Part shown: positions 1 through 64,000 of the stretch, one piece after another
Numbering within the stretch: position 1 is the stretch's first letter
How the letters are laid out: every line of letters begins with the position of its first letter
Assembly (NCBI RefSeq): GCF_034274695.1
Contig: NZ_CP128362.1
Location: 682,001-746,000 of the forward strand
Length of the DNA stretch: 64,000 bases
Reading direction: 5' to 3'
Origin: Chitinophaga sp. LS1
GTDB taxonomy: Bacteria > Bacteroidota > Bacteroidia > Chitinophagales > Chitinophagaceae
Translations under genes and position numbers: made by a program
The notes under the pieces: generated by a model
The model's database searches: none
Told to the model about the DNA's origin: nothing
The model's input: the letters and a program-made list of their open reading frames with translations, nothing else

Positions 1-661
1 TACTGACTTCCTTCTGGGTCTGTAGTACAAACTGTATAGTTTTACCATTGAAATTTGCATCCGTTATGATGTACTCACTATTGTAATCATTGGTGATGAT
101 GTCAGGCAGATCATTATTTAATGCAGGGTCAAGTCTGAAGTGAATGGTATCACTCTTGTCAATTACCCATTTGCCATCGACAGAATCTGCGTTGAAGATG
201 CGTACACGATAGTAGTCGGAGGTAGCGCCATTTTCCTTCAGGGTAAAGCGAACCCGGTTGAATGTGCGTTGTGCATACCCGTCGCTGATCAGCGGACGTA
301 TTGGTGTGCTGTCACCTGCACTTACAGAAGTTAATCCATCATTGTCCACATGAATGGAATAATGACTACCCGTCTTTGCAACAGCGTGCGATACGTAATA
401 TCCTAACCCATTTATCAATGTGTAAGTGGGGGTGGGCAGGGTAATGCCGTCTTCTGTCAATACAACGGTTGCGGAGTCTAATGGGTCAAATTGATATTCC
501 GTCACTTGTTTACTGCGGGTGACACGGATATAGATCAGGCTGTCAGGTTGAATCAGACTGTTTACAACGATCTTGTCACCAGCATAAGGGATTTCAATTC
601 TTGATTCCTTTACGCAGGAGATCAATGTTATGATGATAAGGGAAATTAAAAGTTTCCGCAT
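1..661 (-). CDS. DUF4249 family outer-membrane-associated lipoprotein, partial
   Basis: The gene starts at 661 and runs off the left edge, so the C-terminus is missing. The protein begins MRKLLISLIIITLISC, a lipoprotein signal with its lipobox cysteine at residue 16. A beta-rich body follows, with text such as KIVVNSLIQPDSLIYIRVTR, typical of DUF4249. These proteins are usually encoded just after a TonB-dependent receptor with a carboxypeptidase-like domain, and that is the case here: the receptor ends at 741, 79 bases upstream. DUF4249 proteins are thought to work with that receptor at the cell surface; the substrate is unknown. Family call is from sequence style and context. Confidence 0.8.
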   Translation of the reverse strand, partial: MRKLLISLIIITLISCVKESRIEIPYAGDKIVVNSLIQPDSLIYIRVTRSKQVTEYQFDPLDSATVVLTEDGITLPTPTYTLINGLGYYVSHAVAKTGSHYSIHVDNDGLTSVSAGDSTPIRPLISDGYAQRTFNRVRFTLKENGATSDYYRVRIFNADSVDGKWVIDKSDTIHFRLDPALNNDLPDIITNDYNSEYIITDANFNGKTIQFVLQTQKEVS

Positions 662-740
662 GGTGTTAAAATTTGATTGAAAATGTCACACACTGAACAA
701 AACTACTCCCACACTATACCCTCCAACCTTCTTCACGATA

Positions 741-3350
741 TTAAAACTTGATTGAAAATGTCACACTTGGCAGTATTGGCAAAATACTAATCTCCTGCAG
801 GTACCGCTTCTCATTCTTCTTATCCGTCACGATAGAATACATAAACGGATTTGCATGATTATATGCATTAAACAAACTAATCGTCCAACTCCTGCTCCCC
901 CACGGCTTCTCCTTCGTATTCGTCGCACTCAGGTCCAATCTATGTATCACACTCGTCCTATACTGATTCCTATTACTCAACTGATCCAACACCGGCAAAG
1001 TACTTCCCCCATCATAAGGCGAAGAATCATTCACCCCTTCAAAACTCGCCACCGGCAATGTCAACGGCAACCCTGAATTAAAATGCCAGTTCGCCGCCAA
1101 CTCCCATCGCTTCCCTATCTGCTGCATCAACATTACCTTAATATCATGCCTCCCATCATAATTATAAGGATACGACTCCCCATTATTCACATTCGGAAAC
1201 CGCCTGTACGCCCACGAAAGCGTATACGCTATCCACCCTTTCAACTTCCCTTTCCGCTTCTCCAACATTACCTCCCCACCATAACTCGTTCCCGTACCCA
1301 CCTCTACATAATCATCCCAATTCTTACTCGCCGAGTTGAAAATCTTACCATTATCCTTATACTCAATCACATTCTTCATACTCTTATAATAAGCTTCCAG
1401 TGAAAGCGCATACCGCTGATCTTTCAATAACTTATTCACCCCAAAACTAAACTGCCTTGAAAACATCGGCCTTACCTTCCTGGTAGAAGGCACCCACAAA
1501 TCCATCGGCAAACTCGAATTCGATACACTCAATACATGCAGGTACTGGTTCATATGTGTATGCGCCAGCATCAGCGTCCAATGATGCGGTAACTGATACC
1601 TCGCCTGCAACCTCGGTTGCAAAGAAGAATAGAACTTTCCCGGCACCAGAAATTCTGAAGCATGTAAACCAATATTCACCCGCAATGCATCCGTAACCGT
1701 CCAGTCATCCTCCACATATAGCAACGCCTCTCCTCCCGTAGAAGTCGCCTGATTATAAGACGTATCCAACAAAGCTTTAGACTGAGAATAATCCTGAAAT
1801 GCCGATACCCCGGGATTAAATTTGTGGATAATTCCACCCACGCCAAATTTGAATATATGATTCGGAGAAGGAATAAATTCTACATCCGTTCTCAGTATCA
1901 GATCCTGCACCATTGAATAGTATTTCCCATACAAATGAATAGAATCAGCACTCTTCGAAGGCTCGTAATAATAGTTGTAATCGATATTGAAATAATACTG
2001 TGAATAATTCAATGTCGTATTCATAAACAACTTCGGATTAAAAACATGGTTCCATCTCAATGCACTCGTTTGATTCCCCCAACTCAATTTTGTAACAGTA
2101 TTCTCTTTAAAAGGATTCGAAGCAGTCGTACTATCCGCATTATTTTGCAAGGTCAATCCAAGGTTATCATTACCTATATAACTACTGAAGTAAAGCCGGT
2201 CCTTAGGAGAAAAAATATGATTTATTTTCAGATTCACATCATGAAAAACAAGGTTCACCTTTGTCCCTTTCTCCTTTTGAATTTCCTCATAAATATTATC
2301 CAGAAAAGGTTCTAAAATAGACCTGCGGGCAGAAACGACGAAGGAGGTCTTATCTTTTTTAATAGGTCCTTCCACCATTCCTCTTACAGCAATCACACCC
2401 ACAGAAGCCTCCCCATGATACTCTTTCATATCCCCATCTTTTGTGGAAATATCAATTACAGAAGAAAGCCTGCCTGCATAGCGTGCAGGAAATCCACCTT
2501 TATAAAAGTCTGCACTTTTCACAATATCCGGGTTAAACACAGAGAACAATCCAAACAGATGCGAAGAATTAAACACAGGCGAACCATCCAGCAAAATGAG
2601 GTTCTGGTCAGAACCACCCCCTCTTACACTGGTCACCGTACCTCCATCTACCCCACCGGATACACCTGGCAAAGTCGCAATCGCACGCATCACATCAGAC
2701 TCCCCCAATAACCTGGGCATCGCCTTTACATCTGCCGGTGAAACATGTAAGGCGCTCATCTGCCGGTTAGATTGCGCGGAGTCAGATACCGTGAACTCCT
2801 GCAGACTATTAGAAGGCTGCAATCCTATGATGACAAATGATTTTTTTGTAGAGGAAAGTCTTTCCGGGTTATAACCAATATAACTGACCCACAGATTACA
2901 GGAATCTTTTGGAATGGTCAGACTGAAAAACCCAAACTGGTTAGTAGTAGCTCCTGCCCGTTGACTGGGAGCATATACCGTAGCACCAATGAGTCTTTCA
3001 CCATTGCGCACGTCCTGCACATAACCACAGATAGTGACGTTGGGAGATTTTTTTACGGTCAGCACAATTTGTTCACCAATGCGGGCGAAGCGAATATCAA
3101 AAGGAGAAAAGAGTTCGTCAAGGGCTCTTTTCAGGGGTTTATCTTGAAAATTGACTGTTACCCGGCGGGAAAGGTCTACTATCTCCCTGCTATAGGAGAA
3201 GTGGATGCCGTACTGGGATTCCAGTTGTCCGCAGATAACGGAAAGTGGCTGATTATTTACGGTGACAGTGATCCGGGTATGCCAGTCCCAGCCTAACACC
3301 TGCAGGGGAATGAGTAACGTTCCCAGCAGCATTCTTCCGAGCAATGACAT
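741..3350 (-). CDS. TonB-dependent receptor with STN and carboxypeptidase-like domains
   Basis: An 869-residue outer-membrane receptor that would import a ligand using TonB energy. After a signal peptide, residues about 25-95 form an STN domain (TVNNQPLSVICGQLESQYG), the part that talks to a FecR-type anti-sigma factor. Residues about 105-190 form a CarboxypepD_reg-like domain (ICGYVQDVRNGERLIGATV). The plug follows (about 210-320, with GGVDGGTVTSVRGGGSDQN and LLDGSPVF), then a beta-barrel ending in SVTFSIKF. The STN domain and the FecR and sigma genes just upstream form a classic cell-surface signalling set. It differs from SusC proteins in having a DUF4249 partner rather than SusD. Confidence 0.9.
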   Translation of the reverse strand: MSLLGRMLLGTLLIPLQVLGWDWHTRITVTVNNQPLSVICGQLESQYGIHFSYSREIVDLSRRVTVNFQDKPLKRALDELFSPFDIRFARIGEQIVLTVKKSPNVTICGYVQDVRNGERLIGATVYAPSQRAGATTNQFGFFSLTIPKDSCNLWVSYIGYNPERLSSTKKSFVIIGLQPSNSLQEFTVSDSAQSNRQMSALHVSPADVKAMPRLLGESDVMRAIATLPGVSGGVDGGTVTSVRGGGSDQNLILLDGSPVFNSSHLFGLFSVFNPDIVKSADFYKGGFPARYAGRLSSVIDISTKDGDMKEYHGEASVGVIAVRGMVEGPIKKDKTSFVVSARRSILEPFLDNIYEEIQKEKGTKVNLVFHDVNLKINHIFSPKDRLYFSSYIGNDNLGLTLQNNADSTTASNPFKENTVTKLSWGNQTSALRWNHVFNPKLFMNTTLNYSQYYFNIDYNYYYEPSKSADSIHLYGKYYSMVQDLILRTDVEFIPSPNHIFKFGVGGIIHKFNPGVSAFQDYSQSKALLDTSYNQATSTGGEALLYVEDDWTVTDALRVNIGLHASEFLVPGKFYSSLQPRLQARYQLPHHWTLMLAHTHMNQYLHVLSVSNSSLPMDLWVPSTRKVRPMFSRQFSFGVNKLLKDQRYALSLEAYYKSMKNVIEYKDNGKIFNSASKNWDDYVEVGTGTSYGGEVMLEKRKGKLKGWIAYTLSWAYRRFPNVNNGESYPYNYDGRHDIKVMLMQQIGKRWELAANWHFNSGLPLTLPVASFEGVNDSSPYDGGSTLPVLDQLSNRNQYRTSVIHRLDLSATNTKEKPWGSRSWTISLFNAYNHANPFMYSIVTDKKNEKRYLQEISILPILPSVTFSIKF

Positions 3351-3438
3351 AGTGTGATTTAAAAAAATGGGCTTTCCAGCCTTCTTGATTGAAATACTTT
3401 CTGGACTTCTTTAATGTGGTGCTGTTCAATTGAATTAA

Positions 3439-4557
3439 TTAATCCTGCGGCCGCAACTCATAATCAGCACCCTTATTAATTACATTTGCATTCGTCGAAT
3501 AAGCGATGGCATCCAATACATTCTTCACTGGTTCTCCTGTATAAGTGCCGGTAACCGGCAACTCCAGCAACGCAGCATCTGCAGTTACGTTTATATGATA
3601 CAGCACATGAATGGTCTGCAACACCTCCCGCAAAGGAGTATCTTTAAAGACTACAGCACGGGTCTCAACATCACTAATATGTGCGCCAACCTGGAAATAC
3701 TGCTTACTGGTATCTTCCTGCAACAACATACCAGCAGTTAAAATTACACTATCCTGCTGGTGGGTTACTTTAACTTTCCCTGAATGAATGAAGACACGCA
3801 GCTGACTGCTGTTATCCACACTAAAACGGGTACCCAAAACAGTTATTGCCTGATTGCCCAGGTCAATAATAAACGGATGAGAGGCATCAGTAGTTACATC
3901 AAAGGTGGCTTTTCCTTTCAGGATAACTTTACGATCTTTTTTACCAAACCCAGGGGCCACCTGTAATTGTGCGGCGGGGTCCAGCTGGATGCTGGTGCCA
4001 TCATCCAGTTTCACCAGCTGGGCGCCGTTATAGTTGATTTGCCGTTCGTTTTGATGCATAATGTACCAAAGGCCTGCGCTGATCAGGAGGAAAACAGCAG
4101 CTGCAGCTGCCATCCACCTGGTAAGGGTTTTTGCGGGGGCTTTGGGTTGGGATGACTCATTATGGGTCATTCCATTATTTAACTCCAGCGAATCCGACCC
4201 ATCTACCCGACTACTGACACTTTCCTTACCATTTACGCCTTCTCCACCACTGACACTTTCCTCTCCGGTTACACCATTTTCGCCAATCATTCCCCGGTGG
4301 TCCATTCCTCCTCCCTTCCTTTGCAGCTCCATCCGCTCACTCAGCATCCTCCAGGCCGTCTCCGTATCCATTCCTCCTGCTACCGCCTGCTCTGGAGCTG
4401 TACTTAACAACTTATCCAGAGAAGCCAGCAATACCGGATGCTCAGAATTCGCCTGCAACCAGGTATTCACCCATCGCTGCTCAATGCTATCCGCTTCCTT
4501 CAGCAGATACTTGCATAGAAGTGCATATAATGCCTCATCTGGTGTAAGCATAGTCAT
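3439..4557 (-). CDS. FecR-family anti-sigma factor
   Basis: A 372-residue inner-membrane regulator. The N-terminal cytoplasmic part (ALLCKYLLKEADSIEQRWVNTWLQ) binds the sigma factor. One membrane helix lies near residues 150-167 (WMAAAAAVFLLISAGLWYI). The periplasmic FecR domain carries the usual sequence (VKLDDGTSIQLDPAAQLQV, KATFDVTTDASHPFIIDLG), and a C-terminal STN-like domain (LREVLQTIHVLYHINVTA) would contact the receptor. It sits between the sigma gene and the STN-bearing receptor. An odd point is a Gly/Ser/Glu-rich linker of about 45 residues before the membrane helix, with repeated GEESVSGGEG-like text. Confidence 0.92.
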   Translation of the reverse strand: MTMLTPDEALYALLCKYLLKEADSIEQRWVNTWLQANSEHPVLLASLDKLLSTAPEQAVAGGMDTETAWRMLSERMELQRKGGGMDHRGMIGENGVTGEESVSGGEGVNGKESVSSRVDGSDSLELNNGMTHNESSQPKAPAKTLTRWMAAAAAVFLLISAGLWYIMHQNERQINYNGAQLVKLDDGTSIQLDPAAQLQVAPGFGKKDRKVILKGKATFDVTTDASHPFIIDLGNQAITVLGTRFSVDNSSQLRVFIHSGKVKVTHQQDSVILTAGMLLQEDTSKQYFQVGAHISDVETRAVVFKDTPLREVLQTIHVLYHINVTADAALLELPVTGTYTGEPVKNVLDAIAYSTNANVINKGADYELRPQD

Positions 4558-4676
4558 GTACAGTTAGTAGATTTACAGATTTGCCGGGCAAAAATAACAT
4601 TTGCCGGTATGATAAATGACGCGTGCGGAAGGAGGACTCCCCTATTGTGGAAAATAAATTTTATCATAAAACCTGC

Positions 4677-5186
4677 CTATAAAAACAGGAACATCCCCAA
4701 ATAATCCCTCAATTCTTTATGCATATGCTTCAGCGCCTTCCCCATTTGATTCTCGACAGTCTTCACCGAAATATTCATCAGGGTCGCAATCTCCGCATAT
4801 TTCAACTGCTGCTGCCTGCTCAGTACAAACACTTCCCTACACCTCTCCGGTAACTTCTCCAACGCCTGCTGGTACAATTTTTCCAGCTCCCATGCCTGAG
4901 ACGACGTCACTGTTGGGGATAACTCATACCCTGAAGCCAGCTCCTTTTCAGACCTGACGGTATCTTTCCGCCAGTTACTAATCGCTGTATTCCGGATAGC
5001 AGCAAAAAGATAAGACTTCACCATTCCCGTAATATCTACACTCTCCCGTTTCTCCCAAAGCTTGAGAAAAACCTGCTGTACTACCTCTTCACCATCATGT
5101 ATATCTCCGGTATAATGCACGGCAAAAGCCACGCACTGTGCATGGTACTCCTTAAAAATGGCTTCTAATTTCTGGCGGTCTAGCAT
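4677..5186 (-). CDS. ECF-type RNA polymerase sigma-70 factor
   Basis: A 169-residue extracytoplasmic-function sigma factor. Region 2 is visible at FAVHYTGDIHDGEEVVQQVFLKLWEKRE and region 4 at LPERCREVFVLSRQQQLKYAEIATLMNISVKTVENQMGKAL, a helix-turn-helix. It lies upstream of a FecR gene and an STN receptor on the same strand, so it probably drives their transcription when the receptor is loaded. Its start codon at 5186 faces pyrD, giving a divergent promoter region of about 135 bases. Confidence 0.93.
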   Translation of the reverse strand: MLDRQKLEAIFKEYHAQCVAFAVHYTGDIHDGEEVVQQVFLKLWEKRESVDITGMVKSYLFAAIRNTAISNWRKDTVRSEKELASGYELSPTVTSSQAWELEKLYQQALEKLPERCREVFVLSRQQQLKYAEIATLMNISVKTVENQMGKALKHMHKELRDYLGMFLFL

Positions 5187-5285
5187 GATATCGGTTACAA
5201 AAATAGTATTCCCGAATGAAGATCAATGCAATTATAAATAATAAAAGTTTCATTGTGACAACAGTGAAATGACGAGGATCTCTCT

Positions 5286-5314
5286 TTTGCTTTTCTGGTT
5301 TAACATTATCTTTG
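5286..5314 (+). promoter_or_regulatory. pyrD promoter, Bacteroidota type
   Basis: TTTG at 5286-5289 and TATCTTTG at 5307-5314 fit the Bacteroidota consensus TTTG ... TAnnTTTG with 17 bases between. Transcription would start within a few bases of the ATG at 5321, so the message would be leaderless or nearly so. This also argues for the ATG at 5321 rather than the upstream TTG at 5312. Confidence 0.6.
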
Positions 5315-5320
5315 TGCCGC

Positions 5321-6343
5321 ATGTATAATTTAATCAAAAAGGTGTTTTTCCGTTTTCCGCCGGAAAAAATCCACTATCAGGTAATGAAAGGCCTGCAGAT
5401 ATTGCATGGCGTTCCAATGGGCAAGCAGATCCTCCATTCATTTTGTATGTCTAAAAAGACCGGGCTGGAACGGACTTTATGGGGACTGACCTTTAAAAAT
5501 CCCGTTGGCTTGGCGGCAGGGTTTGACAAGGATGCGAAGTATACGGATGAATTGGCTAGTCTGGGCTTTGGATTTGTAGAGATTGGGACCGTAACCCCGG
5601 TGGCTCAGCCGGGTAATGACCAACCTCGTTTGTTCCGTTTGCCTACAGATAAGGCGCTGATCAACAGGATGGGATTTAATAATGGCGGCGCCGCTCCGGC
5701 AGCAAAACGACTGCTGAAGCGGAAGTCAGATATTATTATTGGGGGGAATATTGGGAAGAACAAAATCACGCCAAATGAAGAAGCGATTAGTGATTATGAA
5801 AAGTGCTTTCATGCGCTTTTTGATGTGGTAGACTACTTTGTAGTCAACGTCAGCTCTCCCAATACGCCTAACTTAAGGGCTTTGCAGGAAAAAGAACCGC
5901 TGAAACAGTTATTGCATCATTTGCAGATGCTGAATGAGCAGAAGGCGAAGCCAAAGCCGATTTTATTAAAAATAGCACCGGATCTGACGGATAGTCAGCT
6001 GGATGATATTATAGAGATTGTTACTGAAACAAAACTGGCCGGGCTGGTAGCTACGAATACGACGATTTCAAGAGAAGGATTACAGACTCCTCAGCATGAG
6101 GTGGAGGCGATTGGTGCGGGTGGTTTGAGTGGTTTACCTGTGAAGGAAAAGGCAACGGAGGTGATCCGGTATATTTCTCAGAAGACGAAGGGGAGTATTC
6201 CGATTATTGCGGTTGGTGGGATCTTTACGGCGGCAGATGCGCAGGAGAAGTTGGATGCGGGGGCGAGTTTGGTGCAGGTGTATACAGGGTTTATTTATGA
6301 GGGACCGACGATAGCGAAGAAGATATGTGATGGGTTGAAGTAA
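5321..6343 (+). CDS. pyrD: dihydroorotate dehydrogenase (quinone)
   Basis: A 340-residue class 2 dihydroorotate dehydrogenase, an FMN enzyme that oxidises dihydroorotate to orotate in pyrimidine synthesis and passes electrons to membrane quinone. The N-terminal amphipathic helix ([19 protein letters not shown]) is the membrane-binding element of class 2 enzymes. Family signatures are seen: [58 protein letters not shown] with the catalytic Ser region, LLKIAPDL, and [26 protein letters not shown]. The ATG at 5321 is preferred. It stands alone, divergent from the sigma gene, and converges on an abi gene. Confidence 0.96.
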
Positions 6344-6351
6344 AAAGATTG

Positions 6352-6381
6352 AAAAAGGCTGCTTTAGAGCGGCCTTTTTTA
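6352..6381. terminator. bidirectional terminator between pyrD and abi gene
   Basis: An imperfect stem with AAAAAGGC on the left and GCCTTTTTT on the right, around a short loop. The T run on either strand lets it end both pyrD (+) and the convergent Abi gene (-). Confidence 0.7.
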
Positions 6382-6384
6382 TTG

Positions 6385-7287
6385 TCATAAATCTTCTTCA
6401 TCCCAATTCTCTGGAAATCCCATACGTTCCAGATCAATTCCTCTATATTTTACTAACAACTCCATTAGTTTGTAACTAAAATTATTCCCGGGGCTGGCAG
6501 TGTGTAATAAATAGCGAACGATACATAATTGGTAGTATAACCTTTCACTCTCTACACTTCCAGTTGGAGGTATATTATTAATCCAGCGTAATTTAACATG
6601 TCGTATTTCTCTCGGGAGGAACGAAAATATTCTGTAGCAAATCAATGAGTGATGGGCACAATAATTTCTAAGCATTGATACGACCTGTATCCATGACTGG
6701 AACCATTTGTCTTTAGAAATCCCGTATACATTAACTATTATCTTCTTTTCTTTAACATCACTTCGGATATTTCTATAAATCTTGGATAATGTACCGAAAG
6801 AAAGTATGTGCAATGTTTTCCAGGCTGGTGGATGTTCATATTTGGTATTTCTTCTGTCATGCTGCTTTATGAAGTCTTCATCAGATCGTTCAAGCTCACG
6901 ATTAATCGTTTCGATTACTTCATTCACTCTGTCTTCACTAAAAAATACAGACTTATCTGCAAACCAGTTTGAGCCATAAGAGGGGCACATCATATTGATC
7001 AGGATAGCACGAAAAGACACCTCTATACGCTCAATAGCGTCCATTATTAATAGTCTGAGTTCACGATCAAAATTATAGAGTTCAATAACATGATCGAATG
7101 TAGTACCAGTCATAAATGTATGACTGACTTGGTTTTTCTGTAAATATTTCCAGTAACCTGATAATCTGTAAAATCCTACATGGGTTAAATAATGAATTGA
7201 CTCATCAGAACTACTAATTATTAAACCGCGTTGTTGAAGGATTTTTATTTGGTCTGGTAACGTGAATGGTCTTTCAATGGAATTCAT
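6385..7287 (-). CDS. Abi_2 (AbiD/AbiF-type) HEPN abortive-infection protein, copy 1
   Basis: A 300-residue member of the Abi_2 family (AbiD/AbiF), proteins linked to abortive phage defence. Two helical blocks are typical: FDRELRLLIMDAIERIEVSFR (73-93) and the later LRNYCAHHS. In the second, R207 and H212/H213 give the RX4-6H motif of HEPN ribonucleases, so RNA cleavage is the likely activity. The paralogue at 9153-10064 is roughly three quarters identical by eye. The start codon (7285-7287) lies directly after the T run of a GC-rich hairpin (7301-7340) with its own promoter, an arrangement fitting RNA-antitoxin control of a toxin. No Shine-Dalgarno sequence is seen. Family and HEPN call are firm; the toxin role is inference. 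Confidence 0.88.
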   Translation of the reverse strand: MNSIERPFTLPDQIKILQQRGLIISSSDESIHYLTHVGFYRLSGYWKYLQKNQVSHTFMTGTTFDHVIELYNFDRELRLLIMDAIERIEVSFRAILINMMCPSYGSNWFADKSVFFSEDRVNEVIETINRELERSDEDFIKQHDRRNTKYEHPPAWKTLHILSFGTLSKIYRNIRSDVKEKKIIVNVYGISKDKWFQSWIQVVSMLRNYCAHHSLICYRIFSFLPREIRHVKLRWINNIPPTGSVESERLYYQLCIVRYLLHTASPGNNFSYKLMELLVKYRGIDLERMGFPENWDEEDL

Positions 7288-7289
7288 AT

Positions 7290-7346
7290 AAAAAAAATGC
7301 CCCGCCTCGGGTGCGCTGATCTGACGGGAAGCGTGGCGGGTTCTGT
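7290..7346 (-). ncRNA. abi-associated hairpin RNA, copy 1 (in front of intact abi copy 1)
   Basis: On the minus strand: -7 box TATATTTG at 7359-7352, with TTTG 21 bases further upstream. Then comes a hairpin whose outer stem CCCGCC/GGCGGG is at 7335-7340 and 7301-7306, with an inner CGCT/AGCG stem. A run of eight T (7297-7290) follows. The Abi start codon comes 3 bases later. Predicted RNA about 55-60 bases; ends are estimates. This copy differs from most others at the base next to the inner stem. Confidence 0.7.
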
Positions 7347-7511
7347 TAACACAAATATACTTTCATTTATTCAAAAAAAACAAATTTTTAGCTACCTAAA
7401 AAAGCATTTTCCATTAATTGATTCCTACATTATTTGATCGTTATTATTATTCTCATCTATCAAAAAACGAACCTTATTAACTCCTCAATTTTCCTCAATT
7501 ACACCAAACTA

Positions 7512-7614
7512 AATAACGATTCGTTTCTTTCGAATCATTTATTATTTAACCGCGCTATCTAAGGATTCTAATTTGATGAAGTTATAAAGTGAATGGCCTT
7601 CCAGTGGAGTTCAT
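7512..7614 (-). pseudogene. decayed abi 5' fragment R2
   Basis: Starting at 7614 it reads MNSTGRPFTL then stop. Continuing in the same frame gives LHQIRILR, stop, RG, stop, IINDSKETNRYL, which lines up with the intact protein's PDQIKILQQRGLIISSSDE and so on to about codon 34. Its own hairpin RNA lies immediately upstream (7617-7673). Confidence 0.75.
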
Positions 7615-7616
7615 AT

Positions 7617-7673
7617 AAAAAAAATGCCCCGCCTCTGGTACGCTGATCTAACGGAAAGCGCGGCGGGGACTGT
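7617..7673 (-). ncRNA. abi-associated hairpin RNA, copy 2
   Basis: Promoter box TATATTTG at 7686-7679; stem arms at 7662-7668 and 7627-7633 (seven G/C pairs, one more than the other copies); T run 7624-7617. The loop has two changes relative to the majority. It fronts only the decayed fragment R2. The gap to the upstream TTTG is 22 rather than 21. Confidence 0.65.
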
Positions 7674-7840
7674 TAGTACAAATATACTTTCATTTATTCA
7701 AAAAAAAACAAATTTTCAGCTTTCTAAAAAAAGCATTTTCCATTAATTGATTGCTACATTATTTGATTGCTATTATTATCCTCATCTATACAAAAAACGA
7801 ACCTTATTAACTCCTCAATTTTCTTCAATCACAATAAACT

Positions 7841-7944
7841 AAATAACGATTCGTTTCTTTCGAATCATTTATTATTTAACCAAGCTATCTAAGGATTCTA
7901 ATTTGATGAAGTTATAACGGGAATGATCGTTCAATGGAATTCAT
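7841..7944 (-). pseudogene. decayed abi 5' fragment R3
   Basis: From the ATG at 7944 it reads MNSIERSFPL then stop, followed in frame by a degenerate match to the Abi N-terminus. The start codon and its distance from the hairpin are preserved, although the coding part is dead. Confidence 0.75.
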
Positions 7945-7946
7945 AT

Positions 7947-8003
7947 AAAAAAAATGCCCCGCCTGTGGTACGCTGATCTGACGGGAAGCGCGGCGGGTAC
8001 TGT
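7947..8003 (-). ncRNA. abi-associated hairpin RNA, copy 3
   Basis: Promoter box TATATTTG at 8016-8009 with TTTG 21 bases upstream; stem arms 7992-7997 and 7958-7963; T run 7954-7947. The promoter spacer sequence differs completely from copies 1, 2 and 4, but its length is the same, which points to selection on promoter function. Confidence 0.68.
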
Positions 8004-8168
8004 TATCACAAATATACTATAATCAATAAGACAAAAACAAATTTTCACCTATCTAAAAAAGCATTTTCCATTAATTGATTGCTACATTATTTGATTGCTA
8101 TTATTATCCTCATCTATACAAAAAACGAACCTTATTAACTCCTCAATTTTCTTCAATCACAACAAACT

Positions 8169-8272
8169 AAATAACGATTCGTTTCTTACGAATCATTTAT
8201 TAGTTAACCGCGCTATCTAAGGATTCTAATTTGCTGAAGTTATAACGTGAATGGTCGTTCAATGGAATTCAT
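8169..8272 (-). pseudogene. decayed abi 5' fragment R4
   Basis: From the ATG at 8272 it reads MNSIERPFTL, identical to the first ten residues of intact copy 1, then a stop and a degenerate match. An inverted repeat GATTCGT/ACGAATC lies near its far end. Confidence 0.75.
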
Positions 8273-8274
8273 AT

Positions 8275-8332
8275 AAAAAAAAATGTCCCGCCTCTGGTAC
8301 GCTGATCTGACGGGAAGCGCGGCGGGTTCTGT
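8275..8332 (-). ncRNA. abi-associated hairpin RNA, copy 4
   Basis: Promoter box TATATTTG at 8345-8338 with TTTG 21 bases upstream; stem arms 8321-8326 and 8287-8292; T run of nine (8283-8275). The base just outside the stem is A instead of G on the RNA strand. Confidence 0.68.
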
Positions 8333-8496
8333 TACCACAAATATACTTTTATTTATTCAAAAAAAACAAATTTTCACCTATCTAAAAAAGCATTTTTCAT
8401 CAATTGATTCCTACATTATTTGATCGTTATTATTATTCTCATCTATCAAAAAACGAACCTTATTAACTCCTCAATTTTCCTCAATTACACCAAACT

Positions 8497-8600
8497 AAAT
8501 AACGATTCGTTTCTTTCGAATCATTTATTAGTTAACCACGCTATCTAAGGATTCTAATTTGATGAAGTTATAACGGGAATGATCGTTCAATGGAATTCAT
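8497..8600 (-). pseudogene. decayed abi 5' fragment R5
   Basis: From the ATG at 8600 it reads MNSIERSFPL then stop, the same mini-ORF as R3, followed by a degenerate Abi match. Confidence 0.75.
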
Positions 8601-8602
8601 AT

Positions 8603-8659
8603 AAAAAAAATGCCCCGCCTCTGGTACGCTGATCTGACGAGAAGCGCGGCGGGTACTGT
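8603..8659 (-). ncRNA. abi-associated hairpin RNA, copy 5
   Basis: Promoter box TATATTTG at 8672-8665 with TTTG 21 bases upstream; stem arms 8648-8653 and 8614-8619; T run 8610-8603. It shares with copies 6 and 7 a loop change (GACGAGAAG instead of GACGGGAAG on the + strand). Confidence 0.68.
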
Positions 8660-8823
8660 TATTACAAATATACTATAATCAATAAGACAAAAACAAATTT
8701 TTAGCTATCTAAAAAAGCATTTTCCATTAATTGATTCCTACATTATTTGATCGCTATTATTATACTCATCTATACAAAAAACCAACCTTATTAACTCCTC
8801 AATTTTCATCAATTACACAAATT

Positions 8824-8928
8824 TAAATAACGATTCGTTTCTTACGAATCATTTATTATTTAACCGCGCTATCTAAGGATTCTAATTTGCTGAAGTTATA
8901 ACGTGAATGGTCGTTCAATGGAATTCAT
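8824..8928 (-). pseudogene. decayed abi 5' fragment R6
   Basis: From the ATG at 8928 it reads MNSIERPFTL then stop, as in R4, followed by a degenerate match to the Abi N-terminus. Confidence 0.75.
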
Positions 8929-8930
8929 AT

Positions 8931-8987
8931 AAAAAAAATGTCCCGCCTGTGGTACGCTGATCTGACGAGAAGCGCGGCGGGTTCTGT
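8931..8987 (-). ncRNA. abi-associated hairpin RNA, copy 6
   Basis: Promoter box TATATTTG at 9000-8993 with TTTG 21 bases upstream; stem arms 8976-8981 and 8942-8947; T run 8938-8931. It is the last unit of the tandem array; the AT-rich stretch 9001-9152 behind it leads to the end of the second Abi gene. Confidence 0.68.
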
Positions 8988-9152
8988 TATCACAAATATA
9001 CTATAATCAATAAGACAAAAACAAATTTTTAGCTACCTAAAAAATCAATTTTTAATAATTGATTCCAGTATTATTCAATCGATATTTTCCTTCACATTTT
9101 ACCAAAACGAGACTCTCATCAAACCATCTACAATCAACTATTATAAACTTCA

Positions 9153-10064
9153 TCATTGCCACAAATCTTCCTCATCCCAGTTCTCCAAAAAACCCATCTT
9201 CTCTAAATCAATCCCTCTATACTTTACCAACAATTCCATCAACCTATAACTAAAATCATTCCCCGGACTCGCTGTTTGTAATAAATACCTTACAATGCAT
9301 ATCTGATAATATAATTGTTCACTCACTACACTACCTGCAGGAGGAATATTTTTAATCCAGGGTAATTTGACTTGTCTTATTTCTCTTGGAAGGAATGAAA
9401 AAGGTCTGTAACAAATCAATGAATGATGCGCACAATAATTCCTAAGGATAGATACCACCTGCATCCATGACTGTAACCATCTTTCCTGAGGAAGCCCATA
9501 AACCTTAGCAATTATCCTCTTCTCCTTAATATCATCCCTAATATTCCTATATATCTTGGACAATGTACCAAAGGAAAGGATAGGCAAAGTTTTCCAGGCT
9601 GGAGGATGCTCAAATCCAGTTTTCTTTTTATCATGCTGTTTTACAAATTCTTCATCTGATCGCTCAAGCTCCCTGTCAATTTTCTCAATTGCATCATTCA
9701 GCCTTGCTTCATTAAAAAAGATACGCTTATCTGTAAACCAGTTTGAGCCATACACAGGGCACATCATGTTAATCATTATAGCTCGAAACGAAACTTCTAT
9801 CCGTTCCATAGCGTCCAGCAACAATAACCTAAGTTCACGATCAAAATTATATAGTTCAATAACATGATTGAAAGTGGCTCCAGAGATGAATGCATTACGA
9901 ACACTATCCTTCTGGAGGAACTGCCAATAATCTGCCAATCTATAATATCCTACATGCGCTAAATAATGATTAGCTTCATCACTATCATCTATTTCTAAGC
10001 CACGTTGTTGAAGGATTTTGATCTGGTCAGGTAATAATGGGAATTGTTTTTCAATGGAATTCAT
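9153..10064 (-). CDS. Abi_2 (AbiD/AbiF-type) HEPN abortive-infection protein, copy 2
   Basis: A 303-residue paralogue of the protein at 6385-7287, with the same blocks: FDRELRLLLLDAMERIEVSFR and LRNYCAHHS, where the Arg and His residues give the HEPN RX4-6H motif. The start is set at 10064 (MNSIEKQFPLL), matching the paralogue. A longer frame from 10172 would translate the hairpin and promoter and is rejected. Hairpin copy 7 with its T run ends 3 bases before the ATG. Differences from copy 1 lie mainly in residues 20-60 and 105-150. These may set RNA-partner preference, but that is speculation. Confidence 0.88.
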   Translation of the reverse strand: MNSIEKQFPLLPDQIKILQQRGLEIDDSDEANHYLAHVGYYRLADYWQFLQKDSVRNAFISGATFNHVIELYNFDRELRLLLLDAMERIEVSFRAIMINMMCPVYGSNWFTDKRIFFNEARLNDAIEKIDRELERSDEEFVKQHDKKKTGFEHPPAWKTLPILSFGTLSKIYRNIRDDIKEKRIIAKVYGLPQERWLQSWMQVVSILRNYCAHHSLICYRPFSFLPREIRQVKLPWIKNIPPAGSVVSEQLYYQICIVRYLLQTASPGNDFSYRLMELLVKYRGIDLEKMGFLENWDEEDLWQ

Positions 10065-10066
10065 AT

Positions 10067-10123
10067 AAAAAAAATGCCCCGCCTGTGGTACGCTGATCTG
10101 ACGAGAAGCGCGGCGGGTTCTGT
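10067..10123 (-). ncRNA. abi-associated hairpin RNA, copy 7 (in front of intact abi copy 2)
   Basis: Promoter box TATATTTG at 10136-10129 with TTTG 21 bases upstream; stem arms 10112-10117 and 10078-10083; T run 10074-10067. Nearly identical to copy 6 within the hairpin although the flanks differ. Confidence 0.7.
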
Positions 10124-10172
10124 TAACACAAATATACACCCATTCTTTAGACAAAAACAAATTTTCCCCCAT

Positions 10173-10225
10173 AAAAAAAGATATTCTTCAATTTTTAATC
10201 AAAAAATTAAAAATTGAAGAATATC
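10173..10225 (-). terminator. strong terminator behind the GH127 gene
   Basis: Perfect 20-bp inverted repeat (10180-10199 and 10206-10225) with a 6-base loop, followed on the minus strand by seven T (10179-10173). It separates the sugar-utilisation operon from the Abi module promoter. Confidence 0.85.
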
Positions 10226-10249
10226 TCAATCATTTCAATCACCCAATTA

Positions 10250-12247
10250 TCACTTCAAACTCACCTCCTTCACCCTCTCCAAAAACCATACACTCATCTC
10301 CCCCTCTCCCCTATTCGCCCAACTATAATAAGGTATCAACGTCACCCCCTCTTTTACCGTCTCCACCTCCTGCTCCTCCCGCTCTACATTCACCCTCTTC
10401 CCCTCTCCCTTCAACACCACTACCCCATTCAACAACCCCTTCTCCATCACCACATCCCACTTTCTCCCCAACTGAAACAAATTACTCACCTTCCCCCCAT
10501 TGTCCTTCCACTCCGCACAATACACCAACGGCCCCCGCTGGATCGCCACCTTCCCCACATCATCCACCAACCTGCTATCCGCCAACACCTCCTTCACCTC
10601 CATCGGCAAATTCATCGTCACCACATCCCCCTTCTTCCACTGCCTGCTCACCACCGCATACCCCTTCTCCATCTTATATGATACCGGCTGCCCATTTACA
10701 TTTATCACTACAGCAGCAAAAGCAGTATCCCTAAACCGATACAACCCATCCGGTATCGCCTCTCCCTTCGCCCATCCCGGTACCCGCACATACAAATCAA
10801 ATGCACTCGCCTTTACCGGATCTATTTTTAATACAATATTCCCCTCCCACGGATAATTATGCTGCTGCGTAACCACCACATCCGCATTATTCACTTTCAA
10901 TTTCGCTGTACTATTTATAAACAAATTCACATACACCCTCTTCCCCTCCTGCGCATACATATAACCCGGCACTGATGGCAAAAACCGCACTAAATTCGTC
11001 GGACAACATGAACACTCAAACCACCCTGAACGACCCGGCTCTAAACTACCATGCTTCACCCCATCCGTCACCTGCATCGCATTCGTATAAAAGAACGACT
11101 TCCCATCCAACCCCAATCCTGATATCAACCCATTATACATCACCTTCTCCAACAAATCTATATACTTCGCATCCCCATGCAATAAAAACATCCGCTCATT
11201 CCAAAATGCATTCCCTATCGCCGCACACGTCTCATTATAAGCCGTCGCATTCGGCAACTCATAATCCTCTCCAAACCGCTCCCCTTCCGGCACCGCACCT
11301 ATCCCTCCCTGTACATATATCTTCTTCCCCGTCATATTATTCCATATCCTGTCTATCGCCGCCAAATAAGCCGTATCCCCATCTATCGCCGCTATATCTG
11401 CCATCGCTGCATACAAATACATCGCCCTTACCGCATGCCCTTCCGCCTCATCCTGCGCCGTCACCGGCTTATCATCCTGCCAATACTTCCCATTCTGCCA
11501 CTCATTCTTACTCCTCTTATCATACGCCCGCTTCCCTCTCTCATCTATAAAAAACTTCGCCAGCGCCAGATAATCTTTCCGCCCCGTAATACGATATAAT
11601 TTCACTAACCCCATCTCTACTACCTCATGCCCAGGCGCCACCCCTCTCTTCCCTGGCCCAAATGTTTGCACCAACAAATCCGCATTCTTCAACGCGATAT
11701 CCAAAAAATTCTTCTTCCCCGTCGCCAGATAATGCGCACTCGCCGCCTCAAATAAATGCCCTGAATTATACAACTCATGACTCAACACATGCTCATTCAC
11801 CCACCGCTCTGGCCCCGCCCACTCTGGTGGATGCAAAGGATCAATCGTCCTCGCCGTATACAAATACCCATCCGGCTCCTGCGCCTTCGCCACTATCGCT
11901 ATCAATGAATCTACATACCGATCCATTTGCTTATCCGGCGTCACTGCCATCGAAAACGAAGCCCCTTCTATCGTCTTGTAAATATCCGTATCATCAAATG
12001 TAAACTTCGTACAAAACTTCCCCGAATGCGCTGCCGCCATCTCAAAATTCTTTACCCTGCCGGTATTCTCACACCGCGCAAACGACGCCGGTATCGTTAC
12101 GGTATGATTCACCTGAATACGCGGCAACCAAAAGTTGTCCGTCAATTTTACCGCTGTAAAATTGACTGCACGGATCGGATAATCCGCTTGTTGGGCTGAT
12201 AAGGTAACTGAATAGAACAGTGACAATGATAAAAATAATCGCTTCAT
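10250..12247 (-). CDS. GH127 family beta-L-arabinofuranosidase
   Basis: A 665-residue secreted glycoside hydrolase (signal peptide MKRLFLSLSLFYSVTLSAQ). GH127 enzymes such as bifidobacterial HypBA1 release beta-L-arabinofuranose using a zinc-bound cysteine nucleophile. The matching residues are visible: E323 in EGERF, E339 and C341 in YNETCAAIG, and C414/C415 in FECSCCPTN. It lies downstream of SusC and SusD on the same strand, so it is probably the catabolic enzyme of that locus, acting on arabinose-containing plant glycans. Other GH127 members have different sugar specificities, so the substrate is not certain. The 3' two thirds of the coding strand are strongly G-rich and C-poor. Confidence 0.9.
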   Translation of the reverse strand: MKRLFLSLSLFYSVTLSAQQADYPIRAVNFTAVKLTDNFWLPRIQVNHTVTIPASFARCENTGRVKNFEMAAAHSGKFCTKFTFDDTDIYKTIEGASFSMAVTPDKQMDRYVDSLIAIVAKAQEPDGYLYTARTIDPLHPPEWAGPERWVNEHVLSHELYNSGHLFEAASAHYLATGKKNFLDIALKNADLLVQTFGPGKRGVAPGHEVVEMGLVKLYRITGRKDYLALAKFFIDERGKRAYDKRSKNEWQNGKYWQDDKPVTAQDEAEGHAVRAMYLYAAMADIAAIDGDTAYLAAIDRIWNNMTGKKIYVQGGIGAVPEGERFGEDYELPNATAYNETCAAIGNAFWNERMFLLHGDAKYIDLLEKVMYNGLISGLGLDGKSFFYTNAMQVTDGVKHGSLEPGRSGWFECSCCPTNLVRFLPSVPGYMYAQEGKRVYVNLFINSTAKLKVNNADVVVTQQHNYPWEGNIVLKIDPVKASAFDLYVRVPGWAKGEAIPDGLYRFRDTAFAAVVINVNGQPVSYKMEKGYAVVSRQWKKGDVVTMNLPMEVKEVLADSRLVDDVGKVAIQRGPLVYCAEWKDNGGKVSNLFQLGRKWDVVMEKGLLNGVVVLKGEGKRVNVEREEQEVETVKEGVTLIPYYSWANRGEGEMSVWFLERVKEVSLK

Positions 12248-12444
12248 AATCGTGCATGTTTATTATCAAAAAGTGGAAAAGGATATCGCCCTCTCCCCAA
12301 AGACCTATCTCAAAAAATAATTCTTCCAAAAAAATAAAAAAAACGCGCTGTAAGTCTACAAAAATCCATCAACACCCTGCAAAATCTTTCCAATACATCA
12401 CTAAAAAGCATTCAGTAAACTCACAAAAAAGCATCCACTCAATC

Positions 12445-14055
12445 CTAGTAACCCGCATTCTGCTTCAAATTCGCATTCTTATTCAACTCCGTCCTCGGTA
12501 TCGGATACAAACTCCTATAATCCCCATTCGGACTATGCGAAAACCAACTCTTCTTCGTAAACACCCCAAACCTGATCATATCCTGCCTCCTTCTCCCCTC
12601 CTGACTAAACTCCCATCCCAACTCATCCAAAAACCGCCCATACACCACATCACTCCCCCCCTGAAAACTTGAATCCAAATGATTCCTCAACCCATAATCA
12701 TACTCACTCCCCTTCAACAAATCTGCCCCCGTCACCGTCGCCTTTGATGGATTCGTTGAAAATGACCGCTGCCTTACCGTCGTCACTAACGTCGCCGCAT
12801 CTGCTGTATTTCCCGTCCGTAACAAACTCTCCGCCTTCATCATCAACACATCCGCATACCTGAACAACGGCCAGTCATTACTCAACTGCACCTGCGCCTT
12901 CTGCTTTATCTCAAACTTCCCCAATCTATACCCATGTATCTCCTCCGATGCATCTATCCCCGGTACCGCATTGATGTAATTCAATGGCTGCCCTGAATAA
13001 GCCCCCATTGTACAATTCAACACCTCCCCACCCGCACTGTACTGCTGCCCCTTTATCCAGTTATCCCTGAGCCGGTCATCATCCACATCATACGTCTTTA
13101 TAAACTGTGGTATCGCACATATCCCTCCCCACGGCGTTGACTTCAAATTATACGTCGCCTGGTTCGCCGGCTGCAATGTCTCCATATGTATATCAAATGC
13201 ATTCCAGTTCGTCACATACGTCTCATCGAAAGGTAATGCAAAAATGATCTCTGGTGAGTTCTCATTCTCTGTAATGAACACATTCTTCTGCGCTGCCTCC
13301 AATGCAAACCCTACATGAGAATCTATCAACGTATCACACTGCTTTATACACGCTGCCCACGCCGGCACACCCGTATACACCTCCGCATTCAGGTACATCT
13401 TTGCCAACAACGCATGCGCCGCCCACTGATTGAATTTCCCATACGTCGTTCCATCATTCTTCGCACTCAACAATGGCAGATAGGTATTGATCTCATTCAC
13501 GATAAAATCATATACCTCTTTCCGTGTGTTCTGTGTAGGCAGATATCCTGACGGCACATTGAACTCCGTTACTAACGGTACATTCCCATAAAAATCACAC
13601 AACACATAATAATATGATGCCCGCAATACATGCAACTCCGCCAGCGTGGCATGCTTGGCCGTTGAATCTGATATAGGTATGATCCCTGACTCTAACTGAT
13701 AGATCACCCTGTTACAATTCGTAATCCCCGCATATGCACGCCCCCATGTCTGCACCACTATATCATCATCCGCTGTCCAGGTATGCTCATGTATACGCAG
13801 ATAAACACCCCCATCTACCCAACCATTCGGCCTCGCCGGTATCACCACTTCATCTCCTGATACTTCCTGCGCACGGAACAATCCATTCCAATCATTCATC
13901 ACATACCGCCAGTTTACATACGCTGCCCCCACCAGACTCGCCAAATCTTCTGTAGTCGGATCAAACTGACTATCAATGATCTTATTATAACTGGTATCTT
14001 TTAGTTTGGTACAGGCCATTGCAAACAGCACTGCTATCCATATGTATCTTTTCAT
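12445..14055 (-). CDS. SusD/RagB-family glycan-binding lipoprotein
   Basis: A 536-residue surface lipoprotein (signal MKRYIWIAVLFAMAC). SusD proteins cap the SusC barrel and capture oligosaccharides. The typical N-terminus (LKDTSYNKIIDSQFDPTTEDLASLVGAAY), an internal helical region (TLAELHVLRASYYYVLCDFYGNVPLV), ADVLMMKAESLLRTGN, and the C-terminal signature LNKNANLKQNAGY are all present. It follows its SusC partner by 10 bases and precedes the GH127 gene. Confidence 0.93.
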   Translation of the reverse strand: MKRYIWIAVLFAMACTKLKDTSYNKIIDSQFDPTTEDLASLVGAAYVNWRYVMNDWNGLFRAQEVSGDEVVIPARPNGWVDGGVYLRIHEHTWTADDDIVVQTWGRAYAGITNCNRVIYQLESGIIPISDSTAKHATLAELHVLRASYYYVLCDFYGNVPLVTEFNVPSGYLPTQNTRKEVYDFIVNEINTYLPLLSAKNDGTTYGKFNQWAAHALLAKMYLNAEVYTGVPAWAACIKQCDTLIDSHVGFALEAAQKNVFITENENSPEIIFALPFDETYVTNWNAFDIHMETLQPANQATYNLKSTPWGGICAIPQFIKTYDVDDDRLRDNWIKGQQYSAGGEVLNCTMGAYSGQPLNYINAVPGIDASEEIHGYRLGKFEIKQKAQVQLSNDWPLFRYADVLMMKAESLLRTGNTADAATLVTTVRQRSFSTNPSKATVTGADLLKGSEYDYGLRNHLDSSFQGGSDVVYGRFLDELGWEFSQEGRRRQDMIRFGVFTKKSWFSHSPNGDYRSLYPIPRTELNKNANLKQNAGY

Positions 14056-14065
14056 TGCTTTGGTT

Positions 14066-17000
14066 TTAAAAATTCAGATTCACACCTACAGTAAATGTTC
14101 TTACAGAAGGATACTTATCCCTGTCATCCACGCCCGGCGCCAGTCCCAGCCTGTTCACTTCCGGATCTATCCCTTTGTAACCTGTGAGTGTCAGCGTGTT
14201 CAGCGTGGATACATATACCCTCGCCCCATGGATGTACTTACTCTGAATATGATTGAAATTATAGCCTAAAGTGATGTTATCTATCTTCCAGAAATCTCCG
14301 TTTTCCACATAGTTACTATTGAACTCCAATGGCATATCCGTACTCAATACTGCCTTGCCCATTACCTTGTCATACGCTGATTTCAGACGATTGTACTGCT
14401 GCAACCCCGTGTTCTCATAATACATGCGCTGAAAGTTCAGTATCTGGTACTTGAACGCCCCACGCATGGTCACACTCAGATCAAAACTCTTATAGCGGAA
14501 TGTATTATTCCACCCTCCATAATACCTTGGCAAACCATTCCCCAATACCCGCTTATCTTCAAATGCATGTTGATATGAAGCATAATCTACCGGCTTCCCA
14601 TCACGACCTTCATAGATCCACTTTCCATCATTTGATATGTCTACTACTTTAAAACCATAGAAGTCGCCGATATTACGACCCACTCTCACAATATTGGTAA
14701 ATGTCTGAATCGGCTCTCCCGTACTACCCGTGGTGATGTAATCCACACTCGCCTGGTACAACTCATTGGAAAGTGTGATCAGTTTGTTCGTATTGGTGGA
14801 GAACATCAGACTCGTACTCCATTCAAAATCTTTCGTCTTTACCGGAATGATATTCACCATTACTTCCAGCCCTTTGTTTTCCATCTTACCCACATTCGCA
14901 CGGGTGCTGCTATACAAGTTAGGAGGACTAGGCACCGCATAATCATACAGCAAACCATTGATCCTCCTGATATAATAATCCACATTCCCACTCACCCGGC
15001 CATTGAACAATGTATAGTCTACTCCAAAGTTGGATTCATGCTTCTCTTCCCAACGCAGTTTATCATTCGGATTCTGTGAAGGACCCAGTGTCTGTATCCA
15101 TACCCCATTGTTATACACATAATCGCCATAACTCAGGATACCCACACCCAGAAACAGATCTGTAGGCTGTGTACCCGTCACTCCATAACCCGCACGAAGC
15201 TTCAGGTCTGTGAGCCAGCTGATGCCTTTCATAAATGGCTCATTGCTTACTCTCCAACCAAATGATACCGCCGGGAAATTACCCCATGGCTGCTTCGTTC
15301 CATACAACTGACTCGCCGCCTCATGTCTCAGTGAAGCCAGCAATAAATATTTATCATCATAACTATAAGTCGCACGACCAAAGAAACCTATCAGGTTGGT
15401 TTCTGACTTCTCACTAAATTGCACAGCCAGCCCTTGTTTCAGGGCATACCCTATACCAATGTCATTATATGAAAAACGATCTGTTGGAAAATCCCAGTTC
15501 TGCATATAAGAATTCCGGTAGTCAGTTTCCTGGTAACTATACCCACCCATCACACTGAATTTATGCTTGCCGATATTCTTATTATACTGCGCCGTTAGTT
15601 CCATCAATCGCTGCACATTCTGTAATGAACCTACTGAAGCATATCCATTCCTGCCATCACGCAAGGTTGATATGTGTTGCTTGGTCTCTGAATAACCACG
15701 CTCTTCATTGTAACGGGTATAAGAAAACAACGCTGACAGTTTCAATCCCTCTATTGGCAACAACGTGATGGTACTGTTCATACGCGTATTCTGTGAAGTG
15801 TTTTCTCCACTGCTCTCATACAATCTTGACAAAGGATTTTCATAGTTGAACAAACCTGTCTGTTCAAACCACTTACCTGTTGAGTCGTATATTGGAGATG
15901 TCGGATTCCTTATCAATGCCTGTCTGTAGGTATACCCGTTAAAACTAATGCCATCACCTGTAGTGGTGAACTTATTATTTGAATTCAATAAACCTACATT
16001 GATGCGCAGCTTATCGTCCAGCATGCTATGATTGATGTCCACTCTACCTGTAAAAGTATTGTTGTCAGACTTTTTCATAATCCCTTCCAATGAACGATAG
16101 TTCACATTCGCGAGGTAATTCGTCTTGCTGTTACCACCACGGAATGTCAGGTTATGCACATGCGTGATCGGGGTCTGCGTAATCGCTTTCTGCCAGTCCG
16201 TATTGGACCCCAGATCCCATGATTTATCACGCGTACCATCTGCTATTTGTTGACGGTAATCTGCAGCTGTCAACATATCCATTTTACGGGCCACCGTCTG
16301 TGTACCTACATAACCACTATAATCTACGGTGTTGGTATACGCACCACCTGGCCTTCTGGTGGTTACAATGATTACACCGTTCGTACCACGTGTACCATAT
16401 ATCGCCGCTGCTGAACCATCTTTCAGTACATCCATAGATTCTATATCTTCCGGCGCCACTGTTTTCAGATCACCAGGTATACCATCGATCAGTATAAGCG
16501 GACTACTATTCGCACCTAACAATGTGGTATTACCTCTTAATAAGATCTGCGTACCACTGGTAGGATCGCCACTTGGTGCAGATACAGAAAGACCGGCTAC
16601 TTTACCTTGTAATAACTGTCCCGCATCGAGTACATTTCCCTTTACAAAACTTTCAGATTTCACAGTAGCAACGGAACTGGTCAGATCGCCTTTACGCTGA
16701 CTACCATACCCAATTACCACTACATCCTGCAGGGAGTTTTCACTCAGTGCCAATCTGATCGTGAGCTGACTGGTACCTTTCACCGGAACTTCCTGTGTTT
16801 TATAACCTACATAACTGATGACCAGTGTATCATTGTCAGTAGAACTATTCAAAGAGAAAACACCTTTCTCATTAGAGATCGTACCCGCATGAGATCCTTT
16901 AACAGAGATACTCACACCTGGCAACGGCTCTCCCTTTTCATCTGTCACCACACCAGAAATAGGCTTTACAAAAACAGCAGGAATAGATTTTTTAATAATG

Positions 17001-17374
17001 ATGTAATGTCCATCCTGTATATAAGCAAGATCGTTTGGCGCCAGTACTGCATCCAGGATCTCTTTGAGAGAGCGTTCTTTATCTTCCAGTGATGGAACCG
17101 ACGCCTGCTGGGCTACAGTGCCGTCAATGATAAAAAGCAGTTCAGTGTTGCGTTCAATTTGTTTTAGTACTTTATTCAGTTTGGCGTCATGGATATCCAG
17201 ATGGAGTCTGATGGCGCTCAGGTCCTGCCCGCGGCCATCGCGGGCTACCAACAGCAGCGTCGTTGTACATAAAACCAGTATGACCAGGAACAGGAAGCGC
17301 ATGATCTTTAATAACGGTTGAAAACGTTCGTATAAGGGAATAGGAACCCCGCTTAAAATACCGCAGTATTTCAT
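14066..17374 (-). CDS. SusC/RagA TonB-linked outer-membrane protein with STN domain
   Basis: A 1102-residue SusC-type importer counted from the ATG at 17374 (MKYCGILSG). A late-placed signal helix (MRFLFLVILVLCTTTLLLVA) is followed by an STN domain (IRLHLDIHDAKLNKVLKQIE ... SLKEILDAVLAPNDLAYIQ), then the carboxypeptidase-like domain (ISGVVTDEKGEPLPGVSISVKG). The TonB-box/plug region (DVVVIGYGSQRKGDLTSSV) and a barrel ending TVGVNLNF complete it. The STN domain fits control by the FecR and ECF sigma genes just upstream. With SusD and GH127 it forms a polysaccharide utilisation locus. Confidence 0.94.
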   Translation of the reverse strand: MKYCGILSGVPIPLYERFQPLLKIMRFLFLVILVLCTTTLLLVARDGRGQDLSAIRLHLDIHDAKLNKVLKQIERNTELLFIIDGTVAQQASVPSLEDKERSLKEILDAVLAPNDLAYIQDGHYIIIKKSIPAVFVKPISGVVTDEKGEPLPGVSISVKGSHAGTISNEKGVFSLNSSTDNDTLVISYVGYKTQEVPVKGTSQLTIRLALSENSLQDVVVIGYGSQRKGDLTSSVATVKSESFVKGNVLDAGQLLQGKVAGLSVSAPSGDPTSGTQILLRGNTTLLGANSSPLILIDGIPGDLKTVAPEDIESMDVLKDGSAAAIYGTRGTNGVIIVTTRRPGGAYTNTVDYSGYVGTQTVARKMDMLTAADYRQQIADGTRDKSWDLGSNTDWQKAITQTPITHVHNLTFRGGNSKTNYLANVNYRSLEGIMKKSDNNTFTGRVDINHSMLDDKLRINVGLLNSNNKFTTTGDGISFNGYTYRQALIRNPTSPIYDSTGKWFEQTGLFNYENPLSRLYESSGENTSQNTRMNSTITLLPIEGLKLSALFSYTRYNEERGYSETKQHISTLRDGRNGYASVGSLQNVQRLMELTAQYNKNIGKHKFSVMGGYSYQETDYRNSYMQNWDFPTDRFSYNDIGIGYALKQGLAVQFSEKSETNLIGFFGRATYSYDDKYLLLASLRHEAASQLYGTKQPWGNFPAVSFGWRVSNEPFMKGISWLTDLKLRAGYGVTGTQPTDLFLGVGILSYGDYVYNNGVWIQTLGPSQNPNDKLRWEEKHESNFGVDYTLFNGRVSGNVDYYIRRINGLLYDYAVPSPPNLYSSTRANVGKMENKGLEVMVNIIPVKTKDFEWSTSLMFSTNTNKLITLSNELYQASVDYITTGSTGEPIQTFTNIVRVGRNIGDFYGFKVVDISNDGKWIYEGRDGKPVDYASYQHAFEDKRVLGNGLPRYYGGWNNTFRYKSFDLSVTMRGAFKYQILNFQRMYYENTGLQQYNRLKSAYDKVMGKAVLSTDMPLEFNSNYVENGDFWKIDNITLGYNFNHIQSKYIHGARVYVSTLNTLTLTGYKGIDPEVNRLGLAPGVDDRDKYPSVRTFTVGVNLNF

Positions 17375-17550
17375 ATCTTTAAATGCATTTTGTATGATGA
17401 AATAGAAGTACAATGCCGTAGCGCTGAGGCATCTGAAGTTTGCAGACCGTGGATGCTGAAAGCGCTATGTTCTTTCTATCATGAAGAATCACCGGCGGGC
17501 ATGCTGATAAATTTCATAACGGGAATATTTAATCAATAAAAAAACTATCC

Positions 17551-18468
17551 TTAATTACTACAGCCACTACCTGAAATAGTTACCTCCCTCTTATCTTCAC
17601 TGATGCTAAATGTGGAATTGTTAATCTTACACAACATGGATAAAATGAATGGCAGATTGGCTGCCTGGTCAAAACTGGCCAGGAAAGTACAGTGCGCAAG
17701 TGCCGGATTTTCAAAGTGAACATCGACATCATACTTCCGGCTTAAGCGATGGGCAACTTCTTCAAAAGTTTCATTGTTGACTTCAAAGCTGCCGTCTATC
17801 CAGGCTTTATATACGACTGCGTTTACCTGTTTTTCCCTGATCGCGCCTGTGATTGGTTCCAGCGCAATCTGTTTGTTGGCAGTGAGCACTTTCAATTGCT
17901 GATGTTGATCTTCTACCTGTACTTTGCCGGTGGCGACGGTAATGAGGACTTTAGGATCATTTTTGTAAGCTTTAACGTTGAAAGATGTCCCTAAAACTGT
18001 GGCGGTACAGGGGCCAGCTTTTACGACGAAAGGGCGGCCTGCAGCCTGTTTGATATTGAAGAAGGCCTCGCCTTCCAGTGTTACTTCTCTTTTATTGTCA
18101 GTTTCGTTATACGTAAGTTTACTATCTGCATTGAGCCATACTTCAGAGCTATCTGGCAACAATAATCGATTTTGGTGTTCGCGGGGAACATAAACAGCCA
18201 TTTGCCTGGTAACTGGTTTTTTATAATAATGATAGCCAGCGGCAAACAATAGCAACACCGCAGCAGCGATGCTTACCCATTTAAAAGATTTTCTTCGGGA
18301 ACCAATTTGAATCCCCTCCCTGATCCGTACCCCCATCTGTGCATCCGGTACTGGCGTGGGCATGGCTTCCCGGGCCTGGTACCACTCCTGCAAACGCTGT
18401 ATTTCAGCAGGGGTAGCAGTGCCATTGAGCCATTTTTCAGCTAGTTCCTGAATGTTTTCTTTTGACAT
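17551..18468 (-). CDS. FecR-family anti-sigma factor
   Basis: A 305-residue anti-sigma regulator. The N-terminal sigma-binding part (ELAEKWLNGTATPAEIQRLQEWYQ) is followed by a membrane helix (FKWVSIAAAVLLLFAAGYHYY). The periplasmic FecR domain reads LLPDSSEVWLNADSKLTYN and GEAFFNIKQAAGRPFVVKAG, and the C-terminal part (FEEVAHRLSRKYDVDVHFEN) would contact the STN domain of the SusC at 14066-17374. It lies between the sigma factor and that SusC. Confidence 0.93.
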   Translation of the reverse strand: MSKENIQELAEKWLNGTATPAEIQRLQEWYQAREAMPTPVPDAQMGVRIREGIQIGSRRKSFKWVSIAAAVLLLFAAGYHYYKKPVTRQMAVYVPREHQNRLLLPDSSEVWLNADSKLTYNETDNKREVTLEGEAFFNIKQAAGRPFVVKAGPCTATVLGTSFNVKAYKNDPKVLITVATGKVQVEDQHQQLKVLTANKQIALEPITGAIREKQVNAVVYKAWIDGSFEVNNETFEEVAHRLSRKYDVDVHFENPALAHCTFLASFDQAANLPFILSMLCKINNSTFSISEDKREVTISGSGCSN

Positions 18469-18535
18469 GGGAATTGCCCTTTTATAGGTAGAGTATATTT
18501 CAAAAGGTTTACCCTTGGTCCGCCGAAAAAAAATT

Positions 18536-19099
18536 TCACATAAATAAAGTAGTGTACAAAGTACCCAGTTTTAACCGCACTGTTTTCAGTGCACGGGTCA
18601 GATGCCCCTCAGCAGTTTTGACGGAGATATTAAAAGATTGGGCAGATTCAGAGAGCGCATGATCTTTCAGTTTATTATCCGAAAAGACCAGGCGGCTTTT
18701 TTCAGGCAGTTCTGCCGCAATGGTATCCACCAGTTGCAACAGTAAGCGGGCATTCACAATCGCTTCTATATCGGGTGCCGACTGCGTCATGGCAGCCATT
18801 TCCTGCATACGCGTGCGAATGGTTTCCTGACGGGCATGATAATGGAAAATAGCGTAACGGGTAATAGCGAAGAGATAACTTTTTAAAGTCGTAACTTCAA
18901 TGGAATGCCGCTTCTCCCAGAGAATAATAAATGTATCCTGTACAATTTCTTCGGCGATTTCCTTCGAAGGAAGACGTTTGTAAGCCATACGGAACAGCAC
19001 CTCCCAGTAGCGGGAGTATACTTCATTAAAAGCCGGAATAGAATCCGCTTTTATCAAATTCCATAAATCGGAATCCTGATGAAGATGCGCATTTTTCAC
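18536..19099 (-). CDS. ECF-type RNA polymerase sigma-70 factor
   Basis: A 187-residue sigma factor. Region 2 is seen at YSRYWEVLFRMAYKRLPSKEIAEEIVQDTFIILWEKR and region 4 at LPEKSRLVFSDNKLKDHALSESAQSFNISVKTAEGHLTRALKTV. The best start is a GTG at 19099. It heads a sigma/FecR/SusC/SusD/GH127 series on one strand and is the likely activator of that locus when the SusC importer is occupied. Confidence 0.92.
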   Translation of the reverse strand: MKNAHLHQDSDLWNLIKADSIPAFNEVYSRYWEVLFRMAYKRLPSKEIAEEIVQDTFIILWEKRHSIEVTTLKSYLFAITRYAIFHYHARQETIRTRMQEMAAMTQSAPDIEAIVNARLLLQLVDTIAAELPEKSRLVFSDNKLKDHALSESAQSFNISVKTAEGHLTRALKTVRLKLGTLYTTLFM

Positions 19100-19153
19100 G
19101 TGGTACTTATAAAGTATATATTATAAGTGTGTAATCTACAATTATTTTTTCTT

Positions 19154-19855
19154 TTATCCAACATTCACCGCATTCATCATGGTGCACCCCACCACACCCG
19201 CAGTCTCCGTACGCAATCTGGTTTCACCCAGTGACACAGGTTTAAAACCCTTACCCAGGGCCAGTGAAATTTCTTCAGGCGTAAAATCGCCTTCTGGCCC
19301 GATCAGCAACAGCGAATCTTTCCCTTTTTCCATAGCTTGCCAGAGATGTTGTTTTTGTTCAGGCAGACAATGCGCGATGAATAATTGCTCAGAAGGCGGC
19401 TCATTCACCAGTTTATCAAAATTGGCTGGCGTAGTCAGTTCCGGTAAATAATATTGCTGGGATTGCAGCATGGCAGAAACAAGGATGTTTTCCAGCCTGT
19501 CTGCCCGGAATTTCTCCTTTTCAGAACGATGACTGATCAGCGGGATAATAGATTGTATACCAATCTCTGTGGCCTTTTCCAGGAACCACTCGATACGGGA
19601 AGTATTCTTTGTAAACGCAATCGCTATTCTTACAGGCGCAGCCACCGCTGGCATCAGGGTGTATTGGGAGATGGTTATGACACATTTCTTGCGGTTATCG
19701 TCCGTAATCACCCCCTGGTACCGTCCCCCTTTTCCATCGGTCAAAATCACCTCATCCCCTGCTGTATGGCGCAATACCATGATGCAATACCTGGAACCAG
19801 GTTCATCCATTGTGTAAGTGGCTGCAGATGGCAGCAGTTCTTTTGCGTAAAACAT
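19154..19855 (-). CDS. rsmE: 16S rRNA (uracil-1498-N3)-methyltransferase
   Basis: A 233-residue SPOUT-fold methyltransferase that methylates U1498 of 16S rRNA. Signatures are the N-terminal PUA-like part (HTAGDEVILTDGKGGRYQGVI), RIAIAFTKNTSRIEWFLEKATEIGIQSIIPL, SHRSEKEKFRADR, and the SAM-binding knot LLIGPEGDFTPEEISLAL with LGETRLRTETAGV. It overlaps no neighbour and is unrelated to the locus upstream. Confidence 0.95.
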   Translation of the reverse strand: MFYAKELLPSAATYTMDEPGSRYCIMVLRHTAGDEVILTDGKGGRYQGVITDDNRKKCVITISQYTLMPAVAAPVRIAIAFTKNTSRIEWFLEKATEIGIQSIIPLISHRSEKEKFRADRLENILVSAMLQSQQYYLPELTTPANFDKLVNEPPSEQLFIAHCLPEQKQHLWQAMEKGKDSLLLIGPEGDFTPEEISLALGKGFKPVSLGETRLRTETAGVVGCTMMNAVNVG

Positions 19856-20051
19856 GGGTGCAAAGCTATTTAATTGGTACGAGAAAATGATGCTGACTCT
19901 TCTGAATCGTATGACCGAACCAAATCAATCAAATTACTGTCTGATGTATCAAACATCATCTCTTATCCTCTTATCCTCTTTTCCCCTTCAGTCGCAATTT
20001 CCCCCTTTATTGACGTACTCCCCCCTCACAATTTTCTGTGAACAAATCTAT

Positions 20052-20067
20052 ATTTACAATTGTAAAT
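20052..20067. promoter_or_regulatory. 16-bp perfect palindrome before the DoxX/bla operon, candidate operator
   Basis: ATTTACAATTGTAAAT is a perfect palindrome that ends 8 bases before the ATG at 20076. Its place over the likely transcription start fits a repressor site. The AraC gene at the end of the operon is not an obvious match, since AraC proteins usually bind direct repeats, so the regulator is unknown. Confidence 0.5.
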
Positions 20068-20075
20068 TATACTAT

Positions 20076-20453
20076 ATGAAAACGACTAAGATCATTTACT
20101 GGGTTACCACCTCTATCTTCTTCCTCTTCGAAGGCGTGATGCCTGCCATCTATGGCAATTCTCAATTAGCCAAAGAAGGGTTTGTACATCTGGGTTATCC
20201 TGAATATTTCCGGGTACTCCTCACCATCTTCAAAGTAACGGGAGCGCTGGTATTAATTCTTCCCTTCTTCAAAGGCAGGATCAAAGAATGGGCATATGCC
20301 GGCTTTACTTTTAACCTGATCAGCGCAGCAGTTTCCCATGCCGCAGTAGACGGTCTTTCCAACGGCCAGACCTTCTTCCCTATATTTGTCATGCTGATTT
20401 TAGCGATCAGCTATTTCACCTATCATAAAATATTTGGTGTATCTTCAAGGTAA
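20076..20453 (+). CDS. DoxX-like membrane protein
   Basis: A 125-residue protein with four predicted membrane helices (IIYWVTTSIFFLFEGVMPAI, VLLTIFKVTGALVLILPFF, WAYAGFTFNLISAAVSHAA, FFPIFVMLILAISYFTYH), the layout of DoxX-like proteins. Function in this group is poorly known. The ATG at 20076 is chosen because the helices start there; a longer frame from 19854 adds unrelated text. The beta-lactamase gene follows after 10 bases, so the two are co-transcribed. Confidence 0.82.
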   Translation: MKTTKIIYWVTTSIFFLFEGVMPAIYGNSQLAKEGFVHLGYPEYFRVLLTIFKVTGALVLILPFFKGRIKEWAYAGFTFNLISAAVSHAAVDGLSNGQTFFPIFVMLILAISYFTYHKIFGVSSR

Positions 20454-20463
20454 TAAAAATTAT

Positions 20464-21345
20464 ATGCCACGAAAGACCGCCATTGTTATATTACTTGCAT
20501 GCCTGTCTGCTACCGTTCACGCACAAACTACCGCTCTCCGGAAAACGATCGATTCTATCGCCACACATTCCAATGCACATATCGGCGTAGCTACCTTATT
20601 GCTGGAAACCGGTGATACTCTTACTTACAGAGGCAATGATCATTATCCTATGCAAAGCGTGTATAAGTTCCCCATCTCCCTGGCCATCCTGCATCAGGTA
20701 GATATCGGGAAATATAAACTGGATGAAAAGATCCTCATTACCAAAGACGACATTATGCCCATAGGACATAGCCCTATCCGTGATGCACATCCAAATGGCG
20801 GTGTGAGCATGACCCTCAGGGAAATATCCAGGTACAATATCATGGAGAGCGATGGCACAGCCTGCGATGTATTGCTGCGTTTATTAGGAGGAACTAAGAA
20901 AACAAACGCTTACATTAAAAGCCTCGGTGTAAAAGGTATCAACATCGCCACCACCGAAAAGGAACAACAAAGCAATGATACCACCCAATATCGTAACTGG
21001 GCAACGCCAATAGGTATCACCCAATTATATAAGATCTACCTCCAAAATAAAGTATTGTCCAGCGCATCATACAATACCCTCTGGAAAGACTTAGCCGGAT
21101 CTTACCCGGGCGCAAACCGCATCAAAGGGCTATTGCCCAAAGGCACAATAGTAGCTCATAAAACCGGTACCTCCGGCACAAATAATGGATTCACTGCTGC
21201 CACAAATGATAGTGGTATCATTATCTTACCAAATGGAAAACACCTGATACTGACAGTATTCGTATCCGATTCAAAAGGAAGTGATGCTGAAAGAGAAGCC
21301 TGGATCGCCCAAATTTCCAAAGCCGTATATGATCATTTTAAATGA
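20464..21345 (+). CDS. class A (subclass A2, PER/CepA-like) beta-lactamase
   Basis: A 293-residue periplasmic serine beta-lactamase with signal peptide MPRKTAIVILLACLSATVHAQ. The active-site motifs are present: SVYK (S70-x-x-K73), E166 in the omega loop (TEKEQQSNDTTQYRNW) and KTGTSG (K234-T-G). The text aligns well with PER-type A2 enzymes (ACD, YRNW, GLLPKGTIVAHKTGTSG). The usual SDN loop (130-132) reads SDG here, an N132G change; the same triplet occurs in mycobacterial BlaC. A working enzyme is likely, but its spectrum cannot be read from sequence. The gene sits between a DoxX-like and an AraC gene. Confidence 0.92.
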   Translation: MPRKTAIVILLACLSATVHAQTTALRKTIDSIATHSNAHIGVATLLLETGDTLTYRGNDHYPMQSVYKFPISLAILHQVDIGKYKLDEKILITKDDIMPIGHSPIRDAHPNGGVSMTLREISRYNIMESDGTACDVLLRLLGGTKKTNAYIKSLGVKGINIATTEKEQQSNDTTQYRNWATPIGITQLYKIYLQNKVLSSASYNTLWKDLAGSYPGANRIKGLLPKGTIVAHKTGTSGTNNGFTAATNDSGIIILPNGKHLILTVFVSDSKGSDAEREAWIAQISKAVYDHFK

Positions 21346-22078
21346 AGGTGAGTTTTTAGGGGTCAATGAACGAACAAGTATTCATCATGACCTGATCCTC
21401 AGCAAGACAGCACATCTGTATGGTGAGACGCAGCCCCATGCCCATAAAAACGACTATTTCAGCATCCTCTTAGCAGGAGAATATGTTGAAAACTTCAGGA
21501 ATGAATCTATTCTCATCAAGCCAGGTGATATCGTGTATAGAAGCAGACACCATATCCATAAAAATGAATTCGTAACGGATACGGTGTCGTGTATAAATAT
21601 CGAAATCTCCCACAGGGAAAAGGAAGATTTCTTTCTCTATACAAATGACAATAAAGCCTATTTCTACCAACTGATAGTAGACTTTTTACTAAATAAATCC
21701 TTTGCTGCAGATCCCGGTTTCTTTATTGATCAGCCATTGCCGGAACGCAATCAAAATCTGACATGGCTCATACAAGTGATCGGGATCCTGCATGCCGAGA
21801 AAGATTTTTTTCATACCCCACATTCACTGGCACAAAGGGTATATGTCCATCCTAATTACCTGGCCCGGGCATTCAAAGAAAAGACAGGAGAAACCATTGG
21901 CACCTACCAACTCAAAATAAAACTCAATCATGCGGTGCACCAACTATTAAATACCCCTAAGACTATCTCCGACATCAGCTTTGACAACGGCTTCTATGAT
22001 GACGCCCATTTTATCAGGTCGTTTAAAAAAGCCTATCACATCTCGCCCCTTCAATTCCGCAAACTGCTGAAAAGTTAA
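21329..22078 (+). CDS. AraC-family transcriptional regulator
   Basis: A 249-residue regulator with an N-terminal cupin-like sensor (QPHAHKNDYFSILLAGEYVE, ILIKPGDIVYRSRHHIHK) and a C-terminal double helix-turn-helix. The latter reads HSLAQRVYVHPNYLARAFKEKTGETIGTY and ISDISFDNGFYDDAHFIRSFKKAYHISPLQFR. The ATG at 21329 overlaps the end of the beta-lactamase gene by 17 bases, so the two are translationally coupled. It may control its own operon; the ligand is unknown. Confidence 0.9.
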   Translation: MIILNEGEFLGVNERTSIHHDLILSKTAHLYGETQPHAHKNDYFSILLAGEYVENFRNESILIKPGDIVYRSRHHIHKNEFVTDTVSCINIEISHREKEDFFLYTNDNKAYFYQLIVDFLLNKSFAADPGFFIDQPLPERNQNLTWLIQVIGILHAEKDFFHTPHSLAQRVYVHPNYLARAFKEKTGETIGTYQLKIKLNHAVHQLLNTPKTISDISFDNGFYDDAHFIRSFKKAYHISPLQFRKLLKS

Positions 22079-22242
22079 TTGCATCCGATGCTGAAAAGCT
22101 ATTCCATAACCTGCCGAAAAGTTAATCCCATCCGATGCTGAAAAGCTAATCCCATAACCTGCCGAAAAGTTAATTCCATCCGATGCCGAAAAGCTAATCC
22201 CATAACCTGCCGAAAAGTTAATTCCATACAATTTTGAAAATC
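22069..22242. repeat. 48-bp tandem repeat (two 24-bp half-units) behind the AraC gene
   Basis: About 3.5 copies of a 47-48-bp unit made of two related 24-bp halves (GAAAAGTTAATTCCATCCGA... and GAAAAGCTAATCCCATAACC...). The first copy supplies the last two codons and stop of the AraC gene. No function is evident; it looks like a minisatellite grown from the gene's 3' end. Confidence 0.85.
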
Positions 22243-22270
22243 CCCCCTGCCCTTCCTTTGTAGAAAAAAC

Positions 22271-23275
22271 ATGCGGTTCTCCCTTCTTCTCTTCATTTTA
22301 TTCCCCCTCTGCACCTTTGCCCAATCCGACTCTACCCGGTTTTACAGTTCCTGCTTAGATGCCAATGTAACCAGGGCGTTGCAATATGTACCCCAACACC
22401 TCGCACCTGAATTTGAAAAACGCTTCAAATACGAAAATGACCAGTCTGATTACCTGATAAAACACACTTCCGGCATAGATTCTCTCCTGATAATCTTCCA
22501 CGACTACTGGCGAAAATCATTACTGGATACTGCTAACAATTATGATGGAGAATTAGCCACTAAATTGTGTCAGTTTTTCCATGTAGAAAACACAAAACCC
22601 ATTGATTCGCTGAAAGAAACATTCAATGCATATATCAAATCAAAAAACTTATTTTCTACGGATGGTATCGGACAGGTAGGTAGACTCTACGATCTGCTGG
22701 TATGGCGTAAACAAACAGATACGACTTACTCTTTTCATATAAATATGGAACTACTAAATGTACGGGTAGTACTCATGCAGAACTTTGTAACCCTTGGCTG
22801 GGAAGATTACGCCTCTTTAGGTAAATTCTATCCCGGTGGATGGGCGGTGACTGATGCCTTATATTGCGTCTCCGACGCATATGACAAAAAGAGCGAAAAA
22901 TTCCTCGTCAGTTATCTCGCCCACGAAGGCCGGCATTTAAAAGACTACCAGCTATTTCCCGGTATAGCAGGCAAAGACCTGGAATACAGGGCTAAACTCA
23001 CTGAATTGAGTATGGCAAATACAATGCTGTATTCCCTGATAAAATTCTTTATCAGCAATGGGAATAAAAACAGTGTGAACGCCCACCCGCTGGCGGATTA
23101 CAATGTAATGAGTGATTTATCGAAACGTCTTTTCCACAAGGAATTTGAAGATGATATCAACAAGTGGAAAGCATTATCCGTGAAAAAGATAAACAGCACC
23201 GCCTATCAGCTATTAAAGGAAAACACAAAAGCTATGCGGAGCTCTTATAAAAAGAAGAAAAATGATAAAGCCTGA
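22271..23275 (+). CDS. secreted protein of unknown function with HExxH motif
   Basis: A 334-residue protein with a clear signal peptide (MRFSLLLFILFPLCTFAQ). I do not recognise the family. Residues H218-E219-G-R-H222 in YLAHEGRHLKDYQLFPG form an HExxH zinc motif, and a downstream Glu in KDLEYRAKLTEL could be the third ligand, so a zinc metallopeptidase is plausible. The start follows the tandem repeat by about 28 bases, with CCTTTG close upstream as a weak promoter match. Its last 44 bases overlap the convergent gene at 23232-23804. Confidence 0.7.
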   Translation: MRFSLLLFILFPLCTFAQSDSTRFYSSCLDANVTRALQYVPQHLAPEFEKRFKYENDQSDYLIKHTSGIDSLLIIFHDYWRKSLLDTANNYDGELATKLCQFFHVENTKPIDSLKETFNAYIKSKNLFSTDGIGQVGRLYDLLVWRKQTDTTYSFHINMELLNVRVVLMQNFVTLGWEDYASLGKFYPGGWAVTDALYCVSDAYDKKSEKFLVSYLAHEGRHLKDYQLFPGIAGKDLEYRAKLTELSMANTMLYSLIKFFISNGNKNSVNAHPLADYNVMSDLSKRLFHKEFEDDINKWKALSVKKINSTAYQLLKENTKAMRSSYKKKKNDKA

Positions 23276-23804
23276 AAATAGGGACATCCACCATTGGAAT
23301 CATCTCCCTTATCGGAATAATTTTCCCGGAGATACCCTCATTTTTAGTACACCCTATCGAACTCATTATCCCATAAACACCCTCATTTCCAGCATTCCCG
23401 ATCGGAATAATTTTCCCGGAGGTACCTTCATTTTCATCATAGCTTATCGGACTAATCATCCCAGAAACACCCTCATTTCCAGCACAGCTTACAGATATAC
23501 TTCCCCCGGTGGAAACCTTTACAACTTCCACCGGGCCATTTTCTTTTCTTAAAATACCCTCAATCTCCACCTCACTCATCCTTTTCAACAACTCCTTCGC
23601 CCGCCCCACCATTTTCCGATATACCTGCACATCCCCAATCTCCAACTCCCTATACACCCTCGCCGCCAAAGGCGACGCCACCTTCATCCGCCCGGCATCC
23701 TCCATCAATGGCCTAAACACCGGATCCCGACGAACCCTCTTCCCCGTCAACGAACTTTTCATACGCAGCACGAACCGCCCACTCCTCATCGGAGCAAGTG
23801 TCAT
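23232..23804 (-). CDS. short Bacteroidota hypothetical protein with four 15-residue repeats
   Basis: A 190-residue protein. The first part (FVLRMKSSLTGKRVRRDPVFRPLMEDAGRMKVASPLAARVYREL ... VQVYRKMVGRAKELLKR) resembles small proteins common in Bacteroidota, often beginning a little further upstream; here a stop codon lies four codons before the MTLAPM start, so the N-terminus may be shortened. The C-terminal part has four 15-residue repeats (NEGxSGxIxPIxxxx), seen in DNA as a 45-bp tandem repeat at about 23285-23475. Function unknown. Convergent with the HExxH gene. Confidence 0.6.
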   Translation of the reverse strand: MTLAPMRSGRFVLRMKSSLTGKRVRRDPVFRPLMEDAGRMKVASPLAARVYRELEIGDVQVYRKMVGRAKELLKRMSEVEIEGILRKENGPVEVVKVSTGGSISVSCAGNEGVSGMISPISYDENEGTSGKIIPIGNAGNEGVYGIMSSIGCTKNEGISGKIIPIREMIPMVDVPIFRLYHFSSFYKSSA

Positions 23805-23878
23805 ACCCTATTTGGTACGCTGCTTAAAAGGTCGTTTCCCATGTATAATCATACTATGAATATACCGCTAAAAGGTCA

Positions 23879-25228
23879 CTAAACCGCTGTAAAAGCGTTC
23901 AATTGAGTAGTCTTATGCTGAAATCTCAGGAACAACAATACCGAAGCTGTGAGTAGTCCCAATAATAACCCCCACCAGATACCCTGGATGCCATAGCCCC
24001 AATATATCCCTAACAAATATGCAACCGGTAAACCCAATACCCAATACGCCAATAGGGTAATCACAGTCGGAATCTTCACATCTCCCAATCCCCTCAATAT
24101 CCCCAATCCAACCACCTGCGTACCATCAAACAACTGAAAGAACGCCGCTATCAAAATCAAATGCGCCGCTATCTCCACCACCGCCGGATCATTGATGTAC
24201 ATCAGCGGCAATACCCTGCATCCCACTAAAAATATCAACGCCGTCGTACCCATCATGATCAACACCATATGATAACTCGCTATCGCGGATAACCGTAACT
24301 CCCTCAACTGCTTCGCCCCAAAATGATTCCCACTCTTAATCCCCGCAGCCGCCGAAATTCCACTCGCCATCATGTAAGTGATAGAAGCTAAATTGATCGC
24401 TATCTGATGCGCCGCCTGCTCCCTTGCGCCAATCCATCCCGCCATAATAATCGCACTGCTAAACGCACTGATTTCAAACACATACTGCAACGCTACCGGG
24501 GTACCAATCCCCAATATCTTTTTAATCGTCTGCCATGATAAATACTTTGCCGCAAACGCCTTCAGATAAGGCTTGAAACGATGGGCCGTCAACACATACC
24601 AACACATCGCCACCGCCATCAGTATACGATCTGTCAAGGTGCCAATCCCTACACCAATCACCCCCAACCGTGGCAATCCTCCAATGCCATACACCAATGC
24701 AATCCCCACCACAATGTTGACAATGTTCCCAATAATACTGATATGCATGGCCTGCTTCGTAAACCCAAGCCCCTCTGCAAATTGCTTAAATGACAAAAAC
24801 ACCATCAATGGGAAATAAGATACCCCCAATAATTTCAGAAAAGGCTTCGCCTGCACAGCCACCGCCGGTACCTGGTCCAGTTTATACAGGTAATTACTCC
24901 CCACATAGATCAATGTACTCATCACCACGCCCATCACTAAATTGATCACAAGACTATGTCGCAACAGATCTCCACAGGCATTCTTATTCTGCCTGCCATA
25001 CTCCTGCGCGATCAATGGGGTCAATCCATACGACATCCCAATGCCGATCACCATGCAAATAGAAAAAATACTACTCCCCAGCGCCACTGCCGCCAGCGGT
25101 ACATCGCCCGTATGCCCTATAATAATGGTATCAGAAAGGGCCACCATCGTATGCCCCAGCTGACTAATAACGACCGGATATGCCAGTTTAAAATTGTCTT
25201 TATAATAAGTTTGATACTTAGTCCACAC
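23879..25228 (-). CDS. MATE-family multidrug efflux transporter
   Basis: A 449-residue inner-membrane antiporter with twelve hydrophobic segments. It exports organic cations or drugs using a sodium or proton gradient. Family text includes YPVVISQLGHTMVALSDTIIIGHTGDVPLAAVALGSSIF near the N-terminus, QFAEGLGFTKQAMHISIIGNIVNIVVGIALVYG, GAREQAAHQIAINLASITYMMASGISAAAGIKSGNHFG, and FFQLFDGTQVVGLGILRGLGDVKIPT. The best start is a GTG at 25228. Confidence 0.93.
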   Translation of the reverse strand: MWTKYQTYYKDNFKLAYPVVISQLGHTMVALSDTIIIGHTGDVPLAAVALGSSIFSICMVIGIGMSYGLTPLIAQEYGRQNKNACGDLLRHSLVINLVMGVVMSTLIYVGSNYLYKLDQVPAVAVQAKPFLKLLGVSYFPLMVFLSFKQFAEGLGFTKQAMHISIIGNIVNIVVGIALVYGIGGLPRLGVIGVGIGTLTDRILMAVAMCWYVLTAHRFKPYLKAFAAKYLSWQTIKKILGIGTPVALQYVFEISAFSSAIIMAGWIGAREQAAHQIAINLASITYMMASGISAAAGIKSGNHFGAKQLRELRLSAIASYHMVLIMMGTTALIFLVGCRVLPLMYINDPAVVEIAAHLILIAAFFQLFDGTQVVGLGILRGLGDVKIPTVITLLAYWVLGLPVAYLLGIYWGYGIQGIWWGLLLGLLTASVLLFLRFQHKTTQLNAFTAV

Positions 25229-25298
25229 GTTGTTAAAATTTGATAGAAATAAATGGGAATCCGCTAACGGAAATAAACCCCATTTCCAGTAATAAAAA

Positions 25299-25323
25299 AA
25301 GGCGCTTCGGTGAAGAAGCGCCT
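25299..25323 (-). terminator. dnaB terminator
   Basis: AGGCGCTTC/GAAGCGCCT stem (25300-25308 and 25315-25323) with a 6-base loop, then T residues on the minus strand (25300-25294). It lies 23 bases after the dnaB stop. Confidence 0.85.
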
Positions 25324-25345
25324 TATATCGTAAACCTTTTTATTG

Positions 25346-26914
25346 CTAAAAAGGCGCCTCTTCATCGAAGTCCATATCATTCATACGTGATCCTTTCTGG
25401 ATGTACAGCTTTGCTTCGTCCGTAGCACCACCATATGAATCCTTACCTGAATTACCAACCGGCATAAAGTTGCCGCCGCCGCCACCAGGATTCTCCAGAC
25501 TACCATCATCCTCAAAGCGCTGGAATTCCAGTATCGCTCTCAGCTTGATCGTATCCAGCTGACCATTACGGTGTTTCGCTATACGCACGTGGGTTTCACC
25601 TTTATTGGATTCACCCATCTCATTGGTATTGATTTCATAGTACTCAGGACGGTACAGGAACATTACCATGTCAGCATCCTGCTCGATCGCACCAGATTCA
25701 CGCAAGTCAGACAGCTGTGGCATCTTGTTACCATCCTTTCTCTTTTCCACATCACGGCTCAGCTGTGACAATGCAATGATCGGTACGTGCAGTTCCTTCG
25801 CCAACCCTTTCAGATCACGGGATATCTTGGAGATCTCCTGCTCACGGTTACTACCCTTACCATCTGCATGACCACTCATCAGCTGCAGGTAGTCAATGAT
25901 GATCACACCTACGCCATGGTTGTGTACCAGACGACGGGCTTTCGCTCGCAATTCAAAAATGTTCAGTGCCGGGGTATCATCAATAAAGATCGGCGCCTTC
26001 GCCAGTCTTTCGATACCATGCGTCATCAGCTTCTTCATCTCGTACTCTTCCAGCTTACCACGGGTGATCTTTTCCAGCTTAATCTCTGACTCGGCAGAGA
26101 GAATACGCTGTACGATCTGCCCGGAAGACATTTCAAGGCTGAACACGGCCGCACCTTTCGGAAAGCGGGGATGCAACGCAGCATTTCTGGCCAGGTTAAG
26201 TGCAAACGCAGTCTTACCCACCGCCGGACGTGCCGCGATGATGATCAGATCCGTTGACTGCCAGCCATAAGTTACCCTATCGAGAGAAGGGAACCCGGAA
26301 GGTACCCCTGTGATATCATCACCTTTGTTACGCAGATCTTCGATACGCTTCATGGTATTCACCAGTACGCGGTCGATACTGTCATAGTTCTTACGAAGGT
26401 GATTGTTCGTCACCTCAAAGAGTTTACTTTCGGCGGAGTCGAGCAGGTCGAATACGTCGGCAGTATCTTCGTATGATTCAGATAAGATCTCTCCTGAAAT
26501 ACGGATCAACTCTCTCTGAATGAACTTTTGCAGAATAATACGGGCATGCGCCTCAATATTGGCGGAAGATACCACCATATTTGTAAGACGGGTGATATAA
26601 TAGGGTCCACCTACTATCTCCAGTTCGCCCATTGATCGTAACTCTTCTACCACTGTGAGGATGTCCACAGGCATGGACTTACCCGCCAGGCGGGTCATGG
26701 CAGTAAAGATTTTCTGATGTGCCTCTACATAAAAACATTCACCTTTCAAGATCTCTACCACGGTGTCAAACGCCCCTTTTTCCAGCATAATGGCTCCCAA
26801 TACGGCCTCTTCCATGTCCTTTGCCTGAGGTGGAATTTTACCGTACATCATGGTAGATACATCAACGGACGGCTTGCGACGTACATTGCGGTCTTTCTTT
26901 AGATTGAGATCCAT
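25346..26914 (-). CDS. dnaB: replicative DNA helicase DnaB
   Basis: A 522-residue hexameric helicase that unwinds DNA at the replication fork. The N-terminal DnaB domain (PPQAKDMEEAVLGAIMLEKGAFDTVVEIL) is followed by the RecA-like motor: Walker A IIAARPAVGKTAFALNLARN, Walker B VGVIIIDYLQLM, and ALSQLSRDVEKR...QLSDLRESGAIEQDADMVMFLYR. A Gly-rich C-terminal tail (NPGGGGGNF) is present. It is divergent from pheT across a 494-base gap that holds DnaA-box-like sites. Confidence 0.97.
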   Translation of the reverse strand: MDLNLKKDRNVRRKPSVDVSTMMYGKIPPQAKDMEEAVLGAIMLEKGAFDTVVEILKGECFYVEAHQKIFTAMTRLAGKSMPVDILTVVEELRSMGELEIVGGPYYITRLTNMVVSSANIEAHARIILQKFIQRELIRISGEILSESYEDTADVFDLLDSAESKLFEVTNNHLRKNYDSIDRVLVNTMKRIEDLRNKGDDITGVPSGFPSLDRVTYGWQSTDLIIIAARPAVGKTAFALNLARNAALHPRFPKGAAVFSLEMSSGQIVQRILSAESEIKLEKITRGKLEEYEMKKLMTHGIERLAKAPIFIDDTPALNIFELRAKARRLVHNHGVGVIIIDYLQLMSGHADGKGSNREQEISKISRDLKGLAKELHVPIIALSQLSRDVEKRKDGNKMPQLSDLRESGAIEQDADMVMFLYRPEYYEINTNEMGESNKGETHVRIAKHRNGQLDTIKLRAILEFQRFEDDGSLENPGGGGGNFMPVGNSGKDSYGGATDEAKLYIQKGSRMNDMDFDEEAPF

Positions 26915-27408
26915 TTATTTTTTATCTGATTCTGTTAACCAAAAAAACTATATGTCGTGGCTATCCTTAGTTTCTTTTACAATTTTTTGTACCTGTTATG
27001 TCCTTCTCGATTTCGAAATTGTAAAGCTTTTTAGGGCCGTAAAAACTAAGGTAACCGCATTTATTCATTTAACAAGGATTGATTGCTGATATAGTTTATA
27101 AGACACAATTCACAGGATATACACCCGCAAAATGTCAGTTATCCACTGACTGCAAATCACTTATTCACATTATTAACGCACAATCCCCATACAAAGGTGC
27201 ACATAATCACAAACATTGTTAAAAAAGTTTTTCCCCATTGGTTTGGAGATATGCCTGATGTGATTACCGGCGGACTTATCCACATCCTGCAAAGATCGCT
27301 CCTTTTTAGTTGAGATTGCTAACACTTCTTAGTCAGTTTTGTGCAATGCGACCAACATTGGCACATTCGTACATTAATTTTACCTTTACGGACTTATTAA
27401 TTAATCAA
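26915..27408. other. dnaB-pheT divergent intergenic region with DnaA-box-like cluster
   Basis: No gene is seen. It holds TTATCCACT (27139-27147), TTATTCACA (27161-27169) and TTATCCACA (27276-27284); the last two fit the DnaA consensus TTATNCACA exactly. A weaker TTATTCATT lies near 27060. All are on the same strand. AT-rich stretches flank them. This could be a DnaA-controlled dnaB promoter region or an origin element. Confidence 0.5.
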
Positions 27409-29829
27409 ATGACTATTTCATACAATTGGCTGTGTGACTATTTGCCGGTGAAACCAACACCGGAGGAACTATCTGTGATCCTGACACGCATAGGTCTGGA
27501 AGTTGAAAGCCTGGAAGAATTCGAATCTGTTAAAGGCAGTCTGGAAGGACTTGTCATCGGAGAAGTACTCACCGCAGTACCACATCCCAATGCTGACAAA
27601 CTGAGACTGACTACTGTCAATATCGGTGCCGCTGAGCCCCTCAACATTGTTTGTGGTGCGCCGAACGTTGCTGTTGGACAAAAAGTAGTGGTGGCCCCCA
27701 TCGGTGTGACCATCTACCCTGCCTCCGGCGAACCGCTGACCATGAAAAAAGCAAAGATCCGTGGCGAAGAAAGCCATGGTATGATCTGCGCTGAAGACGA
27801 AATCGGCCTCGGTAGCAGTCATGCAGGTATCCTTGTGCTGGATCCTTCCCTGACCCCAGGTACCCCTGCCCGTGAAATATTCAAACCTTTTGAGGACTGG
27901 GTGTATGAAATCGGCCTCACCCCTAATCGCATGGATGCTATGAGTCATCTGGGCGTGGCAAAGGATGTGTGTGCTTACCTGAACAATACCGGCAATACGC
28001 TCGATAACAAAGCGAAAATCCCTGCCCTGGCTCCATTGCCTGAAGCAAAAGACCGCTACGACATCGCCGTATCCATCGAAAATACTACCGCCTGCCCTCG
28101 TTATGCAGGTATCACCCTCACCGGTGTGAAAGTAGGTCCTTCTCCTGAATGGCTGGCACATCGCCTGCAGGCAATCGGCATCCGTTCTATTAGTAATGTA
28201 GTGGATATCACCAACTTCATCCTGCATGAAACAGGTCAGCCATTGCACGCTTTCGATGCTGATACTATCAAAGGCCGCCAGATCCGGGTAAAGAACCTGC
28301 CACAGAATACCCCCTTCGTCACCCTCGACGAAAAGGAACGTAAACTGGATGCCGCTGACCTCGTGATCTGCAATGCAGACAGCGAACCAATGGCCCTGGC
28401 CGGTGTATTCGGTGGCCTGCACACAGGTGTATCCGATACTACCACTAATATTTTCCTGGAAAGCGCCTGCTTCGCTGCTGCCAGCATCCGTCCTACCTCT
28501 TTCCGTCATGGATTGCGCACTGACGCTGCTGCCCGTTTTGAAAAAGGTGTGGATATCTCAGGTACCGTATACGTTTTACAACGTGCCGCTGCCCTGATCT
28601 GTGAACTGGCCGGTGGCCAGGCTGCCTCAGGCATCATAGATGTATATCCTGCACCTAAGCCTGCTGTGGAAGTGGAAACCTCCTGGAAATATATCCAGAA
28701 GTTAAGTGGTAAAGCATACCCTGCTGACAAAATTGAACGCATCCTGGTGAGCCTTGGATTCACATTCCTGTCTAAGACTGATGAGCACTTCCGCGTAGCA
28801 GTTCCTTACTCCAAACCAGATATCAGCATTCCTGCAGATATCGTGGAAGAAGTAATGCGTATAGATGGTCTGGATAATATTGACATTCCTACCCAGGTGC
28901 AGATTACCCCGTCTCCGGCTTCCCGTCCTGACAAGGAAAAGATCCGTGAAAAGGTGGCTAACTACCTGGCATCGAATGGTTTCAATGAAATCTTCACCAA
29001 CTCCATCACGAACAGTAAGTACTACTCACCCGAGGTACTGGCTACGACCGTTCGTATGATCAACAGTCTGACCGAAGACCTGGACATCATGCGTCCTTCC
29101 ATGCTGGAAACCGGTCTGGAAAGTGTATCGCACAACCTGAACCGCAGAAATGACAACCTGTTGTTCTTCGAATTCGGTAATACTTACGCCACCAGCGGCG
29201 AACATAAATATGAAGAAACAGCTCACCTGAGCCTGTACCTCACGGGTCAGAAGGTGGCAGAAAGCTGGTTGCACAAAGCAGCACCGGTTGACTTCTACTT
29301 CCTGAAAGGTTATGTGCAAAACGTATTGCAACTACTGGGTATCAAGGGATTGCAATGGAAAGAAGGAGAACAGCATACCTGGGAGATCGTAGTAAAAAAC
29401 AAATCGGTAGTGACCCTCGGTGCTGTGGACAATGCAAAACTGAAACAGTTCGACATCAAACAACCAGTATGGTTTGCAGATTTCAACTGGCTGAATTTGT
29501 TAAGCCTGTTGCAAAAAACAGAAAGCTTCTATAAAGAGATTCCTAAGTTCCCATCCGTACGTCGTGACCTGGCACTCATCCTTGACAAACAGGTGAAATA
29601 CGCTGCAGTAGAGGCCGCAGTAAAAACTGTGAAGTCTCCACTCCTGCAGAACGTAAACCTCTTCGACGTATTCGAAAGCGAAAAGCTGGGTAATAATAAG
29701 AAGTCTTACGCAGTAAGCTTCACCTTCCAGGATGCGCAAAAGACGTTGACTGACAAGGAGATCGATGCGGTAATGGAAAAGCTCATCAAAACCTTCCAGA
29801 CACAACTCCAGGCTGAGATCAGAAAATAA
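27409..29829 (+). CDS. pheT: phenylalanine--tRNA ligase beta subunit
   Basis: An 806-residue subunit counted from the ATG at 27409 (MTISYNWLCDYLPVKPTPEEL). The domains follow the family order: tRNA-binding OB domain at about 40-150 (VIGEVLTAVPHPNADKLRLTTVNIG ... NIVCGAPNV), B3/B4 editing domain (GIRSISNVVDITNFILHETGQPLHAFDADTI), B5 domain, catalytic-like core (LNRRNDNLLFFEFGNTY), and C-terminal anticodon-binding FDX-ACB domain (KFPSVRRDLALILDKQVKY). A longer frame from 27310 has no family match. The alpha subunit gene is not in the window. Confidence 0.96.
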   Translation: MTISYNWLCDYLPVKPTPEELSVILTRIGLEVESLEEFESVKGSLEGLVIGEVLTAVPHPNADKLRLTTVNIGAAEPLNIVCGAPNVAVGQKVVVAPIGVTIYPASGEPLTMKKAKIRGEESHGMICAEDEIGLGSSHAGILVLDPSLTPGTPAREIFKPFEDWVYEIGLTPNRMDAMSHLGVAKDVCAYLNNTGNTLDNKAKIPALAPLPEAKDRYDIAVSIENTTACPRYAGITLTGVKVGPSPEWLAHRLQAIGIRSISNVVDITNFILHETGQPLHAFDADTIKGRQIRVKNLPQNTPFVTLDEKERKLDAADLVICNADSEPMALAGVFGGLHTGVSDTTTNIFLESACFAAASIRPTSFRHGLRTDAAARFEKGVDISGTVYVLQRAAALICELAGGQAASGIIDVYPAPKPAVEVETSWKYIQKLSGKAYPADKIERILVSLGFTFLSKTDEHFRVAVPYSKPDISIPADIVEEVMRIDGLDNIDIPTQVQITPSPASRPDKEKIREKVANYLASNGFNEIFTNSITNSKYYSPEVLATTVRMINSLTEDLDIMRPSMLETGLESVSHNLNRRNDNLLFFEFGNTYATSGEHKYEETAHLSLYLTGQKVAESWLHKAAPVDFYFLKGYVQNVLQLLGIKGLQWKEGEQHTWEIVVKNKSVVTLGAVDNAKLKQFDIKQPVWFADFNWLNLLSLLQKTESFYKEIPKFPSVRRDLALILDKQVKYAAVEAAVKTVKSPLLQNVNLFDVFESEKLGNNKKSYAVSFTFQDAQKTLTDKEIDAVMEKLIKTFQTQLQAEIRK

Positions 29830-29832
29830 TTA

Positions 29833-29875
29833 AAATGCTCCACGCAGGTATCATAGCCCGGGTGGAGCATTTTTT
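29833..29875 (+). terminator. pheT terminator
   Basis: ATGCTCCAC/GTGGAGCAT stem (29835-29843 and 29862-29870) followed by T residues, directly after the pheT stop. Confidence 0.85.
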
Positions 29876-29948
29876 GTTAAAATCTCTTGAATATTAATCT
29901 CCGGTAGTTTCTATTATCAATTCATAATCCGTAATTTGTACTCATAAG

Positions 29949-29956
29949 TACATTTG
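29949..29956 (+). promoter_or_regulatory. -7 box before the zapB-like gene
   Basis: TACATTTG matches TAnnTTTG and ends 4 bases before the TTG start at 29961, so the transcript would begin at or very near the start codon. No matching TTTG was found at the usual distance upstream, so support is partial. Confidence 0.45.
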
Positions 29957-29960
29957 AACA

Positions 29961-30269
29961 TTGGCTTTGGAGCAACACATACTACGAATTGAAGAAAAGC
30001 TGCAACAGTTGCTGAAAAAGCTGCAACAGGTGCAGTCGGAGAATGTATCGCTCAAAGAAACGTTGCAAATCAAGGACAACGAACTGATAATGAAGCAACA
30101 GCAGCTCGATGAGCTGGACAATAAGTTACACTTGGCCAGAATCGCGGGTGCTGCACAGGGTACTCCCGGAAACAAGGAAGATGACGAAGAGTTTAAGAAG
30201 GAAATGCGCAATAAGATCAATGAATATATCAGGGAGATTGACCGCTGTATCGCCTTATTAAACATATAA
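29961..30269 (+). CDS. coiled-coil ZapB-like cell-division protein
   Basis: A 102-residue, mostly coiled-coil protein (EEKLQQLLKKLQQVQSENVSLKETLQIKDNELIMKQQQLDEL). It precedes zapA by 11 bases, so it probably works with ZapA at the division ring, although sequence alone cannot prove it. No ATG is near the start; an in-frame stop at 29955-29957 forces initiation at TTG 29961 or TTG 29967. Confidence 0.75.
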   Translation: MALEQHILRIEEKLQQLLKKLQQVQSENVSLKETLQIKDNELIMKQQQLDELDNKLHLARIAGAAQGTPGNKEDDEEFKKEMRNKINEYIREIDRCIALLNI

Positions 30270-30280
30270 ACGACACAACC

Positions 30281-30574
30281 ATGGAACCGCTGATCCCCAT
30301 TAATATTATCGTAGCAGACAGGTCCTACAGATTAAAAATCAAGCCGGAAGAAGAAGAGGAAGTACGCCGGACCATGAAGGAAGTGAACGAAAAGATCATA
30401 GAATTCAAAACTGCGTATGCGGGCAAAGACTTACAGGATTACATCGCGATGGCGCTGATCATGTACTCGACCCATCCTGTTACCCACGGTGGAAAAGTGC
30501 AGGCTGGTCTGCAACCATTTCTGGAGGAGAAGCTGCAACATCTGGAGACATTGATCGATGAGCACTTAAAATAA
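30281..30574 (+). CDS. zapA: cell division protein ZapA
   Basis: A 97-residue ZapA, which bundles FtsZ filaments at the division site. The N-terminal beta part (INIIVADRSYRLKIKPEEEEEVRRTMKEVNEKI) and the long C-terminal helix for dimerisation are in place, at normal length. It is co-transcribed with the coiled-coil gene just upstream, and a structured intergenic region lies downstream. Confidence 0.92.
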   Translation: MEPLIPINIIVADRSYRLKIKPEEEEEVRRTMKEVNEKIIEFKTAYAGKDLQDYIAMALIMYSTHPVTHGGKVQAGLQPFLEEKLQHLETLIDEHLK

Positions 30575-31009
30575 ATTCAACCAACCTCGGTTCAGGAAAT
30601 GCAAAAGAGTCCCTATTAATAATTTAAAAATGAAGGAAATATATTAATATGCACCCTGAAAAGAAGATGTTTTGTAATAAGAAATGTTGAGTCCGGTAAG
30701 TGATGGATGATAGGAAGGGGCTGAAATGTTTTGAAAAAGTGGATTTCTAGAAAGTAATATATTCTAATATATAAATACGATATAGCAATTTAACGTTCAG
30801 CAAATTACTGTCGCTTCCCCGTTCATGAAAGCTGCGCCTGATGGCCCATACGGGGGTCTGGCCGGCCAAAATACCTACAAATCCTCAACTGTACTGCATT
30901 GCAGCACATTCTTTTTTGTATTTTCGTGAATCAGTTCTCACCCTCTACCTTTTCCACGGAATAGGGATGTGGCCAGGAATGCAACATAAATCAAGTTAAA
31001 ATTATTGAA
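30575..31009. other. zapA-rny intergenic region
   Basis: A gene-free stretch of 435 bases. The first half is AT-rich with no clear signal. The second half holds the structured RNA candidate at about 30810-30917. Confidence 0.6.
30810..30917 (+). ncRNA. candidate structured RNA downstream of zapA, possibly 6S RNA
   Basis: CCCCGT (30817-30822) can pair with ACGGGG (30850-30855). The palindrome TGGCCGGCCA follows (30859-30868). The stretch ends with a TGTACTGC/GCAGCACA hairpin (30890-30908) and a T-rich run (30909-30916), like an intrinsic terminator. 6S RNA lies beside zapA in Gammaproteobacteria, and I recall similar placement in Bacteroidota, so 6S is the leading guess. I could not fold the full 6S structure by eye. 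Confidence 0.35.
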
Positions 31010-32575
31010 ATGGAATCTACTTTAATCGTAGCAATAACAGCAGTAGCTGCGTTGATCATAGGAATACTGCTAGGCAAGGTTATATTTGCTAAGAACACAC
31101 AAATAAAAATACAGGAAGCTGAGGCTCAGGCACAAAAGATCGTAGAAGATGGGAAAGTAGTCGCTGAGAATGAGAAAAAGAACAGAATACTGGAAGCAAA
31201 GGAGAAATTCCTGCAGTTGAAAAGTGAGCATGAAAAAGAAACCCTGGCGCGCAACCAGAAAATGGCAGATGCAGAAAACCGCATCAAACAGAAAGAACTG
31301 AGTCTGACACAGAAGACAGACACCTTAACGAAACAGATGCAGGAGAATGAGGCGATCAAGGAAAACCTGACCCGCCAGATGGAGCTGGTAGCTGTAAAAC
31401 GTACCGAACTCGAAAAACACCAGGAAGAACATATTCGCCGTCTTGAAAAAGTAGCGGCACTTACAGCAGAAGAAGCACGTCATCAGCTCATCGAAAGCCT
31501 GAAAGAAGAAGCCCGCTCACAGGCCCTCTCCCACATACAGGAGATCATCGAAGATGCTAAACTGAAAGCAAACAAGGAAGCTAAGAAAATCATTATACAA
31601 TCCATCCAGCGTACAGCTGCAGAGCAGACCATCGAAAACGCAATCACTGTTTTCAACCTGGAAAGTGATGAAATCAAAGGCCAGATCATTGGTCGTGAAG
31701 GTCGTAACATCCGCGCTATCGAAGCGGCTACCGGAGTTGACCTGATCGTAGACGACACCCCTGAAGCTATTGTATTATCTTCTTTTGACCCACTGCGTCG
31801 TGAAATCGCTCGTCTGTCCCTGCAAAGACTGGTACAGGATGGTCGTATTCACCCTGCACGTATCGAAGAAGTAGTTGAAAAAACGAAGAAACAACTGGAA
31901 GAACAGGTAATGGATATCGGTGAAAGAACCGTGATCGAACTGGGCATCCATGGTCTGCACAAGGAGCTGATCAGACTTGTAGGTAAGATGCGTTTCCGCT
32001 CTTCTTATGGTCAGAACCTGCTCATGCACTCCAAGGAAACAGCTAACCTGTGTGCGGTAATGGCAGCAGAACTGGGTCTGAACCCTAAACTGGCAAAACG
32101 TGCTGGTCTGCTCCATGATATTGGTAAAGTACCTGATGAAGAAACTGAACTGAGCCACGCCCTGCTGGGTGCCAAGCTGGCTGAGAAATATGGTGAGCAT
32201 GCAGCGGTAGTGAATGCGATCGGTGCACACCACGATGAAATGGAAATGCAATATGTGATCTCTCCGATTGTACAGGCTTGTGATGCCATCTCTGGTGCCC
32301 GTCCTGGTGCCCGTCGTGAAATCATGCAGAGCTACCTGCAGCGTATCAAAGATCTGGAAAACCTGGCGCTGGCACATGATGGTGTGGAAAAAGCGTATGC
32401 AATTCAGGCAGGTCGTGAACTGCGCGTGATCGTAGAGAGTGAGAAAGTGACAGACAACGATGCAGATCGTCTTTCATTTGAAATCGCGAACAAGATCCAG
32501 AATGATATGCAGTATCCTGGACAAATTAAGGTGACCGTGATCAGGGAGAAACGTGCTGTTAATGTAGCGCGCTAA
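31010..32575 (+). CDS. rny: ribonuclease Y
   Basis: A 521-residue membrane-anchored endoribonuclease that starts mRNA decay. Order: N-terminal membrane helix ([18 protein letters not shown]), long coiled coil (about 30-195), KH RNA-binding domain ([38 protein letters not shown]), HD phosphohydrolase domain with [10 protein letters not shown] and a later HHDEME, and the C-terminal tail [26 protein letters not shown]. Length is typical. Confidence 0.96.
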
Positions 32576-32597
32576 TTCAGTAGAATTAATATATTTA

Positions 32598-32634
32598 AAG
32601 CAGGCCTGGAAGTTAGATTCCAGCCTGCTTTTTT
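32598..32634 (+). terminator. rny terminator
   Basis: AAGCAGG...GGAA paired with TTCC...CCTGCTT (32598-32611 and 32618-32630, one bulged base) followed by T residues, 22 bases after the rny stop. Confidence 0.85.
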
Positions 32635-32657
32635 AATTCCACTAATTACTTAACTCA

Positions 32658-33485
32658 ATGATTATGCATCCCTTAGAATCACAGATCGAAGCAGCTGTCA
32701 ATTTTCTTTCTCCTTTTAATGTTGATAAAGCCCGCGTAGGGATCGTATTGGGCACAGGTCTGGGCCAGCTGGTACAACATATTGTTGTGAGCAAGACAAT
32801 CTCATACTATGAGATACCCCATTTTTCCTTATCGACGGTAGAGTCGCATAAGGGTCAGCTGATCTTTGGTAAGATTGGTGAGACCCCTGTTATTGCGATG
32901 CAAGGGCGATTTCATTATTATGAAGGGTACTCCATGCAGCAGATTACATTTCCGATACGGGTAATGAAGGCATTGGGGGTGGAGAAACTATTATTGAGTA
33001 ATGCCGCGGGTGGGATGCGACCGGCGTTTAAGAAGGGGGATATGGTGCTGTTGGATGATCATATTAATTTACAGCCGGAGAATCCGCTTCGGGGGTTGAA
33101 TTCCCCGGTGTTTGGCGTGAGGTTTCCGGATATGAGTATGCCTTATGATGAAGAGTTGGGAAAGTTGCTGAAGGCGGCGGCGCATAAGGTGGGGTATTTT
33201 TTGAGGACGGGAGTGTATGTGGCGGTACCTGGGCCTAATTTGGAGACGAGGGCGGAGTATCGGTTTTTGAGGATGATAGGGGGTGATATGGTGGGGATGA
33301 GTACGGTGCCGGAGGTGATAGTGGCGAATCAGATTAAGTTACCGTGTGCAGCGGTGAGTGTGATTACGGATGAGTGTGATCCGGATAATTTGCATGCGGT
33401 GAGTATAGAGGAGATAATAGAAGTGGCAGGGAATACGGATAGGAAGTTGAGTGAGATATTTGTGGAGGTGGTGAAGCAGTTGTAG
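32658..33485 (+). CDS. purine nucleoside phosphorylase
   Basis: A 275-residue trimeric-type (PNP-I) phosphorylase that splits inosine or guanosine into base and ribose 1-phosphate for salvage. Family text: GIVLGTGLGQLV, the phosphate-site segment GRFHYYEGYSMQQITFPIRVMKALG, LLSNAAGGMRPAFKKGDMVLLDDHINL, VAVPGPNLETRAEYRFLRMIGGDMVGMSTVPEVIVANQ, and VITDECDPDN. The start may be at 32658 or two codons later. The 3' half is strikingly G-rich on the coding strand. Confidence 0.94.
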   Translation: MIMHPLESQIEAAVNFLSPFNVDKARVGIVLGTGLGQLVQHIVVSKTISYYEIPHFSLSTVESHKGQLIFGKIGETPVIAMQGRFHYYEGYSMQQITFPIRVMKALGVEKLLLSNAAGGMRPAFKKGDMVLLDDHINLQPENPLRGLNSPVFGVRFPDMSMPYDEELGKLLKAAAHKVGYFLRTGVYVAVPGPNLETRAEYRFLRMIGGDMVGMSTVPEVIVANQIKLPCAAVSVITDECDPDNLHAVSIEEIIEVAGNTDRKLSEIFVEVVKQL

Positions 33486-33518
33486 GGTGGCGTGGCGTAG
33501 CTGGCGCCAGGCTTTTTC

Positions 33519-33625
33519 TAGAGGTGGTTTTGGGGAGGAGGCTTTTGGGGAGGTGACCTTTTATCGAGGTAACTTTTTCTCGAGGTGGATTTGGGGAAGG
33601 TGGCTTTGGGGAAGCCAGCCGAAGG
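33519..33625 (+). repeat. G-run-rich repeats behind the phosphorylase gene
   Basis: Short degenerate repeats of the type AGGTGG/TTTTGGGG with many GGGG and GGAGG runs. The RNA could fold into G-quadruplexes. An open frame of 79 codons across it has no protein-like quality and is not called. Confidence 0.55.
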
Positions 33626-33677
33626 ACTTTTTTGCTGGATTTTTTTACTGGCCGCAGGCTCCTTTACGGCCCCCAAA

Positions 33678-33713
33678 CAAAAACGCTTTTGCCGGATGGC
33701 AAAAGCGTTTTTG
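33678..33713. terminator. bidirectional terminator between phosphorylase and scpB
   Basis: A perfect 16-bp stem (33678-33693 and 33698-33713, AAAAACGCTTTTGCC and its complement) with loop GGAT. T runs on both strands serve the two convergent genes. Confidence 0.85.
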
Positions 33714-33717
33714 TTGT

Positions 33718-35013
33718 TTATTTTGAATGAGATGGATGATCATCATCTTCTCCTTTTTCTTCGTCTTCGTCGTTATTTTCATCTTCGTCATCGTCTTCTT
33801 CATCCTCGTCATCGTCTTCATCGTCTTCATCCTCATCGTCTTCATCCTCATCGTCGTCGTCTTCTTCATCCTCATCGTCATCTTCCTCCTCGTCATCGTC
33901 TTCTTCATCATCCCCTTCCTCGCCATCTTCTTCTTCGTCCTCCTCATCTTCGTCCTCGTCATCTTCTTCTTCTTCATCCCCTTCCTCCTCATCTTCTTCC
34001 TCGTCATCCTCTTCCTCGCTATCCTCTTCTTCATCACCATCCACAACATCTTCATCCTCCTCCCCATCTTCACCATCCTCCTCTTCCATCTCTTCCTCCG
34101 TCGGATCCGGCACATACACCACATCCTCAATATGTATCGTCTCTATAATCACATTATCAGGATCCTCTTTTTTATCTTCTTCATCTGCTGCCGCAGGCTC
34201 TTCTTCACTCCCTTCTTCACTTTCAGCTGCAGGTTGTTCAACCTCTTCCTCCGCCACAGGCAGTTCTGTCACTTCGCCCTCTTTTGTTTGCTCTTCCACC
34301 TCTTCCTCTCCCAACGGCAGTTCCAACTGCCCACTCACCTCATCCTCAATCACCGGCAAAATATCACCCATCAACTCTCCATTCTCAGAAACTGACAGTA
34401 TCAGATTATCATCCTCCTGTCCATTTCCTCCTACTCCCATCATAAACGTCGGCTGCACCCCCTCTTCCTCAAACACTTCCTTCAATTTCGGCAGATCCGA
34501 AGCTGAATTCAACCCGAAATAATCCATAAACGCCTTCGAAGTAGTATACAACAGCGGCTTCCCTGGCAAAGTCTCACTCCTCCCGGAAATCACAATCAAC
34601 TCCTTCTCCAACAATTTAGTAATGGAATAATCCGTACTCACCCCACGAATATGCTCAATCTCCCCTTTTGAAATAGGCTGCTTATACGCCACAATCGCCA
34701 ACGTCTCCAACGCCGCTGTAGACAGCCTTTTCAGGAACTTATCCCCATTCAGCTGCGCCACAGTCTGATAATATTCTTTCTTGGTCAGAAACTGAAACCC
34801 TCCCCCACTCTCTCTCACTTCAAACGCATAAAACTCCGAGCTATACTTTTCCCGTATAGCCTCAATAGCCGTCTCCACCTGGTCAACAGTAACCCTGTCT
34901 TCCAAAAAAGCCAGTGCATTATTCAACAAGTCGGTGATATCCAGCACAGGCAGGGGTCTGTCAGCAGCGAATATCAGTGATTCAACATGAGGTATGATCT
35001 GTGAGATTTCCAT
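33718..35013 (-). CDS. scpB: SMC-ScpAB condensin subunit ScpB with giant acidic tail
   Basis: A 431-residue protein. Residues 1 to about 175 are a normal ScpB with two winged helices (MEISQIIPHVESLIFAADRPL, LSTAALETLAIVAYKQPISKGEIEHIRGV, LLEKELIVISGRSETLPGKPLLYTTS), which helps SMC-ScpA organise and segregate chromosomes. After it come an acidic linker and, from about 305 to 425, a nearly unbroken run of Asp and Glu, ending HPSHSK. ScpB is usually about 200 residues. The tail is encoded by GAD/GAR-like triplets prone to slippage. It may mimic DNA or regulate SMC, but that is inference. Confidence 0.93.
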   Translation of the reverse strand: MEISQIIPHVESLIFAADRPLPVLDITDLLNNALAFLEDRVTVDQVETAIEAIREKYSSEFYAFEVRESGGGFQFLTKKEYYQTVAQLNGDKFLKRLSTAALETLAIVAYKQPISKGEIEHIRGVSTDYSITKLLEKELIVISGRSETLPGKPLLYTTSKAFMDYFGLNSASDLPKLKEVFEEEGVQPTFMMGVGGNGQEDDNLILSVSENGELMGDILPVIEDEVSGQLELPLGEEEVEEQTKEGEVTELPVAEEEVEQPAAESEEGSEEEPAAADEEDKKEDPDNVIIETIHIEDVVYVPDPTEEEMEEEDGEDGEEDEDVVDGDEEEDSEEEDDEEEDEEEGDEEEEDDEDEDEEDEEEDGEEGDDEEDDDEEEDDDEDEEDDDDEDEDDEDEDDEDDDEDEEDDDEDENNDEDEEKGEDDDHPSHSK

Positions 35014-35136
35014 TATCCGGTTTTCAATTGCTGGCGTCAGCGCCTATAAGCTAAAAAGTCAAAGACCGAAAATACAGTCTTTGACCTTTATGAAGAAATC
35101 AAAAATTATCGTTGTTAATACGATGTGTATAAGTCA

Positions 35137-35217
35137 GGCTATTACCCTTCCAGAAAAACTACACCACTCACAATCTCAATGAATTCAGTTGTCACATGGG
35201 GTTGTAGCAGATCTTAA
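35137..35217 (-). pseudogene. decayed copy A of the atpG 3' end
   Basis: On the minus strand this reads AAGATCTGCTACAACCC..., then GAGATTGTGAGTGGTG... and CTGGAAGG, matching the last about 30 codons of atpG. About 17 bases of the middle are missing, which destroys the frame. Confidence 0.75.
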
Positions 35218-35228
35218 GTCAGAAGATT

Positions 35229-35300
35229 AGACTTCCAGCACCGCTGCACCACTCACAATCTAAATCAGTTCGCTTGTTATGCAGGGTTGTAACTGGCCCT
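35229..35300 (-). pseudogene. decayed copy B of the atpG 3' end
   Basis: A second degenerate copy of the same atpG tail (GTTACAACCC..., TTAGATTGTGAGTGGTGCAG, GTGCTGGAAG). It carries a similar internal deletion to copy A, so the two probably descend from one shortened duplicate. Confidence 0.75.
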
Positions 35301-35311
35301 CTTTCAGGCTA

Positions 35312-36211
35312 TTAACCTTCCAGCGCCGCTGCACCACTCACGATCTCAGTCAGTTCGGTTGTAATCGCCGCCTGACGTGCACGGTTGTAGCTGATCTTAT
35401 AGTTACGCAACAGTTCATTTGCATTCTCTGTCGCCTTATCCATCGCCGTCATACGGGCACCATGCTCAGAAGCATTCGCATCCAGCATCGCTTTGTACAA
35501 CTGTGTATTCAGGATCTTCGGCATCAGTTCAGCAATCAAAGTTTGCTTTTCCGGTTCGAAGATAAAGTCAGCCTTCGCAGCTTTCTTGCCTTTAGCAGCC
35601 GGAACTTCTTCCTCCACCTTTGCGATTGGCAGGAATTGTTCAGCTTTATAAAACTGGGTAGCGGCATTTTTGAACTGGCTATAAATGATCTCAACGGCAT
35701 CATATTGACCGCTGGTGAAACCATCCATTGCAGCTGCAGCCGCTTCCTTCACGTGATCGAAATCCAGGTGAGCGAACAGGTGCCAGTAAGTGTCGTTCAT
35801 TTTGTAACCATTCTTACCAAAATGCTCCCAACCTTTCTTACCGATAGGCAGGATAGTTACATGACCTTTTTCAAACTGTTCCTGGTATTTTTCACGGATC
35901 ACCTGCTTAGTCAGCTTGATCAGGTTTGAATTGTAAGCACCACATAAGCCTCTGTCCGAGGTTATTACAACTAGTAATACCTTTTCAACAGGACGCTCTG
36001 CTGCCAATGCCAGGTCAATGCTGCCTTCACTGTTGGAAACAATGTTTTGCAACATTTCCTGCAATTTAACGGCATAAGGACGCATCAGTAAAATTGCATC
36101 CTGCGCACGACGCAGTTTCGCAGCACTCACCATTTTCATAGCCTTAGTGATCTGCAGGTTGGACTGTGTGGACTTAATTCGGTTGCGAACTTCTTTAAGC
36201 TGACCGGACAT
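35312..36211 (-). CDS. atpG: ATP synthase F1 subunit gamma
   Basis: A 299-residue central shaft subunit of F1-ATPase. The N-terminal helix (MSGQLKEVRNRIKSTQSNLQITKAMKMVSAAKLRRAQ), the middle Rossmann-like part (ITSDRGLCGAYNSNLIK) and the C-terminal helix (EHGARMTAMDKATENANELLRNYKISYNRARQAAITTELTEIVSGAAAL) are complete. A short Lys/Ala-rich insert (EEEVPAAKGKKAAKA) is notable. atpG usually follows atpA, but here no other atp gene is adjacent, so it is transcribed alone. Two decayed copies of its 3' end follow. Confidence 0.96.
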   Translation of the reverse strand: MSGQLKEVRNRIKSTQSNLQITKAMKMVSAAKLRRAQDAILLMRPYAVKLQEMLQNIVSNSEGSIDLALAAERPVEKVLLVVITSDRGLCGAYNSNLIKLTKQVIREKYQEQFEKGHVTILPIGKKGWEHFGKNGYKMNDTYWHLFAHLDFDHVKEAAAAAMDGFTSGQYDAVEIIYSQFKNAATQFYKAEQFLPIAKVEEEVPAAKGKKAAKADFIFEPEKQTLIAELMPKILNTQLYKAMLDANASEHGARMTAMDKATENANELLRNYKISYNRARQAAITTELTEIVSGAAALEG

Positions 36212-36277
36212 AATGTTTTATGTATTACGTAAAGTTTATATGACTAAAAGCCCTTTAGGAGCTCCAGAATTTGGCTG

Positions 36278-36285
36278 CAAAGGTA
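36278..36285 (-). promoter_or_regulatory. atpG -7 box
   Basis: TACCTTTG on the minus strand matches TAnnTTTG about 65 bases before the atpG start, which supports a promoter of its own. No clear TTTG was found upstream. Confidence 0.5.
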
Positions 36286-36488
36286 ATAAAAAGTAATTAA
36301 GATTGATAGGATTGTGGATAGTTTGGTGTGAAACCAATGTGATCTTCGTCATATATTAATAAAACTGTATGATTGGTTGCAACAAACAAAAATAATCATA
36401 CAATAACTATCTCCGGGAGGTAAAGAATCCTCTTACAGGAACTGATTCTCTCCTGTATTCTGTAATTTTCAATTATTTATTTATCCGG

Positions 36489-37361
36489 CTATTTCCCTGC
36501 CGCCGGCACCGACTCCGTCCATGTCTCATTCCCCTCCTTATCCACATACCCCACCTTCCCATTCAACTTAATCAACCCTCTCCCATTCTGGAAAATAACC
36601 GCATTATCATACTTACGCGCAATCACCTCCCTATTTGCCATATCTATAAACCCAAACTTCCCACTCACCCCAACCGGCGCATACCCCTCATTAAAATTCC
36701 CTACCCTGTCATACATAACCGGAATCACCACCTCTCCTTTATCATTCACAAACCCAAACTTATTATCCTGCTTCACCCATGCCAGCCCATCCTTAAATGG
36801 CCCTACTTTATCATATTGAGTTCCAATAATCTGCCCCGTCTTCAAATTAGCACGCCCACATTTCTCGCCATTATAAATCAATACACTATGATGACTCACC
36901 CCACTTATCATATCATAAGCTGGTTTCAGGACTACCTTCCCCTTACTGTTCACCATCCCATAAAATTCCCCCACCTTAATCCTCGCATATCCATCCTTTT
37001 CTGGCTTTACCTCCTCATAAACCGGCGCCACCCATTCCTTTCCCGTACTATCCAGCAATCCCTGCTTCTGTTTCTTACTCACAAAAAAGAATTGCCCCTT
37101 CACCCATGCAGAATCATACTTATAAGCAGAATGCTTCCCATTAGCAAAGACAAATCCATACTTCCCTTTTGCCTTCACAGGTGCTGCTCCACCCACGAAT
37201 TCACCCACTGCCTCATACTGAGCAGGGATCTTTTCATGACCCGCAGCATCATTGAAGCCATATTTTCCATCTTTCTGGAATTTCACCAGGGAATCAGCTT
37301 GCTGCGCATGAGCGAAAATTGCCGGACACAGGAGTAAAGAGAGGAGGAAATATCGTTTCAT
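36489..37361 (-). CDS. WG-repeat secreted protein
   Basis: A 290-residue protein counted from the ATG at 37361 (MKRYFLLSLLLCPAIFAHAQ, a signal peptide). It is built of WG-type repeats such as GKYGFNDAAGHEKIPAQYEAVGEF, GKYGFVFANGK, NKFGFVNDKGEVVIPVMYDRVGNF and GKFGFIDMANREVIARKYDNAV. WG repeats are beta-rich and common in surface proteins; no activity can be assigned. It stands alone. Confidence 0.88.
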   Translation of the reverse strand: MKRYFLLSLLLCPAIFAHAQQADSLVKFQKDGKYGFNDAAGHEKIPAQYEAVGEFVGGAAPVKAKGKYGFVFANGKHSAYKYDSAWVKGQFFFVSKKQKQGLLDSTGKEWVAPVYEEVKPEKDGYARIKVGEFYGMVNSKGKVVLKPAYDMISGVSHHSVLIYNGEKCGRANLKTGQIIGTQYDKVGPFKDGLAWVKQDNKFGFVNDKGEVVIPVMYDRVGNFNEGYAPVGVSGKFGFIDMANREVIARKYDNAVIFQNGRGLIKLNGKVGYVDKEGNETWTESVPAAGK

Positions 37362-37410
37362 AGGAAAAGGATTGTATACCAAAAATAATAAATATCATTG
37401 AATTATGCGT

Positions 37411-37442
37411 AAAAAGGCCTTCGCATGTGCAAAGGCCTTTTC
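37411..37442 (-). terminator. terminator for the DJ-1/PfpI transcript
   Basis: AAAGGCCTT/AAGGCCTTT stem (37413-37421 and 37432-37440) followed by T on the minus strand. It lies beyond an AT-rich repeat behind the DJ-1 gene. Confidence 0.7.
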
Positions 37443-37449
37443 TTTAATG

Positions 37450-37635
37450 ACTATTAAAGCTTTAAAAACATTAAAACTTCAAAAAGATGATAAACCACTA
37501 AAACTTTAAAACGTTATAACACCAAAGCTTTAAACCATTAAATCACTAAACCTTTAAACCACTAAACCTTTAAACCATTAAAGCTTTAAACCACTAAACC
37601 TTTAAAATCTTCAAAAAACGCTAAAAACCTAAAAG
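37450..37635. repeat. AT-rich direct repeats (CTTTAAACCACTAAAC type)
   Basis: About ten degenerate copies of a 15-17-base unit such as CTTTAAACCACTAAAC and CTTTAAACCATTAAAG. It forms the 3' untranslated part of the DJ-1 gene. Simple low-complexity expansion is the easiest reading. Confidence 0.75.
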
Positions 37636-37644
37636 CATACCACC

Positions 37645-38226
37645 TCATAATTTAATCTCCGTTCCCAACACCTTCAAAAAAGCAGCTATCCATTGTGGAT
37701 GCGCCGGCCATGCAGGTGCCGTCACTAAATTCCCATCCGTCACCGCCTCATCTACATTCACAGCAGCATAATGCCCACCGGCAATCGTCACTTCCGGCCC
37801 TACTGCCGGATAAGCTGTCAATGTCCTGCCTCTCACCACATCCGCCACTGTCAATATCTGTATACCATGACAAATCGCAGCAATCGGCTTATCTGCATGC
37901 GCAAAATGCTTTACCAGTTCTATTACACGTGCATCGAGTCTTAAATATTCTGGTGCTCTTCCACCTGCAATCACCAATGCATCGTATTTATCAGGTTTTA
38001 CATCCGAAAAAGAAGCATTCAGGATAAAATTGTGACCACGTTTTTCACTATACGTCTGATCACCTTCAAAATCGTGGATGGCGGTGATGACTTTATCCCC
38101 TGCCGATTTATCAGGACATACTGCATGTACGTTATGACCAACCATCAGTAACATTTGAAATGGTACCATGGTTTCGTAATCTTCTGCATAGTCTCCGGTG
38201 AGGAAAAGGATGTTTTTTTGAGCCAT
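37645..38226 (-). CDS. DJ-1/PfpI family protein
   Basis: A 193-residue protein of the DJ-1/PfpI fold ([63 protein letters not shown]). The nucleophile-elbow cysteine is in [11 protein letters not shown]. Relatives include glyoxalase III-like enzymes, amidases and stress proteins; which one this is cannot be read. It is a single gene. Confidence 0.9.
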
Positions 38227-38340
38227 GAGAGAAGGGGGTTTTTAAGGGTGAGATTAAAGATAGTGAATAAATCTTTCTATGCACAACTGCAACTTTTTCC
38301 CACCTAAAGCGACTAATAAACAACAAGTAAAATCATTTTT

Positions 38341-38703
38341 ATGGAGACACGTTTTGATGAAGTCATCTTGCTTATAAAACAGGCAAGAAGCAACGCCATC
38401 AAGCAAGTTAATATTGAATTGATCAATATTTACTGGCAGGTAGGGGCATATATAAGTAATAAAGTTAAAAATGCTATTTGGGGTAACAAAACAGTAACTG
38501 AACTAGCAGATCATATTGAAAAACATCATCCGGATCTGAAAGGCTTCACTCGTAGAAATCTGTACAACATGAAGCTGTTTTACGAGGCCTATACACCGTC
38601 ATTATCGAATGATAATCAATCTGATATAATTGTGCAGACAGTGTCTGCACAATTTAACCAAACAACTAATCTCACAACAAAATATAAATTGTGCGGTCAG
38701 TGA
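38341..38703 (+). pseudogene. 3'-truncated DUF1016 (YhcG-like) gene
   Basis: A 120-residue remnant. Residues 1 to about 90 match the N-terminal DUF1016 domain (VILLIKQARSNAIKQVNIELINIYWQVGAYISNK, HPDLKGFTRRNLYNMKLFYEAY). Full-length relatives of about 340 residues carry a C-terminal PD-(D/E)XK nuclease domain, which is absent here. The frame ends inside a palindrome, and the convergent SusD gene begins 24 bases later. Related genes often sit in mobile or defence neighbourhoods. It could be a short functional protein, but loss of the nuclease domain argues against this. Confidence 0.75.
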
Positions 38704-38716
38704 CCGCACAATTTAT
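38628..38716. repeat. twin related palindromes at the end of the DUF1016 remnant
   Basis: Palindrome 1: arms 38628-38640 and 38642-38654 (13 bp). Palindrome 2: arms 38684-38699 and 38701-38716 (16 bp). Both share ATTGTGC...G...GCACAAT and a central G. Where the arms differ (AGACA versus GGTCA), the opposite arm changes to match, so the folded shape is kept. They resemble REP-type elements. Confidence 0.8.
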
Positions 38717-38726
38717 ACTCACAACT

Positions 38727-40331
38727 TTAATACCCCGCATTCTGCCCAAACTCATTACTACTCCTATCAATCTGATCCTGCGGTATCGGCCTTAACACAT
38801 GCTTCTCCACTATATTCAACCCGCCCTGCGGATTATGCAACCTCACCCTCTCCAACAACTTCCCCGTCCTCACCAAATCAAACCATCCCATCTGCTCCCC
38901 TACCAACTCTCTCCCACGCTCATCCAATATAAAATCAATACTCAAATCCCCCTCTCCAATCTTCATCGCCTCCTTATGCACATCCGTCTCCGCATCACTC
39001 GCCCCCACCTTCGCAGCACGCACACGCAATGTATTGATATATTCCACCGCCGTCGCATTATCCCCCTTCTTCATATACGCCTCCGCCGCTATCAAATAAT
39101 CCTCCGCCAACCGATAAGCTATAAATGGCCGCACACCACTCGCCTGATTATCCGGCCGCAACGCATCCGCAAACTTATTCAATGATGGATACAACTTCTC
39201 CGTATAATTACGAGGCGGCACATACAAATACTTCTTACCCGCTATCTCCCCATCCGTCACATCCACCCCCGGCATATACACCGAAGTATCCCCCACCTTC
39301 AACTTATCTGTAGCAACATTACAGTACCAAACCCTCGTAAAAAACTTCTCATACCGCCCATCATTCACCCGATCCCTATACAACGTATCCAACAAAAACT
39401 TCGTCGGTCTAAACCGCTTCCACGGCGTCCCATTCGCCAAATCCCGCTTCATTCCCGACAACACATCATACTGCATCAAAAAGAACCTGCACGCATTATT
39501 ATCCGACGAATTATACAACGCATCATTCACATACTGCACCGCAAACACCGTCTCATTATTCTTCTCATTCCCCTGCGCCCATACCTGCCCCACATCCGGC
39601 AATAACTGAAATCCATACTGTGATATCACCCTTGTCGAATACACCGCCGCACTATCATAATCCGTACCCACCGCCGAAGCAGAAGACGCTCTCGTTAAAT
39701 ACACCCGCGCCAATAAATGCTCCGCCGCCGGCTTCGTTGCCCTCCCCCAATCTGTCTGCGACACCGGCAACACCGCCGCCGCATATTGCAAATCACTGAT
39801 CACCGATGCATAAACAGCAGCCACCGGATCACGATGCGCCTCCGTCACGATCGAAGTATTCTCTTTCAAATTCAACGGCACATCACCAAACAACTGCAAC
39901 AATATAAAATAATAATTCGCCCTGCAAAACCGCGCCTGCGCCACTCCCGATAGCTTAACTGCCGAATCAAGTCCCGGTATCGCATCCGCCCTCGTCGTCA
40001 CCACATTACACACATTGATCGCCTGATAAAACCCATTCCAGATCTCCTTCAAATGCGCATAACTGGGATTCAACTGCGACGTATACTGATTCACAAACTT
40101 AAAATCCCCATCCGACCCATTCGTATACGTATCCGTTCCAAACACACTCACCGTCATCCCCCGCTCTGTACTATAAAAATTTCTCAAACCCGCATAACTA
40201 CCACTCACCGCCGTCGAAAACCCTCCCGGCGTATTATAAAAATCATCCGTCACATTCGTCACCACATCCTCATCCAACATCTTATTACACGATACCACCA
40301 CTATGAATATTAAGAATAAGTACTTTTTCAT
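38727..40331 (-). CDS. SusD/RagB-family glycan-binding lipoprotein
   Basis: A 534-residue surface lipoprotein counted from the ATG at 40331 (MKKYLFLIFIVVVSC). The family text includes NKMLDEDVVTNVTDDFYNTPGGFSTAVSGSYAGLR, ARFCRANYYFILLQLFGDVPLNL, LAEDYLIAAEAYMKKGDNATAVEYINTLRVRAA, FILDERGRELVGEQMGWFDLVRTGKLLERV and the ending LRPIPQDQI...FGQNAGY. It pairs with the SusC just upstream (21-base gap). Confidence 0.93.
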   Translation of the reverse strand: MKKYLFLIFIVVVSCNKMLDEDVVTNVTDDFYNTPGGFSTAVSGSYAGLRNFYSTERGMTVSVFGTDTYTNGSDGDFKFVNQYTSQLNPSYAHLKEIWNGFYQAINVCNVVTTRADAIPGLDSAVKLSGVAQARFCRANYYFILLQLFGDVPLNLKENTSIVTEAHRDPVAAVYASVISDLQYAAAVLPVSQTDWGRATKPAAEHLLARVYLTRASSASAVGTDYDSAAVYSTRVISQYGFQLLPDVGQVWAQGNEKNNETVFAVQYVNDALYNSSDNNACRFFLMQYDVLSGMKRDLANGTPWKRFRPTKFLLDTLYRDRVNDGRYEKFFTRVWYCNVATDKLKVGDTSVYMPGVDVTDGEIAGKKYLYVPPRNYTEKLYPSLNKFADALRPDNQASGVRPFIAYRLAEDYLIAAEAYMKKGDNATAVEYINTLRVRAAKVGASDAETDVHKEAMKIGEGDLSIDFILDERGRELVGEQMGWFDLVRTGKLLERVRLHNPQGGLNIVEKHVLRPIPQDQIDRSSNEFGQNAGY

Positions 40332-40351
40332 GATCAAAATAATTTAAGAAT

Positions 40352-43351
40352 TTAAAACGTTGCGTTTACGCCAAATTGCAACATCCACGTTGCCGGCGCA
40401 TCTATACCAATCAAATTCACATCCTCCGGATCTATCCCCTTCCACTTCTGCCTGTATGGCGCCAGTATCAACGGCTGCTTCACATCCAATGAAAATCTTA
40501 ACGACTCCATCTGCCACCTATCCATCACCTTCTTTGGCAACGCATACCCCAATCCTATATTTCTAATCTTGAAATAAGATCCATCAAAATAACTCAACGT
40601 ATTATAGTTATTAGGCCGCTCCTGGTTTGAATTCGGACGTGGAAATTCATTCGATGGATGTGCAGGCGTAAAGTAATTCACATCCAGGTTATTATACCTT
40701 CCAAACAATGTATTATAGGTCGCATAAAAATCACTCTTGATCATACTCCCCATTCTCGCAAACGCTACTATCGACAAATCAAATCCTTTATAACTAAACC
40801 GCTGCGTCATACCTCCAGACCACTTCGGCTGCGATGATCCTAAGATCACCCTATCCTTATCATTCAATACCTTGTCATTATTCACATCGGCCAACTGTAT
40901 CTCTCCCTGATGCTGTGTATACACCTGTGCCGCAGCTTCCGTCTGCCAGATGCCCACCTTCTTATAATCGTAATATACATAGGTTGGCTGCCCCACAAAC
41001 CATCCATTCCCTATATCCTGTGTCTTGCCCTCTCCCAATGCCAATATCTTTTCCCGGTTTATAAAAAAGTTCACATCCATCGTCCAGCTAAACCCACTCT
41101 TCGATTCTATATTCACGGTCGAAATTCCTACCTCTATCCCTTTATTCTGCGTCTCACCTGTATTCTCCAACACATAATCAAACCCATTACTATACGGCAG
41201 GAATCGCTGTAATAACAAATCTGTCGTCTTCTGTTGATACACTTCCACCGTACCACTTATCCTTCCCTTCAACACACTAAAATCCAACCCAATGTTCGAA
41301 GATGTTGTCGTCTCCCACGTCAGATTAGGATTGCGCAATAAGATGGGCGAATACCCCAACGTTCCCTTATTATTAAATGAATAAGTCGTTCTGCCTAACA
41401 AACCCTGCGTGGCATAAGGCGGTATCCCCGTATTCCCGATCTTACCATAACTCGCACGTAATTTCAAATTATCAAAGAATGTTGCACCCTGCATAAAATG
41501 CTCTTTCGTAATATTCCAACCCAATGCGACTGAAGGAAAATACCCCCACTTATGTCCCGGTGCAAAACGGCTGGAACCATCCGCACGCAAAGTGAGTGTT
41601 ACCAGGTATCTATCATCATATCCATAATTCACACGACCCATATAAGAAAGGATCGTCCACGTACCCAAACTACTCCCTATCCCCGTCACATTCGCTGCCT
41701 GCCCCAATCCATAATACTGCTGCCACTCCACCGGAATACCTCTCACTGATGCTGAACTACTATCCTCCCGCTGTCTTTGCACACTATACAATGCCGTCAC
41801 ACCAAGATTATGTTTCTGCCGGAAAGTCTTGTTATAAGTCAACAGATTCTCTACTGTATACGCCCACACAAACTGGCTTTGTTTGGTAGCCGTCGCATCT
41901 CCTCCTCCTATGAGCAGGTCTGTACTATTCTTTCCTAAAAACAACCCATAATTATTCTGCTGTAAATCTGTCCCTACATTCAGGCGATATTTCAAACCAT
42001 CGAGAATGGTCACTTCGCCATACAGACTATTGAAGAACCGAAGATGATACAAATTTTCTACCCTGTTGCCTGGTACATAATTCAACAATGCATTCGGCTG
42101 CTGGTTATCACCCGTCGGATATGTAATGAGATGTCCATTGGCATCATAAGGATCTGCTATCGGCAACATTTTCAATGCATCTCCCATACCATTATAACTA
42201 CTGCCTTTACGCGTACTATAGGCAGCCAGCATCGAAGTTCCTACTGTAATACGTTTACTGATTTCCTGGTCCACTGCCACATGCAGGTTATAGCGCTCAT
42301 AACTTTGTAATTTCAATACCCCCTGATCTTTGAAGTATCCACCCGTCACTGCATACTTTGTTTTATCTGATCCTCCACTCACACCCAGGGAATGCCTCGT
42401 TTGCCAACCCGGACTAATCAACAACTTCTGCCAATCTGTATTCACGCCTCTCTTGATATTCGCCAACTCTGTCGCATTAAATATCTTCGCATCCGAAGCA
42501 TCCGGGTTACTATCATCATAAGCCCCTGTGGTACGATACGCCTCTCTTTTCATTTCGGTATACTGCTGGGCATCCATCATATCCGTACGCCCCAGTGCAT
42601 GCACATACCCATACAACCCTCCATAACTCACTACTGGTTTATTCCCACTTTTCCCTTTTCGCGTAGTCACCAGCACCACTCCATTCGCACCTCGCGAACC
42701 ATAAATAGCAGTCGCAGATGCATCTTTCAAAATATCCATCGACATGATATCCGCCGGATTGATATCATTCATCGCCCCTGCAAAAGGAATTCCATCTACT
42801 ACATACAAAGGATCATTTCCGGCAGAAAGCGATCGCGTTCCCCGCACACGTACTCTCGGCTCATCACCCGGCTTCGCACTATTATTAATGACATCTATAC
42901 CAGGGGTCCTTCCCTGCAGCGCCTGTTGCGCATTTGTAACCGGTACTTCCATGATCGCCTTGCTACTGATCGAAGCAATAGACCCGGTCACATCTTTCTT
43001 CTTTTGCTGTCCATAACCAACTACGACAACTTCTTCGAGTTTCTTGTTGTCTTCGGCCAACATCACATCAATAGACGATCGGTTGTTGAGGGGGATTTCC
43101 TGTGGCAAATAACCAATAAATGAGATGACGATTGTGGCGCCGGGCGAGACTTTCAGCTTATAAGCACCCATGTTGTCGGTGACCGTACCCGTCGACTTCC
43201 CTTTCACAGCTACAGTAGCACCTATCACGGGTGTTCCATCTGGTGCTGTCACCCTTCCCGAAAGGTTCACCAACTGTTGTGCGCGTACCAGGGTTCCCAA
43301 CAATAGCAGATACAGGAGTATCACCCCCGTTTTCGATAACGTGTTTTTCAT
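40352..43351 (-). CDS. SusC/RagA TonB-linked outer-membrane protein
   Basis: A 999-residue importer with signal peptide MKNTLSKTGVILLYLLLLGTLVRAQ, carboxypeptidase-like domain (LSGRVTAPDGTPVIGATVAVKGKSTGTVTDNMGAYKLKV), plug (VVVVGYGQQKKKDVTGSIASISSK ... NDPLYVVDGIPF) and a barrel ending QFGVNATF. It lacks an STN domain, which fits the absence of a sigma/FecR pair. Two LacI-type operator-like sites lie upstream, so a LacI-family regulator encoded elsewhere may control it. It is divergent from the DUF1080 gene. Confidence 0.94.
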   Translation of the reverse strand: MKNTLSKTGVILLYLLLLGTLVRAQQLVNLSGRVTAPDGTPVIGATVAVKGKSTGTVTDNMGAYKLKVSPGATIVISFIGYLPQEIPLNNRSSIDVMLAEDNKKLEEVVVVGYGQQKKKDVTGSIASISSKAIMEVPVTNAQQALQGRTPGIDVINNSAKPGDEPRVRVRGTRSLSAGNDPLYVVDGIPFAGAMNDINPADIMSMDILKDASATAIYGSRGANGVVLVTTRKGKSGNKPVVSYGGLYGYVHALGRTDMMDAQQYTEMKREAYRTTGAYDDSNPDASDAKIFNATELANIKRGVNTDWQKLLISPGWQTRHSLGVSGGSDKTKYAVTGGYFKDQGVLKLQSYERYNLHVAVDQEISKRITVGTSMLAAYSTRKGSSYNGMGDALKMLPIADPYDANGHLITYPTGDNQQPNALLNYVPGNRVENLYHLRFFNSLYGEVTILDGLKYRLNVGTDLQQNNYGLFLGKNSTDLLIGGGDATATKQSQFVWAYTVENLLTYNKTFRQKHNLGVTALYSVQRQREDSSSASVRGIPVEWQQYYGLGQAANVTGIGSSLGTWTILSYMGRVNYGYDDRYLVTLTLRADGSSRFAPGHKWGYFPSVALGWNITKEHFMQGATFFDNLKLRASYGKIGNTGIPPYATQGLLGRTTYSFNNKGTLGYSPILLRNPNLTWETTTSSNIGLDFSVLKGRISGTVEVYQQKTTDLLLQRFLPYSNGFDYVLENTGETQNKGIEVGISTVNIESKSGFSWTMDVNFFINREKILALGEGKTQDIGNGWFVGQPTYVYYDYKKVGIWQTEAAAQVYTQHQGEIQLADVNNDKVLNDKDRVILGSSQPKWSGGMTQRFSYKGFDLSIVAFARMGSMIKSDFYATYNTLFGRYNNLDVNYFTPAHPSNEFPRPNSNQERPNNYNTLSYFDGSYFKIRNIGLGYALPKKVMDRWQMESLRFSLDVKQPLILAPYRQKWKGIDPEDVNLIGIDAPATWMLQFGVNATF

Positions 43352-43522
43352 TACGTAGAATTTTAGAGTAACAGAATAAGTACTAGTTTATTTTGAGTAT
43401 ACAATGAGCCCTTCCTTTTCCCGGCGGGTAATAACTACAGCTTATTTATGTTCAATTTTAGTCCAGGTTTTTCTTACAATTCCGGGTCGGGGCAATACAA
43501 GTTAAGTAGATTCGTTATAAAT

Positions 43523-43536
43523 TGCAAACGATTGCA
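43523..43536. promoter_or_regulatory. LacI-type operator-like site 1
   Basis: TGCAAACGATTGCA fits the LacI-family pattern TGCAAnCGnTTGCA, with the central CG and one mismatch to a perfect palindrome. Confidence 0.55.
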
Positions 43537-43601
43537 TAAATTTAGAGACAAGTTAGTACTCCTTGGATAAATTGAATTTCTACCGTTCATCACATAAATG
43601 G

Positions 43602-43615
43602 TGCAATCGGTTGAA
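43602..43615. promoter_or_regulatory. LacI-type operator-like site 2
   Basis: TGCAATCGGTTGAA fits the same pattern with one base off (GAA for GCA). It lies 79 bases from site 1 and 48 bases before the ATG of the DUF1080 gene, over its likely promoter. Confidence 0.5.
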
Positions 43616-43645
43616 TAAATGAAGGTTAATATTTATTTTTAAAAC

Positions 43646-43653
43646 TAGTTTTG
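43646..43653 (+). promoter_or_regulatory. -7 box of the DUF1080 gene
   Basis: TAGTTTTG matches TAnnTTTG and ends 10 bases before the ATG at 43664, so the leader would be only a few bases. Confidence 0.55.
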
Positions 43654-43663
43654 GTTCAATGTT

Positions 43664-45034
43664 ATGAAAAACACGTTACTGGTCTGTAGTGTCCTGTTCC
43701 TCAGTAGTTGGGCAACGGCACAAAAGAAAGCTCAATGGCATTCACTCTACAATGGTAAGGACCTCACGGGATGGAAAGAAGTAAATGGGACAGCTACCTA
43801 TGAGGCCAAAAAAGATGAAATAGTAGGCACATCCGTCACGGGAAGCCCAAATTCTTTTCTTGCTACCACAAAAGACTACGGTGATTTTATTTTAGAGCTG
43901 GAACTCAAGCTCGATGCGGAAATGAACTATGGTATTCAATTCCGCTCGGAAAGCAAACCTGACTATAACAATGGTCGGGTACATGGTTACCAGATGGAAG
44001 TAGACCCCAGCGACAGAGCATGGAGTGGTGGTGTATATGATGAAGCACGTCGTGGTTGGCTCTATCCGCTGGACCTGAATCCAGGTGCGCAAAAGGCGTT
44101 CAAAAAGAGTGACTGGAATAAGTATAGAATAGAATGCCGTGGATCGGAGATCAGAACATGGATCAATGGCGTTGCCTGTGCACATGTGATCGACGATATG
44201 ACACTAAAGGGTTTCATCGCCCTGCAGGTGCACCAGATCTACAAGCCCGAAGATAAAGGCAAACAGATCCACTGGCGCAATATCCGCATTTTAGAAAACC
44301 CGGATGCTTCACAATATTCTCCTTACGATAATATCTATGTGGTGAATAATGTACCGAACACGGTGTCTCCACAGGAGCAGAAGAATGGATATGCGTTATT
44401 ATGGGATGGCAAAACATCGAAAGGATGGAGAAGAGTGAATAAACAAGACTTCCCCACCACCGGCTGGACAATGGAAGATGGTTTACTCACTATCCACCAG
44501 TCTACCGGCGATGAAGAAGGTTCCGGTGGCGACATCATCACCGACAAACAATACGGTGCGTTCGATCTCGAGTTCGATTTCAAACTCACAGAAGGCGCTA
44601 ACAGCGGTGTCAAATACTTTGTAAAAGAAGATTACGATACCAAAGGGAAATCAGCCATAGGCCTGGAATTCCAGGTACTGGACGATGAGCGTCATCCGGA
44701 TGCCAAACTGGGCCGCGATGGAGACAGAACCCTGTCTTCTCTGTACGACCTGATCCCCCGGAAAAAAGATGCTAACCAGAATGCATTTAGAAAAATCGGT
44801 GAATGGAACCATGGCCGTGTCATTGTTTATCCAAATAATCATGTGGAACATTGGCTGAATGGCATAAAGATGGTAACATATGAAAGAGGGTCTAAAGAAT
44901 TTAAAGACCTCGTGGCGATTTCTAAATACAAAAATTGGAATAACTTTGGTCTTTGGCCAGAAGGACACATCTTACTCCAGGATCATGGTAATACTGTATC
45001 CTTTCGTAGCATAAAAATCAAAAATTTAAAATAG
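43664..45034 (+). CDS. secreted protein with two DUF1080 (3-keto-disaccharide hydrolase-like) domains
   Basis: A 456-residue protein with signal peptide [19 protein letters not shown]. Two concanavalin-like DUF1080 domains are in tandem. The first spans about 25-225 ([50 protein letters not shown]). The second spans about 240-456 ([58 protein letters not shown]). Some members hydrolyse 3-keto-glycosides. It stands divergent from a SusC/SusD pair and may act on the imported glycan. Confidence 0.9.
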
Positions 45035-45234
45035 GTTAACAAGTTGCCTTTAATTATTAACCTAATTTTGCAGCAGGTATATAAGCCGGAGTCGACTGTA
45101 ATGTGGAAATTTCGAATGAAACCGGGCTGGAGCTTAAACGATTGAGTAAACCAGCAAGCATTTGAAAATGAAGGGGGTTATGCTGATAAATACCTGGTAT
45201 TATTAAGTTTTCATTGTTCACTGTTCTATATAAA

Positions 45235-45263
45235 ACATTCCGATTCTTCGGAGTGTTTTTTTA
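45235..45263 (+). terminator. terminator between DUF1080 and DUF885 genes
   Basis: ACATTCCGA/TCGGAGTGT stem with one G-T pair (45235-45243 and 45248-45256) followed by eight T. It lies 200 bases after the DUF1080 stop and 39 before the DUF885 start. Confidence 0.75.
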
Positions 45264-45301
45264 TTTTACGCCAGTTTCCATCAACAAAATCTAAGTTAAC
45301 A

Positions 45302-47047
45302 ATGCTGTTTAAAAAGCACTATCTCCTACTGCCATCAATTCTGCTGGCAATGGCTTGTGGTCAGCCTGGCAAGAAATCCGGCAATGACGCCGATTCGCTG
45401 CACCACCTCGTCCAGAAATATTATGATGACAGAATGGAACTGTTTCCACTGGAAGCAACCATGAATGGAGAACATCAGTATGATAGTCTCCTGCAAATTG
45501 ACATCAGCGAGCAATTCCGTCATCGCACCGATAGCTTTTACACCAGCTACTTAACAGCACTCAACGGTGTAGATACTGCAGGCCTTACGCCCAATGACCT
45601 GATCAGTTATCTCATGTTGCAACGCGACCTCACCCTGAGCAAAGAGCGCCTGAAATTCCCTGATCATTACATGCCGTTTGATCAATTCAGTGGCCTTACT
45701 TTAATGCTCCCTTTACTAGGCTCCGGCGCCAGCGCACAACCATTCAAAACGAATGACGACTACCGCCACTTCATGTCACGCATGAAGTCATTCTCTGAAT
45801 GGGCAGACATGGCTATTGCTAACATGCGCAAAGGCATGGAAACAGGTATCGTATTACCCAAAACACTGGTTGTAAAAATACTCCCGCAACTGGCTGAAAT
45901 CGCTAAGAAAGATACCGGCAATGTTTTCTATGCACCACTCAGAACCCTGAAGGATACTGCACTCGCCACTGCTTACAAAGCAAGCATCGAACAGTATATT
46001 TTGCCTTCTTATGCACGGCTGCATGACTTTATCGAAAAAGAATACCTGCCCAAAGCACGCACTACCAGCGGTTATGGCGCACTACCTAACGGTAAAGACT
46101 GGTACGCGCTCTACAGCAAATACTGGACAACCACCAACTTCACACCTGATGAGATCTTTGCCATCGGTGAAAAAGAAGTAGCCCGCATCAAAGGTGAAAT
46201 GGAAAAGGTAATGACGGAGACTGGCTGGAAAGGCGATCTGCCCTCCTTCTTTACTTACATCAGAACCGATAAAAAATTCAAGATCTTCTCTACCCCAAAA
46301 CAAATCCTCGATAGCTTCGCAAGCATCAAAGACAGGATTATGCCAAAGGTAAAAGAACTATACGGTCACCTGCCAAAAACACCTTTCGAAATCAGGCAGA
46401 CAGAAGCTTTCCGCGCCGCTTCTGCAAGTGCGGAATACATGCAGGGTGCTGCTGATGGTTCAAGACCAGGCGTATTCTACGTACCCATTTTGAATGCAAA
46501 AGAATTTGGTTACACTGGTATGCAATGCCTGTTTCTGCACGAAGCAATACCCGGTCACCACTTCCAGATCTCTATACAACAAGAGAACGATTCGTTGCCT
46601 AAATTCCGCAGATTTAACTGGATCGGCGCATATGGGGAAGGTTATGCACTATACTGCGAAAGCCTGGGAAAAGAGTTAGGAATATATACAGATCCATACA
46701 TGTACTTCGGCAGATTAAGTGACGAAATTCATCGCGCTATCAGACTCGTTGTGGATGTAGGTTTGCACTATAAAGGATGGACCCGTGAGCAAGCCATCAA
46801 GTATATGCTTGATTATGAACCAACAAGCGAGCAGGAAGCGATTGCCGAAATTGAACGTTATATGGCGTTGCCGGCACAGGCTTTGTCTTATAAAATAGGC
46901 GAAATGAAAATCCGCGAATTGAGGAATAAGTATACTGCTGAGTTGGGAGATAAATTTAATATCAAAGATTTCCACGACGAATTGTTGAAAGATGGTTGTG
47001 TACCATTGGATGTGTTGGAAGAAAAGATGGCGAGGAAGTTCAAATAA
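45302..47047 (+). CDS. DUF885-family zinc metallopeptidase-like lipoprotein
   Basis: A 581-residue lipoprotein (LLPSILLAMACGQPG) of the DUF885 family. The zinc motif is in CLFLHEAIPGHHFQIS (HEAIPGHH), and a conserved Glu-containing segment (GEGYALYCESLGKELGIY) follows. These are presumed periplasmic or surface peptidases; substrate unknown. Length is normal for the family. Confidence 0.9.
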   Translation: MLFKKHYLLLPSILLAMACGQPGKKSGNDADSLHHLVQKYYDDRMELFPLEATMNGEHQYDSLLQIDISEQFRHRTDSFYTSYLTALNGVDTAGLTPNDLISYLMLQRDLTLSKERLKFPDHYMPFDQFSGLTLMLPLLGSGASAQPFKTNDDYRHFMSRMKSFSEWADMAIANMRKGMETGIVLPKTLVVKILPQLAEIAKKDTGNVFYAPLRTLKDTALATAYKASIEQYILPSYARLHDFIEKEYLPKARTTSGYGALPNGKDWYALYSKYWTTTNFTPDEIFAIGEKEVARIKGEMEKVMTETGWKGDLPSFFTYIRTDKKFKIFSTPKQILDSFASIKDRIMPKVKELYGHLPKTPFEIRQTEAFRAASASAEYMQGAADGSRPGVFYVPILNAKEFGYTGMQCLFLHEAIPGHHFQISIQQENDSLPKFRRFNWIGAYGEGYALYCESLGKELGIYTDPYMYFGRLSDEIHRAIRLVVDVGLHYKGWTREQAIKYMLDYEPTSEQEAIAEIERYMALPAQALSYKIGEMKIRELRNKYTAELGDKFNIKDFHDELLKDGCVPLDVLEEKMARKFK

Positions 47048-47404
47048 AACCATTTTGCCCTTTGCAGGATGCATTCATCCTGCAAAGGGCAAACATTATG
47101 AAAAAATCTATATACCCACAATTACTGCACAGCTTTCTGATAATCCGGATTTAACAATAAAATATGTGTCTGCTTTGAGAAAAGATACTTAAATTTATAG
47201 AAGTAAATATAGAATTACAGGGAACTTCGGAACTACCAGGGTTTTAAGGAACGTTGCCATATCACTAAGAGACTCTATCTATATCGAAAGCTATCTGCTC
47301 AACGCGCCTTTTACCATTTCACGTTACAAAAGATATTGCACGCTTGTGCCTTATAATTATCACTGAGAGAAAAGGAATTTTTTAACTTTTAAGCTGCCAG
47401 TATT
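47048..47404. other. intergenic region with a long hairpin
   Basis: No gene is supported. A perfect 15-bp stem (47057-47071 and 47076-47090; 18 bp with flanking T/A) with loop CATT sits 9 bases after the DUF885 stop. No T run follows on the + strand, so it may stabilise the 3' end of the message or be a repeat element rather than a terminator. The rest is AT-rich without signal. Confidence 0.6.
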
Positions 47405-47758
47405 ATGTTTGACATGACCCTTAATTACTGCCTTGCTTTCCCTGCCGTGGTGCGGGAAGATAAGTGGGATGATGATGTACGGTTTTCCGTAGGTGAAAAG
47501 CTTTTTTGCATGATCTCTAAGGCTTTTCCACATCAGGTATCTCTGAAATGCAGGCTGGAAGATTTCCACCGCCTCATTTCCCAACCAGGTATCGTACCGG
47601 CGCCATATTTGGCCCGTTATCACTGGGTACAGATCAAACAATTGGAAACTTTGCCAGTTCCCGAATTACAGTCTTTATTACAGAATGCCTACGATCTGGT
47701 CGTGAATTCATTACCTCCGGAAGAAAGGGCGCAGATTTTGCGTGAGCAAAGGGTATAG
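47405..47758 (+). CDS. MmcQ/YjbR family protein
   Basis: A 117-residue protein of the MmcQ/YjbR fold, small DNA-binding-like proteins of uncertain role. Family text: YCLAFPAVVREDKWDDDVRFSVGEKLFCMI, VSLKCRLEDFHRLISQPGIVPAPYLARYHWVQI, LQSLLQNAYDLVVNSLPPEER. It is a single gene ending before a strong hairpin shared with the convergent exporter gene. Confidence 0.88.
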   Translation: MFDMTLNYCLAFPAVVREDKWDDDVRFSVGEKLFCMISKAFPHQVSLKCRLEDFHRLISQPGIVPAPYLARYHWVQIKQLETLPVPELQSLLQNAYDLVVNSLPPEERAQILREQRV

Positions 47759-47825
47759 GACCCCTGGATTTTTTGTGGTAGGAAGGTTTGCGCCTGACGC
47801 TGGCAGCGTTCAGGACTTCTAATTA

Positions 47826-47881
47826 CCCACCAAATAAAAAAGCTTTTACCCAATCAGGTAAAAGCTTTTTTATTTGGTGGG
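47826..47881. terminator. 25-bp perfect bidirectional terminator
   Basis: Arms 47826-47850 and 47857-47881 are perfectly complementary (CCCACCAAATAAAAAAGC and onward), with a 6-base loop. It contains T runs on both strands and serves the convergent MmcQ/YjbR and TauE/SafE genes. Confidence 0.85.
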
Positions 47882-47899
47882 TGGCCAATGGCCGACATT

Positions 47900-48679
47900 T
47901 TATAAGAAGACGGTGTAGATGATATCATACACCCCAAACACGATCAGCGTACACGCAAATACTTTTTCAAGTAAGGGTGATTTCATTTTCACCGCTGTTT
48001 TCGCCCCTAAATAAGAAGATGGTATCGCTGTGAGCGCCAGCAAAAGCGCTATGTTCCAGTCGATATGACCCAGGTACCAGTGCGCGATTGCCCCGGGTAT
48101 GGATAAGATGGCAGATAATACGATGGAACATGCCAGCGCCTGCTTGATAGGCATTTTTAACCGCTTAATAAAGAAACTACTAAACAATACCCCGCCCGCG
48201 TTCGCCAATAAACCAGATAATAAACCAATACCTATCGCCGCCACGATCATTAACCCGGTATGAAACGCCTCTTTTTCAGCAACTTCCTCAGACTTCTTTC
48301 TTAAGAATGAAATCAACAACGTCGTACCAATTCCCATGATGAATAACGCGGTACAGATCATCAATGTTTCACCCTTTAAGTAATGGCTAAAATAAGCCCC
48401 TAATACCGTAGCAGGCACGCCAAATATTGCCCCTAATCCAATCACTCTTTTATCGAAAAGCTTCTCCTTGCTGTAAACCGCCGTTGCTGATATCGTACTC
48501 GTAATGGCCGCAGGTAATGGAGAGGCCAGGGCATAAAAGGGGTTGATGCCGGCAAAGATCTGTAAAGCCGGCGTACTCACCGCACTCCCTCCTTTGCCCA
48601 GTAAACCGGAAAGATAGCCCACTACCAATCCTATGGATAATATTACCCAATAATCAGTCTGTTGAAATAACACAATCAT
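47900..48679 (-). CDS. TauE/SafE (TSUP) family anion exporter
   Basis: A 259-residue membrane protein with about eight helices, counted from the ATG at 48679 (MIVLFQQTDYW); a GTG at 48694 is possible. The family pattern GYLSGLLGKGGSAVSTPALQIFAGINPFYALASPLPA and its second-half counterpart GIGLLSGLLANAGGVLFSSFFIKRLKMPIKQALACSI are clear. TSUP proteins move sulfite, sulfonates or related anions. It faces the MmcQ/YjbR gene. Confidence 0.88.
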   Translation of the reverse strand: MIVLFQQTDYWVILSIGLVVGYLSGLLGKGGSAVSTPALQIFAGINPFYALASPLPAAITSTISATAVYSKEKLFDKRVIGLGAIFGVPATVLGAYFSHYLKGETLMICTALFIMGIGTTLLISFLRKKSEEVAEKEAFHTGLMIVAAIGIGLLSGLLANAGGVLFSSFFIKRLKMPIKQALACSIVLSAILSIPGAIAHWYLGHIDWNIALLLALTAIPSSYLGAKTAVKMKSPLLEKVFACTLIVFGVYDIIYTVFL

Positions 48680-49159
48680 ATACAGGTTAGACACACACGT
48701 GCCGGTTGGCAGGTCGTCGGTTGGTTTTGATGAATTTCCTTTTTAGCAAAAATAAGTGTCGCGTACAAGCCAAAAGTACTGTGTTGACGGAGGTTCAACA
48801 AAATAATCAGGGGGATTAGGTCATTACTAAAAGTTATGGGATATAACTTTATGTTATGATTCTGACTGTCGTGAGTTTGAAGGGGAATAGCCTACCAAGT
48901 CTAGGAAATATAGGAAATCAGGGGATTAGCTAAAATAATCCCCTGACAGCCAGTTTTATTGAAAACAAGGTTCATTTTCGATGGTGAAACGATGGTGAAA
49001 CCTGCTATTTTTCTAAAAACAGATTTCTCTTTTTTAGAACCAGACACCTTTTTTATCCAATGCTTACCTGGAACTCATTTCATAAATGGATATTTGTAAT
49101 TGATAGTCAATGCTTGAAGGGTAATTATGAAATGAGTTCTAGTATTAAATGAATACGCT
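48680..49159. other. intergenic region with two inverted repeats
   Basis: No gene is supported. Repeat 1: TCAGGGGATTA/TAATCCCCTGA (48918-48928 and 48936-48946). Repeat 2: GAACTCATTTCATAA (49071-49085) and its complement (49125-49139), flanking 39 bases. Repeat 2 lies just behind the eboF stop and may fold in its 3' end. Confidence 0.6.
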
Positions 49160-50524
49160 CTATTGCATCGTTTTCCAGATCACATCATATATATCAATCG
49201 CCTCTACCGCACTCGTCTCCTCCCCTTTCGCCGTTATCAACACCGGGTGATACTGGCCATCTTCCGAAATTCGCCCATGTGACCCCTTAATTAATGTCGC
49301 ATCCAGCGGAATCACATTCATCAGGTACCGGAAACCCAATTTCTTCTTTAACAGCTTAAAACCTGCCTTTAATTTGATCAAGGGATCTGCAGGGTTCATA
49401 AACATCTCCACCGGGTCATACCCTGGCTTACGATGAATATCTACCAACCTGGCAAAATCCGGCGCCTTCGCATCGTCCTGCCAATAATAGTAAGTAAACC
49501 AGCTATTGGTATCTGCTACCAATACCAACTCCCCACTCCTTGCATGATGCATATTGTGTGCACGCTTGCCTTCGCGATCCAATACCAGTTGTACACCAGG
49601 TGTGTTTTCCACAATCGCCCTTACCTTCTTATACACCGAAGGATCATTTACATACACATGCGCAACCTGGTGATCCGCTACCACAAATGCTTTGGAAGCT
49701 CCTGCATCCAGCAGCTCCAACCCACGCTCTTCTCTTACCGCTATCAAACCTTCCTGCCGGAAAATGCGATTCAGATGAATAGGGTTATTCACATTCGTAA
49801 TACCATATTCTGAAAGAATGATCACACGGGTATCCTTCTTTTCATAATGATTCACAAGCTGTTTCACCACCTCATCTACCTCACGCAATTCCTTGCTGAT
49901 GCGGGTCAGATCCTGCCCGGATTTTTGTAAACAATAATCCAGGTGGGGTAGGTAGATCAATGTCAGGGTAGGATCATACATATCATCCGTCATTACAGAT
50001 GCATCTGCAATCCACTGGGTAGATTTGATATTCGCACCCGGTCCCCAGAACTGAAACAGCGGAAATGTGCCTAACTCTTTTTGCAAATGATCGCGCAGTG
50101 ATGATGGATGTGCATAACAATCCGGCGCCTTACGGCCATCTGCTAAATACTGCGGACGCGGCGTCACAGAATAATCTGCACTGGAATACATATTGTACCA
50201 CCAGAACATTTTGGAAACAGTAAAGGAAGGATCTATCTTCCTCGCTCTTTCCCATATTTTCGGTGCATCTACCAGCTTATTTGATTGTTTCCAGAACTTG
50301 ATTTCACAATCCTCACGGTCATACCAGCCATTACCGACTATGCCATGCTCCGCAGGCCATTGTCCGGTGACATAAGTACTCTGTACCGCTGTGGTGACTG
50401 CAGGCACCATAGGTTTAATTGTGCGTAACTGGTGCTGCTGTACATACCCCTTTAAAAAAGGTGTATGTTCTCCAATCAGGGAGGAGGAGAGACCTACGAC
50501 GTCAATAACAACTGTCTTTTTCAT
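49160..50524 (-). CDS. eboF: EboF-type alkaline phosphatase/phosphodiesterase family protein
   Basis: A 454-residue member of the type I phosphodiesterase/nucleotide pyrophosphatase superfamily. It keeps the N-terminal metal Asp (VVIDVVGLSSSL), the nucleophile region VPAVTTAVQSTYVTGQWPAEHGIVGNGWYDR, VIILSEYGITNVN, and a later GSHG. It is the last gene of an ebo series (eboA to eboF on the minus strand, 41 bases after eboE). The ebo cluster was first tied to scytonemin export in cyanobacteria and is thought to move precursors across the membrane; its role in Bacteroidota is unknown. Confidence 0.85.
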   Translation of the reverse strand: MKKTVVIDVVGLSSSLIGEHTPFLKGYVQQHQLRTIKPMVPAVTTAVQSTYVTGQWPAEHGIVGNGWYDREDCEIKFWKQSNKLVDAPKIWERARKIDPSFTVSKMFWWYNMYSSADYSVTPRPQYLADGRKAPDCYAHPSSLRDHLQKELGTFPLFQFWGPGANIKSTQWIADASVMTDDMYDPTLTLIYLPHLDYCLQKSGQDLTRISKELREVDEVVKQLVNHYEKKDTRVIILSEYGITNVNNPIHLNRIFRQEGLIAVREERGLELLDAGASKAFVVADHQVAHVYVNDPSVYKKVRAIVENTPGVQLVLDREGKRAHNMHHARSGELVLVADTNSWFTYYYWQDDAKAPDFARLVDIHRKPGYDPVEMFMNPADPLIKLKAGFKLLKKKLGFRYLMNVIPLDATLIKGSHGRISEDGQYHPVLITAKGEETSAVEAIDIYDVIWKTMQ

Positions 50525-50564
50525 GATCGTTGAGCCATTCTTAGGATATGATTCTTGTTCAAAT

Positions 50565-51782
50565 CTAGCCTTCCATTTTCAGAATTCCAAGCTGTTGCAT
50601 CACCCAGCTCACCTCGCGCGAAACTGATTGATCCATTGGCAGTTTCAATGCTGCTGGCAATACGCCCCATGTGTAGGTTTCTACCTCCATATGCTGCGTA
50701 AATAACTGTTCAATTTGCAACGCCAATACTTCACGAATATCAGACTGTGTTGAATATAGTAACTCGTAGTGTTCTAAAAATACCGGTACATGAAAGTGTG
50801 ATCGCCACTCCACTACATCCTTATTGTCCGCATCTTCCAGTGCCTGCGGTAAGTCAGGATAATGCAGAAAATCACCGTTCGATTTTCGCGCAATGACCTG
50901 GTGTAAATAAGTCGGTTCGTTGAATGCACTGAATGCCTGCACCACCGCTTCTCTTTCTACAGGATCTGCTGGCATAGCAGCTTTCAGCGCTGCACTGATT
51001 TGTAATTTACCAACTTTCAACCCATACTCCTGCAACTTTCCTAATACAAATGCAGGCGACTCATATACCAATGCAAAGTGGCATACGTCATAGCATAATT
51101 GAATATGCCTTTTTATAGTAGCACCAGCTTCTTTTTCTGTCATATCAAACTGGTCCAGCAGATAGTTAATACCCAATGGCATCAGGTAAGCAAAGTACCA
51201 GTCTATATACTCCTGAATATTCTCCATCAATCCATCTGGCTCGGGTTCTATATCCAGGTGCATCACAGGACCCCCTGCGCGATGTATACGTACTAACTGA
51301 CCCAGTACCTGCAACATATTGAACGTGGCAGTTTCCATCGCCGCTTCTGTATCATCATGCCATAGTTTGTACGACAAGGGCGCTGTAGAAATACCACCTT
51401 CCATATCTGCCGGCAACAAAGCAGCGAGAATACGGAACAAACGAATGGTATATTCCACTCTGTCCGAAGTGGTCCAGTCAGGTGTATGTACCTGATCTTT
51501 TACCACGGTATGATGAAAGCCTCCGTATGGAAAACCATTCATCGTAAATACATAGCAACCCTGTTCTTTCAGCCATTGCTTGAAAGCCAGCAGATTGGTT
51601 TCTTTAGAAAGCTCTAAACTCGCCGTGTTGGCAAGACGCAGACCAATACCAAAAGGTTTATCAGGTGAAATACCTGACTTAATAGCTGGAATATATTGTT
51701 GCAATTGCGCGAAATGATCCGGCCAGGTTTCACCCGGGTGAATATTCGTGCAATAGGAAAGATGACCTGTAACTGTTTGCAT
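50565..51782 (-). CDS. eboE: EboE family metabolite traffic protein
   Basis: A 405-residue xylose-isomerase-like TIM-barrel protein, counted from the ATG at 51782 (MQTVTGHLSYCTNIHPGETWPDHFAQL). That opening, with LKEQGCYVFTMNGFPYGGFH, HLDIEPEPDGLMEN and CYDVCHFALVYESP, fits EboE. The start is 11 bases after the eboD stop. Its exact chemistry is not known. Confidence 0.88.
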   Translation of the reverse strand: MQTVTGHLSYCTNIHPGETWPDHFAQLQQYIPAIKSGISPDKPFGIGLRLANTASLELSKETNLLAFKQWLKEQGCYVFTMNGFPYGGFHHTVVKDQVHTPDWTTSDRVEYTIRLFRILAALLPADMEGGISTAPLSYKLWHDDTEAAMETATFNMLQVLGQLVRIHRAGGPVMHLDIEPEPDGLMENIQEYIDWYFAYLMPLGINYLLDQFDMTEKEAGATIKRHIQLCYDVCHFALVYESPAFVLGKLQEYGLKVGKLQISAALKAAMPADPVEREAVVQAFSAFNEPTYLHQVIARKSNGDFLHYPDLPQALEDADNKDVVEWRSHFHVPVFLEHYELLYSTQSDIREVLALQIEQLFTQHMEVETYTWGVLPAALKLPMDQSVSREVSWVMQQLGILKMEG

Positions 51783-51793
51783 GAAAATAGGTT

Positions 51794-52948
51794 TTAAGAA
51801 AGCGATTTGACTGTCTCTACAGCTTTGTCTAAAAGTGTCAGATCCATCACATGCACTTCTGCTGCCACACCGATCCCCTTTAATAAACAAATGGTAAGTC
51901 TGCCGCCAAGGTGTTCCCTGAACTCTTCCAATCCCTTGATAACCGGCGAAGGAATACCTTCTTTATGCTCCATTAATGGATGGTACACCGGCAGTTGTAA
52001 CTGCTGCAATAACTTTACTATCCGCAAAGCAGATGCCTGATCCAGCCACCCCAGCAATGAAGCATAGATACTGTCTACTGCCATACCAATAGACACAGCT
52101 TCTCCATGGCGCAATTCGAAATTGGATAACTGTTCCAGCTTGTGCGCACTCCAATGGCCAAAGTCCAATGGCCTGGAAGAACCACTTTCAAATGGATCGC
52201 CCGCACCACCAATGTGGGCCATGTGTAAGGCGGCACAACGATATACCAGTTCCTGCATGAGCGGAAGATCTCCGTTTGCCAGCGCTGTAGCATTCGCTTC
52301 CAGCCATTCAAAGAAAGGAGCATCTTTGATCAGTGCAACTTTTACAGCTTCAGCAATACCTGCCCGCCAGTCTTTCGGATCCAGCGTTGTAAGCAAATGT
52401 GCATCGTTGAATACGGCTGCAGGTGGTGCAAAGGTGCCCAGGAAGTTCTTCTTCCCTTTGTAGTTAATACCATTCTTGACACCTACACCAGAATCATTCT
52501 GTGATAATACGGTGCCTGGTATACGAATATGACGTACCCCACGATGAGATACGGCGGCGGCAAACCCTACCAGGTCCAGTACGGCGCCACCACCAATGCC
52601 GATTACAAATGAATGGCGGTCGATGGAATACTGATCAATCGCGTCAACAAGGCTGTAAAATAACGGCATGTCGTTCTTTACAGCTTCGCCACCCGGAATA
52701 ACCAGTATGTCGCCAGCAAGTTCAAAACCCTTCACGGTTTCGCAATAATGTTTAATTTGTACAGGAAGGTTCGGATGATGTTTGATCAATCCTTCATCAG
52801 CAATAACCAGTAAGCGCTTGCTGAGATTGTTCGCGGCCTGGGATTCCAGGTAGTTCTTAAGCAGTGGGTTCCCTGAGTCAAAGAGATGGGTGGTAAAAAA
52901 TACCTCGTAGGTATATGGTACACTGAATGTCTGTTGAATAACGTGCAT
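51794..52948 (-). CDS. eboD: EboD, 3-dehydroquinate synthase-like protein
   Basis: A 384-residue sugar-phosphate cyclase related to 3-dehydroquinate synthase, counted from the ATG at 52948 (MHVIQQTFSVPYTYEV). NAD-site text (VIPGGEAVKND, VIGIGGGAVLDLVGFAAAVSHRG), metal-site text (EAVKVALIKDAPFFEW, LDFGHWSAHKLEQLSNFELRHGEAVSIGMAVDS) and the overall length fit. In ebo clusters it is named EboD; the substrate is unknown and need not be the shikimate precursor. Its transcript must pass or start behind a terminator-like stem at 53003-53035. Confidence 0.88.
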   Translation of the reverse strand: MHVIQQTFSVPYTYEVFFTTHLFDSGNPLLKNYLESQAANNLSKRLLVIADEGLIKHHPNLPVQIKHYCETVKGFELAGDILVIPGGEAVKNDMPLFYSLVDAIDQYSIDRHSFVIGIGGGAVLDLVGFAAAVSHRGVRHIRIPGTVLSQNDSGVGVKNGINYKGKKNFLGTFAPPAAVFNDAHLLTTLDPKDWRAGIAEAVKVALIKDAPFFEWLEANATALANGDLPLMQELVYRCAALHMAHIGGAGDPFESGSSRPLDFGHWSAHKLEQLSNFELRHGEAVSIGMAVDSIYASLLGWLDQASALRIVKLLQQLQLPVYHPLMEHKEGIPSPVIKGLEEFREHLGGRLTICLLKGIGVAAEVHVMDLTLLDKAVETVKSLS

Positions 52949-53000
52949 AGCTATGATTGTGTGCTCATCAAATAATAAAAGCCGTTTTAAAAGTAGCATA

Positions 53001-53035
53001 AAAAAATCGCTTTTGCCAGTGACAAAAGCGATTTT
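53001..53035 (-). terminator. terminator-like stem inside the ebo operon
   Basis: AAAATCGCTTTTG/CAAAAGCGATTTT stem (53003-53015 and 53023-53035) with T residues after it on the minus strand. It lies between eboC and eboD, so it may lower expression of eboDEF or mark a separate transcript. Confidence 0.7.
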
Positions 53036-53076
53036 CTTTGCGCTGGTCCTGCGGCCAACTATATAAATTCAAAATA

Positions 53077-54048
53077 TCAGGTTACAGCAAAAGCTTTTGC
53101 GATCAGCATAGATATTGGTAACAATATCAACACCAACAATGCATGTTGCAGGGTGGAAAACGCCGCTACCCATGCTGCATTCATGGCTATCAACGCAATG
53201 ATCCCTCCTTTCACCGCCTTACCAATATTAGGTCCTGTGGGATTTTTCATGGCAATCCACAATGGTCTGTTAATCATAATGATGAATAACAGGATGAACG
53301 GCGATGCAATGAGCAGGTGTTCATTGTAATACGCGAGTGCTACCATCGTACCATATACCAATGCATAAGCAACAGCTGCAATCCGTATAGTCATTGCATT
53401 GCCCCCATGTACTTCACCACGACTGATGTAGGTCACTGCCGCAATGTACACGACAGGAATAATCCCCATCCACCAATACGCCTGCAAAGCAGGCATCACA
53501 ATACTAATTCCTAACAATAAATTCAATCCCCTGCAAAGGCCCATATTCACAGGGCCCCATGCCCGGTGTTTTCCCCATTTATCATATACCAGTGCACATA
53601 CAGTAATACCCAGTGCTATAAAACCAGTCACACGCGCAACTGTAAATGCCGCCAGTATACCTACTAATAAAAGGTACGAACCCAGTACAATTGCCTGGTT
53701 CATAGAAATTATGCCACTTGGAATCGGGCGTTCAGGGCGTTCTACTGTGTCCAATTTTGCATCCATCACATCGTTGAATACCACACCTCCTCCATACAGA
53801 CCTATAGTAGCCAGACAGAGACAAAGTACGGGCAACAGATGATCCAGGTAATTGACCATTTCTGACCCCAAAAAACCGGATATAGCTATCCCTGCCAAAA
53901 CATCTGCTACAGCTGTCACGATATTGGCAGGACGCATTAAACGTAAATATCCTAGTAATTTGCTAATAATATAATTCACCGGGTACACGGGTTTTCTCAA
54001 TGACGAATGACGAAATACGAATTGCAATTGATCCATATTCACATACAT
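53077..54048 (-). CDS. eboC: EboC, UbiA-like prenyltransferase
   Basis: A membrane protein of about 323 residues with eight or nine helices, counted from the ATG at 54048 (a start 12 bases later is also possible). The UbiA first motif NDVMDAKLDTVERPERPIPSG, which binds prenyl diphosphate through magnesium, is intact, while the second Asp-rich motif is weak. EboC is the UbiA-like member of ebo clusters. It lies between eboB and the stem that precedes eboD. Confidence 0.88.
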   Translation of the reverse strand: MYVNMDQLQFVFRHSSLRKPVYPVNYIISKLLGYLRLMRPANIVTAVADVLAGIAISGFLGSEMVNYLDHLLPVLCLCLATIGLYGGGVVFNDVMDAKLDTVERPERPIPSGIISMNQAIVLGSYLLLVGILAAFTVARVTGFIALGITVCALVYDKWGKHRAWGPVNMGLCRGLNLLLGISIVMPALQAYWWMGIIPVVYIAAVTYISRGEVHGGNAMTIRIAAVAYALVYGTMVALAYYNEHLLIASPFILLFIIMINRPLWIAMKNPTGPNIGKAVKGGIIALIAMNAAWVAAFSTLQHALLVLILLPISMLIAKAFAVT

Positions 54049-54162
54049 GTTTAAATTTGTTAGCGCAACGAACAATTCGTTGCCGGGTTAAAATAACCTG
54101 GCTATGGCGTACGATCTGTCTGGATTTTAATCAGGACATTCGTCAAATCTTAATACTGCTGT

Positions 54163-55146
54163 TTAACTGATAATAGTAGACTGAGCATTACGGAAAGGTT
54201 GTTGACCACCGCGTAATACGGTACTTCCGTTGAACTTCTGGCTCTGGTCTATATTCTTTACCATCTCAAAATCCGCTTCATTAATTTGCCCACTTTGGGC
54301 AAAGGCTGTTATAGCATTTCGGAAAGTTACCAAATGAATATCATTCGAGTCAATACCACTTTCGTGCATGAGGGCCGCTGTTTTAGGTACAGCCAATGGG
54401 TCACTGATACCCCAGTCCGCAGCAGAATTGATCATAATCCGCTCACTGCCATACTGTTTCACAACTTCCACCATGCGCTCATTCCCCATTTTAGTAAATG
54501 GATAAATGGTAAATGCAGCCCAGAAACCCCTGTCCAATACCTCTTTTACAGTCTCTTCATTATTGTGGTCTACAATCACCATTTTTGGATCAATGCCATG
54601 CTCGATGGCGATGTCCATACTACGTGTGGTACCTTTCTTTTTATCTCTGTGTGGTGTATGGATCTGCACTGGCAAACCCGCTTCCTTAGCGAGTTCCAGC
54701 TGTGCACGATAATATTTTTCTTCAGCGGGTGTCTGGTCGTCAAATCCTATTTCTCCTACACCTACTACTCCTTCTTTATAAAGAAAAAGAGGGAGTATTT
54801 CCATCACTGCTTCCGCCAGTTTTTCATTATTGGCCTCCTTGCTGTTCAATCCGATGGTGCAATAATGCTTAATACCAAATTGTGAGGAACGAAAGCGTTC
54901 CCAACCAATGAGGGAATTGAAATAATCCCTGAAGGTATCAATGCCGGTTCTGGGTTGTCCTAACCAGAAAGCAGGCTCTATTACAGCAGTAATACCAGCC
55001 GCTGCCATAGCCTGATAATCGTCTGTGGTGCGGCTTGTCATGTGGATATGCGGATCGAAGAACTGCATTCCTTTTATACGCTCCATATACGCGGGTACCA
55101 TTGTTAATGGTTGGGTTGTTCCATTCAGTTCGTGACTACAACACAT
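54163..55146 (-). CDS. eboB: EboB, TatD-family metal-dependent hydrolase
   Basis: A 327-residue TIM-barrel hydrolase. The metal-binding FFDPHIHMTSRTTDDYQAMAAAGITAVIEPAFWLG, VGVGEIGFDD, PVQIHTPHRDKKKGTTRSMDIAIEHG and NSAADWGISDPLAVPKTA motifs are present. In ebo clusters this TatD-like protein is EboB. Its substrate is unknown; DNase activity, seen in TatD itself, should not be assumed. Confidence 0.88.
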   Translation of the reverse strand: MCCSHELNGTTQPLTMVPAYMERIKGMQFFDPHIHMTSRTTDDYQAMAAAGITAVIEPAFWLGQPRTGIDTFRDYFNSLIGWERFRSSQFGIKHYCTIGLNSKEANNEKLAEAVMEILPLFLYKEGVVGVGEIGFDDQTPAEEKYYRAQLELAKEAGLPVQIHTPHRDKKKGTTRSMDIAIEHGIDPKMVIVDHNNEETVKEVLDRGFWAAFTIYPFTKMGNERMVEVVKQYGSERIMINSAADWGISDPLAVPKTAALMHESGIDSNDIHLVTFRNAITAFAQSGQINEADFEMVKNIDQSQKFNGSTVLRGGQQPFRNAQSTIIS

Positions 55147-55359
55147 GTCAAAATAATTTCGTGAGACCTGATAATTTGTTTAAAATTCCTGGTTGAATGA
55201 CTGCAAGTTTACAGCATATACATTGAAGGTGTGATACACGTTTATGCTATTCCATGTTAATTCCGGTTTTCCGCAGGTTCATATCATGAATTAAGGCAAT
55301 ACATTTGCCTATTGAAGCTGCCGAATGCCCGCCCATGTTATGCACTTACCTGTTGTCAA

Positions 55360-56235
55360 CTATGCATTCGCCTTTTCTGCAACAATATTCCATGTCAACG
55401 ATTGATCGGCGATGGCACCAGCCAACTCCGGCGATTGCTGCAGGAGTACTTTTGCCGGCGCAAACCCGGTATGCGCACAGGCCAATGCCGCAGCTTCTTT
55501 GTCTATGATCTGATCCGATGCCCAGATACGATTAATGTCAGGCATGATCTCATGATCAATGAAAGGAGCGATCAATCTCCACAACATAGGATTGATCTTT
55601 CTGCCAGCAGCCCAGCGTTCATGTGCATAATCAATCAGGATCTGCGCGAGTGCCGGGTTAGCACGTTCGTCAAGACCAGTGATCAAATGCACAGGTTTGT
55701 CTGTAAAAATCGCTTTCATCACCAGCTGATTCCAGGCTGGTTCATCCAGGTACTGAGCAGGATAACTATTGTGTACCATAATGGCTTCCAGCACCCCGCC
55801 TATGTTTGAGCGGATGCCTTCAGCAGTACGCAGTTTCCACTCTTCCCCATATGCCAGCAAAGGCAATGCACCATACAGCGTAATCTGCTCATTCATATCT
55901 GCTGCCGAAAAGAGGTCTTCAATAGCAGCGACATAACGGGACCGGTCCTCCGAAGGAAATTGGAGCAACCACCAGATACGTGCGAGGCGATCTAACGTAT
56001 ATCCATAAATGAAAAAGTTATCTGCCTCGGGAATGTGAGTGTCAGGTATGACTTGTTTGCCCGTAAAACGGGGCATGGCAGTGAAAGTGATGTTGAAGCG
56101 CTGAGTAGTCTTCGCTTCCTGTAGCAGCTGTAACTGTTGTTGAAGCCAGTTAAGCGCTTGTGGCGTGGAGTGCGTGGCGATTATTGCATGTATTCGGTTC
56201 TTTACCAACGCACAATCGTAATAATATGGTTCCAT
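55360..56235 (-). CDS. eboA: EboA family metabolite traffic protein
   Basis: A 291-residue alpha-helical protein. Its place at the head of the ebo series and text such as FNITFTAMPRFTGKQVIP, TLDRLARIWWLLQFPSEDRSRYVAAIEDLFSAADMNEQITLYGALPLL and NSYPAQYLDEPAWNQLVMKAIFTDKPVHLI fit EboA. No catalytic motif is seen. It is probably the first gene of the operon. Confidence 0.88.
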   Translation of the reverse strand: MEPYYYDCALVKNRIHAIIATHSTPQALNWLQQQLQLLQEAKTTQRFNITFTAMPRFTGKQVIPDTHIPEADNFFIYGYTLDRLARIWWLLQFPSEDRSRYVAAIEDLFSAADMNEQITLYGALPLLAYGEEWKLRTAEGIRSNIGGVLEAIMVHNSYPAQYLDEPAWNQLVMKAIFTDKPVHLITGLDERANPALAQILIDYAHERWAAGRKINPMLWRLIAPFIDHEIMPDINRIWASDQIIDKEAAALACAHTGFAPAKVLLQQSPELAGAIADQSLTWNIVAEKANA

Positions 56236-56652
56236 CTTTGAGACCCTGGTTGTCTGACTTTAAAGTTAGCAGAATATGATGAAAAATAATAAAAGAGTTA
56301 CGAAAGGTAGCGTGGTAATTTAAATGGCTGTATCATAGGTTATTTATTATTGGTGGTAAATAAAAGAGAGGCACATTGTGCCTCTCCTTCCGCCATTCTA
56401 AAACCTGATCAGTTCAATCAGGAGTATCTTTATAGACAAAACAATACAAGCGTATTGTTTATATATTTAAATGTATGTATCCAGGGAAATAATCAAGGTG
56501 GGCTAATCTCTATGTTAGCATTCCACGATTTAGATTTCTTACCTGTTGTTGTGTATGCAATATAAGGATTTATTTGTTACAACTATAATCTACCATGTAA
56601 AAAAAATGTCAACTTGAGTTACTATTTAATTGATGAGTAAGGTCGGGGCCGG
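56236..56652. other. intergenic region before the ebo operon
   Basis: No gene is supported. A GAGAGGCAC/GTGCCTCTC hairpin (56366-56374 and 56378-56386) with TTTT after it on the minus strand looks like the terminator of the cytochrome/FG-GAP transcript. The rest is AT-rich and probably holds the ebo promoter. Confidence 0.6.
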
Positions 56653-58083
56653 TTATTTTTTCTTATTTTCCAACAGTACCAGTGGCGTATGAATATTCCA
56701 GGCCGGTTCATACCCATCCTGGATGATAAATCCCCTCGAATAGCTACCCAATACCAGGTCAATATCCCCATCTTTGTCATAGTCACCTGCCGCCATACAG
56801 ATCCATCTACCCTGGTCAACTAACCCCGTAACTACATGAGGTTCAAATACTAACGATTTTTTTTGTTCCAGATAGACAAATTTCTCCGAAGGGTTATTTT
56901 TCAGATCTGCAAAGAAAGCAATCGTAGCCAGGTCCATATCCCCATCCTGATCAAAATCAGCAGCTATCACCTTGGTACACCCATTAATGTGGTAGAAGAA
57001 ATCTGGTTTATCCACATCAAATTTGAAATTTCCCTTATTCAAAAACACATACACCCCATGATAAGGCTTGAGGATCATAGAGTAATCACCATTGTCTCCA
57101 GCCGTGTATATAATGTCCGGCTTGCCGTCTTTATTTATATCTGCCAGCTGAAAACTGGTGGACCCATAAACCGGTGGAAAACGAAGGATGTTCTCACTGG
57201 TAAATCCCCCCTTTTTATCATTCAGGAATAGCCAGATACCTTCATCATCATAAGCATATAACACCATCAGGTCAGGGTAACCGTCATTGTTGAAATCACC
57301 GGTTTCAGCATGGATAGCACCCGGCACATCCCGTATAGTTTTCCTGTTCTCCTCATTTACCAGGTAAAGCCCCCCGAATTTGTGGCCAAAACCAAGGGTG
57401 ACATAGTCCTTCCCGAATGGCAAAGTTTGAACAGGTCTGGGCAGACCCATGGCTATCGTATGCACTTCTTTCAATGATGGGGTTATTCTCCAGATCACAC
57501 CCGCCAACTGATCTACCGCCCTCAAATTCCCAATACAAGTCAAAATACCCGTATCCGCCCGCACCCAGTTTATATCCACTCCTGTTGATTGCAGATCAAT
57601 TATTTTTTCTGCCTTCAAACTATCCCATTTAAACAGCGATGCCGTCTTCCCATTCTCTGCACTCGAATACACCCCACCCGTAAATGGATCGATCGAAACT
57701 AAGGTCGTACTCGCCCTATAAATAGTATCGGTTATTACTGGCGTATGCACAGCAAAAATCGAAGCATCCTCTTTTAAGGACGCAGACCCTGCTTTCAATG
57801 AATCAGGCGCTAATTCTCTATAATAACTCACAATCTCATTCCATTCATGGATGGAGATCCCTCCTTTCTGAGCATAATACTTATCATCATCCCACACACC
57901 AATCCCCAGATTTGGCGCCATCGCCGGCAATACATGCTTTAACCAAGTCTCTTTATCTAACAAAGCTGGTGACACCGCCATATGACAGCTACTACAATAT
58001 TTAGTCGCCAATGCCTCACCTTTCGGCCGGCTTTTACATGAGCAAATGATAACGAGGAAGACGAAAGGAATATATCTAACCAT
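56653..58083 (-). CDS. lipoprotein with c-type cytochrome motif and FG-GAP/VCBS repeats
   Basis: A 476-residue lipoprotein (FLVIICSC signal). C30-S-S-C33-H34 is a haem c attachment motif. The rest is a repeat propeller with Asp-rich calcium-like loops: GDFNNDGYPDLMVLYAYDDEG, ADINKDGKPDIIYTAGDNGD, ADFDQDGDMDLATIAFF, GDYDKDGDIDLVLGSYS. Such proteins often sit near SusC/SusD pairs, as here, and may pair sugar oxidation with electron transfer or bind ligand. Function is not certain. Confidence 0.85.
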   Translation of the reverse strand: MVRYIPFVFLVIICSCKSRPKGEALATKYCSSCHMAVSPALLDKETWLKHVLPAMAPNLGIGVWDDDKYYAQKGGISIHEWNEIVSYYRELAPDSLKAGSASLKEDASIFAVHTPVITDTIYRASTTLVSIDPFTGGVYSSAENGKTASLFKWDSLKAEKIIDLQSTGVDINWVRADTGILTCIGNLRAVDQLAGVIWRITPSLKEVHTIAMGLPRPVQTLPFGKDYVTLGFGHKFGGLYLVNEENRKTIRDVPGAIHAETGDFNNDGYPDLMVLYAYDDEGIWLFLNDKKGGFTSENILRFPPVYGSTSFQLADINKDGKPDIIYTAGDNGDYSMILKPYHGVYVFLNKGNFKFDVDKPDFFYHINGCTKVIAADFDQDGDMDLATIAFFADLKNNPSEKFVYLEQKKSLVFEPHVVTGLVDQGRWICMAAGDYDKDGDIDLVLGSYSRGFIIQDGYEPAWNIHTPLVLLENKKK

Positions 58084-58100
58084 ACTTTACAAGTTAAAAA

Positions 58101-58137
58101 AAATTACGAATGGCAGCACCCGGCCGCCATTCGTAAT
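58101..58137 (-). terminator. terminator behind the third susD
   Basis: ATTACGAATGGC/GCCATTCGTAAT stem (58103-58114 and 58126-58137) followed by T on the minus strand. It separates the SusC/SusD operon from the cytochrome/FG-GAP gene. Confidence 0.8.
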
Positions 58138-58210
58138 TCAACTGCCCCGGATTAAGAGGCTCCCGTACTGACGGGCTCATTCATCACTCAAATGAGAACT
58201 TTAATAATTA

Positions 58211-59995
58211 TTAGTAACCTTGATTTTGCTCCAATGTTTTTGTACCACCTTTTACACTCAGGTCAATCTGACGCTGTGGTATCGGATAATGCTCATTTCT
58301 TCCAGCCACAAACTTACCACCTGTGATGTCAGTAGTAATCTTTGACTCATACGCAAAGAACTTGGTCAGCTCTGTAGACGCTATACCCCAACGAACTAAG
58401 TCGAAATACCGCTGTCCTTCCATGGCCAATTCCAGCTTACGCTCAAAGTAGATGGCCTTCAGGGAAAAATCCTTACCCCCTGCTGCAAAAGTGCCGGCTG
58501 TATAAGTCGATACTACATAATTAGCTGCAGGCGTAGTAGAGAACCCACCCATCGGTGCCGCATCATTTGTGTATTTATACACCGCTGTCGCCGGCTTACC
58601 TGCCCTGGTACGTACCTGGTTTACATAAGTCTCTGCAGCTGTGTAGTTACCTAACTGTGCTTCTGCCTCTGCTGCCTGCAACAATACATCTGCATAACGG
58701 ATCAACACAACATTCAATGCAGATCCCGGCGCCCAGGAGTTTGCATCTTTGTACTTATCCTGGTCATACTGCCAGTACACATTTTTCTTTGGCGCATAAG
58801 GCCCTGCATAATCCTGGTCACGTACCCATGAACGACCCGGGTGATTACCCCAATCCAGGTAAGGAATACCACGACGACCTACCGTCCAGTCCAATCTTGG
58901 ATCCAGGTTACCGGCATCAGGTGTGAATGGCTCGGTAGACAGGATCTTCATGTCATTCTTCACTGCATGATCATTTGCATCATCCAGGTAAGGTAATCCA
59001 GTGGCATCTGTACGATATGAATTTACCAGGTCCTGTGTAGGCTGGTAAAATCCACAACAACCAAACGGACTGTTATAAGGGAAGTTCAGCATCTCACCCT
59101 GATTCGCATTCGCAATAGAAAGGGTACCATCATTGGCTGTCATCTGGATCGCGAATACAGACTCCTTGTTATTTTTATTAGCCGGATCAAAGTTATCTTC
59201 AAACCGATCCACCAATCCGTAAGACAAACCATTTGTAGTCTGTCCTTTTACGGTGATGATATCAAAAAGTGCTTTCGCCTCCGACCACTTTGCCTGGTAT
59301 ACATATGTCTTTGCCAGGTAACAGGCAGCTGCCCATTTGTTAGCACGACCTACACTGGTTTGTGTCTCTGGCAGGTTATCGTAGGCATACTGAAAGTCTG
59401 CTTCGATTTTAGGCCAGATATCCACATTATTCGGCTGTTTGTAATCGTCCATGTTCGTTTCATCTACCCAGGGAACTTTGTCATACATCTTCTTCAGCTC
59501 AAAGTAATAATGACCACGCAGGAACAAAGTCTGTGCTTTCACACCCACCTTATCGGCATCCGTCATACCTGTAGCATCCGGCAATAATGATAACAATGTA
59601 TTGGCCCTGGCTATACCTTCGAACAATACCTGCCATTTGGTATTAAAGAAACCATTACTTGGATCAAATACACCTGTGGCAATCTGGCTTACCGGCGGCT
59701 GGTCAGTGGCATCACTACCCTTGTGGGCATCGCCGGCAGCTACGCTACCATAAATCCAGTTACTCGGCGCTGCCTCCCATGGGTTACCGCCATTCAGCGC
59801 TGCTGTACCACTACTTTGCCCATCCAGTGCAGCATATACACCTACGAGCAAAGCCTGGATACCATCTTTATTCTGTACGTCACTACCCGTCAATGCTCCC
59901 TGAGGACTACGTTCCAGGAAACTCTTGCTGCACGCATCTACCAGTATGGCAGTAGACATCACTGCCGCTATGACTATATATTTTGACTTAATCAT
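58211..59995 (-). CDS. SusD/RagB-family glycan-binding lipoprotein
   Basis: A 594-residue surface lipoprotein (MIKSKYIVIAAVMSTAILVDAC). It shows SFLERSPQGALTGSDVQNKDGIQALLVGVYAALDG, VKAQTLFLRGHYYFELKKMYDKVPWVDE, VVLIRYADVLLQAAEAEAQLGNYTAAETYVNQVRTRAG, IYFERKLELAMEGQRYFDLVRWG and the C-terminal HYPIPQRQIDL...LEQNQGY signature. It follows its SusC by 21 bases. Confidence 0.94.
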   Translation of the reverse strand: MIKSKYIVIAAVMSTAILVDACSKSFLERSPQGALTGSDVQNKDGIQALLVGVYAALDGQSSGTAALNGGNPWEAAPSNWIYGSVAAGDAHKGSDATDQPPVSQIATGVFDPSNGFFNTKWQVLFEGIARANTLLSLLPDATGMTDADKVGVKAQTLFLRGHYYFELKKMYDKVPWVDETNMDDYKQPNNVDIWPKIEADFQYAYDNLPETQTSVGRANKWAAACYLAKTYVYQAKWSEAKALFDIITVKGQTTNGLSYGLVDRFEDNFDPANKNNKESVFAIQMTANDGTLSIANANQGEMLNFPYNSPFGCCGFYQPTQDLVNSYRTDATGLPYLDDANDHAVKNDMKILSTEPFTPDAGNLDPRLDWTVGRRGIPYLDWGNHPGRSWVRDQDYAGPYAPKKNVYWQYDQDKYKDANSWAPGSALNVVLIRYADVLLQAAEAEAQLGNYTAAETYVNQVRTRAGKPATAVYKYTNDAAPMGGFSTTPAANYVVSTYTAGTFAAGGKDFSLKAIYFERKLELAMEGQRYFDLVRWGIASTELTKFFAYESKITTDITGGKFVAGRNEHYPIPQRQIDLSVKGGTKTLEQNQGY

Positions 59996-60016
59996 TGTTA
60001 GCGATTTTTAACATTT

Positions 60017-63000
60017 TCAGAATCCAACATTTACACCTATCAGGTACTGACGCTGGTTAGGATAAGCACCTTCATCCAAACCATAGTTGGTAGAACCACC
60101 AGAGATCTCAGGATCTATACCTTTATACTTCGTGATCGTGAACACGTTCGCTGCCTGTACATATACGCGGAAACGATCTATACCTACCCGCTTCAATGTT
60201 GACGCAGGGAAAGTATAACCCAGGCTCATATTCTTCGCTCTGAGGTAAGAACCGTTTTCTACCAGGTAAGAGTTAGGTACGTTGTTCGTACTGAAAGAGT
60301 TGTCATTTTCCTGAATAGGAGCAGTAGCATTGTGATGATCAGGTCTCCATGAATCATAGAGCGCTGTCTTACTCTTTGCACCTGCAAAGTTAGCATAGTA
60401 GTCAGTCCACCAGCGAACCTGGTTCCAGATCTGATTACCTTGTACACCATACAGGAAGATGCTGAAATCAAAGTTTTTATAATCAAGTTCCAGGTTCAGA
60501 CCATAGCTGAAATCCGGATTAGGATTACCAAGGAATGTTCTGTCTGCTTCAGTGATCTGACCATCATGGTTGATATCCGCATAGCGGAAACGGCCCAGCG
60601 CCGCCTGTGATTGGTAGATAGCACTACTATTGCCGGTTGCTTTCTGTGCTTCCAGGTTAGCAGCTGTGATCTCATCCTGTTCATTCCAGAAACCGATTGT
60701 CTTATAACCAAAGAAACTGGATACCGGCTGTCCTACTGCATTACGAATGATGAAGCTACCATTGAAACGACGTGACTCCTGGTCAAAGTAAGGCGCATCA
60801 TAAGAAATAGCTACGATCTTGTTCTTGAAAGTAGTGAACGTAGCATTTGCTTTGAACGTGAGTTCTTTTGTCAGGTGTATACCAGTAGCTGTGATGGACA
60901 GGTCTATACCATGGTTTTCCATCTGTGCAATATTCACAGTAGGAGGATCTGTACGACCAGCAGTAGCAGAAATTTCAGGTTTGTACAACAGATCTTTTAC
61001 TTTCTTGTAGTAATAGTCTGCACTCACTTCCACTTTACCTTTGAGGAAACTCGCATCAATACCTATGTTGGAGTTGATGTTGCTTTCCCATTTCGCATCC
61101 GGGTTACCAATGTGTGTTTTGGTAAAACCAGATACCAGCGTGTTGGATGTACCATTCAGGTCATAGAAAGAAGATCCTTTGTTCAAACCATATTGTGTAA
61201 AGGCGTTTGAACTTTCCACATTCAGCTGGTTACCCATGATACCATAACCACCCCTGATCTTCAGGTCTGACAGCCAGGATACATCTTTCAGGAAAGCCTC
61301 CTGAGAAATGCGCCAACCAGCACTTACTGCCGGGAACCAACCATAGCGGTAGTTAGCACCGAACTTACTGGAACCATCACGACGAATAACCGCACCTAAC
61401 AAATAACGATCATGGTAACTATAATCCAAACGACCGAACAGGGAGAACAACCCATCTGAATAGGTGCCACTGCCAGTTGTCTGCGTACCGGTACCGGTTG
61501 ATAGATTGGTGAAGTTAGGATCGAAGATGAAGTAATTCTGTGTAGTACCGGTAAGCGTGCGACCATGGTTGTCGTAAGCTTCAGAACCAACTAAAGCAGT
61601 AATATTATGTCTGCCAAATTTCTGGCGGAAAGTCAGGGTATTGGTCCATGTCCAGTTGTAACCATTGCTGGAACCTTCGGTATATGAATTCGTTTTGGTA
61701 TTTTCCGCATTTTCATATTCCGGATAGGTGAAGGTGTGTGTGCTGGATGAGAAGATTTCACCACCGAATGACGTACGGAGTGTAAATACTTTCAGCACAT
61801 CTGCTTCCAGGAACATGTTGCCCAACAGGCGTGAGCCCAATCCTTTGTTATTACGGATACGATCCTGGATCGCAACAGGGTTACGCGCATTACCCAGCTG
61901 GGCACTGTTGGTACTGAAAGAACCACCATAGTTACCTTTGATATCGTATACCGGAATAATAGGCTGCTCGCGGAAAGCCATACCAATTCCACTACCTTCT
62001 GTGAGTGCATCGATCTGTGGATTGTCGATGAGAGAGTATTCAATATTCTCCCCTATCCTGATATGCTGACTCACATTGAAGCTACTATTTGAGCGGATCG
62101 CATAGCGTTTCAGGTAAGTATTTTTCAGCGTACCTTCCTGGTTAAAATAATAGAAAGAGAGGAAATAACTACCCTGATCGCTGGAGCCACTAACTGAAAC
62201 GTTGTGACTGGTGATAGGTGCTGGTTTGAAGATCTCATGGAACCAATCAGTACCTTGCTTGTTAGCCTTGGTAATACGATAGAAATTATCCAGGTCTGAA
62301 GGGTTTTTATAATTCGGATCTACATTATACAAAGAAGGATTTACACCCGGATCACCTTCTTTCAAACCACCGGGAGCAATGTAATCAGGTAAAACAGGAG
62401 TAGCACCCGAGCCATACAGACCATCGTTGTACACAATATTCGGATCCGTATTTTTCAGCGCCATCCATTTCAGGTTAGCCTGCTCCTGTGAATTCAGCAG
62501 GTGCCACACATTACCACCTTTAGGTACCTGACGACCATAGTATGCATCGTAAGTCACTCTTACTTTGCCTGGCTTACCTTTTTTTGTGGTGATGATGATC
62601 ACACCGTTTGCTGCTCTGGCACCATAGATGGAGGCAGAACCTGCATCTTTCAGTACCTGCATGGACTCCACATCATTTGGGTTGATGTCCACAATATTTT
62701 GTGTTGGCACACCATCAATTACATAGAGCGGGGTGTTGTTACCAAAAGTATTCACACCACGAATGCGTACCTGTGGCTCTTCACCGGGCTGACCGGAGCC
62801 GAGTACCATGATACCTGATACCTGCCCCTGCAACTGGTTGCTCACCTGTGCAGTAGGTTGGCGGGTGATCTGGTCTACATTCACAACAGATACAGCACCT
62901 GTCAGATCTTTTTTACGTTGAGTGGCATAACCGGTTACAACAACTTCATCGAGCGAACCGATTTTTTCGGAGAGAATAACGTCGAGTGAGGGGCCATCAC

Positions 63001-63262
63001 CTACAGCTACTTCCTGCGAAGTATAGCCGACGAAAGAGAAAATAAGGACATCACCTTTTTTAGCTTGTAATGTGTAATGTCCACTTGGGTCAGTGGCACC
63101 ACCTCTGTTTGAACCTTTTACTGCTACAGTAACACCGGGCAAGGGATTGCCGGAGGATTTGTCAGTAACTCTACCAGTTATACGGGTTTGGGCTAGTACG
63201 TTACCGGCAAGCAGCAACAAGGCCCAGCACCATATAATGGTGCGGCATACATGTTTCTTCAT
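60017..63262 (-). CDS. SusC/RagA TonB-linked outer-membrane protein
   Basis: A 1081-residue importer counted from the ATG at 63262 (MKKHVCRTIIWCWALLLLAGNVLAQ). The carboxypeptidase-like domain (ITGRVTDKSSGNPLPGVTVAVKGSNRGGATDPSGHYTLQA), TonB-box/plug region (LDEVVVTGYATQRKKDLTGAVSVVNVDQ ... NTPLYVIDGVPTQN) and barrel (ending YLIGVNVGF) are complete. There is no STN domain and no sigma/FecR pair beside it. Confidence 0.94.
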   Translation of the reverse strand: MKKHVCRTIIWCWALLLLAGNVLAQTRITGRVTDKSSGNPLPGVTVAVKGSNRGGATDPSGHYTLQAKKGDVLIFSFVGYTSQEVAVGDGPSLDVILSEKIGSLDEVVVTGYATQRKKDLTGAVSVVNVDQITRQPTAQVSNQLQGQVSGIMVLGSGQPGEEPQVRIRGVNTFGNNTPLYVIDGVPTQNIVDINPNDVESMQVLKDAGSASIYGARAANGVIIITTKKGKPGKVRVTYDAYYGRQVPKGGNVWHLLNSQEQANLKWMALKNTDPNIVYNDGLYGSGATPVLPDYIAPGGLKEGDPGVNPSLYNVDPNYKNPSDLDNFYRITKANKQGTDWFHEIFKPAPITSHNVSVSGSSDQGSYFLSFYYFNQEGTLKNTYLKRYAIRSNSSFNVSQHIRIGENIEYSLIDNPQIDALTEGSGIGMAFREQPIIPVYDIKGNYGGSFSTNSAQLGNARNPVAIQDRIRNNKGLGSRLLGNMFLEADVLKVFTLRTSFGGEIFSSSTHTFTYPEYENAENTKTNSYTEGSSNGYNWTWTNTLTFRQKFGRHNITALVGSEAYDNHGRTLTGTTQNYFIFDPNFTNLSTGTGTQTTGSGTYSDGLFSLFGRLDYSYHDRYLLGAVIRRDGSSKFGANYRYGWFPAVSAGWRISQEAFLKDVSWLSDLKIRGGYGIMGNQLNVESSNAFTQYGLNKGSSFYDLNGTSNTLVSGFTKTHIGNPDAKWESNINSNIGIDASFLKGKVEVSADYYYKKVKDLLYKPEISATAGRTDPPTVNIAQMENHGIDLSITATGIHLTKELTFKANATFTTFKNKIVAISYDAPYFDQESRRFNGSFIIRNAVGQPVSSFFGYKTIGFWNEQDEITAANLEAQKATGNSSAIYQSQAALGRFRYADINHDGQITEADRTFLGNPNPDFSYGLNLELDYKNFDFSIFLYGVQGNQIWNQVRWWTDYYANFAGAKSKTALYDSWRPDHHNATAPIQENDNSFSTNNVPNSYLVENGSYLRAKNMSLGYTFPASTLKRVGIDRFRVYVQAANVFTITKYKGIDPEISGGSTNYGLDEGAYPNQRQYLIGVNVGF

Positions 63263-63717
63263 AACGTGAAACGTTGTTTTTTTAGGTGAATGAATGGCCT
63301 GATCCTGGTCCTTTTGTTGAGAAAAAGACACAGCGATAAGAGCCGGTTACAGCATAATCCGGGTAATTAAAGAGGGTTTTGCAATAATGCCAGTCGGAGA
63401 TACTAATGCTCTTCACACTGCCCGCGAATGCAGTGGGAGGGTGTTACAATTCCGGTCAAGGTTTATTTTTATTGGGTATTTGCTACAGCACTATTTCAGG
63501 AGGGCACTTTTGCACAGGCGTACAAACTAGATACTACATACAGCTTGTTCTCATGTCATAACGTTGTTTAGAATAATAATCGTGGATATTAGACTTTGGT
63601 TACGCTTACCAAATTAACACATTCATTTGTTTTATGCAAAGATTTTTTTAAAACCAATAAAAAGAGGGTGTATCGCAAGACCGATACACCCTCTTTTTAT
63701 ATGACAGATTAATTCAT
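63263..63717. other. intergenic region before the third susC
   Basis: No gene is supported. It must contain the promoter of the SusC/SusD operon, but no convincing TAnnTTTG pair was found on the minus strand. A terminator closes the right end. Confidence 0.5.
63659..63698 (-). terminator. terminator of the FtsX/MacB-like permease gene
   Basis: A perfect 17-bp stem (63659-63675 and 63682-63698; GAGGGTGTATCG and its complement) with a 6-base loop and T runs on both strands. Confidence 0.85.
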
Positions 63718-64000
63718 TTACTCAGTGCGAAGACTCTTCACAGGATTTATATTCGCCGTCTTTATTGCCCGCCATCCTACCGTCACCACTGTGATCAGCA
63801 TCGAAAACAAAATTGCCGCAACAAAAACAGTAATCCCCGGCTCCGTCCTGTACACAAAAGAATCCAGCCAGCGGTGCATCACCCACCAGCCTACCGGCGC
63901 AGCGACTACAAAACCAGCTATCAACAACAGGAAAAATTCTTTTCCAAACAACCACAATATATTTCCCAGCCCGGCACCCAATGTCTTCCGGATCCCCACT
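63718..64000 (-). CDS. FtsX/MacB-like ABC transporter permease, C-terminal fragment
   Basis: The last about 93 residues of a permease whose start lies beyond the window. GIRKTLGAGLGNILWLFGKEFFLLLIAGFVVAAPVGWWVM...W and the final helix before NINPVKSLRTE are characteristic of the FtsX domain of MacB-like exporters in Bacteroidota. Function of the whole protein cannot be judged from this end. Confidence 0.88.
   Translation of the reverse strand, partial: VGIRKTLGAGLGNILWLFGKEFFLLLIAGFVVAAPVGWWVMHRWLDSFVYRTEPGITVFVAAILFSMLITVVTVGWRAIKTANINPVKSLRTE

Follow-up and report, generated by a model that had tools for sequence, protein, structure and literature searches.

Two AbiF-type toxin genes and a tandem array of probable antitoxin RNA genes in Chitinophaga sp. 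LS1

The window (the whole stretch of 64,000 nucleotides that was analysed) contains two genes for Abi_2 HEPN proteins, abiA and abiB, both on the minus strand, as are all seven promoter-hairpin units that accompany them. Both genes show the order given in the preliminary description: promoter, then a GC-rich hairpin with a terminal T run, then the ATG. The promoters are of the Bacteroidota type. The five extra copies of promoter and hairpin that it placed between them, in a 328-bp tandem array, are indeed present at measured steps of 327-330 bp; the sixth step, across the second toxin gene, is 1136 bp. All seven unit RNAs fold as hairpins of 59-60 nt with T8-T9 at the end. The three sequence classes of RNA used below (alpha, beta and gamma) were named post hoc, after inspection. 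The features, all on the minus strand, are as follows.

6385..7287, minus: abiA, Abi_2/AbiF-type HEPN toxin, 300 aa (Pfam Abi_2, PADLOC AbiD, PDB 8vz6; RNYCAHH at R207-H213)
7292..7347, minus: leader abiF RNA of abiA, class beta, hairpin and T run (fold, RF03085 comparison)
7352..7384, minus: predicted promoter of the abiA leader (TATATTTG at 7352-7359)
7495..7614, minus: relic of toxin 5' coding sequence, stop at codon 11 (DNA alignment; below tblastn reach at 1e-5)
7619..7674, minus: RNA-only unit, gamma-like RNA (hairpin fold, sequence class)
7679..7712, minus: predicted promoter of an RNA-only unit (pattern match)
7825..7944, minus: relic of toxin 5' coding sequence (DNA alignment; below tblastn reach at 1e-5)
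7949..8004, minus: RNA-only unit (hairpin fold)
8009..8041, minus: predicted promoter of an RNA-only unit (pattern match)
8153..8272, minus: relic of toxin 5' coding sequence (DNA alignment; tblastn with the abiA N-terminus 58%, E 3.3e-6)
8278..8333, minus: RNA-only unit (hairpin fold)
8338..8370, minus: predicted promoter of an RNA-only unit (pattern match)
8481..8600, minus: relic of toxin 5' coding sequence (DNA alignment; below tblastn reach at 1e-5)
8605..8660, minus: RNA-only unit (hairpin fold)
8665..8697, minus: predicted promoter of an RNA-only unit (pattern match)
8809..8928, minus: relic of toxin 5' coding sequence (DNA alignment; tblastn 63%, E 2.6e-6; genome search 55%, E 4.6e-4)
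8933..8988, minus: RNA-only unit (hairpin fold)
8993..9025, minus: predicted promoter of an RNA-only unit (pattern match)
9153..10064, minus: abiB, Abi_2/AbiF-type HEPN toxin, 303 aa (Pfam Abi_2, PADLOC; 76% identity to abiA)
10069..10124, minus: leader abiF RNA of abiB, class alpha (fold, sequence class)
10129..10161, minus: predicted promoter of the abiB leader (pattern match)

The box TATATTTG occurs seven times on the minus strand of the window, once in each of the seven units, and twice on the plus strand. The pattern TTTG-N17-22-TAnnTTTG, which we take to be the Bacteroidota promoter consensus, has nine matches on the minus strand of the window, seven of which are the units. With promoter and terminator predicted from sequence, the order RNA, terminator, toxin fits one transcription unit of the type III-like RNA-antitoxin kind, a layout that had been suggested earlier and that the arrangement supports. 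No further copy of the unit or of the toxin was found in the 8.67-Mb genome at E 0.001, and a mobile unit was rejected, every one of the seven genome-wide unit matches lying inside this locus.

Both proteins belong to Pfam Abi_2, with E-values of 8.5e-53 (abiA) and 1.4e-51 (abiB) and bit scores of 179.8 and 175.8 against a curated cut-off of 25.6. abiA also matches PADLOC AbiD (5.2e-80) and PDB 8vz6_A nearly full length (E 5.9e-57, query 6-299), and ORF 37 of phage phiC2 is 30% identical to the locus toxin (8e-29). By sequence, AbiA and AbiB fall among the AbiF/AbiD-type toxins and are homologues of the protein in 8VZ6, a solved AbiF-RNA complex. The HEPN RNxxxH motif is intact as RNYCAHH in both; the residues R207, H212 and H213 named earlier for the first toxin were found there, with R208, H213 and H214 as their counterparts in the second. 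Eleven of 12 other Abi proteins that we translated have RNxCAHH, and the remaining one RNIAAHH. For abiB we chose the ATG at 10064, which aligns with the abiA start; the program-listed ORF starts at 10172, upstream of the leader RNA and its promoter.

The abiA leader matches the Rfam abiF model RF03085 over its full length (model 1-37) and fits its two-stem fold with asymmetric bulge, at 21.6 bits against a threshold of 37. In the comparison with Rfam proposed earlier, no RF03085 match reached the gathering threshold in the window; of the 36 related loci that we scanned, three pass it at the equivalent leader position. A leader RNA was spotted by eye in 26 of the 32 Abi upstream regions that we read. 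In the alignment of relatives, 96.2% of cells are paired (reached in 0 of 500 shuffles) and six of nine pairs show two-sided changes (3 of 500 shuffles), so that a two-stem abiF-type fold with covariation stands upstream of Abi_2. Two abiB-type leaders, in genomes G337 and G339, have a one-base deletion relative to alpha. The hairpin is, on its sequence, a divergent relative of abiF RNA and not a strict RF03085 member, and the proposed kinship to AbiF and its Rfam RNA is borne out by the model match, the covariation and the 8vz6 homology.

All five extra units contain decayed toxin starts. Each RNA-only unit is, as read from these alignments, a toxin module minus nearly all its toxin gene, and the array that had been put forward as a new form is real, its units being remnants of toxin modules and not added RNA genes. 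A leader peptide (ATG and about ten codons in most units) was rejected, since the ATG is lost in two ATCC 35208 units and the relic drifts; a CRISPR-like array was also rejected, the 328-bp units being alike throughout and lacking unique spacers.

Three genomes carry the array, two of them strains of the same species and one from another species, with five, four and three RNA-only units. In surveys that scored few candidates per genome and lost weak RNAs, tandem arrays occurred in 3 of 79 genomes of the genus, a count that speaks against units kept as genes, and in samples of 294 and 395 genomes the tandem array was seen in this genome only. Each of the three array genomes has all three RNA classes (one merely gamma-like here) with a varying toxin pair, and RNA variants have shifted from leader to array positions or the reverse. 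Over 42 compared positions, the class-beta RNA-only unit of ATCC 35208 does not differ from the abiA leader of LS1, yet the toxins of ATCC 35208 share just 75-77% identity with AbiA. The second ATCC 35208 toxin has a leader identical to the class-gamma RNA-only unit of G337, yet the three Abi_2 proteins of G337 show only 75%, 74% and 31% identity to that toxin. Between two strains, toxin alleles differ at 12-25% of residues amid flanking-gene DNA that is 98.8% and 99.8% identical, which makes the locus look like a replacement hot spot. In a third species (G339) a single leftover RNA is decaying, with a stem mismatch and the T run gone.

The plain toxin relics, the changing copy number, the switching of RNA variants between leader and array, the restriction of arrays to one clade and the decay of the lone G339 RNA would all suit an array of inert debris, in which unequal crossing-over multiplied a toxin-deletion unit and the two functional leaders kept the copies alike through gene conversion. 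So would the mean pairwise difference, which at 0.085 for the whole RNA and 0.088 for the relic does not distinguish the two. Gene conversion, however, would carry loops with stems. Across the 12 RNA-only units of the three array genomes, which recombine and are therefore not statistically independent, there were no changes at 18 stem positions and none at the eight positions of the -7 box (P 0.014, modest by itself), whereas the 32 nt of unpaired RNA changed at the spacer rate (23 changes, 24.3 expected), the split of stem from loop being post hoc because the signal emerged solely on splitting, after the first measure. Because the unit-finding pattern contained CCCGCC, the stems were retested without it, again with 0 changes against 9.2 expected (P 0.001), and BLAST with one unit disclosed no overlooked decayed unit in the three arrays. 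By parsimony the whole RNA has 23 changes against 36.5 expected (P 0.026). Unit K2 of G339, being decayed, was kept out of the main test; its inclusion gives two changes in the stems (19.9 expected) and one in the box (8.8 expected). The relic also contains a candidate second hairpin (AATGATTCG...CGAATCGTT), with arms seemingly conserved by eye; it was rejected, having 7 changes where 13.7 were expected (P 0.09), or 20 against 19.8 with an extra unit (P 0.57), and being absent from one unit. The spacer-rate change of the loops, perhaps protein contacts, counts against genes under maintenance. Since stems and -7 box are invariant while loops, relics and spacers drift, the RNA-only units appear to be conserved genes rather than debris, and we consider the debris account unlikely.

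Conserved stems with variable loops, each a GC-rich stem with a T run, could also be expected if the hairpins were preserved to terminate transcription, or as insulators separating the toxin genes, and not as antitoxins. Terminators need no promoter, yet each unit retains its own, with the -7 box invariant in 12 of 12, and the abiA leader matches the abiF model down to its asymmetric bulge; we find this explanation very improbable.

We believe that this is probably a two-toxin AbiF-type RNA toxin-antitoxin locus, whose five RNA-only units are antitoxin genes that act in trans and were retained after the toxin had been deleted. The HEPN ribonuclease toxin would be made solely upon polymerase readthrough of the leader's terminator hairpin, and the short terminated RNA of about 59 nt would be the abiF antitoxin, which would bind the toxin protein and keep it inactive. 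One module may have lost nearly its whole toxin gene, after which the leftover promoter-hairpin block was presumably copied in tandem and the copies reshuffled by recombination. The RNA-only units would stay as working antitoxin genes acting in trans, and would raise the RNA:toxin excess and/or preserve variants fitting sister-strain toxin alleles absent here. Transcription, termination, binding, neutralisation and the benefit in dose or immunity are what we infer from the anatomy, homology, covariation, relics, recurrence and conservation described above, and the service to toxins of different specificity suggested earlier would be of the same kind.

Toxin-less RNAs are also found elsewhere. 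Solitary abiF-like RNAs with no Abi_2 gene detected occur in 7 of 29 RNA-bearing genomes of the family and 3 of 19 in the genus, and viral contigs bear abiF-like RNAs without a detected toxin, in 13 of 36 cases with a tRNA gene within 14 nt. A query of 50,697 annotated phage records with one phage-contig RNA gave no match, and the alpha-RNA pattern of this clade had 0 matches in viral contigs. The earlier proposal that the array decoys phage factors can be turned around: because toxin-less abiF-like RNAs lie in phage contigs, we infer that a decoy RNA would rather be a phage weapon against the toxin. It is conceivable, at rather low probability, that the array serves as an RNA immunity bank, chromosomal antitoxin RNAs against sister strains' toxin alleles resembling orphan immunity genes, and that phages use similar toxin-less RNAs for counter-defence, next to tRNA genes in a third of the contigs. 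The solitary RNAs would also suit RNAs with other targets, such as an sRNA acting on mRNAs, or phage factors. In the published portion available for C. difficile, AbiF is the main protein partner of the RNA, and gel shifts with tested mRNA candidates gave no RNA-RNA complex with one weak exception, so that we regard other targets as the least probable explanation.

Available parts of the literature on C. difficile phages report that RNA with RF03085 motifs neutralises AbiF in cis and in trans (PMC12373285), and that for the AbiF relative there the RNA works in trans through protein binding; phage phiC2 is said to have the RCd22 RNA upstream of an abiF homologue. As far as these sources extend, AbiF-RCd22 shares with our locus an Abi_2 toxin of the same family and the order promoter, RNA, terminator, toxin, but RCd22 has two motifs under one promoter, while here there is one motif per RNA, doubling as terminator, and two toxins stand with five separately promoted RNA-only units. 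Excerpts of a review (PMC12737573) identify 8VZ6 as the PbAbiF-AbiFr RNA complex, a HEPN dimer in which each monomer has one RNA; its protein is homologous nearly end to end to AbiA, but the excerpts describe one RNA and one toxin and no array. The type III systems ToxIN, AbiQ, TenpIN and CptIN, in the accounts available, likewise have an upstream RNA antitoxin and a ratio set by the terminator, but toxin and antitoxin structures unlike AbiF and RCd22; their antitoxin repeats lie within one transcript (cut by the toxin in ToxIN), whereas here they are separately promoted genes. The pseudo-ToxI of phage phiTE, from the accessible text (PMC3475682), is an antitoxin-like RNA that lies apart from its toxin and inhibits a toxin under RNA control; it is phage-borne and acts on ToxN, unlike the host-borne array, and the phage-contig abiF-like RNAs would be its AbiF counterpart. 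A CRISPR array with Cas13 also sets structured RNA repeats beside HEPN proteins, but in our locus there are no unique spacers and each unit has a predicted promoter and terminator.

AbiF-type toxins and abiF RNA are already known, and the RNA-only array is the new part. Its toxin-less copies look preserved, which suggests that antidote RNAs can merit retention alone. The review passages available report that Cas13 descends from AbiF and that the crRNA goes back to the AbiF RNA (PMC12737573), in agreement with the relation to Cas13 drawn in the preliminary description. AbiF antitoxin RNAs that multiplied into independent genes as their toxins were lost would offer a concrete route for the separation of an RNA partner from its effector, and the locus makes it possible to test whether antitoxin RNAs may protect their host against foreign toxin alleles, and whether they may serve phages as decoys.

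The preliminary description claimed a pair of Abi_2 genes together with seven units of promoter and hairpin, and both are present, at 6385-10136 on the minus strand of the window, with the toxin genes located as follows:

6385-7287, minus strand: abiA, gene of the toxin AbiA
9153-10064, minus strand: abiB, gene of the toxin AbiB

These are the two Abi_2 matches across the genome; both proteins fall in the Abi_2 family (labelled AbiD by PADLOC) and have an intact RNYCAHH motif. The one PDB chain matched by both toxins is 8vz6_A (E 5.9e-57 and 2.5e-53), an entry given as the PbAbiF-ncRNA structure in the figure legend of a review (PMC12737573). The units are spaced 327-330 bp apart, with a single 1136-bp step where the second toxin gene intervenes, and each carries one of the seven TATATTTG boxes found on the window minus strand. 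All seven hairpin RNAs are terminated by a T8-T9 run; when folded, six form a 6-bp lower stem joined directly to a 5-bp upper stem, with an asymmetric bulge, and the abiA leader RNA (the one preceding that toxin gene) is a weaker variant of the common fold. A whole-genome search found no further unit copy outside the locus. The gene at 10250-12247 probably has its terminator in a perfect 21-bp inverted repeat (10179-10226), which lies directly upstream of the abiB promoter and on the minus strand leads into a T run.

The comparison with the Rfam abiF RNA family (RF03085) that had been proposed gave no match in the window at the curated threshold and a full-model match at 7300-7340 in a lax search (21.6 bits vs a threshold of 37). 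At threshold, RF03085 occupied the leader position in 3 of 36 loci scanned (3/20 in one set, 0/16 in the other, which included seven candidate orphan loci). The proposed search for a like hairpin beside other Abi genes was made by reading their upstream regions by eye: it was present in 26 of 32 cases outside the window, leaving out duplicates and the fragments L040, L042 and L043, whose toxin start is missing. No like hairpin was seen in the remaining six, upstream of the first gene of [Flexibacter] sp. ATCC 35208 (L010), where a run of N lies, and in loci L011, L013, L014, L015 and L041. An RNA model, R1, was trained on 28 leader RNAs, of which the window supplied two. In an alignment of 39 matches, fitted to the model itself and including the 28 training rows, every unit of the window and a single chance match on the reverse strand, 96.2% of cells were paired and six of nine pairs showed two-sided changes; against 500 shuffles four measures were never equalled, and the two-sided pair count was equalled in 3. 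Judged by sequence, the system is of a type already known, a predicted AbiF RNA toxin-antitoxin.

Aligned with the two toxin leaders, the five units between abiA and abiB that lack a toxin gene (RNA-only units) extend beyond the ATG by some 120 bp that align with the toxin 5' end, and these toxin-start relics have a stop at codon 11. A tblastn search with the AbiA N-terminus matched two of the five (ends 8272 and 8928, 58% and 63% identity, E ~3e-6), the remaining three being linked to them through DNA alignment, and up to three units of ATCC 35208 were likewise matched by a toxin N-terminus. The five extra units are relics of toxin modules, and the simplest reading of their origin is that the middle of the toxin gene was deleted and the remainder then copied in tandem. 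Within the relic, window 7510-7550 holds an inverted repeat, AATGATTCG...CGAATCGTT, found at the same place in most RNA-only units; its conservation was not significant when tested.

Parsimony changes were counted per site over 12 RNA-only units from three genomes. The 18 stem positions and the 8-nt box each had 0 changes per site, vs 0.72 in unpaired RNA, 0.63 in the promoter outside the box, 0.36 from the T run to the ATG, 0.80 in the relics, and 0.66 and 0.61 in the spacers. A joint value of 0 for stems and box was never reached in 100,000 draws of equally many spacer or relic sites, and when the same mask was slid along the unit 1 of 266 positions was at or below the observed value. Stems without the unit-finding word had 0 changes vs 9.2 expected (P 0.001) and the box by itself gave P 0.014, values that serve as guides because sites were taken as independent and a single tree was used though the units recombine.

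At the same site ATCC 35208 carries an array of four RNA-only units along with two toxins (genome G343 is an assembly matching it, marked as the same species). A second species, G337, marked as the same genus, has three RNA-only units flanked by toxins 97% identical to AbiA and 82% identical to AbiB, and its two flanking genes show 95.6% and 96.4% DNA identity to those of the window. At another site (L206) G337 has a third Abi_2 gene that is only distantly related (31-35% identity); some 75 nt upstream of it R1 gives a weak match of 25.8 bits. G339, with flanking genes about 86% identical, holds a single toxin plus a remnant RNA whose stem is broken and whose T run is absent. In G346 an intact RNA-only unit lies 573 bp upstream of a toxin leader, and the lower stem of that leader is altered by compensatory changes. 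R1 matched at least 29 of the 294 genomes of the family (with a single match in 28), 19 of the 79 of the genus and 26 of the 395 of the class. These are lower bounds because filters were strict and few candidates were scored per genome (20, 74 and 14, respectively); the family search, for example, missed the second RNA of G165 (L045, 29.9 bits). The search of the 395 class genomes found no further cluster tighter than about 6 kb.

In the usual logic of toxin-antitoxin systems the toxin is dispensable while the antitoxin stays, and the reverse does not hold. Toxin loss with RNA retention recurs, which fits this logic. No Abi_2 match was found in seven of the 29 RNA-bearing family genomes (G009, G055, G114, G214, G222, G233 and G268; RNA matches weak in G214 and G233), nor in three of the 19 RNA-bearing genus genomes (G298, G300 and G314). 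By eye, the T run behind the hairpin is broken in G298 and G300; in G314 a toxin-start relic of 21 codons with a stop comes after the RNA, and 12 of its residues match an Abi start (E 4.7e-4), an independent parallel to the array units. G006, G336 and G342 have a broken toxin gene next to an R1-matched RNA. Solitary abiF-like RNA loci from genomes with no Abi_2 match are L067, L070, L071, L081, L085, L115, L117 and L118, the last with a short toxin-start relic downstream. The Abi gene of G336 (L132) has an in-frame internal deletion, its adjoining RNA being matched by R1 at 52 bits; it is possibly a step toward an RNA-only unit.

An exact-pattern search of IMG/VR gave 36 stretches with abiF-like RNA (L170-L205), all matched by R1, with 29 distinct sequences among the 34 fully readable RNAs. 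The Abi profile detected a toxin in two and none was visible in 34; in L193 and L196 the stretch stops at the RNA, and therefore their downstream side is not visible. A whole-record search of the first 16 of the 36 phage records found no Abi_2 match (0/16). A tRNA gene on the same strand is found no more than 14 nt away in 13 of the 36 (an upstream tRNA-Thr in nine, an upstream tRNA-Met in two, an upstream tRNA-Arg in one and a downstream tRNA-Thr in one), and L181 carries two different tandem RNAs (4826-4877 and 4898-4945) just behind tRNA-Met, about 1.3 kb before a large terminase gene. For 35 RNA matches from the 34 stretches with no visible toxin, 99.6% of cells were paired and 47 had two-sided changes (0/500 shuffles on either count), four lower-stem pairs having both sides outside the search pattern. 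PHROGs families matched 9 of 13 proteins of the tRNA-adjacent contigs and 6 of 7 of three others, many of no known function, the named ones including terminase, portal, virion structural and DNA polymerase exonuclease proteins. From these sequences, it looks as though phages carry the antitoxin-like RNA minus its toxin, comparable to pseudo-ToxI, an antitoxin-like RNA of phage phiTE away from its toxin, as described in PMC3475682. AbiB itself matched 79 of 50,697 phage records, phiC2 included at 30%, and an excerpt of a C. difficile paper (PMC12373285) places the RCd22 sequence upstream of the phiC2 abiF homologue. A cyanophage paper, in the parts examined, reports an abiF sRNA as well as three phage entries in Rfam, and does not there link the sRNA to neutralising AbiF.

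In the openly licensed PMC literature we found no title on toxin-less abiF RNA arrays or on AbiF decoying by phage abiF RNAs; the array and the phage reading can be called new only provisionally, because subscription papers, including the Cell 2025 AbiF paper, lay outside this search. What appears to be new, provisionally, is an array of conserved RNA-only putative antitoxin genes, left by toxin deletion.

Between the window genome and ATCC 35208, flanking genes are 98.8% and 99.8% identical and the toxins 87.5% (abiB side) and 75.0% (abiA side) identical in residues. With toxin alleles 12-25% apart within one species, window 6385-10206, compared with L010/L136, is a predicted replacement hot spot. 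Three kinds of leader RNA, set apart by 4-7 differences over 42 compared positions, were distinguished: alpha precedes abiB, beta precedes abiA and gamma precedes the second toxin of ATCC 35208. The first toxin of that strain has a leader that lies partly within the N run and was not assigned to any kind. That run is 14 N (L010:4956-4969), where the window genome has about 110 bp (10097-10206). The gamma-led toxin is 75%, 74% and 31% identical to the Abi_2 proteins of G337. All three kinds occur in each of the three array genomes, counting a gamma-like RNA of the window with 3 differences from gamma. Because the RNA kinds are common to these genomes while the toxins differ, we raise as a possibility, post hoc and from three genomes, that the array may act as an immunity bank, storing antitoxin RNAs that would match toxin alleles of sister strains, absent from its own genome.
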